27,619 nt of DNA, taken from a virus. Positions 1 through 27,619 of this stretch are shown piece after piece. Positions within the stretch are counted from its first letter, which is position 1; every line of letters begins with the position of its first letter. Made by a program: the position numbers and the translations under genes. The stretch spans positions 1 to 27,619 of IMG/VR virus record IMGVR_UViG_3300028654_000213; one strand, 5' to 3'. The notes below the pieces were generated by a model, which saw only the letters and a program-made list of their open reading frames with translations, made no database searches and was not told the origin of the DNA.

Positions 1-148
1 CGATGCGGCTTACCGTAGACTGCGCAATACGGAAGCGGCGAGCAATCTGGCGCTGTGATAGCGTACCAAGTGCGAACTGCTTACGAACATTAAGTACAGT
101 CCTGGTGGACAACGATCTCCGGCGAAGGCTAGTTACAAATGAACCCAT
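1..148 (-). CDS. Partial helix-turn-helix DNA-binding protein
   Basis: The gene runs off the left edge; 49 codons are visible. The ATG at 148 has AAGGAG seven bases upstream, a good ribosome site. The first 17 residues are Arg/Ser rich (SLRRRSLSTR). Residues about 18-49 read as a tri-helical helix-turn-helix, with QRQIARRF as the first helix and AQSTVSRI as the recognition helix, like small phage regulators and the N-terminal HTH of transposases or resolvases. It lies just downstream of a terminator-like hairpin (191-231), so it probably has its own transcription unit. The DNA target and C-terminus cannot be seen. The HTH call is from pattern alone. Confidence 0.6.
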   Translation of the reverse strand, partial: MGSFVTSLRRRSLSTRTVLNVRKQFALGTLSQRQIARRFRIAQSTVSRI

Positions 149-189
149 TTTATTTCTCCTTACTGCACTGCACCGACATTTTAGTTTTA

Positions 190-231
190 AACAAAGAGGC
201 CCCACTACAGCGGAGGCGGCCGTAGTGGGGC
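190..231 (-). terminator. Rho-independent-type terminator
   Basis: Bases 199-208 (GCCCCACTAC) pair perfectly with 222-231 around a 13-nt loop. On the minus strand the hairpin is followed by CTCTTTGTTT, a T-rich tail. It sits 29 nt past the stop codon of the VWA-protein gene, so it should end that transcript before the HTH gene. Confidence 0.65.
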
Positions 232-259
232 TCCGATCACGAGGAGGTTGTGACCGAAT

Positions 260-1450
260 TTAGTAGCGGTTACGACCTTCAGGCTTAGGTAGAGCGATCA
301 TGCGTCCGAAAGGAACCTTATCCGCATAACCCTGTCCCGTACGAACCCATAGAGTGCGTACAGACTCTTTATCAGGAAACGGGCCTTCAAGGTCTGTGAA
401 GAAGATTAATAGACCAGGCTTTCTCCGTCTCTCTTCAAAGAGTTGGAAGACAGGACGGAAGTCCGTCCCTCCACGACCTCTCATATCAGGCTTAACCTTT
501 GCGAACTTAGTTAACTTATAAGTACGCTGAACAGCTGCATCACACTCGATGATCTCGATGTTACCCTTATAAGTATTCTGAATACCATGAATCTCGTTCA
601 TGAAGTCATTCAGTTCGTCGTTTGAGACCGAGCCTGATGTATCGATGGCCACAGCAATATCGATGATCCGATTGCGGGCACGACCCTTTTGGTCTTCGCC
701 GAAGCGCTTATTCTCACGCTTCCACGTACGATAACTATCAGACTTAACAGCAGCGCCCACATACTGGCGGAGCAACTGCTTCCAATTGATTTTCTCCTGA
801 GCCAGGAGCTTGTTGATGAGATCCTCGATGTTACCAGGAAACTTACCTGCTTGTCTGGCCTGTTGAGCAGCTTCCTGTACAGCTTGCTTAATAACCTCTT
901 CATCAAGTGATTTGCCCTCAGAGTCCTTCCATCCAGAGTGATCGCCAGCCATTTTGTAAGTCTTAGACTTACCTGTCTTACCATCTTTAACGGTAATACT
1001 ACCATCGCCGTTGATGGAGACCTGGTTGACCTTCATCTTTTCCTGGAGAAGGGCCATATAAAATTCAGCAGACTTCCCTCTAGGGACATCCGTAAAAGGT
1101 TCTTTACCCGGGACTAATCCTAGGTCGATATCCTTCAGGAGGGAGTTAACTGCAAGGTCGGTAGCTACGTTCCAGACATACGGATGGTTATTTCCGCGTC
1201 GTGAAATGTGCTCTAGGACAAGATGGAGACACTCGTGTTCCATAATTGTCGCAACTTGCTCTACAGACAGATTCTCTAAGCGAGAAGGATCCGCGTGCAG
1301 GTGAATACGGCCATTCTGAATGGAGACGCCCATGAGCGCCCCCTCAGGAAGGTCCTTACCATCGTTTCTATTCATCTGCATGATCAACGAAGCATAGAAC
1401 ACCCCGTTACCTTGCAAGAGATGAATGATCGCCTTCTGGATTTTATCCAC
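260..1450 (-). CDS. VWA-domain protein with HExxH metallopeptidase-like N-terminus
   Basis: 396 aa, starting at GTG 1450 with GGAGG six bases upstream. Residues 72-76 are HECLH, an HExxH zinc motif in a helix, typical of the putative metallopeptidase domain paired with a VWA-like domain in the DUF2201 family. The C-terminal half has a MIDAS-type motif, D270-T-S-G-S, inside AIDTSGSVS, so a metal-dependent protein-binding VWA fold is expected. Residues 141-225 form a variable charged linker. The upstream neighbour is a MoxR-type AAA+ ATPase. In bacteria MoxR/VWA pairs act as chaperone-like remodelling systems; the phage target is unknown. Whether the peptidase site is active cannot be told. Confidence 0.8.
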   Translation of the reverse strand: MDKIQKAIIHLLQGNGVFYASLIMQMNRNDGKDLPEGALMGVSIQNGRIHLHADPSRLENLSVEQVATIMEHECLHLVLEHISRRGNNHPYVWNVATDLAVNSLLKDIDLGLVPGKEPFTDVPRGKSAEFYMALLQEKMKVNQVSINGDGSITVKDGKTGKSKTYKMAGDHSGWKDSEGKSLDEEVIKQAVQEAAQQARQAGKFPGNIEDLINKLLAQEKINWKQLLRQYVGAAVKSDSYRTWKRENKRFGEDQKGRARNRIIDIAVAIDTSGSVSNDELNDFMNEIHGIQNTYKGNIEIIECDAAVQRTYKLTKFAKVKPDMRGRGGTDFRPVFQLFEERRRKPGLLIFFTDLEGPFPDKESVRTLWVRTGQGYADKVPFGRMIALPKPEGRNRY

Positions 1451-1473
1451 AGTTCGCCTCCGAACTTTTACTA

Positions 1474-1569
1474 CTAAAAGAAATTTCTTATGACACAGAA
1501 AGTATCATAGATTACTAAAACCATTCCTAGAGCTAGGAATAATACAACGATCGCTTTCATTGGAGTCAT
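1474..1569 (-). CDS. Single-pass membrane micropeptide (putative)
   Basis: A 31-residue ORF starting at ATG 1569, or at ATG 1560 giving 28 residues. After MTPMK it is almost wholly hydrophobic (AIVVLFLALGMVLVIY), then a short polar tail ending RNFF. This looks like one transmembrane helix. There is no clear Shine-Dalgarno sequence, so expression is uncertain. It lies in the otherwise gene-free stretch between the MoxR and VWA genes. Confidence 0.4.
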   Translation of the reverse strand: MTPMKAIVVLFLALGMVLVIYDTFCVIRNFF

Positions 1570-1576
1570 AGATTAA

Positions 1577-1711
1577 TTGGGTCAGCCACTTAGCCAGTAG
1601 GCCCCACTGGACTCAACGCTAGCCGAGCGTGTTTTTGCCACATACTCTCAGAGACGCTAATCTCCTACCCTTTGTAACCGCTACATTCACGGTGCAGGTT
1701 TTATGACCCAA
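1577..1711 (-). other. Intergenic region with multi-helix folding potential (possible ncRNA or leader)
   Basis: Bases 1577-1584 (TTGGGTCA) are perfectly complementary to 1704-1711. Inside lie hairpins 1594-1598/1606-1610 (CCAGT/ACTGG), 1616-1620/1626-1630 (ACGCT/AGCGT) and 1677-1680/1690-1693 (ACCG/CGGT). No coding potential is evident. The closed multi-branch layout suggests a structured RNA in the MoxR-VWA transcript. Strand is assumed from the neighbours. I do not recognise a known RNA family. Confidence 0.35.
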
Positions 1712-1717
1712 ATCTTG

Positions 1718-1760
1718 CACGGCCTCCAGGAGCACTATATGCTCTGACTCGGAGGCCGTG
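1718..1760 (-). terminator. Strong hairpin after the MoxR-type gene
   Basis: Bases 1718-1727 (CACGGCCTCC) pair with 1751-1760, and an inner stem 1730-1734/1740-1744 (GAGCA/TGCTC) extends it. It begins 6 nt after the AAA+ gene stop. There is no T-run behind it, so it may attenuate transcription or protect an RNA end rather than act as a classical terminator. Confidence 0.5.
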
Positions 1761-1766
1761 ACTAAC

Positions 1767-2816
1767 TTACTTCTTAGACTTCTTATCCTCGTCTACGCTA
1801 TTGATGATCTTCGCAATCTCATTCGTGATCTGAGCATCGCGATGACCAAGCTTCGCAAGGAACGTATGCGGCAGCTTCTTCAGGAATGCGACCTTCAACT
1901 CAGGACCGCACGCGTGGACGAACGAGACGAGGTTATCCAGCTGTCCCTTCGACAGCTTTCCACCATCACCAAGCATTGCTGCCAAGTCAGTGATAGTTGA
2001 GTAGTTCTCTGAGTTCTCCTGCTTCTTGAAGCGAGCTTCCACCTTCGAGAAGTCTTCCAGCACTTCCTTAGCGGAGACGGGCTTCTTCGTGTTCTTGTCC
2101 ATGAAGCGGATGAACGCGATCGCAGGCTTATCGCCTACTAGACCACGCAACACCTGATCCTGGGCACTAACAGGGAGAGCATCTGCCTTAAGCAGATCAC
2201 TCAGCTTATGCCACATACGAGGCGAGGGGAACGGTCCCGTATCGCTGGTCTTCTGTAGCAGTTCCGGATGCACAGTGATGAAGCGAATCACCATGTCGTG
2301 TAAGTCATTGTTGCGAGCCCACTCGCACCACTGGTCAACGTCAGGCTCCACGTCAATGAAGCACATGCGGTTCACCATCGCCGGGTCGAATTGTTCGACC
2401 TGGTGAGAGAACTTACCGTCATCCGGGTTGATCGCACTAACAATGTAGCAGTCCTCGGGCAGCTGGTGAGTATGCATACGATAGTCAGTCAGCACCTGGA
2501 AGATGGCCTGGCGGACATCGACTGGCGCGCGGTTCAACTCATCGAGGAAGATAATAACCTTCCCCTCTTTAGGAAACCACTCGGGCTTCGCCCAGTACGT
2601 GGTTTTCGTTTCAGCATCAGAACGCGGCAGACCAATCAGGTCACCCGGTTCCATCTGCGCGAGACGCAGATCGATGCACTTGAAACCCAACTCTCTCGCA
2701 GCCTGCTGGACAGCCTGCGATTTGCCAATTCCGGACTCTCCCCGGAGAATGACAGGCAGCTTAACCTTCTTCTCTACCAAGTTCTTAATGAAGGAACTTA
2801 CTTCTTTTAATTTCAT
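1767..2816 (-). CDS. MoxR-type AAA+ ATPase
   Basis: 349 aa from ATG 2816. AGGAGG lies seven bases before this ATG but only one base before the alternative ATG at 2822, so 2816 is preferred. Walker A is GESGIGKS (residues 26-33). A Walker B follows in VIIFLDELNRAP, then a sensor-like stretch in DCYIVSAINPDD. This matches MoxR/AAA_5 ATPases. The downstream gene encodes the VWA/HExxH protein, the usual partner of MoxR ATPases, so ATP-driven remodelling of a target presented by the VWA protein is likely. It is transcribed from the promoter at 2855-2883 through a leader with a small AGCGC/GCGCT hairpin. Confidence 0.85.
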   Translation of the reverse strand: MKLKEVSSFIKNLVEKKVKLPVILRGESGIGKSQAVQQAARELGFKCIDLRLAQMEPGDLIGLPRSDAETKTTYWAKPEWFPKEGKVIIFLDELNRAPVDVRQAIFQVLTDYRMHTHQLPEDCYIVSAINPDDGKFSHQVEQFDPAMVNRMCFIDVEPDVDQWCEWARNNDLHDMVIRFITVHPELLQKTSDTGPFPSPRMWHKLSDLLKADALPVSAQDQVLRGLVGDKPAIAFIRFMDKNTKKPVSAKEVLEDFSKVEARFKKQENSENYSTITDLAAMLGDGGKLSKGQLDNLVSFVHACGPELKVAFLKKLPHTFLAKLGHRDAQITNEIAKIINSVDEDKKSKK

Positions 2817-2854
2817 GTACATGCCTCCTACAAAGCGCTTTTCGGCGCTAATAT

Positions 2855-2883
2855 ATTATACGAATCATTTCGAATTTTGTTGC
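2855..2883 (-). promoter_or_regulatory. Promoter, GCAACA-N17-TATAAT
   Basis: On the minus strand GCAACA (2878-2883) is followed after exactly 17 bases by TATAAT (2855-2860), preceded by ATTCG. The same arrangement occurs at 7260-7288 and 16664-16692. It lies 39 nt upstream of the MoxR-type gene start. The -35 box is far from the TTGACA consensus, but its repetition supports it. Confidence 0.7.
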
Positions 2884-2889
2884 TGGTCG

Positions 2890-3168
2890 TTATGTTATTT
2901 GATGTCCCTCGTATGGAGCTATGCATAACGTGGACTCATCTCCTTCCATTACTGACCACTTAACGTACTGATCCACCTTAGGACATTTACCCCATCCACC
3001 TTTATACTTAGTACCTCTTGTATGTGTAGTACGATTAGAAGGATCCCCTTTCTTAAGAGGGAACCAACAAGCTTCGCACCACTGCTCCCTACATTCTTTA
3101 CATACAACTTTAGGTGCAAGGAGACAGCATAACTTAGAAGCGGTGACCTGTGAGTACTTCGGGACCAT
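2890..3168 (-). CDS. Small Cys-rich LCC-family protein A
   Basis: 92 aa from ATG 3168, which has AAAGGA eight bases upstream; an in-frame ATG at 3192 is possible. The core SKLCCLLAP is followed by C-K-E-C-x4-C-E-A-C, the pattern shared by 20 small proteins in this window: two adjacent Cys, then two Cys pairs separated by four residues. The tail has single Cys at KCPKV and LCIAP. The spacing suggests a zinc knuckle, but no function is known. The 5' end overlaps the preceding small gene by 35 nt, which suggests translational coupling. Confidence 0.7.
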   Translation of the reverse strand: MVPKYSQVTASKLCCLLAPKVVCKECREQWCEACWFPLKKGDPSNRTTHTRGTKYKGGWGKCPKVDQYVKWSVMEGDESTLCIAPYEGHQIT

Positions 3169-3319
3169 CTTCTTTTTCCTTTGGCTTGGCATACTCTAGA
3201 GCCTCTAGCACTACTTTCATAGACTCTGCTACGTCTATAGGAGGAAGAGGCTTAGGTTCTACTACAGGTACCTTAGTAGACTTTCTTGTGACTCTTTTGA
3301 CCGGTTTTTCGTCTGGCAT
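3134..3319 (-). CDS. Small basic, proline-rich unknown protein
   Basis: 61 aa from ATG 3319, with GGGGAG nine bases upstream. The N-terminal half is Lys/Arg/Pro rich (KPVKRVTRKS, VEPKPLPP). A helical stretch (VAESMKVVLEALEYA) and an acidic end follow. It overlaps the end of the amidotransferase gene by 58 nt in another frame. Being next to an amidoligase and an amidotransferase, it could be a peptide substrate of that cluster, but this is speculation. I recognise no family. Confidence 0.5.
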   Translation of the reverse strand: MPDEKPVKRVTRKSTKVPVVEPKPLPPIDVAESMKVVLEALEYAKPKEKEDGPEVLTGHRF

Positions 3320-4071
3320 GATATACTTCTCCCCGGAAGATCATCTCCCTCATCTTCCCATAGACCCTTTCCTGAGTAGTACCCTTTGTAAGTAGTAGTC
3401 CCATAATTAGAAGCACCGTAGGGATCTTTTACCCAAGTACCCGTTTCGACTTGACCTTTCGTATCAAGGCGCATCCAACCCATATCTACGTGAGTAATCT
3501 TCTTCTCACTATAATGAGCAGGAAACTCTGAAGCGAGCAACAGACCTTTATTAGTTCTCCTAAAAGCAAGACTACCTGTAGTCTTCACAACATACAGATG
3601 TCCCTGCTTGTTAAGAGCCATATATACTCCGCCGTTGTTTACAGTACGAATAAACTTCTGCGGTCCTAGAGTAGCAAACATATGAGCTACTACTTCAGTG
3701 TCAGTCTCACCATCGAACTTAACATAAGGAGACAAGGCTGCCTTCAGTAAAGCATGGTCGTCATAGATTCCATTGTGGATAAACGCCCAATCCCCTTTAA
3801 TCATAGGATGAGTATTTTCCATCGTGTTGGATCCATGAGAAGCTGCTCTAACGTGGGCTAATGTCCACCCATTGTAAGGCATATGATCGAACAAAGGAAT
3901 ATGTTTCTTCATAGCTCTTTCAAAGGAAACAGGAGCTTTGTTTACAACAAATTCCCCATCTTTAACATAGACAGTACCTGTCCCGTCGTCATTGCCAGGG
4001 CAGAAATCACTTACGATTTCTATTGCCTTCTCCCTAGACGTCATCGGAGGGAACGCTGCTAATCTACACAT
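3262..4071 (-). CDS. Class II (Ntn-type) glutamine amidotransferase
   Basis: 269 aa from ATG 4071. This start puts Cys at residue 2 (MCRLAAF), as required for an N-terminal nucleophile hydrolase after Met removal; GGAG lies upstream, and the 8-nt overlap with the preceding stop suggests coupling. The body has the expected GATase-II features: LAHVRAASHG, ENTHPMIKGDWAFIHNG and GETDTEVVAH. It should release ammonia from glutamine. No fused synthetase domain is present, so ammonia probably feeds another enzyme, plausibly the amidoligase two genes upstream. Such amidotransferases are known beside amidoligases in phiEco32-like phages. Confidence 0.85.
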   Translation of the reverse strand: MCRLAAFPPMTSREKAIEIVSDFCPGNDDGTGTVYVKDGEFVVNKAPVSFERAMKKHIPLFDHMPYNGWTLAHVRAASHGSNTMENTHPMIKGDWAFIHNGIYDDHALLKAALSPYVKFDGETDTEVVAHMFATLGPQKFIRTVNNGGVYMALNKQGHLYVVKTTGSLAFRRTNKGLLLASEFPAHYSEKKITHVDMGWMRLDTKGQVETGTWVKDPYGASNYGTTTYKGYYSGKGLWEDEGDDLPGRSISCQTKNRSKESQESLLRYL

Positions 4072-4495
4072 TGGAGGGCTCCTGTTTACCAGCTTTCTTA
4101 TTTTGAATAGGCGGTCGCACGACGATGTTGAATTTGAAGTTCTCTTCAACCACTAGATTGTTTTCTGCAGCATAAGCTATGGCTGCAATGATAGATCTAG
4201 TAACCGTAATCGATTCTCTAACATCCTTACGTAATCCAAGTGCTACTTTGAATCTACGATGACTTCCACACTTGGGAGGTACAATTTCTACCGTGAGGCC
4301 GTTAGCTTTGAGAATGTCTACTAACTTTACTAAAGACGCCGTAGCTTTAGTAGTTCCTATAGAGATATGAGGCCTATTAGGAGCTTCCGCTAAACCATAG
4401 ACGTAATAATCCTTAGCAGAGAATTTACTAAAGTCATTTACCATCTTGTCACAAATATCTACAAGATGAAAATCTTCATCGTTATATTCTAACAT
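4064..4495 (-). CDS. Unknown protein in amidoligase cluster
   Basis: 143 aa from ATG 4495, with GGGG upstream. It sits between the amidoligase (2 nt away) and the amidotransferase (8-nt overlap), so it is likely co-translated with them. The composition is alpha/beta: a conserved-looking PHISIGTTKATASLVKLVD segment, a basic HRRFKVALGLRK strand-helix and a C-terminal NIVVRPP. No catalytic motif is recognised. Position argues for a role in the same pathway, perhaps as an accessory subunit. Confidence 0.65.
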   Translation of the reverse strand: MLEYNDEDFHLVDICDKMVNDFSKFSAKDYYVYGLAEAPNRPHISIGTTKATASLVKLVDILKANGLTVEIVPPKCGSHRRFKVALGLRKDVRESITVTRSIIAAIAYAAENNLVVEENFKFNIVVRPPIQNKKAGKQEPSNV

Positions 4496-4497
4496 AC

Positions 4498-5544
4498 TTA
4501 CCCCTGCGCTGTAGTATCTCTACCTGCATCAATGTAATTGATTAATTGTGCCGGCAGCTCACCCGCTGCTTGTGGATATGCCTGAGCGGCTGCAGATAGT
4601 CTAGCAGCTAATCCTGTCCCTCTCTTTACCTTGAACAACTGGGAAAGAGACTTAGGCTTTGGCTTAACTATCTTAGGACTAAACTTATTTAGTTCCCAAG
4701 TAGATTTCATGTCGCCTCTTGTCAGAGTACTCTTATTGGAATGAATCATATCCATTAAGAATCCAATCTCATCTTTGTACAAAGGGTACAGTTCGAACTT
4801 AGTAAGTCTTGAGTAGACAATAGGTAACAGCTTTGCTCTCATGGCCTTGTCAGCGGTACCTGTCTCATTATAAAGTACATTTAGATCTTTAGATGAGACC
4901 GCTCTTAGAGCTCTGCCATGCATCAGTCCTTCCACAGCGACTGTCTTCGCTAGACAGAGAACTGATAGGGCTACTGCCGGATGAGAAAGCCACGTGCTGA
5001 GAGTACGATACTCCATACCCCAAGGCTGTCTTCTCCAATCCCCTAGACCGCCATAGTCCCCTCTGCGCTCGTCTGCCTCATACTTAGGCTCAACAAGAAT
5101 ACCGGGGACTGCCAAATAGAGATCCAACAACTCTGTCATAGTACCGTTGTTGATCTTGTTAGGGAACGCTCCCTTAGGTAAGGAACGATATCCAAGGTGG
5201 ATATGTCCTCCCATAGGGTATTCGTCTTGCGACGGAGATGCAAGCCACGTATAATTCTTTAGTTCCGGAATCTTTGTATAACCGATTCCAAGGGCCTTTC
5301 GAATATTCTCGACAAGGACATATGGATCTGCTGAAGGCTTCGGTCGAAGCTCTGCGATGTCGGAACACCCATCTAATCCAAATTCCCCATCTCGGTTGAT
5401 AATGTAATCCCCATTATCATCCTCTTCACCGTTAGTATTAAATAATCTAACAGCTGGTACAAGTCCGCCCCCTGCTCTAGCAGTAAAGCAGAACTCAGGG
5501 TCTGCTCCTAGAGTAAGTTTCTTAGCATCACTCAATTTGGACAT
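4498..5544 (-). CDS. COOH-NH2 ligase (phiEco32-like amidoligase type 2)
   Basis: 348 aa from ATG 5544, with GAGGT upstream. Hallmarks of the phage amidoligase family are in order: LGADPEFCF (12-20), NRDGEFGLDGCSDIAELRPKP with the acidic and ELRP residues, PMGGHIHLGY with the His pair, and a later WRRQPWGMEYRTLSTW resembling the R-x-x-x-YR end of the active site. The family has a glutamine-synthetase-like fold and is predicted to form amide bonds using ATP, modifying peptides or cell-wall-like substrates. Linkage to a class II amidotransferase is the known context. No ATP-grasp gene is visible here. The true substrate is unknown. Confidence 0.85.
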   Translation of the reverse strand: MSKLSDAKKLTLGADPEFCFTARAGGGLVPAVRLFNTNGEEDDNGDYIINRDGEFGLDGCSDIAELRPKPSADPYVLVENIRKALGIGYTKIPELKNYTWLASPSQDEYPMGGHIHLGYRSLPKGAFPNKINNGTMTELLDLYLAVPGILVEPKYEADERRGDYGGLGDWRRQPWGMEYRTLSTWLSHPAVALSVLCLAKTVAVEGLMHGRALRAVSSKDLNVLYNETGTADKAMRAKLLPIVYSRLTKFELYPLYKDEIGFLMDMIHSNKSTLTRGDMKSTWELNKFSPKIVKPKPKSLSQLFKVKRGTGLAARLSAAAQAYPQAAGELPAQLINYIDAGRDTTAQG

Positions 5545-5549
5545 TCGGA

Positions 5550-5813
5550 TTACCTCGACTGAGAATAAAAGGCTGTTAACGGAGGAAACTGCTTTCGACG
5601 CTTCGCAGGCTTAAAGGCTACTAACTTTTCACCTTTGTTCTTAAGGATCGCAACTGAAACAGTCTTATTAGACTTAAGTTTGAAAACTAACTGTGAAGTA
5701 GGATCAACCCCTAGATGCGAGAGAACTACCTGGGGGATATTAGCAAATATCTTACCATTATAAGGTCTGACCATAGCCGTTAAGCTGGTCTTCTTATCTT
5801 TACTTTTCCACAT
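5550..5813 (-). CDS. Small basic protein, AbrB-like sheet segment
   Basis: 87 aa from ATG 5813, which has GGAGGAG eight bases upstream, an excellent site. The middle (GKIFANIPQVVLSHLGVD, then QLVFKLKSNKTVSVAIL) resembles the swapped-hairpin beta fold of AbrB/MazE-like DNA-binding proteins, and the C-terminus is Lys/Arg rich (KPAKRRKQF). That could mean nucleic-acid binding. The match is by eye and weak. It lies 5 nt upstream of the amidoligase in the same operon. Confidence 0.6.
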   Translation of the reverse strand: MWKSKDKKTSLTAMVRPYNGKIFANIPQVVLSHLGVDPTSQLVFKLKSNKTVSVAILKNKGEKLVAFKPAKRRKQFPPLTAFYSQSR

Positions 5814-5814
5814 A

Positions 5815-6051
5815 CTAATCTCCTCCGCCGGCCATTTCACCCGTGATATACGGGTCATCATAATATGCTACTGCGGGATCGTCTGCCTTGAGAATGACTA
5901 CCTCAAAGCCTTTATGTCTAGCAGACCCTTCTACAAAAGCTCTATAGGGTTGTTCGCTAGAATGATTTACGCACACTTCGGTCTCCGGAAGTGCTTCTAC
6001 TCTTGCTTCAGGAATAGGCTCTTTACAAACCTTACAGAGTTTAGATTCCAT
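5815..6051 (-). CDS. DksA/TraR-type zinc-finger protein with altered ligand
   Basis: 78 aa from ATG 6051, with AGAGGT seven bases upstream. The N-terminus, C-K-V-C-KEPIPEARVEALPETEVC, matches the TraR/DksA finger (C-x2-C-x17-C-x2-C) including the I-P-E-A-R and A-x-P core. The usual fourth Cys is His here: CVNH. The coiled coil of DksA is absent; instead there is a 50-residue acidic tail. TraR-like phage proteins act on the RNA polymerase secondary channel, but without a helical tip this one may only share the finger. Confidence 0.65.
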   Translation of the reverse strand: MESKLCKVCKEPIPEARVEALPETEVCVNHSSEQPYRAFVEGSARHKGFEVVILKADDPAVAYYDDPYITGEMAGGGD

Positions 6052-6061
6052 GTTAGTACCT

Positions 6062-6232
6062 CTATTTAATCGCGAGACGCCAAGTATGATTTAGGAAGGG
6101 AGAACAGTACGAGTCGAGATACGCCGGATCAAACCAGTGCGTCCTACATAAGACTGCTTGACAGCTTTTACATTTGACGTACTGCCAAGTATTACAGCAC
6201 TGTTGCTTAAGAAGCTTTTTAATCTTAGGCAT
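6062..6232 (-). CDS. Small Cys-rich LCC-family protein B
   Basis: 56 aa from ATG 6232. Its core QQCCNTWQYV is followed by C-K-S-C-x4-C-R-T-H, the family pattern with Leu replaced by Gln and His as the last ligand. It is the shortest member, barely more than the metal-binding core. It starts inside the end of the preceding gene (8-nt overlap) and ends in TAG just before the next gene's ribosome site. The basic N-terminus (PKIKKLLK) may bind nucleic acid, which is an inference. Confidence 0.65.
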   Translation of the reverse strand: MPKIKKLLKQQCCNTWQYVKCKSCQAVLCRTHWFDPAYLDSYCSPFLNHTWRLAIK

Positions 6233-6380
6233 TTAAAGCAGCAAGGCGGGCCTCTTTACGTTTCTCACGTAGGAGTCTAGAGACTCCCCGATTGAATTCG
6301 AAAGTAGATCTCCGGGCACTCTTTCGCATCTTGCGGTCCATCTTCTTGCCGTCCGTATCAAACTGATATGACTTATACAT
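6225..6380 (-). CDS. Very small highly basic protein
   Basis: 51 aa from ATG 6380. It is dominated by Lys/Arg (GKKMDRKMRKSARRS, LLREKRKEARL) and probably helical. It overlaps both neighbours by 8 nt, the tight coupling seen throughout this operon, which supports it being real. It could bind RNA or DNA. I recognise no family. Confidence 0.55.
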   Translation of the reverse strand: MYKSYQFDTDGKKMDRKMRKSARRSTFEFNRGVSRLLREKRKEARLAALNA

Positions 6381-6600
6381 TGGAATCCTCCTCCGTCTCT
6401 TCTAAAGCGTCTGCGGTCAGTACGTTAACTATTTTTAAACCATCTATTTCAACATACTGTCCTGTGTTAACACAAACACCTAATGTCCACGTCTTTCGCT
6501 GGATATGTTCTCCATTACTTAAACACACCGTACAGAAAGATAACTTACAGCTTGGACATTTTCCACCTTTGTTTAAAGCACAACATAGATTAGGTTTCAT
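6373..6600 (-). CDS. Small Cys-rich LCC-family protein C
   Basis: 75 aa. It starts in a TGAATG overlap with the preceding stop, so translation is probably coupled. The core is LCCALNKGG followed by C-P-S-C-x4-C-T-V-C, which has every Cys of the family pattern. The tail is mixed and ends acidic (LEETEEDSNV). It is probably metal-binding; role unknown. Confidence 0.7.
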   Translation of the reverse strand: MKPNLCCALNKGGKCPSCKLSFCTVCLSNGEHIQRKTWTLGVCVNTGQYVEIDGLKIVNVLTADALEETEEDSNV

Positions 6601-7001
6601 TCAGGGTTTGTAGGATGCATTAAGGCAACCAAGAACTGGTCATCTGTATTCATGTACGTCTTGCCGGTAGGAATACCAATATGGGTAACTATTCTCTTTT
6701 CAGGTAGAAGCATCATCATAGCTTCTCCTCCAGGATCTAGCACACCGAAAATATCCTTACCTGCCCGCTTACCCTTAAGATGTAAATATCCTTCCGCACT
6801 GATCTTAGTTTCAGTAAACGTGTAGCCCATCTTATGTAATTTCTTAAACATCTTGTCGAGAAAAAGAACACCCTTAGTTTGAACTTCCTTTATCTCGGTC
6901 CTTAAGATAGTCTTGTACGCCTGGTTATATCTATACTCAGTTAGCTTTAACCGACGTCGCAGATACCCTACGCGCAGAGTGATAGCCTTATTGTGGTTCA
7001 T
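6597..7001 (-). CDS. Unknown small protein
   Basis: 134 aa from ATG 7001, in a tight run with its neighbours. The N-terminal third is strongly basic and helical (RVGYLRRRLKLTEYRYNQ). The rest looks like a beta-rich domain with GYLHLKGKRAGKDIFGVLD and a hydrophobic MMMLLPEKR strand. No motif is recognised. It precedes Cys-rich protein C in the transcript started by the promoter at 7260-7288. Confidence 0.6.
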   Translation of the reverse strand: MNHNKAITLRVGYLRRRLKLTEYRYNQAYKTILRTEIKEVQTKGVLFLDKMFKKLHKMGYTFTETKISAEGYLHLKGKRAGKDIFGVLDPGGEAMMMLLPEKRIVTHIGIPTGKTYMNTDDQFLVALMHPTNPE

Positions 7002-7002
7002 T

Positions 7003-7251
7003 TTAGTGATCTACCATGATGCCATCAATGAAAGTAGCTAGGTTGTCATACCCTTTTGCTTTCAAAGCGGCCGCGAATAGTTTCTTCTTTTCGTTGGAAG
7101 AGCGAGCTGCTCTTAGAAGAACCTTCTGTCTAAACTTCTCTTCGTCGCCATCAGCTTCGTCTTCGAACTGTTTAATACGATCGAATTCATGTTTAGTCAT
7201 AAGTCTCATTACCGCATCATAGGCTTCAAGAGCTTGGACGTTTAACTTCAT
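7003..7251 (-). CDS. Unknown small helical protein
   Basis: 82 aa, predicted all-helical and highly charged (DRIKQFEDEADGDEEK, SSNEKKKLFAAAL). The ATG at 7251 lies only 8 bases after the TATAAT of the 7260-7288 promoter, so the transcript would have almost no leader; the nearby GAGA is a poor ribosome site. It is the first gene of the unit reading leftwards. No family recognised. Confidence 0.6.
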   Translation of the reverse strand: MKLNVQALEAYDAVMRLMTKHEFDRIKQFEDEADGDEEKFRQKVLLRAARSSNEKKKLFAAALKAKGYDNLATFIDGIMVDH

Positions 7252-7259
7252 TCTCTTTT

Positions 7260-7288
7260 ATTATACGCCTTTTTCTTCATTTTGTTGC
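7260..7288 (-). promoter_or_regulatory. Promoter, GCAACA-N17-TATAAT
   Basis: GCAACA (7283-7288) and TATAAT (7260-7265) on the minus strand are separated by exactly 17 bases, matching the copies at 2855-2883 and 16664-16692; CG precedes the -10 in all three. It lies within the last codons of the upstream gene. Predicted start is about 7252-7254, next to the ATG at 7251. Confidence 0.65.
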
Positions 7289-7890
7289 GAGGTATAAAGA
7301 TGATAGACTTCAAATAACCGTTTAACATCCTCTTCAGGATTCTTAGAATCCTTCTCTAAGAACTCTAAAAGACCTAGCTCTGAGGGTGTTAACTTAGTAA
7401 GAAGCTCCATCTTTTTTGATAGTTCGAGATCCTTCAGGTCTTGAAGTACTCTGTACCTACCATACACAACAGCTTCACCTAATTGCGCTCTGACCTTAGG
7501 AAAGGTTTTACTAGCCATAGTCCAAGCTCTCTTCTGCTTTTCCCTAAGGACAACAGCGTCATGCCTATTTTTGAACAGGGTCCAATTACTCAGGTCGGCT
7601 TCCGTTAGTTCCACATACTTACGCATGAAGTAGAAACTAAAAGTCTTTCTCTGGGTATCTTCCCAGATATTCATTAAGGTATATACTTTACCATTAACTA
7701 AATGAACCGAATGAGGAGTCTGTGATACCTTGCCTCCCCAGCTATTTGATGTAGTAATCCAAGTAAAAGGCCCCGTAGGGCCTATCCACTTTACCTGATC
7801 GTGCTTATCCAGACCCTTAACTAACTCGAGCGTGAGGATCGGTTCCTTGAGGACTGGTGAAGCTGGGGTGTTCGTAGTCTCTTGTGACAC
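7261..7890 (-). CDS. Unknown protein, 209 aa
   Basis: It starts at GTG 7890, with AGGGAG ten bases upstream. The first 20 residues are low-complexity (SQETTNTPASPV). Then comes a beta-rich region with W/T/S-rich strands (GPTGPFTWITTSNSW, LVNGKVYTLMNIW) and an acidic helical C-terminus (LELSKKMELLTKLTPSELGL). No catalytic motif seen. The last codons contain the 7260-7288 promoter. The 5' end overlaps Cys-rich protein D by 74 nt. Confidence 0.6.
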   Translation of the reverse strand: MSQETTNTPASPVLKEPILTLELVKGLDKHDQVKWIGPTGPFTWITTSNSWGGKVSQTPHSVHLVNGKVYTLMNIWEDTQRKTFSFYFMRKYVELTEADLSNWTLFKNRHDAVVLREKQKRAWTMASKTFPKVRAQLGEAVVYGRYRVLQDLKDLELSKKMELLTKLTPSELGLLEFLEKDSKNPEEDVKRLFEVYHLYTSQQNEEKGV

Positions 7891-8101
7891 AGTTCTTAAT
7901 CTCCCTATTTATAATATAACAATCCATACAGATAGGTGCTTTACATTCTTGACATACTCTGTAAGGATTTAAGACACAACAGAGGTTAGAGTCCTTGCGG
8001 AGGTTCTTCGTTAGGGGACTCGAAGCTTTGGAGGAGCTCTTTTCTCGTGGCGCAGTCGTCGCACTGGACGAATCCGTTACCTCTCCAGACGTATGCTCCA
8101 T
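7817..8101 (-). CDS. Cys-rich LCC-family module D (possible frameshift extension of E)
   Basis: The core SNLCCVLNPYRV followed by C-Q-E-C-x4-C-M-D-C is a full family module. However, no start codon lies near it: the closest ATGs are at 8101 and 8131, without a ribosome site and inside gene E in another frame. Members normally start 2-18 residues before LCC. A +1 shift at the end of E (CTC-T-AAC, 7985-7991) would join E directly to N-L-C-C of this module, giving a two-module protein. The start given is therefore only the nearest ATG, and translation may begin differently. Confidence 0.5.
   Translation of the reverse strand: MEHTSGEVTDSSSATTAPREKSSSKASSPLTKNLRKDSNLCCVLNPYRVCQECKAPICMDCYIINREIKNCVTRDYEHPSFTSPQGTDPHARVS
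7985..7996 (-). promoter_or_regulatory. Candidate +1 frameshift site joining E and D
   Basis: On the minus strand AAGGA directly precedes CTC TAA C. The prfB frameshift site has an internal Shine-Dalgarno sequence before CTT TGA C. Here slippage on CTC past one T would read AAC next, entering the frame of module D exactly two codons before its Cys pair. The spacing between AAGGA and CTC (0 nt) is shorter than in prfB, so efficiency is uncertain. Confidence 0.35.
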
Positions 8102-8231
8102 GGGAGGAACAGACTCGTTGTTCACATTCATAACACGTACCAATAGAATCTACTTGGCAGCAGAGTCTAGACGCTGGGGACAAGTTCTTTGACGGCTGCT
8201 CTTTCCCGGATCTCTTCGAACGTTTGCTCAT
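7986..8231 (-). CDS. Small Cys-rich LCC-family protein E
   Basis: 81 aa from ATG 8231, overlapping the end of the nicotinamide phosphoribosyltransferase gene by 65 nt. A basic, Ser-rich start (SKRSKRSGKEQPSKN) precedes the core RLCCQVDSIGT, then C-Y-E-C-x4-C-S-S-H, and a further C-D-D-C pair follows. So there may be two metal sites. The stop TAA sits in a prfB-like context that could shift ribosomes into module D. Confidence 0.65.
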   Translation of the reverse strand: MSKRSKRSGKEQPSKNLSPASRLCCQVDSIGTCYECEQRVCSSHGAYVWRGNGFVQCDDCATRKELLQSFESPNEEPPQGL

Positions 8232-9567
8232 TAACTAGATCCCCATTATAAAATACTTCCTGGAGGACGTCATCCTGAGGCTCGACATCATTTTCGCCAA
8301 CCGTGGCAAACTGTCCATCCTTCTGGACAAGGCGGAGAATTCCTTTCTTGGAGTTCTTACCTGGATCAGTAACAGGGGACTTGAACACATCATATGCCTT
8401 ACTAGCAACAGTAACGCTAGAGCACTTGAAAGCAAACTTCTGAGTATCTCTGTCCAGCTTCTGGAGAAGACCTCCACCCATTCCAAATCCAACGTTGTCG
8501 GCAGAGAAGCCTGCATCCATCAGGGCCTGAAGAATTTCTCCAGTGCTATTAAAATCAATACCATCTCCCTGAATGATTCTTACATGAGGATCGAGAACAA
8601 GATAGCCCTTTGCATTCTTTGTAGCACCAAACTGCTTGGCAAGGATACGGGCGACCTTAACTACAACTTCAGCAGGGTTACCTGAGTCAGGACGAATAAC
8701 TAAGACTCCATCTCTATTGAGAATCTGCTCGCGGAGCTGATCTCCCCAAAGGTTTTCACAAGCATTGAAGATGTCGTATGAGTCACTAACAACAGCAACT
8801 AACCCCGTAGGATACTGCTCAAGCATGTTCTTATAAGCCCACACCTCTCTATCTTTACCCCAAGAGGTAATAGTAGAGTGCTCGGCAGCAGGAATAGAAA
8901 AGCCTGCCATAGGGCATCCGTAAGAATCTTTAGCGACAAGGATACCCTGAATGGTATCTGAGCCCTTAAAGTTTACAAGGTGTGCCGCTCCGCCGATTCC
9001 AGCGGACTCAACTGAAGAGACGCCGCGGAAGCCGAAGTCATGTAACTTAAAGTCTACTAGACTTGTATCACCAGTCTTCTCAAGGTAACCGAAGATTAGC
9101 TTCTTCATGTTCCTAGAAAGAGTGGCAACCGTAGTAGGATACCAGACTTGAACTAGTAGAGTTTCAACGTAGTTAGTCAGCCAGTAGCACTCTACATCTG
9201 TATTCTCTACAGTCAGTAGAACGTTATGAGTACCAACGGTAGTTCCTTCAGGTACAGCTTTAATCTGGAGCGGAAGTCTTCCGCCATGCTTCCGTAAGAT
9301 ATATTCCCAGCCTTCTCGATTGAAGTGCTCTTCAGAGCCGAAGTGAGCCTTGGCAAAGGCCGCAGCTTCCTCAATTTTCTCCTGAGTGACAACCTGTCCA
9401 GTCAGGTAGGTCTTGATGATATGCTGAAGACCGAAGAACGTTACTTCAGGGAAGAGTCCTCCACGGGACTCGAAGTAACTATAAACCTTCTGAGTATCTT
9501 CGGGATACTGCTTCCAGTGTGTCAACTTGTACGAGTCAGACAGCAAAAGAATATTGGGCTCTTTCAT
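8167..9567 (-). CDS. nadV: Nicotinamide phosphoribosyltransferase (NadV/NAMPT)
   Basis: 466 aa, normal length for NAMPT, from ATG 9567 with AAAGGAAC upstream. The enzyme makes NMN from nicotinamide and PRPP. Family signatures are present in order: FESRGG and FFGLQHIIK near the N-terminus; YWLTNYVETLLVQVWYPTTV; LHDFGFRGVSS; the active-site His region SIPAAEHSTITSWG; the phosphate/ribose-binding VIRPDSGNP; IIQGDGID; and GFGMGGGLLQK. No truncation is apparent. The NMN adenylyltransferase gene lies one small gene upstream, so the pair can rebuild NAD+ from nicotinamide in two steps, a route phages use against NAD-depleting defences. Confidence 0.95.
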   Translation of the reverse strand: MKEPNILLLSDSYKLTHWKQYPEDTQKVYSYFESRGGLFPEVTFFGLQHIIKTYLTGQVVTQEKIEEAAAFAKAHFGSEEHFNREGWEYILRKHGGRLPLQIKAVPEGTTVGTHNVLLTVENTDVECYWLTNYVETLLVQVWYPTTVATLSRNMKKLIFGYLEKTGDTSLVDFKLHDFGFRGVSSVESAGIGGAAHLVNFKGSDTIQGILVAKDSYGCPMAGFSIPAAEHSTITSWGKDREVWAYKNMLEQYPTGLVAVVSDSYDIFNACENLWGDQLREQILNRDGVLVIRPDSGNPAEVVVKVARILAKQFGATKNAKGYLVLDPHVRIIQGDGIDFNSTGEILQALMDAGFSADNVGFGMGGGLLQKLDRDTQKFAFKCSSVTVASKAYDVFKSPVTDPGKNSKKGILRLVQKDGQFATVGENDVEPQDDVLQEVFYNGDLVNEQTFEEIRERAAVKELVPSV

Positions 9568-9583
9568 TTTAGTTCCTTTAAAT

Positions 9584-9844
9584 TTATTTATCTAAACCAC
9601 TGCCGACACAAAAGTCGGGAAGTAATAACGTCTTAGCCTTAGTCAACTTAGCGTACCGCTGCTCTTCAGCAATTACCATTCGACAATACTGTTCCATCCA
9701 TGCTACGTTGAGCTCTGTTAGCTCAGCCTGATGAGTAGCATTACCTTGCACCACAAGCGTATGTTCTCTCTTTACACAAGCACGTGTAGTCATACATCCT
9801 GACAAGCTTGCAGCTACTAAACAAATACCTAGAATCTTTTTCAT
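9584..9844 (-). CDS. Small lipoprotein
   Basis: 86 aa from ATG 9844, with GGAG nine bases upstream; an in-frame ATG at 9859 overlaps the preceding gene and is less likely. MKKILGICLVAASLSGC is a classical lipoprotein signal with lipobox L-S-G-C, so lipidation at Cys17 and export to the envelope are expected. The mature part is helical with two further Cys. Its place between the two NAD-salvage genes may be incidental; it could be a spanin-like or superinfection-exclusion protein, but nothing proves this. Confidence 0.75.
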   Translation of the reverse strand: MKKILGICLVAASLSGCMTTRACVKREHTLVVQGNATHQAELTELNVAWMEQYCRMVIAEEQRYAKLTKAKTLLLPDFCVGSGLDK

Positions 9845-9849
9845 CGAAC

Positions 9850-10788
9850 CTATCTCCACTGAAGACGCTTTTGCAATATAGACACTAACTCCTTATGAGT
9901 AGGATGTACATGGGCAATCAAGTTAGCATCCAGTGTCTTCCACTCTACATCAACGATATCATCGCCCGCTACGGGAACCTGATTAGATCCTGTCACGTCA
10001 GCTAAGAACAACGTTGTAATGATTCTGTCTCTATCTTTGTACCGAAAGTCACTCTGACGAGTACTGGTTACGTACGTCAGCTTTGTAAGATCAAGTCCTG
10101 TTTCTTCCTTAGCTTCTCTAATGGCTGCAGCTTCAAAAGAAAGATCACTAGGATCTGCAAAGCCTCCTACCAATCTATCTTGGTCTCCCTTCCACTTGTG
10201 GACAACTAAGATTTCCCATCCATTGCCCGCATCTCTTACGATTCCGATATCAACTGTAGCAAAACAACGAGGCCATTGATTATAAGCTCCGTATATAACC
10301 CCTTTGCGAAAGTCCTCATTAGCTACAGGCATCTTAGATGCGGCTACCCGTAAAGCAGTTCCTTCTGCAGCGTCAACATCTGGAACAACTTTGGTTGGAA
10401 AAGATCCTTTGTAATAGGGGATGAAGCTATCTCTTCCACCATAGAGAATAACATCTCTTCCGGGAAAGTTATCTTTGATAACCTTATCTAAGTTAACACT
10501 CCAGACTTCATCACTTCCAGAGTCCATTATATTCGCTATCTTCATCCAGCCATTAGTATAAACCTTCGAGCTAATGAAGCTATCAAACAGAGACTTACGA
10601 GTTTGGAAGTCTAAAGGATCTTTAGCAGACCCTTTGGCTGTAGTACTACCTAAGACAATTAGAACATCTTTGTGGATGCTACAAACATGGTCGAGGAGAC
10701 CTAGATGTCCTTTGTGGAGAGAGGGAACCTGAAATCTACCTACTACGACTCCGATTGATCCAGATTCTAAGCTTTCGGAAGGTGTCAT
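9850..10788 (-). CDS. nadM: Bifunctional NMN adenylyltransferase / Nudix hydrolase
   Basis: 312 aa from ATG 10788; an upstream TTG at 10827 is an alternative. The N-terminal half is a NadM-type nucleotidyltransferase with VVGRFQVPSLHKGHLGLL (GRFQ-P-x-H-x-G-H motif). The C-terminal half is a Nudix domain, GGFADPSDLSFE followed by AAAIREAKEETGLD, where the REAKEETGL core is intact but the upstream Glu of the box appears shifted. The first domain makes NAD+ from NMN and ATP; the second may hydrolyse ADP-ribose. Together with nadV it forms a complete nicotinamide-to-NAD+ route. Confidence 0.92.
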   Translation of the reverse strand: MTPSESLESGSIGVVVGRFQVPSLHKGHLGLLDHVCSIHKDVLIVLGSTTAKGSAKDPLDFQTRKSLFDSFISSKVYTNGWMKIANIMDSGSDEVWSVNLDKVIKDNFPGRDVILYGGRDSFIPYYKGSFPTKVVPDVDAAEGTALRVAASKMPVANEDFRKGVIYGAYNQWPRCFATVDIGIVRDAGNGWEILVVHKWKGDQDRLVGGFADPSDLSFEAAAIREAKEETGLDLTKLTYVTSTRQSDFRYKDRDRIITTLFLADVTGSNQVPVAGDDIVDVEWKTLDANLIAHVHPTHKELVSILQKRLQWR

Positions 10789-10969
10789 ATAATATTCGTA
10801 CCCCTTGTACGGGAAGGTATATCGCAAATCGAATCACCATCGTTAAGCCGACGGTCACGCCAATAAGAACGGCAATTACTCCTAACAGGATTAGAAGCAA
10901 CCACATTAACATTGCATCGTTGATTGTAGGATCTTCCGTATGCAAGCTAGGGGGACGTATAAAACTCAT
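10736..10969 (-). CDS. Small membrane protein
   Basis: 77 aa, overlapping the start of the NadM-Nudix gene by 53 nt. Residues about 20-53 form a long hydrophobic span (MWLLLILLGVIAVLIGV, then VGLTMVIRFAIYL), one or two transmembrane helices. An Arg-rich tail (RKLRIWINRSRSR) is expected in the cytoplasm. No family recognised; a holin or small membrane effector is possible. Confidence 0.6.
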   Translation of the reverse strand: MSFIRPPSLHTEDPTINDAMLMWLLLILLGVIAVLIGVTVGLTMVIRFAIYLPVQGVRILYDTFRKLRIWINRSRSR

Positions 10970-11174
10970 CTGGATGTACCTGTAGAGGCTTTTGTCCTAC
11001 TCGCAGAGGCATTGATCTTAATATACGCTTACCCATGAAGCGATGCTTATTAGATGCGAAAGGTGACTTCATACACGTCATGTCTACAGGAAGTCTTGCG
11101 CAAGCGTCACATAACTTAGCTTCACACCACTTACAAGTTAAATTAGGATCTATTACACAACAGAGTTTGTTCAT
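10947..11174 (-). CDS. Small Cys-rich LCC-family protein F, directly after tRNA-Asn
   Basis: 75 aa from ATG 11174. The encoded CCA of tRNA-Asn ends at 11181, leaving only ATTTCT between the tRNA and the ATG, with no Shine-Dalgarno sequence. MNKLCCVIDPNLT is followed by C-K-W-C-x4-C-D-A-C, all family cysteines. The tail is basic (KHRFMGKRILRSMPLR). After tRNA 3' processing the mRNA would be almost leaderless. Confidence 0.75.
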   Translation of the reverse strand: MNKLCCVIDPNLTCKWCEAKLCDACARLPVDMTCMKSPFASNKHRFMGKRILRSMPLRVGQKPLQVHPDEFYTSP

Positions 11175-11180
11175 AGAAAT

Positions 11181-11255
11181 TGGCTGCCCAGGAGGGACTC
11201 GAACCCCCAACAGCCCCGTTAACAGCGGGGTGCTCTACCATTGAGCTACCGGGCA
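11181..11255 (-). tRNA. tRNA-Asn (GTT)
   Basis: Full cloverleaf of 75 nt including encoded CCA. Acceptor TGCCCGG pairs with CTGGGCA, the anticodon loop is CTGTTAA (GTT), the D-loop has GG and the T-loop is TTCGAGT. Stop codon of the upstream gene lies 6 nt before its 5' end; Cys-rich gene F starts 6 nt after its CCA. Confidence 0.95.
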
Positions 11256-11261
11256 ATTGTA

Positions 11262-11438
11262 CTACTTACCGAGCTTTGCTTCTTCTTCCGCTACGAATTT
11301 CTTAATGTCTTCCAGGGCCGCAAGAATCTTCTGTGCCTTTGATAATCCGAACGTAAAGGGGTACTTATCTTCTTCCCCTTCAGAAAGAATTAGGACGGCT
11401 CTGTTTTTAAATTCACCACGCGAAGCTGTTACTTTCAT
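11262..11438 (-). CDS. Small conserved-looking protein, PC4-like segment
   Basis: 58 aa from ATG 11438, with AAAGGA six bases upstream and an ATGA overlap with the preceding gene. The sequence EDKYPFTFGLSKAQKIL followed by DIKKFVAEEE resembles short single-domain phage and bacterial proteins with a PC4-like strand-helix, so single-stranded nucleic-acid binding is possible. It ends with TAG 6 nt before tRNA-Asn. Function remains tentative. Confidence 0.6.
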   Translation of the reverse strand: MKVTASRGEFKNRAVLILSEGEEDKYPFTFGLSKAQKILAALEDIKKFVAEEEAKLGK

Positions 11439-12076
11439 TTGATTTCCTTTGGCTGAACTACTTTACCCATCACTCCTTCAAAGTCAAACGACTGAGAAGC
11501 GATAGGTCCCTTCATTGCATCTGGTACAAATCCAGCGTGACGCTCGGCAGTTGCATACGATGACAAAGATACTTCTTTCCACGTACTACCTTTGTCGAGA
11601 CTGATGTAATATCGGGCAATATTAAACCTTGTGGTAATGCTATCTTTAGTAAGGGCTTTTTCTTCCTTGATCTGGCTGTCGAGCCCTTGGATTTGCTTTC
11701 GAATGAATTCAGGTGTGAGAGCGCCGAGAGCTCCGGGAGTTTCAGGAGCAAAGGTAGCTCGTCTGAGCTTGTCTTCTTTTGTTTCTTTGATTTCCGGCTC
11801 ATCTATATCCTCGCTGGTGAAAAGAACCCCTTCGCGACAGTCAGGGCATACAACCTCTTCATCCATGTTGTCATTTATAATAACATCAGAGAGTTGCTTG
11901 TTGATATCTACTTTAGAAGTAGTATCTAACTCGACAGCAGCTCCTCCTAACTCCATAGCCTTACCAGTAGCGATAAGTCTATTAGCTTTCAGTACGACCT
12001 CACAGTCTAGGTCTTGATAAGAGTAAGTACCTACAGGTACAATCTTATCACATGAGGGACAAAACATCTTCTTCAT
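11435..12076 (-). CDS. Zinc-ribbon-containing unknown protein
   Basis: 213 aa. Two CxxC pairs, F-C-P-S-C near residue 7 and V-C-P-D-C near residue 77, flank a beta-rich stretch and probably bind one zinc ion. The second half has a charged helical region (EIKETKEDKLRRATF, QIQGLDSQIKEEKAL) and a C-terminal YISLDKGSTWKEVSL segment. No enzyme motif. It joins both neighbours through ATGA overlaps, so it belongs to an operon. Confidence 0.6.
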   Translation of the reverse strand: MKKMFCPSCDKIVPVGTYSYQDLDCEVVLKANRLIATGKAMELGGAAVELDTTSKVDINKQLSDVIINDNMDEEVVCPDCREGVLFTSEDIDEPEIKETKEDKLRRATFAPETPGALGALTPEFIRKQIQGLDSQIKEEKALTKDSITTRFNIARYYISLDKGSTWKEVSLSSYATAERHAGFVPDAMKGPIASQSFDFEGVMGKVVQPKEIK

Positions 12077-12273
12077 ATTTTTTTACCATCATCCGGTTGT
12101 AATGAGAATTCAATCCAACACCTTGGCTGCGTCTTACCAAGACCAGTTCCTACTAACGAATCTATTTCGCGCCACCACTTAACAGATACAAAAGGTTTTC
12201 TGAGTATAAGAATAACTAATAGTCCTAATGTATAATCGCTTATGGTAGCTCTTCCTAATGTTTTGAAGTACAT
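12073..12273 (-). CDS. Unknown small protein with hydrophobic N-terminus
   Basis: 66 aa from ATG 12273; an in-frame ATG at 12306 would lie nearly at the transcription start and is less likely. TLGLLVILIL gives a short hydrophobic segment, followed by KPFVSVKWWREIDSL and a beta-like CWIEFSLQ. It overlaps the next gene by ATGA. It is the first gene leftwards from a bidirectional gap that separates it from the plus-strand HNH gene. No family recognised. Confidence 0.5.
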   Translation of the reverse strand: MYFKTLGRATISDYTLGLLVILILRKPFVSVKWWREIDSLVGTGLGKTQPRCWIEFSLQPDDGKKI

Positions 12274-12310
12274 ATATGGTGGACCTGAGAGGGAAACACC
12301 CCTCATTCGT

Positions 12311-12339
12311 ATTATACATTAGTTTAATTAATATGAACT
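12311..12339 (-). promoter_or_regulatory. Possible promoter with perfect -10
   Basis: The minus strand has TATAAT at 12311-12316 with an AT-rich 17-bp spacer upstream but only a weak -35 (AGTTCA). The plus strand reads TTCGTATTATACATTA, similar to the -10 region of the other promoters, so the site could also serve the plus-strand HNH gene. Confidence 0.35.
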
Positions 12340-12767
12340 TACAAGCTTATAAAGCCGAGAGAATACCTGTACCATGTAGTCGTTGTACGACCCCTATTAC
12401 AATCCGTAGAGATCGGATCCATCAAACGCACCGAAAGGATAGATCCCTACTCTGTGCTGTATGTATTAGCTCAGATCGTTCTAAACGAGCAAAGAAACAA
12501 AGGGGAGAGAAGAATCCTAATTGGAAGGGTGGCAAGACATCCGAGATCCAAAAGTTTTACAACTCTCCTGAATGGAAAGAGTTAAGGACTAAAGTCTTCA
12601 TTCGCGACAACTATACTTGTAGGGATTGTCCTCAACGTGGCGGACAGTTGGAAGCTAACCATATTAAGGCTAGATGGAATCATTTAGAATTAGCCTTAGA
12701 AATTACCAATATAGAAACCCTTTGTAAGAAGTGCCACGATAAGAAGAAGTGGCAGGCTTATACTTAA
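12333..12767 (+). CDS. HNH homing endonuclease with NUMOD3-like motif
   Basis: 144 aa from ATG 12333, on the strand opposite to nearly everything else and without a clear ribosome site. An N-terminal CSRC...CAVC pair is followed by GEKNPNWKGG, a NUMOD3-type DNA-binding motif. The catalytic HNH part is YTCRDC, LEANHIKARWNH and LCKKCHDKK: the two Cys pairs of the zinc cage plus the N-H of the beta-beta-alpha-metal fold. It ends 5 nt before the convergent tRNA-Ala. Probably a free-standing homing endonuclease. Confidence 0.9.
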   Translation: MNLQAYKAERIPVPCSRCTTPITIRRDRIHQTHRKDRSLLCAVCISSDRSKRAKKQRGEKNPNWKGGKTSEIQKFYNSPEWKELRTKVFIRDNYTCRDCPQRGGQLEANHIKARWNHLELALEITNIETLCKKCHDKKKWQAYT

Positions 12768-12772
12768 ATTTT

Positions 12773-12845
12773 TGGATCCTGAGGGGATCGAACCCTCTAC
12801 CTACTCCTTGCAAAGGAGTCATGCACCCAATTACACCTAGGACCC
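12773..12845 (-). tRNA. tRNA-Ala (TGC)
   Basis: 73 nt without encoded CCA. Acceptor GGGTCCT pairs with AGGATCC (one G-T), the anticodon stem ACTCC/GGAGT encloses TTTGCAA (anticodon TGC) and the T-loop is TTCGATC. The 3' side faces the end of the convergent HNH gene. Confidence 0.93.
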
Positions 12846-12849
12846 GTAG

Positions 12850-13110
12850 TTACAATTTCCTTAATGCCCCTCGTACACAATCTTCAATGAAGTCACGAAG
12901 TTGATCGTGGGTATCGCACACCCACAGCTTCTCTTCTCTTTCGTATTCATCTCGGTATTGACTATTAGCTTTCTGGTTGCATTTAGGAAACTGACATCCA
13001 TAGACGATACTCTCGCAAGGACATCCTTTGGTTTGGCAAGAGTTATACGTCCACGTATGTCCATGATCACTTGTTCCATCTGTATCATGGGTACATTCAT
13101 AGCATCTCAT
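12850..13110 (-). CDS. Cys/His-rich small protein (not LCC family)
   Basis: 86 aa starting in an ATGA overlap. It has many possible metal ligands: C3-Y-E-C6, then H-D-x8-H-G-H, C25-x4-C30-x-C32, C39-x4-C44 and C65-x2-H68. At least two zinc sites are plausible. It lacks the LCC signature, but the C-x4-C...C-D-T-H end recalls the first half of Cys-rich protein H. It ends 4 nt before tRNA-Ala. Function unknown. Confidence 0.65.
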   Translation of the reverse strand: MRCYECTHDTDGTSDHGHTWTYNSCQTKGCPCESIVYGCQFPKCNQKANSQYRDEYEREEKLWVCDTHDQLRDFIEDCVRGALRKL

Positions 13111-13460
13111 AGAAGCTTTACTTTCTTGACAAGAGGTGTTACATCGATGCTTACGATTGTGTGAAATCCATATTCCGTGGAAGGTAGAAACCCTTCAAAT
13201 AGATCGATGACATCTTCCGATACCACACCTTGGTAATGTTCAAGAGGAGATTGTTCTCCTAGATCAGTACGCAGGCAATCACCTGTAGGCCAGTTATGTC
13301 CATGCGTCCAATTATTAGGGGACTTATAGGGCTTGAACTTACCTATCGACACGATCAAGGGCTTAATCTTATCGAGGTCGCTATCGGTAATGGTACCGAT
13401 AGCAGTAGCATAGTCACCATCATTTGTATCCACAGTGATTGTTATTTCGTGCTTAACCAC
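13107..13460 (-). CDS. Unknown small protein
   Basis: 117 aa from GTG 13460, with AGAGGT upstream, one base downstream of the RNA ligase gene. The N-terminus is a clear beta strand (HEITITVDTNDG), followed by acidic and His/Trp-containing stretches (NNWTHGHNWPTGDC) and a terminal strand ending KKVKLL. No motif recognised. Placement suggests co-expression with the ligase. Confidence 0.6.
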   Translation of the reverse strand: MVKHEITITVDTNDGDYATAIGTITDSDLDKIKPLIVSIGKFKPYKSPNNWTHGHNWPTGDCLRTDLGEQSPLEHYQGVVSEDVIDLFEGFLPSTEYGFHTIVSIDVTPLVKKVKLL

Positions 13461-13461
13461 G

Positions 13462-14574
13462 TTACCTCTTTCTGAAGACCTGATAGATCGCAGGAAGCTG
13501 CGGATCTTTATTGTCGAACATCTGGAACATAAAGGGTTTATGTTCCCCCTTTACATTCGCCAACACGTACTGGGCGAAAGTCTTTCTATCAACCTTAGGA
13601 GCTTTAGCAAACAGTTCGTAGCAAGTGTTCCTGAACATGAGTGCATCTTTCTTATAGGTCGCGATAGTATTAACTACATCCTGACGGTACTCTTCAGGAA
13701 CAAGGAAGAGGTTCTCTTCTACCTGCTGCTCTCCTCCTGCAATTAATACATCAAGTAGATTCTTGTCGGATAGATTGCCTAAGAAGCGATGCACGCGTAA
13801 GTACTCAGCACTCTTCACCTTTACCATCAGGTCTTCGCCTTTGAAGCGAATTACGAACCCCTCTTCAAGGTAAGGCATAGTCTTAGCCTTATCTAAGATG
13901 TTCTGGATAGAAGAGAACTCGTAAGTCTTAAACGTATTAAGACCGTATTGCTTAGCGAACGCGTGAACTTCATCAGGCTGAAAGAGCTTCTCAGAAGTGT
14001 TCTCGCGAACACCAATTAGATACAGCCCCTCCGGGTACCCTTCCTTCTTTGCATAAGGAATAACGATCTGGTACTCTGTAGAGATGATCTCCCACATTAA
14101 CGTATACTTCCGTAGAAGAGCTTTATCTTTTACAGACTGAGGAAGACGGGGAGTAGCCCAAGCACCCTGTTCGGAATCGAAGTCACCTTTGGTACTCACA
14201 TAGAACTTATCTGTAACTTCGTCGTACAGAGATAGTCCCATAGAACCATCTAGCTTTTCACAAGCAACGAACCCCTTACGAGCCTCTAGTTCTTTTAAAG
14301 AAGGAGCTTCAGGCTCTCCTACGTTCCAGAACTTAGAGAAGCCCTGGGCAAGGATCTTCTTGTTCTTAAAATCAACAATGACTCCGCGGCAAGAGCGAGC
14401 AAAGCCAGTCCACTCACCTTTCCCGAATACCAAGTCGTCCCGATAATGAAGGACCCCGATATGAGGAAGCATCCGAGACATGCGAAGACGTACCAGATGG
14501 CGTTCGCAGTGTGCTAGCAGAGTCTGCTCGTCATAAAGACCATGCTCAATGAAGTACGAGTTTAGGTTTTGCAT
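13462..14574 (-). CDS. rnlA: T4 Rnl1-like RNA ligase
   Basis: 370 aa, close to the 374 of T4 RNA ligase 1. The nucleotidyltransferase motifs are in order: motif I CEKLDGS with Lys107 as the adenylylated residue; motif III FYVSTKGDF; IIIa LMWEII; IV EEGFVIRF; V LMVKVKS. An N-terminal SCRGVIVDF matches the segment before motif I in Rnl1-type enzymes. It seals 5'-phosphate to 3'-hydroxyl RNA ends, in T4 for repair of tRNA cut by anticodon nucleases. The end-healing partner is at 17958-18830. All key residues appear intact. Confidence 0.92.
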   Translation of the reverse strand: MQNLNSYFIEHGLYDEQTLLAHCERHLVRLRMSRMLPHIGVLHYRDDLVFGKGEWTGFARSCRGVIVDFKNKKILAQGFSKFWNVGEPEAPSLKELEARKGFVACEKLDGSMGLSLYDEVTDKFYVSTKGDFDSEQGAWATPRLPQSVKDKALLRKYTLMWEIISTEYQIVIPYAKKEGYPEGLYLIGVRENTSEKLFQPDEVHAFAKQYGLNTFKTYEFSSIQNILDKAKTMPYLEEGFVIRFKGEDLMVKVKSAEYLRVHRFLGNLSDKNLLDVLIAGGEQQVEENLFLVPEEYRQDVVNTIATYKKDALMFRNTCYELFAKAPKVDRKTFAQYVLANVKGEHKPFMFQMFDNKDPQLPAIYQVFRKR

Positions 14575-14577
14575 AGG

Positions 14578-14805
14578 TTATTTTCTACCGAAGATAACTT
14601 CCTTCGCGTCATTATCGCCTTCGTTTAACCACTTGTCAGCCCCTTCAGGGCACTGTGCGCCTTCTTCATGCCACATAACTTTTCTAACGTACGCTTTGTT
14701 TTCGTCTTTAGGACCTGCCCCGAGTACGTAGCATCCACCGCATACAGTCATGCCGCAGGCTTTACAAATAAATTCAGGGTTTACTTTGCAACAAAGCTTG
14801 TTCAT
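14578..14805 (-). CDS. Small Cys-rich LCC-family protein G
   Basis: 75 aa from ATG 14805, in an ATGA overlap with gene H and with GGCGAG upstream. MNKLCCKVNPEFI is followed by C-K-A-C-x4-C-G-G-C, a full set. The tail is Lys/Glu-rich with one further Cys (QCPEG). Among members it is closest in layout to F and T (same MNKLCC start). Confidence 0.72.
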   Translation of the reverse strand: MNKLCCKVNPEFICKACGMTVCGGCYVLGAGPKDENKAYVRKVMWHEEGAQCPEGADKWLNEGDNDAKEVIFGRK

Positions 14806-15173
14806 CTTCTCGCCTTAATTAGGGATATTGTTCTTCTACAACGCACGTATTCGCAATCGTCATGAGGTTTTATTGTATGTGAATGACATAGTATACAAAT
14901 TTTATTACCGCAAGCACATAGGACTTGGGGATTAAGAATGCAGCAAAGGCTGAGCTTCACTTTCTTAATAACAGTGTTATATCGCTCATGAGTCTCTATC
15001 TTGTACCCGTATTCGTAACATCTGTAACAGGCTATGGCTGAAACACCTGGACTTATTTGCCCAAGCACTCTTTTATGATCGGCACAGGTGTAATGCCCAC
15101 ATACCTTACATTTGGCTGCTGCAGGCTGAAAACATCTGTTACCGTCTCTATCGCTGCAGATGCCAAGCTGCAT
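14802..15173 (-). CDS. Two-module Cys-rich LCC-family protein H
   Basis: 123 aa from ATG 15173, with CAGGAG five bases upstream, 16 nt after tRNA-Val. The N-terminal module has C6, C14, then KCKVCGHYTCADH (C-x2-C-x4-C-x2-H) and ACYRC. The C-terminal half has LCCILNPQVL with C-x-C-x4-C-x2-C, one residue shorter than the family spacing. It shows that fused double modules exist, which supports the idea that E and D may be joined. Confidence 0.7.
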   Translation of the reverse strand: MQLGICSDRDGNRCFQPAAAKCKVCGHYTCADHKRVLGQISPGVSAIACYRCYEYGYKIETHERYNTVIKKVKLSLCCILNPQVLCACGNKICILCHSHTIKPHDDCEYVRCRRTISLIKARR

Positions 15174-15189
15174 ATAGTCTCCTGTGAAA

Positions 15190-15264
15190 TGGTGCCCAGT
15201 GAGGGGATCGAACCCCCGGCCTTCCCCATGTAAAGGGGCTGCGCTACCGCTGCGCCAACTGGGC
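15190..15264 (-). tRNA. tRNA-Val (TAC)
   Basis: 75 nt with encoded CCA. Acceptor GCCCAGT pairs perfectly with ACTGGGC. Anticodon loop TTTACAT gives TAC; the outer pair of the anticodon stem is a G-A mismatch. T-loop is TTCGATC. It is separated from the upstream stop codon by one base. Confidence 0.94.
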
Positions 15265-15265
15265 G

Positions 15266-15457
15266 TTAGTTACCTGTATCTCCGCAAATAGAAGTCTTAG
15301 GAGATAGGTCTAAAGCTTTAACTTCTTCCGGGGATAAAGCGACGAGCATCTGGTCGTCTATCTGTCCGCGGGCAACATCATGAGGATCAAGACCCTTGAG
15401 CTTACAAAAGTCGGGCCACTTACCCTTATGAATTAGATCTGATACGGTTAGCTTCAT
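15266..15457 (-). CDS. Small unknown protein
   Basis: 63 aa from ATG 15457. The sequence is mixed helical (VSDLIHKGKWPDFCKLKGLD, LSPEEVKALDLS) without recognised motifs. AAAGGA lies about 20 nt upstream, too far for a good ribosome site, so start or expression is uncertain. It ends one base before tRNA-Val. Confidence 0.5.
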   Translation of the reverse strand: MKLTVSDLIHKGKWPDFCKLKGLDPHDVARGQIDDQMLVALSPEEVKALDLSPKTSICGDTGN

Positions 15458-15556
15458 AGTGTTTTAATACTTCTATTCCTTTCAATACTGCGCGTACTTA
15501 ATAGATAACGTATTGTTTATACACAACGAGTCATCTACGCGGCGACAATGAATGTA

Positions 15557-15694
15557 TCAGTGTTTGGACATCGCTGTCGCCCAGGAGAGCGACAACAGTC
15601 CGAGACCTACCGTGGCAACAAGTTCTTTACGTACTACCATTAAGAATGTGCAAGCCATTAGAAACAATAAAGTTCTTGCGTCCCACTTGTTCAT
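15557..15694 (-). CDS. Small hydrophobic protein
   Basis: 45 aa from ATG 15694, in an ATGA overlap with the superoxide dismutase stop and with GGAGAAGAACTT just upstream. Two hydrophobic stretches (LLFLMACTFLMVV and VATVGLGLLSLSWAT) around a K-E pair suggest a membrane hairpin. The 99 nt between it and the next gene (15458-15556) hold no other ORF that I can support. Confidence 0.55.
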   Translation of the reverse strand: MNKWDARTLLFLMACTFLMVVRKELVATVGLGLLSLSWATAMSKH

Positions 15695-16272
15695 AAGTTC
15701 TTCTCCACGAAGTTCCAGTTAATAACGTTCCAGGCATTTTCCAGATAAGCTTTCTTATCGTTCTTATGATCTAGGTAATAAGCGTGTTCCCATAGATCCA
15801 CAACAAGTAACGACTTAGCAGTTGTTCCTACAAAATTATCTGCGTCTGGAGTTGTAGCTACCGTTAGACCCAACTTAGATGCGTTGAGCCAAATCCAACC
15901 TGATCCGAAGTGAGCTAAGGCCTTTTCATTAAAGTGGGCCTTCATCTTATCTACATCACCGAAACTTCGCTGAATAAGACTTAAAGTTTTATTACCCGGA
16001 GTAGTCTCTACAGGGCTGAGACTGTTCCAGTAGAACTCATGATTCCATGCCTGAGCCGCCTGTTGGAAGAGAGGATCATACATATCCCTCTGAGTGGATT
16101 CGATTACCTGTTCGAGAGATAAGCCGTCGTACTTATCTGTACTTCCTACGAGCTCATTAACCTTATCGACATACCCTTTATAGTGTTTACCATAATGAGT
16201 CTCCATTGTAACTCTAGAGATGTTAGGTTCTAAAGCGTTAGGAGCAAACGGCAATGGCATCATCTTAAACAT
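15691..16272 (-). CDS. sodB: Superoxide dismutase, Fe/Mn family (Fe-type)
   Basis: 193 aa, full length, from ATG 16272 with GAGGG upstream. The four metal ligands are visible: His26 (THYGKHY), His78 (AWNHEFYW), Asp159 and His163 (VVDLWEHAYY). The context QAAQAWNHEFYW, with Gln at the active-site position, resembles iron enzymes such as E. coli SodB. It converts superoxide to oxygen and peroxide in the cytoplasm; no signal peptide is present. A phage-borne Fe-SOD is unusual and suggests protection of infected cells from oxidative stress. Confidence 0.95.
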   Translation of the reverse strand: MFKMMPLPFAPNALEPNISRVTMETHYGKHYKGYVDKVNELVGSTDKYDGLSLEQVIESTQRDMYDPLFQQAAQAWNHEFYWNSLSPVETTPGNKTLSLIQRSFGDVDKMKAHFNEKALAHFGSGWIWLNASKLGLTVATTPDADNFVGTTAKSLLVVDLWEHAYYLDHKNDKKAYLENAWNVINWNFVEKNL

Positions 16273-16423
16273 CGTATTCCCTCAGATAGGTTCTTATCTC
16301 ATGCCAGGTGTCGCCTATCATTTGAATTCCTAGGTTAGCGAGCTCGAATAGGAGTCCTAGCATTAAGAGTGCAGGAGCGACACATAACGTCAACAGAACT
16401 AGTACTTCTAAAAATAATCCCAT
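16265..16423 (-). CDS. Small membrane protein
   Basis: 52 aa from ATG 16423, just after the previous stop and with GGGA upstream; a TTG at 16462 would lengthen it. MGLFLEVLVLLTLCVAPALLMLGLLF is strongly hydrophobic, one long or two short transmembrane helices, followed by a charged helix (TWHEIRTYLREYD). It overlaps the SOD start by 8 nt. Function unknown. Confidence 0.6.
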   Translation of the reverse strand: MGLFLEVLVLLTLCVAPALLMLGLLFELANLGIQMIGDTWHEIRTYLREYDV

Positions 16424-16425
16424 GT

Positions 16426-16647
16426 TTAAATCCCGTACCACTTCTTTAAGTAATCCGAACAAGCCTCAAGGCTTTTACCCAACTGTTTGATAGAGAACAT
16501 GACAAAGCCCTCATCCTTAGTTGACAGGACTCCTTGCATCCAGGAGCAGACGAAATTCATAAACTCCTTCTCGTGCTCAGTAAGATCCCTGCCAATGAAC
16601 TCAAGGCGAATAGTATCCTTCTGAGTAGTCTCTTTCCGGATAATCAT
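16426..16647 (-). CDS. Small unknown protein
   Basis: 73 aa from ATG 16647, the first gene after the 16664-16692 promoter, with GAGAGG in the short leader. Mixed helix: IRKETTQKDTIRLEFIG, then HEKEFMNFVCSWMQGVL and IKQLGKSLEACSDYL. No motif recognised. It heads the transcript that includes the small membrane protein and superoxide dismutase. Confidence 0.6.
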   Translation of the reverse strand: MIIRKETTQKDTIRLEFIGRDLTEHEKEFMNFVCSWMQGVLSTKDEGFVMFSIKQLGKSLEACSDYLKKWYGI

Positions 16648-16663
16648 TGAGTGGCCTCTCTAT

Positions 16664-16692
16664 ATTATACGAATTGTTTTGATTTTTGTTGC
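16664..16692 (-). promoter_or_regulatory. Promoter, GCAACA-N17-TATAAT
   Basis: GCAACA (16687-16692) and TATAAT (16664-16669) on the minus strand with exactly 17 bases between, and ATTCG before the -10 as in the 2855-2883 copy. It drives the 16647 gene and, by operon, superoxide dismutase. Confidence 0.7.
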
Positions 16693-16696
16693 GGGA

Positions 16697-16978
16697 CTAC
16701 TTAGTGACAGGCAAGGCGAAACCAACTGTACCGCTTGGCTTCTTCTCGGACTTAGCGCCATCCTTCGATGAAGGTTCATTAGAAGGATAAGGTCCAAGCA
16801 AAGCTTCGATTCTCTTATGCACTTCGTACTTGCTAGACATTAGCAAGAAGGCAGTGATGGCAACTGCAGTGAAGCCCCAATTGTCCGCTCGAGTGACAAA
16901 GTACTCGGCAGTAGCGAAGCCCGCAACATACGTCAGACCGGTCTGTAGGATTGAGAGGTACATTAATGTTCGATCCAT
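16697..16978 (-). CDS. Small membrane protein with charged tail
   Basis: 93 aa from ATG 16978, with AAGGAG five bases upstream. Residues about 5-25 and 34-48 (FTAVAITAFLLMSS) are hydrophobic and may be two transmembrane helices. The rest is polar, Pro/Ser/Lys-rich. The layout resembles small phage holins, but no family is recognised. Confidence 0.6.
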   Translation of the reverse strand: MDRTLMYLSILQTGLTYVAGFATAEYFVTRADNWGFTAVAITAFLLMSSKYEVHKRIEALLGPYPSNEPSSKDGAKSEKKPSGTVGFALPVTK

Positions 16979-16987
16979 AAATTCTCC

Positions 16988-17215
16988 TTACTTCCCAGAA
17001 TCGTCTAACATCTTTCTTGCCAATGTCCAAACTTGACTTAAGACCGAACTGATATAGTAACAACTGTAGGTGCACCATACAGCTAAGACCAGGTACATTA
17101 GGTTATGTTGAGGTGCATTTATAGTTTGGAAGCTATAAAAGATCATCCCACATAGGTTCATTATGAACAAGCCTAGCATGAAGAAAACTAAAAACAATCC
17201 CCATAGTGTTCCCAT
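16988..17215 (-). CDS. Small multi-pass membrane protein
   Basis: 75 aa from ATG 17215; an earlier in-frame ATG at 17230 lies inside the preceding gene. GLFLVFFMLGLFIMNLCGMIF and LMYLVLAVWCTYSCYYI form two clear transmembrane helices, with a charged C-terminus (LARKMLDDSGK). It is adjacent to the previous small membrane gene, so they may work together. Function unknown. Confidence 0.6.
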   Translation of the reverse strand: MGTLWGLFLVFFMLGLFIMNLCGMIFYSFQTINAPQHNLMYLVLAVWCTYSCYYISSVLSQVWTLARKMLDDSGK

Positions 17216-17216
17216 T

Positions 17217-17957
17217 TTATTTACCCACAACCAACATAACGCTGGTTTCTTTTGTATTCTGTTCTACAACTGCCACTCTGTGATAGCCGTCGATTAATCT
17301 GTAACCCGATTGTTCCTTTAGAGCAAATCCTCTAGGCTTAATCGGATCAGATATACGGTACTCTTGACCTTGCTTTCCCCAAGCTCTGAGGTCTTTCTTA
17401 TACTGTTCTAAGGCATCATCGTCAAGCTTACGCATCGTCCTAGCTAACTTAGCTAGAGGTACTATCTCAACGGATACCTTCTTTAGGTCAGTTAACTCTG
17501 GAAGCAGGTAAGAGTATTCTTTCTTTAAAGCGAACTTAACCTTTTCAACATCAGAGGGGAGAGATGAAAACGTCTTCAGATCCTCTATGATATCCTTAAC
17601 CTTTTCATCATAGAGAACAATATCTCCCACCTCTTCGCCGTAGTAGCCGCCACTATTGACTCTATCATAAGAGTCCGCCTTACCTGCAGGACCATGCTGA
17701 ATGATTCTATCAAGACAGTAACCTTCGATGTCTGAAGGATACAAATCCGACAACTGTTCTATAATAGCTTTAGGATTAGCATGTTTGATATGAAAGTCAA
17801 CTATACTACCGCACCTACAGATACCTTCTTGATCACATCCCGACGCTTCACAACTGTAGTCGGTATCGTAATCATACTCAGCATGGTATGCGGTATTAGC
17901 TTTTAGACATGCTCTTAAGGTAGCTACATCGTCTCGGCTTACTACTTTAGGTTTCAT
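17217..17957 (-). CDS. ParB/Srx-fold domain protein with Cys-rich N-terminus
   Basis: 246 aa from ATG 17957, immediately after the kinase-phosphatase stop. The C-terminal 50 residues (SDPIKPRGFALKEQ, then YRLIDGYHRVAV) carry the D-G-x-H-R signature of the ParB N-terminal/sulfiredoxin fold, which binds or cleaves nucleotides. The N-terminal third has CEASGCDQEGICRCG, a possible zinc site. The middle is helical. A role in DNA or nucleotide handling is likely, not plasmid partition. Confidence 0.65.
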   Translation of the reverse strand: MKPKVVSRDDVATLRACLKANTAYHAEYDYDTDYSCEASGCDQEGICRCGSIVDFHIKHANPKAIIEQLSDLYPSDIEGYCLDRIIQHGPAGKADSYDRVNSGGYYGEEVGDIVLYDEKVKDIIEDLKTFSSLPSDVEKVKFALKKEYSYLLPELTDLKKVSVEIVPLAKLARTMRKLDDDALEQYKKDLRAWGKQGQEYRISDPIKPRGFALKEQSGYRLIDGYHRVAVVEQNTKETSVMLVVGK

Positions 17958-18830
17958 TTAGAAATCGCCCTCTGCACATTGCAGACAAACGATTCCCCTT
18001 GACCTCCACATATCCACAACCTGTTGTCTGTCATCGACGGCAAAGACAGGTTGGAACTGAGTAAGAATGTCGAAGTCTAAGAGAATCTCTTTGATGATAT
18101 TGTCTTGACGGTGATCTCCGGCACTTCTCATAAAGAGATGTCCGAAGTATAAGTTGTTGTCTTTAAGCCACTTCTCAGTATCTGCCCGTGACTCTTCTCC
18201 GCGACCGCTGCAGAAGATGATCTCATGAGATCCACTGAACTGTCTAACAAGCTCAGCGCACCATTCATTTACGCCGTCACGAGGAATACCTTTGAAGAAG
18301 GCCGGCCAGTTAGGCTTACGTCCTTCAACTCCTTTCTTAACGTAGTGGAGTCTGTGCTCGATGTTACAGAGCGTTCCATCAAGATCGCAAATGATTGCCT
18401 TAGGCTTGTCTTCTCCAACTCCTCCGCCGTAGTCAACGAACTCGATGGAGTCCGCTTCATCCGGAGTAGGCTTGTCATACTTAGCGAAGAAAAGGTTAAT
18501 AGCGCTACGAGCCGAAGCCTCGCTATTAATAGTCTCATGATCCTTACGGGCCATGACTCTATCGAAACAAACCTTGCGGGGAACCCTGAAGACGCGGATA
18601 GTAACTCTATACCCGATCGCTTTAGCGGGAGTAATGTATCTAGCCCGCTGAACCTTATCGAAGCCCATACGGTCGACGATAACATCCTCTCCACGGTTGA
18701 TAGCTTCGTTAAAGAGACGAAGATGATCTTTACCCTGAGCGTCCTGATTGATATAAGTACCAGTCAGAGCCTTAGCATGGGTAGACTTACCTGAGCCAGG
18801 AGGTCCAACTAAGACAACGAGATTATGCAT
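17958..18830 (-). CDS. pseT: Polynucleotide 5'-kinase / 3'-phosphatase (T4 Pnkp-like)
   Basis: 290 aa (T4 Pnkp is 301), from ATG 18830 with AGAGGA upstream. Kinase domain: P-loop GPPGSGKST at 9-17 and VIVDRMGFDKVQRARY near 50-65. Phosphatase domain: the HAD motif ICDLDGTL at 147-154, SGRGEESRADTEKW and the late Asp pair in VFAVDDR. It phosphorylates 5'-OH and removes 3' or cyclic phosphates from RNA ends, making ends for the ligase at 13462-14574. In T4 these two enzymes repair tRNA cleaved by host anticodon nucleases. Domain order matches T4. Confidence 0.93.
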   Translation of the reverse strand: MHNLVVLVGPPGSGKSTHAKALTGTYINQDAQGKDHLRLFNEAINRGEDVIVDRMGFDKVQRARYITPAKAIGYRVTIRVFRVPRKVCFDRVMARKDHETINSEASARSAINLFFAKYDKPTPDEADSIEFVDYGGGVGEDKPKAIICDLDGTLCNIEHRLHYVKKGVEGRKPNWPAFFKGIPRDGVNEWCAELVRQFSGSHEIIFCSGRGEESRADTEKWLKDNNLYFGHLFMRSAGDHRQDNIIKEILLDFDILTQFQPVFAVDDRQQVVDMWRSRGIVCLQCAEGDF

Positions 18831-19305
18831 TTGATTCCTCTGTTAGATCAACTTTGGTTGCAGGCCGATGCAAACCTATTACATCTTTTATACCTACGTA
18901 ATGCTTCTCTAGATCTGCTTTACAAGTCTCTACGTGCTTTCTAAACTCTTCTACGGGATACTGCTCATACAATCCCCATCTAGGAGTCAGAGGACATCTA
19001 TACGTCTTAGGAGCGTCAGGGCTAAAGTCCGGAGAGTGTAGCCCGCACCAAGCTGAACCTGTAGCAACTCTACACTTCTTACTACAGGGGTTACAAACTT
19101 CATTGCTACAGTAACCCCAACCCGTTACGCCCGTAGTAGGTATCGAAGCACTTCCGCTAAAGTATTTATGGCAATTCTGGAAGCTACCACCCTTCTTACT
19201 ATAGTAGTTATAATGTCTCGTGCATAGACGTGTATCGCAATCAAAGCATATATGCGTAGGACTTATTAAACAACATAGTCGTTGAGCCGACGTAAGCTTC
19301 TTCAT
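18823..19305 (-). CDS. Long Cys-rich LCC-family protein I
   Basis: 160 aa, the longest member. MKKLTSAQRLCCLISPTHI is followed by C-F-D-C-x4-C-T-R-H. A second Cys-rich zone, YCSNEVCNPCSKKC with later C and H residues (WCGLH), and a third part (TYRCPLTPRWG...HVETC) could bind further metal. It overlaps the kinase-phosphatase start by 8 nt and has only a weak ribosome site. Confidence 0.7.
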   Translation of the reverse strand: MKKLTSAQRLCCLISPTHICFDCDTRLCTRHYNYYSKKGGSFQNCHKYFSGSASIPTTGVTGWGYCSNEVCNPCSKKCRVATGSAWCGLHSPDFSPDAPKTYRCPLTPRWGLYEQYPVEEFRKHVETCKADLEKHYVGIKDVIGLHRPATKVDLTEESNA

Positions 19306-19308
19306 AGT

Positions 19309-19488
19309 TTATTTCTTTCGTTTCTTCCGAGGCTTAACAAACATAGGACATGTTCTGGGTCGAGACTCTTTTTCATTGGTCCCGAAGTAGACACAGTGAG
19401 GAACGCAATGCCATCCAGGATTAGCTAGTATCGTAAATGAGATATAGCCATTGCCTGCTCTCTTGACCGGAACAATTTTACAAGTCAT
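19309..19488 (-). CDS. Small basic Cys-containing protein
   Basis: 59 aa from ATG 19488, with GGAGG four bases upstream. It contains TCKIVPVKRAGNGYISF, then WHCVPHCVYFG and RPRTCPMF, four Cys and two His that could make a zinc site, and ends PRKKRKK. No LCC motif. It ends 3 nt before gene I. Confidence 0.55.
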   Translation of the reverse strand: MTCKIVPVKRAGNGYISFTILANPGWHCVPHCVYFGTNEKESRPRTCPMFVKPRKKRKK

Positions 19489-19503
19489 CAGTCCTCCAAC
19501 TCT

Positions 19504-19857
19504 TTACGCCACCCTTCTTTTTCTTTTGCTCTTCGGTACTTCTTTTTGTCTTCGACGACCTTGGTCACCGGATTTAAAACTCCCCACGACTTCCTTATAC
19601 GGACCTTGGTCTTCTTGGGCTTCTTGATTTTCATAGAATGCTAACCTATATCTTGTGGGCGTAGAGTCGATATCTTGCCACACCACAGCTAAAGGATCTC
19701 CCTTGCAATGGTAATAATAATTAGTAGCCGGTCGAGGAAAGATATGTTCTTGTAAACGATCTATGTGCTTACTACACAAAGAGTATTCACAGTGACATAT
19801 TACTTCAGGATTGATTATGCAACATAGCTTAGGTTTGAAAGCTCTAATGTGGCCCAT
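19504..19857 (-). CDS. Cys-rich LCC-family protein J with basic tail
   Basis: 117 aa from ATG 19857, with TGAGGAAG upstream. KPKLCCIINPEVI is followed by C-H-C-x4-C-S-K-H, one residue shorter between the first pair than most members (as in H). The C-terminus is strongly basic (GRRRQKEVPKSKRKRR), suggesting nucleic-acid binding. It overlaps the preceding gene by 14 nt. Confidence 0.7.
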   Translation of the reverse strand: MGHIRAFKPKLCCIINPEVICHCEYSLCSKHIDRLQEHIFPRPATNYYYHCKGDPLAVVWQDIDSTPTRYRLAFYENQEAQEDQGPYKEVVGSFKSGDQGRRRQKEVPKSKRKRRVA

Positions 19858-20341
19858 GATCTAATAGCTTCCTCAAGACGTTACCCTTGATTCTATTAAA
19901 CGTCTTAGTCGGGATAACTTTTAAGAAGGCCTCATCAGTAATACCTGCAAGCTTTAGTTCTGAAACTAATTCCGAATAGCAGGTGATATAAGATAACTTT
20001 GGCCGATAGATATTACCATTGATGGCATCATCTACTTCAGTAATAGAAAGTAACGCTTCTCTATAGGCTCCCCTGACAGAGAACCACTTACCTTTGATCT
20101 TGAAGAGGTTAGTACGAATATGTCCTGAGGTAGGAGACCCTGTACACTGGTCGGGACAGTCTGAGTAGGCACCGCAACCTTCGCGCTTATTGCCATCTAG
20201 ATCCCATACGCCTGTGCACTGCGTTAGTCCTAGCTTCTCTATATTGGTAGGCAGAATCTTTGTCTGGTAGGTAACCTCTGATCGCTCTAACTCGTCATTC
20301 ACAAGATTCTCCAGTATATGCAACAAATTGCCATCCGGCAT
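19844..20341 (-). CDS. Unknown protein, 165 aa
   Basis: It starts at ATG 20341 inside the end of gene K (47-nt overlap). The centre has several Cys (TQCTGVWDLDG, EGCGAYSDCPDQC) that may form a metal site, then KGKWFSVRGAYREALLS. The C-terminus is helical and basic (TFNRIKGNVLRKLL). No family recognised. No strong ribosome site, so coupling to K is likely. Confidence 0.55.
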   Translation of the reverse strand: MPDGNLLHILENLVNDELERSEVTYQTKILPTNIEKLGLTQCTGVWDLDGNKREGCGAYSDCPDQCTGSPTSGHIRTNLFKIKGKWFSVRGAYREALLSITEVDDAINGNIYRPKLSYITCYSELVSELKLAGITDEAFLKVIPTKTFNRIKGNVLRKLLDHGPH

Positions 20342-20579
20342 CTAACGGATTGTCTTCATCATTATCAAGAGGATCAAATACAACCATGCCTGCAACGGGG
20401 CACCTCCAGATAGGCTCTGCTATCGGAGATCCTTCTGCTCTAGTCTTTCGTTTGAGACCCGAGTGGGATCTTCCGCATTCAGGTTCCCATCCATAATCCT
20501 GAGCGCAGGATTCACACCACTTCTGGCCACAGGGTAGACAATGACCTCGTGGTGAGACGGTACAACAGAGTTTATTCAT
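20295..20579 (-). CDS. Small Cys-rich LCC-family protein K, directly after tRNA-Pro
   Basis: 94 aa from ATG 20579. Only TTT separates the CCA of tRNA-Pro (20583) from the ATG, so processed mRNA would have a 3-nt leader and there is no ribosome site. MNKLCCTVSPRGH is followed by C-L-P-C-x4-C-E-S-C. Tail contains two more Cys and an acidic segment (DPLDNDEDNPLD). Confidence 0.75.
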   Translation of the reverse strand: MNKLCCTVSPRGHCLPCGQKWCESCAQDYGWEPECGRSHSGLKRKTRAEGSPIAEPIWRCPVAGMVVFDPLDNDEDNPLDAGWQFVAYTGESCE

Positions 20580-20582
20580 AAA

Positions 20583-20656
20583 TGGTCAGGGCGCCTGGAA
20601 TCGAACCAAGGTCTTATCCTTCCAAGGGAGATATGCTACCATTGCACCACGCCCTG
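20583..20656 (-). tRNA. tRNA-Pro (TGG)
   Basis: 74 nt with encoded CCA. Acceptor CAGGGCG pairs with CGCCCTG; C1-G72 is typical of bacterial tRNA-Pro. Anticodon loop CTTGGAA gives TGG; the anticodon stem has a mismatch. It starts 1 nt after the stop of gene L and is followed 3 nt later by gene K. Confidence 0.93.
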
Positions 20657-20657
20657 C

Positions 20658-20834
20658 TTAATACTTCTTATAACACTCTTTACAATATTCTATTTCAAAC
20701 GAAAGCACGCCGTCATCGGTTGAATAGTCTGTCTCTTCCCATAGACGCCACTGTATACACTGATCACACAAATTCTTACTACAGTCTTGACACTGGTAAA
20801 GATCGTCTGCCAACAAGCACGCTAAGCATTCCAT
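20658..20834 (-). CDS. Small Cys-rich family protein L (tandem copy of M)
   Basis: 58 aa from ATG 20834, directly following the TAG stop of M in the same frame. It begins MECLACLLADD, as M begins MECLACLLSGE, then C-Q-D-C-x4-C-D-Q-C and a terminal C-K-E-C. LAC replaces LCC. It is a tandem duplicate of M that kept its cysteines while the rest diverged. It has no ribosome site of its own; expression may be by reinitiation or TAG readthrough. Confidence 0.7.
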   Translation of the reverse strand: MECLACLLADDLYQCQDCSKNLCDQCIQWRLWEETDYSTDDGVLSFEIEYCKECYKKY

Positions 20835-21020
20835 CTAATACCATCCGTCACGTTCATTCACGCAGTTCTGACAACAGACACCTGTAAAGGAAGCATGGCC
20901 ATCATCTGATACATATTCGCCATAAGGTATCTCTATACTTAAAGAGTGATCATCACATAGTTGCTTTTCACAATCGTAACACTGTGATTCTCCGGAAAGT
21001 AAGCATGCCAGACATTCCAT
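20835..21020 (-). CDS. Small Cys-rich family protein M, directly after tRNA-Arg
   Basis: 61 aa from ATG 21020, seven A/T bases (AAATTTT) after the discriminator base of tRNA-Arg and without a ribosome site. MECLACLLSGESQ is followed by C-Y-D-C-x4-C-D-D-H, then C-C-Q-N-C near the end. The stop TAG touches the ATG of L. Confidence 0.72.
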   Translation of the reverse strand: MECLACLLSGESQCYDCEKQLCDDHSLSIEIPYGEYVSDDGHASFTGVCCQNCVNERDGWY

Positions 21021-21027
21021 AAAATTT

Positions 21028-21098
21028 TGCCCCTATACAGATTCAAACTGTAATAAGGCGGGTTAGAGCCGCCTGCTTTATCGTTAAGCTATAGGGGC
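21028..21098 (-). tRNA. tRNA-Arg (TCT), unusual elbow
   Basis: 71 nt, no encoded CCA. Acceptor GCCCCTA/TAGGGGC and anticodon stem GGCGG/CCGCC are perfect; loop CTCTAAC gives TCT. The D-loop lacks the usual GG (it reads TTAACGATAA) and the T-loop is TTTGAAT, lacking the conserved C56, so the D-loop/T-loop contact is altered. Confidence 0.88.
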
Positions 21099-21104
21099 GA
21101 ACAC

Positions 21105-21290
21105 TTAGTCGTCTTCGGGCTTCTCTATCTCGTAACACTCAATACAATAATGAACGGTATCCGTCGAGAAACAACTTCCGCATTTACAACCGAGCTCTCT
21201 TGATTCTTTAAGACAAGGTTTAGAATGAGTTTCACAAACCTTTTGTTCACATGAATAACACTGGTCTATACTATTTAGTACGCAGCACAA
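21105..21290 (-). CDS. Cys-rich LCC-family protein N (amber at codon 3 or TTG start)
   Basis: 61 aa if started at TTG 21290. A well-placed ATG at 21308 with GGAG seven bases upstream is in frame, but codon 3 is TAG: M-S-stop-K-E-E-L-C-C. So either the gene was broken by a point mutation, is read by amber suppression, or begins at TTG. The core is LCCVLNSIDQ then C-Y-S-C-x4-C-E-T-H. A second Cys cluster, GCKCGSC...YCIEC, resembles another zinc site. Confidence 0.6.
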   Translation of the reverse strand: MCCVLNSIDQCYSCEQKVCETHSKPCLKESRELGCKCGSCFSTDTVHYCIECYEIEKPEDD

Positions 21291-21310
21291 CTCTTCCTTC
21301 TATGACATTT

Positions 21311-21541
21311 TTATTCTCCTTGAGTAATACCTTCACTATCGACATATAACGTTTGTAATTTAATAGAACCATTATTAGAAGCTTCTTGGGCAAACCTTAT
21401 AGCGTCCCCATAGTCACCCCTAATAATATACCATCCCTTATCGCTAAGATGCTTTACATGATCCATAGCACATGTCCGGCACATATCTTCATCACACCCT
21501 TTACATTTTATTAAAGGGCTAAGAGTGCAACATAGTTTCAT
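21311..21541 (-). CDS. Small Cys-rich LCC-family protein O, directly after tRNA-Leu
   Basis: 76 aa from ATG 21541, with only ATTT between the tRNA-Leu CCA and the ATG and no ribosome site. MKLCCTLSPLIK is followed by C-K-G-C-x4-C-R-T-C. The tail has no further Cys and looks like a small alpha/beta extension (GWYIIRGDYGDAIRFAQ). Confidence 0.75.
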   Translation of the reverse strand: MKLCCTLSPLIKCKGCDEDMCRTCAMDHVKHLSDKGWYIIRGDYGDAIRFAQEASNNGSIKLQTLYVDSEGITQGE

Positions 21542-21545
21542 AAAT

Positions 21546-21631
21546 TGGTAGCCAGGACAGGACTTGAACCTGCAAACCCTTGCGGGTGCCGCCTTCTAAG
21601 GGCGGTGTGTCTGCCATTCCACCACCTGGCC
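21546..21631 (-). tRNA. tRNA-Leu (TAG)
   Basis: 86 nt class II tRNA with encoded CCA. Acceptor GGCCAGG/CCTGGCT has a terminal G-T pair. Anticodon loop CTTAGAA gives TAG. The long variable arm is ACCCGCAAGGGT-like (CCC/GGG stem). T-loop TTCAAGT. Confidence 0.93.
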
Positions 21632-21637
21632 ATATTG

Positions 21638-21976
21638 TTAACTTATATCCGCGGGATACACTCTCTTATGTACAGCACATTCCATATTATGATTAGAGCA
21701 ATGAACTGTGATGCTAGGACCATGTACATTACAATCTTCTAATGCATCTCTTATCTTCATCTCGTAGTCACAAGCTTCATCGAAGCAGCAACAGGATGCT
21801 GAAATAGTAATCGTATCTATGCCCGCTTCGTAATCACCAAGGTGCCAGGTCGTATCCCAACCCTTCTCTGCCTTCATCTGATCGCAGATGGCTTGAGCTA
21901 AAGCGCAAGCAGTAGCTTCATACTCTTGCATTGCCTTAGCGGCTTCCTTCATCTTCAAGTCTATAACCTTGTTCAT
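21638..21976 (-). CDS. Unknown protein with Cys-rich middle
   Basis: 112 aa from ATG 21976. N-terminal amphipathic helix (KMKEAAKAMQEYEATACALAQ), then ITISASCCCFDEACD with three adjacent Cys, and a C-terminal VHCSNHNMECAVH that could bind metal. It lacks the family's C-x4-C core. It ends 6 nt before tRNA-Leu and overlaps the preceding gene by 41 nt. Confidence 0.6.
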   Translation of the reverse strand: MNKVIDLKMKEAAKAMQEYEATACALAQAICDQMKAEKGWDTTWHLGDYEAGIDTITISASCCCFDEACDYEMKIRDALEDCNVHGPSITVHCSNHNMECAVHKRVYPADIS

Positions 21977-22154
21977 AATTAGGACGTTTTGTAAATTGTA
22001 CCTCTGTAGCGTCTACTCTATTGCCATTAAAAGGGTATGTGAATGTTAACTTTGCAGCCCACGCTTCGCAATACCTACAAGTGTATATCTTACGATTGTA
22101 GTATTGATATACCCAATCATGCCCATTTAATACACAAGCTAATGATGTTTTCAT
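21936..22154 (-). CDS. Small CxxC protein, SLxCVxxGH type (copy 1)
   Basis: 72 aa from ATG 22154, favoured over the upstream in-frame start because the alignment with the gene at 23339-23515 begins there. MKTSLACVLNGHDW, then YTCRYCEAWAAKL: a C...GH pair and a C-R-Y-C pair could form one zinc site. The gene at 23339 has MKSLVCVVRGH and QCRYCKTRVAW, so these are paralogues. Confidence 0.6.
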   Translation of the reverse strand: MKTSLACVLNGHDWVYQYYNRKIYTCRYCEAWAAKLTFTYPFNGNRVDATEVQFTKRPNYEQGYRLEDEGSR

Positions 22155-22201
22155 TGTATCCGAACCAATTATAAATGTTCGTATCCCATTGTTTATTAAG
22201 T

Positions 22202-22600
22202 ATGACCAAAACATGTACTGATTGTACTCAAGTTAAAAATTTATCCGAGTTCGCTAAACGACGTAATGGTACGCAATATCGTTGTAGAGAATGCTTAGCA
22301 TTTAAGATGCGTGAACATTATCTCAATAACAAAGAACGTTATATAAGTAAGGCAAAGGAATCATCTAAAAGACTACGAGATGAAGTTAGTGCCTTAAAAG
22401 AATCAAAGCCATGTACGGACTGTAAGATTACTTTCCCTTCTTATATTATGACATTTGATCATCTTGATTCAAAGACTAAGGTTAATGACATTGCTACCTT
22501 AGTTACTACTAATAATCGTAAGGCAGTGTTTGATGAAATTGCTAAATGTGAATTGGTTTGTTTTAACTGTCATGCACAACGAACTCATAATAGACTTTAA
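22202..22600 (+). CDS. HNH endonuclease (phage free-standing)
   Basis: 132 aa from ATG 22202, on the plus strand against the general direction. TKTCTDCTQVKNLSEFAKR and QYRCREC make an N-terminal zinc-like pair typical of small phage HNH proteins. The catalytic part has PCTDC, then MTFDHLDSKTKVNDIA with the D-H of the HNH motif, and LVCFNCHAQRTHNR. Weak ribosome site. It is followed by a GC-rich foldable region (22604-22735), possibly arriving together. Confidence 0.87.
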   Translation: MTKTCTDCTQVKNLSEFAKRRNGTQYRCRECLAFKMREHYLNNKERYISKAKESSKRLRDEVSALKESKPCTDCKITFPSYIMTFDHLDSKTKVNDIATLVTTNNRKAVFDEIAKCELVCFNCHAQRTHNRL

Positions 22601-22603
22601 ATC

Positions 22604-22735
22604 GGCAACACTGTGCAGGCTTATCTCTAGGCTGCAGAGCGGGGACTACCCTCCTGCAGATTCATGGCCCGGTCCGTCCACAGTGCGCTTTTCGCAGGGC
22701 TACGCAGGCACCGTTAGTTGTACGTTGCTTTGCAA
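22604..22735. other. GC-rich region with strong folding potential
   Basis: Non-coding stretch between the HNH gene and tRNA-Ser. Complementary pairs: 609-615/679-685 within 22 kb (CACTGTG/CACAGTG), a CTGCAG...CTGCAG hairpin (22632-22637/22654-22659) with inner GGG/CCC, TGCG/CGCA (22684-22687/22693-22696) and TTGC/GCAA (22725-22728/22732-22735). Richer in G+C than the flanks. It could be an RNA gene, an intron remnant or a recognition region. Strand undecided. Confidence 0.35.
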
Positions 22736-22751
22736 GAACCCCCACTACAAA

Positions 22752-22840
22752 TGGCGGAGAGAGTAGGATTCGAACCCACGAGGGCTATTAACCCTAACGG
22801 TTTTCAAGACCGCCGCCTTAAACCACTCGGCCATCTCTCC
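22752..22840 (-). tRNA. tRNA-Ser (TGA)
   Basis: 89 nt class II tRNA with encoded CCA and G discriminator. Acceptor GGAGAGA/TCTCTCC perfect; anticodon loop CTTGAAA gives TGA; long variable arm AGGGTTAATAGCCCT; T-loop TTCGAAT. The last 23 nt of the Cys-rich gene P overlap its 5' part. Confidence 0.95.
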
Positions 22841-23057
22841 GTAATATTTTTTCCGTCCAACGGAAACCTTCTAACGTATCTAACATACCCCACGCATGAC
22901 CGTTCCTATCTAAGGACCAATTAGCTTTGTATTGACCGGGACACTTACCTGGCCAGCCTGTAGCTGAAAATTTAGCTGTGTGTTCATCGCAATACTGTAC
23001 GTCACAGCCTACACATCCCCAAACAGGACTGATCAAGCAGCACAGTTCTTTCTTCAT
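22818..23057 (-). CDS. Small Cys-rich LCC-family protein P, between two tRNA-Ser genes
   Basis: 79 aa from ATG 23057, six bases (AAATTT) after the discriminator of tRNA-Ser (ACT), no ribosome site. KELCCLISPVWG is followed by C-V-G-C-x4-C-D-E-H. Its last codons and stop (TAA in the D-loop) lie inside tRNA-Ser (TGA), so RNase P cleavage of a shared transcript would remove the stop codon. Confidence 0.72.
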   Translation of the reverse strand: MKKELCCLISPVWGCVGCDVQYCDEHTAKFSATGWPGKCPGQYKANWSLDRNGHAWGMLDTLEGFRWTEKILRRDGRVV

Positions 23058-23063
23058 AAATTT

Positions 23064-23149
23064 CGGAAGGATAGGGATTCGAACCCTAGAGGGCTATTAA
23101 CCCCGGCAGTTTAGTAAACTGCTGCCTTAGACCGCTCGGCCACCCTTCC
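23064..23149 (-). tRNA. tRNA-Ser (ACT), unusual anticodon
   Basis: 86 nt class II tRNA, G discriminator, no encoded CCA. Acceptor GGAAGGG/TCCTTCC; D-arm GCCGAGCGG as in Ser tRNAs; variable arm GGGGTTAATAGCCCTC closely resembles the neighbouring tRNA-Ser (TGA). Stem GCAGT/ACTGC encloses TTACTAA, placing ACT at 34-36 (codon AGU) with A at the wobble position. Confidence 0.9.
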
Positions 23150-23154
23150 CTTAG

Positions 23155-23334
23155 TTATTTCTTCCTGACGAATTTAATAGGAGCAGATAACTCTGCGTTG
23201 TCCTTTTTCTGCTTCTGCCAGGCTATGTGTTCTCTTGCCATCTTACGTGTAGGGAACCACCAGACGTAGTAACCTTTGTCTTCGTCCCCATTGTCGAGAT
23301 CGAAGACGAGCCACGCATCTTTCTTTGCTATCAT
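23155..23334 (-). CDS. Small unknown protein
   Basis: 59 aa from ATG 23334, chosen because it follows the stop of the preceding gene with AAGGG upstream. KKDAWLVFDLDNGDEDKGYYVWWFP looks like a compact beta hairpin, then TRKMAREHIAWQKQKK, a basic helix, and a Lys/Arg end. No motif recognised. It ends 5 nt before tRNA-Ser (ACT). Confidence 0.55.
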   Translation of the reverse strand: MIAKKDAWLVFDLDNGDEDKGYYVWWFPTRKMAREHIAWQKQKKDNAELSAPIKFVRKK

Positions 23335-23338
23335 AGAC

Positions 23339-23515
23339 TTAAATACCCTTTTCCCGAACAAAGTATCCTGCAGTTCTCTTCTTGTTGAGACGCCAAGGCT
23401 TCCAGGCATTAACTTTTATATTCCACGCTACCCGTGTCTTGCAATATCTACATTGAGCCCAAGAGATATTAAAATAAGCTACATGGCCTCTTACTACACA
23501 TACAAGGCTCTTCAC
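23339..23515 (-). CDS. Small CxxC protein, SLxCVxxGH type (copy 2)
   Basis: 58 aa from GTG 23515, whose TG forms part of the TGA stop of the ferritin-like gene. Read as MKSLVCVVRGHVAYF with WAQCRYCKTRVAWNIK, it parallels the protein at 21936-22154 over about 40 residues, then diverges with a basic tail (RLNKKRTAGYFVREKG). A single zinc site from C, H and C-x2-C is plausible. Confidence 0.55.
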   Translation of the reverse strand: MKSLVCVVRGHVAYFNISWAQCRYCKTRVAWNIKVNAWKPWRLNKKRTAGYFVREKGI

Positions 23516-24075
23516 ATCGATAATCCGATAGCAGCTAATCCCTTAACATGATTAACGATAGCCTTCTTCTTGGAAGTCTTAGACGATAGAGCTCTAAAGG
23601 CCCTCTCGTGAAAGAGCTCGTCCTTTAAAATCTTCTTGAACGTATTACGAATGTCCTCAGGAGCATTCTTATCTTCGACGATCGTCTTGATACGTTCAAG
23701 TCGCATAGACTCAGCAGCCCATGCAACGCCGCACATGTCATCGAAAGATTTAATACCCTGAAGCGTGTGCTTCCAGTAACGATCCTCGTGCTTCAAATCG
23801 GGAACAGCGAATCGAGTATATAAAAGATCCTCAATCCAATCGGCATGCTTACCTTCTTGTCCCGCAATCTTCTCGACAACCTTACGAAACTTAGGCTGAG
23901 GATCAAAATGATCCAGATAGATCTTTAAGCGACTCACGGCACGAGCTTCACCGATATATTGCTTCTGGAGCCAGGTAGTAATCTTAGCATCAGATTTCTT
24001 TGTCTTATCCCACCAAGCCTTCGATTGTTCCTTAAGGGTTCCACATTGGGTCGAAGTCGAGATCGATGTCGTCAT
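23512..24075 (-). CDS. Ferritin-like diiron protein
   Basis: 187 aa from ATG 24075, with AGGAG seven bases upstream (an earlier in-frame ATG at 24150 has none). Four-helix pattern with diiron ligands: E43 (YIGEARAVSRL), E74-x2-H77 (GQEGKHADWIED), E122 (AWAAESMRLERIK) and E153-x2-H156 (KDELFHERAF). This is the E/ExxH duplicated arrangement of rubrerythrin- or ferritin-like proteins. Likely roles are iron storage, peroxide removal or an oxygenase. With SOD in the same window it suggests oxidative-stress handling. Confidence 0.82.
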   Translation of the reverse strand: MTTSISTSTQCGTLKEQSKAWWDKTKKSDAKITTWLQKQYIGEARAVSRLKIYLDHFDPQPKFRKVVEKIAGQEGKHADWIEDLLYTRFAVPDLKHEDRYWKHTLQGIKSFDDMCGVAWAAESMRLERIKTIVEDKNAPEDIRNTFKKILKDELFHERAFRALSSKTSKKKAIVNHVKGLAAIGLSM

Positions 24076-24403
24076 ATATGTTCTCCTGCCTATCAAACTT
24101 TCTATCGTTGTGAATAGACTGTTTACGTTCATTACAAACGTCACAGTCACCTACTTTCTTAAGTGTTCCATTACCTTGTTTAAGGCGATCGGCGTAACAC
24201 TTAGCAGCGTCCTTCAACTGCTTCTTAGTAAATCTTTTACGACACATATCCAAGATAAAATGCTTCCTTGGAGACCAAGCCTTAGCACACTCCTGACACA
24301 TACGTTCGTGACAGAATGTACACTCCGCTCCTGTGTTGAGAGTGCAACAAAGGAAAGGACCCTTAGCTTCAAAGGGGTCTTGGATTACTTTAATTTTACT
24401 CAT
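24032..24403 (-). CDS. Cys-rich LCC-family protein Q
   Basis: 123 aa from ATG 24403, in an ATGA overlap. Its core is further in than usual: PFLCCTLNTGAE at residues 17-28, then C-T-F-C-x4-C-Q-E-C. A second pair, DCDVCNE, lies near residue 90, and the end is acidic (YDDIDLDFD). It overlaps the ferritin-like gene by 44 nt. Confidence 0.7.
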   Translation of the reverse strand: MSKIKVIQDPFEAKGPFLCCTLNTGAECTFCHERMCQECAKAWSPRKHFILDMCRKRFTKKQLKDAAKCYADRLKQGNGTLKKVGDCDVCNERKQSIHNDRKFDRQENIYDDIDLDFDPMWNP

Positions 24404-24744
24404 GGGATGTCATACTTCGCTCTGAACTTAGCCATCTTTCTTTCTAGGTCACGTGTGATAGTTATTACCTCAGGAGGGCCTTTTAACCAATTTCTTCCCT
24501 TAGGGATGAAGCAGCAAGGCTTCTTATGCCTCTCACAATGAACTATTTTATTACACTTTAGATTCTTTATGCAGTCGAGGCAAGGAACGTATTGACAATT
24601 TTTAAAGGCTTTATCCCTTAAAACAAATCGCCTTTGCCAATCGGCATGATTTTCCGTCAGCCACATGAAGATGCAGCACTCAGGGATGTTAGAATGAATG
24701 CCGTAAGAGATGTGGTACTCTAAAGAACCTTTTTTGATTTTCAT
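24400..24744 (-). CDS. Cys-rich unknown protein (IPECC type)
   Basis: 114 aa from ATG 24744, with AAAGGA upstream, 15 nt after tRNA-Gln (TTG). SNIPECCIFMW is followed by PCLDC, KCNKIVHCERH and PCCF: eight Cys and two His in a compact area. It is not the LCC core, though it has the adjacent Cys pairs. Metal binding is likely; role unknown. Confidence 0.62.
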   Translation of the reverse strand: MKIKKGSLEYHISYGIHSNIPECCIFMWLTENHADWQRRFVLRDKAFKNCQYVPCLDCIKNLKCNKIVHCERHKKPCCFIPKGRNWLKGPPEVITITRDLERKMAKFRAKYDIP

Positions 24745-24759
24745 AGTATCCTTTTAAAT

Positions 24760-24833
24760 TGGCTGAGGAGGATGGATTCGAACCACCGCAGCGGAGTCCA
24801 AAGCTCCGCGTCCTACCATTAGACGACTCCTCA
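24760..24833 (-). tRNA. tRNA-Gln (TTG)
   Basis: 74 nt with encoded CCA and G discriminator. Acceptor TGAGGAG/CTCCTCA (T1-A72, as in bacterial tRNA-Gln). Anticodon loop CTTTGGA gives TTG; T-loop TTCGAAT. Confidence 0.95.
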
Positions 24834-24838
24834 GTGAT

Positions 24839-25240
24839 CTACTCTACGGGAGAAGCGGGACAACCTGGTAGCTCATTAATAGGAATCTTGAGCTGCATAC
24901 ATATCGTACGAAGGATGTCATGCATCTTCTTTCGGCCCGTAGGGTTGGCACTATGTAAGGTCACCTTCTGAATACAAGGACTAGGAGGGTTGTTACATAG
25001 GTAGGTCTGTATATACCAGGCAATAGGTTCATACGTTTCAAGACTTGTATGACCCCCGGTCCATAAACCATTCTCGCCCATGATGCTGTTACACTGTATA
25101 TCATGATCGATAGACACGTGCGTAACATCTTGCGTAGCGAGTAGACGTATGGCCTCTGTGACCGTTCTGGCTGTATGCCAATCGGTCTCACCGGGATATA
25201 TGTCTTCAGGTACTCTTAGGTCGTCTACGAACAGCTTCAT
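24839..25240 (-). CDS. Cyclic-phosphate-processing receiver-domain (cREC) protein
   Basis: 133 aa. MKLFVDDLRVPEDI gives the N-terminal D-D of a receiver fold; ARTVTEAIRLLATQ, VSIDHDIQCN and the late LHSANPTGRKKM match the family of cREC proteins thought to process cyclic phosphates on RNA or nucleotides. The N-terminal Asp pair, the D-H-D and the H-S-A-N are the likely active residues. With RNA ligase, kinase-phosphatase and macro protein in the window it could help RNA end repair. It ends 5 nt before tRNA-Gln. Confidence 0.75.
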   Translation of the reverse strand: MKLFVDDLRVPEDIYPGETDWHTARTVTEAIRLLATQDVTHVSIDHDIQCNSIMGENGLWTGGHTSLETYEPIAWYIQTYLCNNPPSPCIQKVTLHSANPTGRKKMHDILRTICMQLKIPINELPGCPASPVE

Positions 25241-25457
25241 GATGCTTCCCCTTTACTAGGACGTGTGTTCCAGATTTGTCTCTATAGCTTGTTACATCGT
25301 ACATACTTTTTAGTGCTGCAATACCGCATGATGGAGATGACGTGTTGTGCTGTTGGAAAGCACTTACATTAGACGGAATACACTTGGTACAAATAGCCCA
25401 TTCACACTCTGAACATCTTGCCCACGTACTTAAGACGCAGCAGAGGTTGTTAGTCAT
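25206..25457 (-). CDS. Small Cys-rich LCC-family protein R
   Basis: 83 aa from ATG 25457, overlapping the macro gene stop by ATGA. MTNNLCCVLSTWAR is followed by C-S-E-C-x4-C-T-K-C. The C-terminus is basic (KGKHHEAVRRRPKST) and runs 35 nt into the cREC gene in another frame. Possible nucleic-acid binding. Confidence 0.7.
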   Translation of the reverse strand: MTNNLCCVLSTWARCSECEWAICTKCIPSNVSAFQQHNTSSPSCGIAALKSMYDVTSYRDKSGTHVLVKGKHHEAVRRRPKST

Positions 25458-25906
25458 GGCTTATAGATTATAACTTTATAAGGCACCTTAGAAAAAGTTC
25501 CATCTATAATAGGCTTAACTATATTCCAATCACCGTTCGCTAAGCCACAACCTATTTTAAAAGGAATACCCACAACAGGTTTCTTATGAGTCGTAGGAAT
25601 CCACTCTCTAAGATTCTCTAGACCTGATAGCATTGCCACGTAGTCGGTATGTCTATCTGCCCCACCCATACCGTTTTGTGAATACAGATTAACGATCGTA
25701 ATACCTTTAGACTTAGCAAAGGTAAAGGTACCTAACCTTTTCTTATCCCCGAGGATGGTAAGCTTGTCCGCTTCAAAGGCTTCAGGGAATCTTTTCTTTA
25801 TCTCGGCAGCAATACCTGATCCAAAGGTATGATAAAGATTAGCCTGATGAATGATGTGAGTTACTTCTTTGGCATCGAAGAGGCTTCCATCTTTATTGGT
25901 AACCAT
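25454..25906 (-). CDS. Macro-domain protein (ADP-ribose binding/processing)
   Basis: 150 aa from ATG 25906, with GGGG eight bases upstream; an in-frame start at 25963 lies inside gene S. Macro features: IIHQANLYHTFGSGIAAEI (the N-x5-G-S-G-I-A ligand loop), LGTFTFA, TIVNLYSQNG and VGIPFKIGCGLANGDW (second glycine-rich loop). This is most like Poa1p-type macro proteins that remove phosphate from ADP-ribose 1''-phosphate, a tRNA-splicing by-product. In this phage it may recycle ADP-ribose or reverse ADP-ribosylation. Confidence 0.85.
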   Translation of the reverse strand: MVTNKDGSLFDAKEVTHIIHQANLYHTFGSGIAAEIKKRFPEAFEADKLTILGDKKRLGTFTFAKSKGITIVNLYSQNGMGGADRHTDYVAMLSGLENLREWIPTTHKKPVVGIPFKIGCGLANGDWNIVKPIIDGTFSKVPYKVIIYKP

Positions 25907-26117
25907 TTGTTGTACCCCATCTATGTAACGCGGGACAAGAAGGACATTTAAGTACTCTACCAAATTCAGTTAGAGGTCTAGCGTCTCTACCTGAAACCCA
26001 ATCGGTCGAGTAGTCAGTCTTTTCTAAGCAAGGGTAGCAGATGACCGTCTCGCTATTAGGACATGAAGCGTATGGTGTTAGGAGACAACAAAGGCTTGTT
26101 TTCCATTTTGTCTTCAT
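25893..26117 (-). CDS. Small Cys-rich LCC-family protein S (one ligand changed)
   Basis: 74 aa from ATG 26117, in a TAATG overlap with T. TSLCCLLTPYAS is followed by C-P-N-S-x4-C-Y-P-C: the second Cys of the first pair is Ser, unlike other members. Later KCPSCP adds two Cys that could compensate. Confidence 0.68.
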   Translation of the reverse strand: MKTKWKTSLCCLLTPYASCPNSETVICYPCLEKTDYSTDWVSGRDARPLTEFGRVLKCPSCPALHRWGTTNGYQ

Positions 26118-26341
26118 TAAAAGACTACCTCACACATTATATGGACGCCCGATCTATTAGGATCCACTACGCTCCCCACGCTCTTACGGGCTAGTTTTGC
26201 TACATAACAAGTAGGAGATACTTCGTTATGAAAGTCCCACGGAGCTTTATCGGGAGGAAGATCGCTGCAGAAGTAGCATGTCTTCCATTCACATCCATCG
26301 CAAACTAACCATGTATTGAGTTCACAACAGAGTTTATTCAT
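26117..26341 (-). CDS. Small Cys-rich LCC-family protein T, directly after a tRNA
   Basis: 74 aa from ATG 26341. TTTATT is all that separates it from the CCA of the CAT tRNA; no ribosome site. MNKLCCELNTWLV is followed by C-D-G-C-x4-C-Y-F-C. The tail has two more Cys (TCYVA, MCEVV). Confidence 0.75.
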   Translation of the reverse strand: MNKLCCELNTWLVCDGCEWKTCYFCSDLPPDKAPWDFHNEVSPTCYVAKLARKSVGSVVDPNRSGVHIMCEVVF

Positions 26342-26347
26342 AATAAA

Positions 26348-26437
26348 TGGTTGCGGAGACCGGAATCGAACCGGCATAGCCTTTCGGCTTGGAGCTTATG
26401 AGACTCCCGTGGCAACACCACCATCCACCTCTCCGCT
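26348..26437 (-). tRNA. tRNA with CAT anticodon and a long variable arm
   Basis: 90 nt with encoded CCA, A discriminator. The anticodon stem GGAGT/GCTCC encloses CTCATAA (CAT). The variable arm AGCC-GAAA-GGCT is a 4-bp hairpin, as in class II (Leu/Ser/Tyr) tRNAs, not Met. D-stem GTGG/CCAC; T-loop TTCGATT. If A14 is aligned as usual, position 1-72 is A-A and unpaired, and the acceptor is six pairs; alternatively it starts one base later. Amino-acid identity is uncertain. Confidence 0.85.
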
Positions 26438-26445
26438 ATAAATCT

Positions 26446-26517
26446 TGGGCCGAGTGGGACTTGAACCCACAACCCTGTCCTTAAAAGGGACCTGCTCTTC
26501 CTTGGAGCTACCGGCCC
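26446..26517 (-). tRNA. tRNA-Lys (TTT)
   Basis: 72 nt, no encoded CCA. Acceptor GGGCCGG/TCGGCCC with one G-T. Loop CTTTTAA gives TTT; the outermost anticodon-stem pair is G-A. T-loop TTCAAGT. It is 8 nt upstream of the CAT tRNA. Confidence 0.93.
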
Positions 26518-26538
26518 GATATACTATTTATACACAAA

Positions 26539-26613
26539 TGGCTGGGGAGGAAGGGATCGAACCTCCGACGTCCGGTTTCAGAGACCGGCATTCTACCGCT
26601 GAATTACTCCCCA
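26539..26613 (-). tRNA. tRNA-Gln (CTG)
   Basis: 75 nt with encoded CCA and G discriminator. Acceptor TGGGGAG/CTCCCCA; anticodon stem CCGGT/ACCGG around CTCTGAA gives CTG. T-loop TTCGATC. A second Gln isoacceptor besides TTG. Confidence 0.94.
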
Positions 26614-26619
26614 GTGATA

Positions 26620-27060
26620 CTACCCGTTAAGTATACACGCTAGAATCTTATCAGTAACCCTAACTTCCTTACCGATAAAGATTCTAAGAGCTACCTTGTT
26701 ATGCTTCCTAGAATAGAAGTTGGCAGCTAACTTAACAGGAGTTACGTCTAAGTCTACGTAAAGATCAAGAGATACCGCGTCTCTCTGATACTTGGCGTAG
26801 ATAGTACTAGACCACGAATCCGGACTCTGTACCCAAGAGATGTGATGCTTCGCAGTCAATTCATCAAGCCTAGTCAGTAAGTCGCGGACATTAGATAACA
26901 TCCTAGGGTCTTTAAGTTCCGAAAGGCGCTTCTCCCAACGGACAACTCTCTTCATCTTACGTTCTAAGTCTGACTTCTCATTGGAGAAGTTCTCTTCAAC
27001 GAGCTTAGTTGCGTTTGCAACAGAGAAGATACTTCCACGACCGTAGGTCCGTACGCGCAT
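26620..27060 (-). CDS. Unknown protein, 146 aa
   Basis: It starts at ATG 27060, with GAGGAGATAAC upstream, a strong site. The first half is charged and helical (EENFSNEKSDLERKMKRVVRW, MLSNVRDLLTRLDEL). The second half has beta strands (VSLDLYVDLDVTPVKLAANF, KVALRIFIGKEVRV). No motif recognised. It is adjacent to a similarly helical gene and ends 6 nt before tRNA-Gln (CTG). Confidence 0.62.
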   Translation of the reverse strand: MRVRTYGRGSIFSVANATKLVEENFSNEKSDLERKMKRVVRWEKRLSELKDPRMLSNVRDLLTRLDELTAKHHISWVQSPDSWSSTIYAKYQRDAVSLDLYVDLDVTPVKLAANFYSRKHNKVALRIFIGKEVRVTDKILACILNG

Positions 27061-27061
27061 G

Positions 27062-27319
27062 TTATCTCCTCGTCCCTCTCAGAAGTCCGTTCAAACGATT
27101 GCACGTAGTGGGAGAATGAATCCCAATAAAGCGTAGAAGTCTCTCAGGAAGCCCTTTCAACGTAGTCACCAACTCGGGATCGGGAATCTCCTCGATCATG
27201 TTGATGAAGGGGCGGACCTCATACTCCGGCATCTTCTCGGGACGGTAGTCTCCCTTCTTGGCGAAGTCATCAACCTTTCGGCACAAGTCATCACAAACCT
27301 TCTTGAACTCGATATTCAT
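27062..27319 (-). CDS. Small unknown helical protein
   Basis: 85 aa from ATG 27319, with GGAGG seven bases upstream; the in-frame ATG at 27337 lacks a site. Mostly charged helices (EFKKVCDDLCRKVDDFAKK, PELVTTLKGLPERLLRFIG) ending RGTRR. No family recognised. It follows tRNA-Asp by 24 nt. Confidence 0.6.
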   Translation of the reverse strand: MNIEFKKVCDDLCRKVDDFAKKGDYRPEKMPEYEVRPFINMIEEIPDPELVTTLKGLPERLLRFIGIHSPTTCNRLNGLLRGTRR

Positions 27320-27343
27320 TTGTCTGCCTCCAGACATTTAAAA

Positions 27344-27418
27344 TGGCGGTCCCAACGAGAGTCGAACTCGTCCCTCCACCTTGACAGGGTGGCGTACTAA
27401 CCGATATACTATGGAACC
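27344..27418 (-). tRNA. tRNA-Asp (GTC)
   Basis: 75 nt with encoded CCA and G discriminator. Acceptor GGTTCCA/TGGGACC (one G-T). Anticodon stem CCACC/GGTGG around CTGTCAA gives GTC; T-loop TTCGACT. Confidence 0.95.
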
Positions 27419-27421
27419 AAA

Positions 27422-27619
27422 TTAGTCTTGCTGAATAAGACAGGGCCCATTGAACCATGCAACCTTCTTATCTTTTCCGAGATTAATAAACTTCCACCCG
27501 CCCTCTTCGTAACTAAAATCATCCTCGGCCATAGGCGTCACAGTATATACTGTGTCACCCATATAGCACTTAGCTGTATACGTAGCTGCAGCGGGTTCAG
27601 GCTGCGCAGGCTGTTCAGG
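27422..27619 (-). CDS. Partial unknown protein (C-terminal end)
   Basis: The last 65 codons of a gene whose start is beyond the right edge. The visible N-terminal part is Pro/Ala/Gln rich (PEQPAQPEPAAA), followed by a compact beta-like domain (YTAKCYMGDTVYTVTPM, then GWKFINLGKDKKVAWF) and an end IQQD. It ends 3 nt before tRNA-Asp. No family recognised. Confidence 0.55.
   Translation of the reverse strand, partial: PEQPAQPEPAAATYTAKCYMGDTVYTVTPMAEDDFSYEEGGWKFINLGKDKKVAWFNGPCLIQQD

Follow-up and report, generated by a model that had tools for sequence, protein, structure and literature searches.

A phage-encoded tRNA with a CAU anticodon and a class II variable arm is probably of the initiator type

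The window analysed here is a stretch of viral DNA of 27,619 nucleotides. On its minus strand, it carries a gene for an 87-nt tRNA with a CAU anticodon, followed by a templated CCA (Table 1). ARAGORN reports this gene as tRNA-Met(cat) at 26348-26435, also on the minus strand. A local search with Rfam RF00005 aligns positions 26437-26351 with 32.1 bits (gathering score 29), the lowest Rfam score among the 13 tRNAs of the window array; the whole-window Rfam scan missed the CAU tRNA at 26348-26437. Written by structural element, the 5' part of the gene reads AGCGGAG AG GTGG ATGGTGGTGTTG CCAC G GGAGT CTCATAA GCTCC, and the 3' part continues with AAGCCGAAAGGCTAT GCCGG TTCGATT CCGGT CTCCGCA A CCA. 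In the predicted fold (energy z = -2.59), acceptor positions 2-7 are paired, and the anticodon arm, the T arm and a variable arm with a 4-bp stem are formed. The D region adopts an alternative pairing register; in the nearest relative, L236, the D stem forms as expected. The T stem includes G49.U65, and position 8 is A, not the usual U. Taking as class II any variable arm of at least 10 nt with a stem, the present one, laid out as A-AGCC-GAAA-GGCU-AU, belongs to this class with its 15 nt and 4-bp stem. Such an extra stem-loop is normal only on leucine, serine and tyrosine tRNAs. The original prediction had described a CAU anticodon, a 4-bp variable hairpin, A73 and possibly an unpaired A1-A72, an anatomy that the sequence, the Rfam alignment and the fold bear out.

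The ORF that follows the CAU tRNA gene belongs to a family of small Cys-rich ORFs (LCCxLxPxxxCxxCxxxxCxxC) with 15-16 copies between window positions 2890 and 26341, six of which start 6-9 nt past a tRNA 3' end, like tRNA+ORF cassettes. The ORFs of this kind that were tested gave no Pfam or PHROG match. Roughly 40-45 copies are found (L602/L603) in G001, the 54-kb phage record that holds L236. Elsewhere, the window encodes NAMPT (8167-9567) and an adjoining nucleotidyltransferase-Nudix protein (9850-10827), possibly a NAD+ rebuilding pair, as well as a Fe/Mn superoxide dismutase (15691-16272), a rubrerythrin-like protein (23512-24150) and a CUA-anticodon tRNA (21028-21098). TAG ends 5 of the 21 ORFs checked, so there is no global TAG recoding in the window.

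Table 1. Coordinates of the CAU tRNA gene, its structural elements and other features of the window
Feature	Position	Strand	Basis
tRNA gene, anticodon CAU, class II, initiator-like	26348..26437	-	ARAGORN, Rfam, predicted fold
Mature tRNA body and encoded CCA	26437-26351 and 26350-26348	-	
Acceptor 5' strand AGCGGAG (positions 1-7), A1 unpaired	26431..26437	-	Rfam alignment flags 1:72 as non-standard; fold
Acceptor 3' strand CTCCGCA (66-72): G2-C71, C3-G70, G4-C69, A72 open	26352..26358	-	sequence
Discriminator A73	26351..26351	-	sequence
A8, G9 and D arm (stem GTGG/CCAC, 12-nt loop)	26409..26430	-	sequence
Anticodon arm GGAGT-CTCATAA-GCTCC, 31:39 = U.G	26391..26407	-	exact 17-mer shared mostly with initiator-like tRNAs
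Anticodon CAU	26398..26400	-	ARAGORN
Class II variable arm AAGCCGAAAGGCTAT, 4-bp stem, GAAA loop	26376..26390	-	predicted fold
T arm GCCGG-TTCGATT-CCGGT	26359..26375	-	sequence, Rfam, fold
tRNA-Lys(UUU), neighbour in same array	26446..26517	-	ARAGORN, Rfam
tRNA-Gln(CUG), neighbour in same array	26542..26613	-	ARAGORN, Rfam
Small Cys-rich ORF (MNKLCC...), starts 9 nt after N73 of the CAU tRNA	26117..26341	-	
Polynucleotide kinase/phosphatase (Pnkp-like)	17958..18830	-	HAD_PNKP 5.9e-36; phrog_505 1.8e-50
T4 Rnl1-type RNA ligase	13462..14574	-	PF09511 1.4e-22; phrog_562
Cyclic-phosphate-processing receiver (cREC) domain	24839..25240	-	PF20274 3.5e-17
Macro-like phosphatase, RNA-repair set	25454-25963		

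The formylase signature comprises an unpaired 1-72, A73, G2-C71, C3-G70 and G4-C69, and the elements by which MetRS recognizes the E. coli initiator are G2-C71, C3-G70, C32, U33, CAU and A37 (review, PMC9976931). In the window tRNA, 1:72 is unpaired (A1xA72), the formylase minor determinants G2-C71, C3-G70, G4-C69 and A73 are all present, and CAU is accompanied by C32, U33 and A37. All these features are shared with bacterial tRNA-fMet of the E. coli type. The open pair is, however, A-A instead of C-A. Other features of the E. coli type have no counterpart: the three G-C pairs at 29-31:39-41 are replaced by A-U, G-C and U.G, the initiator hallmark R11:Y24 by U11:A24, and both U8 and the short variable loop are missing.

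At least 119 other viral stretches contain an identical copy of the 17-nt anticodon arm, GGAGTCTCATAAGCTCC, mostly within initiator-like tRNAs. Among the matches listed, 59 distinct tRNAs with this arm were parsed, 52 of which have G2-C71 and C3-G70; in 46, these pairs are combined with an open 1:72. Most are class I tRNAs with CGCGGG..CCCGCA ends. The tRNA-fMet of phage T5 (tRNAfM, AY692264), a phage-encoded initiator type, shares with the window tRNA an open 1:72 (U1xU72), G2-C71, C3-G70, the loop CUCAUAA and the pairs A29-U41, G30-C40 and U31.G39. It differs by a class I variable loop (6 nt), U8 and U73, where the window tRNA has a 15-nt arm, A8, A73 and A1xA72. In a set of class I phage initiator-like tRNAs, for the most part retrieved with this anticodon arm, 42 of 59 show the same A-U, G-C and U.G pairs at 29-31:39-41. 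As these pairs are also those of T5 tRNAfM, the lack of the three G-C pairs is usual among these phage initiator-like tRNAs. When the anticodon and the variable arm are left out, the phage initiator-like profile scores 71.3 bits and Leu comes next with 43.4, the first value being inflated by the many class I training members fetched by the window tRNA's own anticodon arm. The acceptor-only score, free of this bias, is 21.4 for the phage initiator-like profile versus 10.5. A classifier trained on 7 cellular initiators only gave a tie, with 43.4 for Leu and 43.2 for initiator, and failed on the T5 tRNA-fMet control, so that it was uninformative.

Class II CAU tRNAs were searched for with a pattern allowing a gap of 19-29 nt between the anticodon loop and the T arm, which matches at least 119 viral stretches, some by chance. 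The parsed tRNAs fall into two acceptor groups. Group A consists of 90 distinct tRNAs with G2-C71 and C3-G70. A73 is present in 86 of them, and 1:72 is open or weak (UU 38, UA 17, CA 9, AA 8, AU 5, CU 5, others), no G-C being found at this position in any of the 90. Group B is a distinct set of 37 tRNAs with a closed 1:72 pair, mostly G-C; L025, L091, L039 and L002, for instance, have paired GGGCC.. acceptors, often with A8. As part of group A was fetched by a pattern that fixes the acceptor, the fair test is the acceptor-unselected set. There, G2-C71 and C3-G70 accompany all 25 genuine open 1:72 positions (a 26th open parse, which is spurious, was left out) versus 6 of 37 paired ones; in a stricter subset, the figures are 15/15 versus 6/37 (Fisher p = 1e-8). 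A11:U24 occurs in 56 of 90 class II relatives, and G39 in 27 of 76. Chance origin is excluded, because the exact anticodon arm and the class II CAU type are each found in at least 119 viral stretches. Moreover, many phage contigs show this unusual union of an initiator-type tRNA with an extra stem-loop, which argues for a real variant and not a one-off mutant or a miscoding tRNA. Judging from the sequences compared, the class II CAU tRNA is thus a recurrent type across phage contigs. The original prediction had regarded the presence of such an arm on ordinary Met or Ile2 tRNAs of many phages as a sign against an exceptional tRNA. This is largely what is seen, such an arm being present on Met-type tRNAs in many phages, but its carriers are initiator-like and not ordinary elongator Met or Ile2.

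In four records (G003, G007, G008 and G014), a class I initiator-like tRNA coexists with one of class II, which is thus not always the sole initiator and can be an additional one; in G006, an Ile2-like CAU tRNA stands beside the class II CAU tRNA. A population sample of 57 loci, fetched without regard to tRNAs, gave two parsed CAU tRNAs, both class I. In BLAST searches with the window tRNA and three relatives, the matches inspected in named phages were partial or class I tRNAs, and none of them revealed a named isolate with a class II CAU tRNA. Cellular genomes gave 86 matches, mostly 3' tRNA-fMet fragments in Verrucomicrobiota, with few true class II tRNAs, several of them beside other tRNAs. 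L374-L459 (e.g., L441, L455, L409) contain repeated tRNA-fMet 3' halves that carry a GC hairpin insertion, CTCATAATCCCGC..GCGGGATC..ACCA, beside other sequence. These halves, found mainly in Verrucomicrobiota, are perhaps integration sites. On a Bradyrhizobium contig (L395), 22 tRNAs lie within 8 kb. Lys, Asn and CAU tRNAs with long arms are among them, and the CAU tRNA is almost identical to viral tRNAs such as L349 and L344.

It is unlikely that the window tRNA serves elongation, either as a tRNA-Met for internal AUG codons or, with lysidine at C34, as a tRNA-Ile2 for AUA. The missing three G-C pairs and R11:Y24 do make it less initiator-like, and Ile2-like CAU tRNAs are frequent in phages. 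However, an open 1:72 points to formylation, and in this data set the acceptors of the phage Ile2-like and elongator-like CAU tRNAs are paired, being of the GGGCC.. or GGTAATG type. In addition, the 476-kb phage record G004 contains both an Ile2-like and an elongator-Met-like CAU tRNA, both class I, beside one class II initiator-like tRNA.

A8, the weak Rfam score and the unusual D arm could suggest a decaying or non-functional gene, or a decoy without a role in translation. This seems quite improbable in view of the stable predicted fold and the encoded CCA, though a decoy function is conceivable. Comparison with L236 also argues against decay. By inspection, pairs 4:69 and 6:67 of the acceptor and 50:64 and 52:62 of the T stem are changed on both sides, in a compensatory manner, and no difference is seen in A1xA72, in the D stem or in the anticodon arm; as L236 was fetched by its anticodon arm, the other stems alone count as evidence. 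L236 has a shorter variable arm with the same loop. In G001, a distant relative, the class II CAU tRNA is the sole tRNA reported by ARAGORN, and the AAA and VWA proteins are 41-43% identical to those of the window. No relatives were found when the flanking 146-aa ORF and the RNA ligase were used as queries.

Least probable, and very unlikely in our opinion, is a missense tRNA whose long arm would recruit LeuRS and deliver leucine to AUG codons, in the manner of nematode nev-tRNAs. LeuRS does not need the anticodon, A73 is compatible with Leu, and Leu is the second-best profile of the window tRNA. The geometry of the arm, with one unpaired nucleotide at its 5' side and two at its 3' side, is like that of bacterial tRNA-Leu. 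The nev-tRNAs also have a class II arm on anticodons of class I isotypes (Gly, Ile), and nev-tRNA-Gly and nev-tRNA-Ile take only Leu in vitro (PMC4300185). They differ, however, from the window tRNA, which has an initiator-type acceptor and is carried by a phage, and no mistranslation by nev-tRNAs was detectable in vivo (PMC4300185). A tRNA-Leu would combine A73 with a closed 1:72, and the Leu-type tRNAs of these phages almost always pair 1:72; the window tRNA has A73 but an open A1xA72. The absence of U8 is also against a LeuRS reading. In NAMPT, 3 of 5 internal AUG sites are mainly Met in homologues and none is mainly Leu; thus, this protein, the one tested, gives no sign of AUG reassignment.

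Long arms on other isotypes bear on the same question. In the same phage loci, they are found with Asn, Lys, Thr, Pro, Cys, Glu, Gln, Ile, Trp, Gly and His anticodons. Counts for tRNAs with an encoded CCA, in loci that are not a random sample, show that the elements of the isotype are mostly kept: for Asn, G73 in 13/13 and U1-A72 in 12/13; for Pro, C1-G72 in 6/7; for Trp, G73 in 3/3; for Cys, U73 in 3/4. As most long-armed tRNAs retain the discriminator and the first pair typical of their isotype, the arm does not mark a switch to Leu or Ser. A very long variable arm is also seen in phage tRNA-Ile(UAU) (e.g., L018:7347-7440, L021:2321-2415, L126:12174-12265), a set of 32 distinct sequences, most of those inspected having an AGAT motif in the arm. 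As for serine, SerRS recognition uses G73 (PMC7609411), and the window tRNA has A73. Mischarging by LeuRS or SerRS, conceivable in the original prediction, is therefore disfavoured by A73 in the case of SerRS, by the Met/initiator elements of the acceptor, CAU and C32/U33/A37 (PMC9976931), and by the constancy of isotype elements in long-armed phage tRNAs. Its other suggestion, a special role, is supported, the evidence pointing to initiation.

Other accounts were rejected. An 8/4 architecture, as in allo-tRNAs, could pair A8 with U65, but position 65 is C in L236 and the 7/5 form fits. Allo-tRNAs (8/4, 9/3) are also non-canonical and come from genome mining; they have changed acceptor and T-arm lengths, and the available part of their description contains no CAU case (PMC7609411). 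An intron is not called for either: the additional nucleotides fold into a hairpin of the variable region, and no splice-like structure has to be assumed. Derivation by anticodon mutation from the tRNA-Leu or tRNA-Ser of the same phage is at odds with the differing acceptors and D arms.

Taken from its sequence features, the window gene probably encodes a phage initiator-type, tRNA-fMet-like tRNA that has gained a class II variable arm. The host MetRS would charge it through CAU, A73 and the acceptor, and the host Met-tRNA formyltransferase would formylate it through the open 1:72 and G2-C71/C3-G70/G4-C69. At the start codons of the phage, IF2 would then bring it into the P site of the ribosome, so that it would supplement or replace the host initiator. 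The arm would be a decoration that leaves identity unchanged.

What the arm brings to the phage may be related to host tRNA nucleases. The RNA-repair genes of the window (Rnl1-type ligase, Pnkp-like enzyme, cREC domain and macro-like phosphatase; Table 1) suggest that the phage meets host defences that cut RNA. The site at which enteric VapC reportedly cleaves tRNA-fMet lies between A38 and C39 (PMC4105405), one VapC cuts a tRNA in its variable loop (PMC13273310), and evasion of anticodon nucleases has been put forward as a role of phage tRNAs (PMC10264068). Evasion of tRNA nucleases via the arm is plausible, and these analogies weakly suggest that its most likely benefit would be protection from host enzymes acting on tRNA-fMet by cleavage or modification. 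Base 39 of the window tRNA is G, not C, and G39 could act like the arm in this respect. More tentatively, and with some doubt, it can be proposed that phages evolved a distinct class II initiator as one instance of a broader tendency to equip class I isotypes (Asn, Lys, Thr, Pro, Cys, Glu, Gln and others) with long variable arms. Such tRNAs would escape cleavage or modification by host enzymes and would remain usable in translation.

As far as we know, all cellular organisms have initiator tRNAs of class I. Phage initiator tRNAs (T5) and V-arm tRNAs with class I anticodons (nematodes) are already known. A full-text search of the openly licensed literature gave no class II initiator tRNA and no phage class II CAU tRNA; a class II initiator-type tRNA is apparently an undescribed variant. 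Annotation pipelines may label such tRNAs as Met, Leu or pseudo, their true nature being unremarked. Class II initiator-like tRNAs offer a cheap and concrete test case for the question of whether the oddities of phage tRNAs evade host tRNA nucleases. If the class II tRNAs of phages do initiate, the variable region would be free to change in an initiator, and phages would have used this freedom repeatedly.
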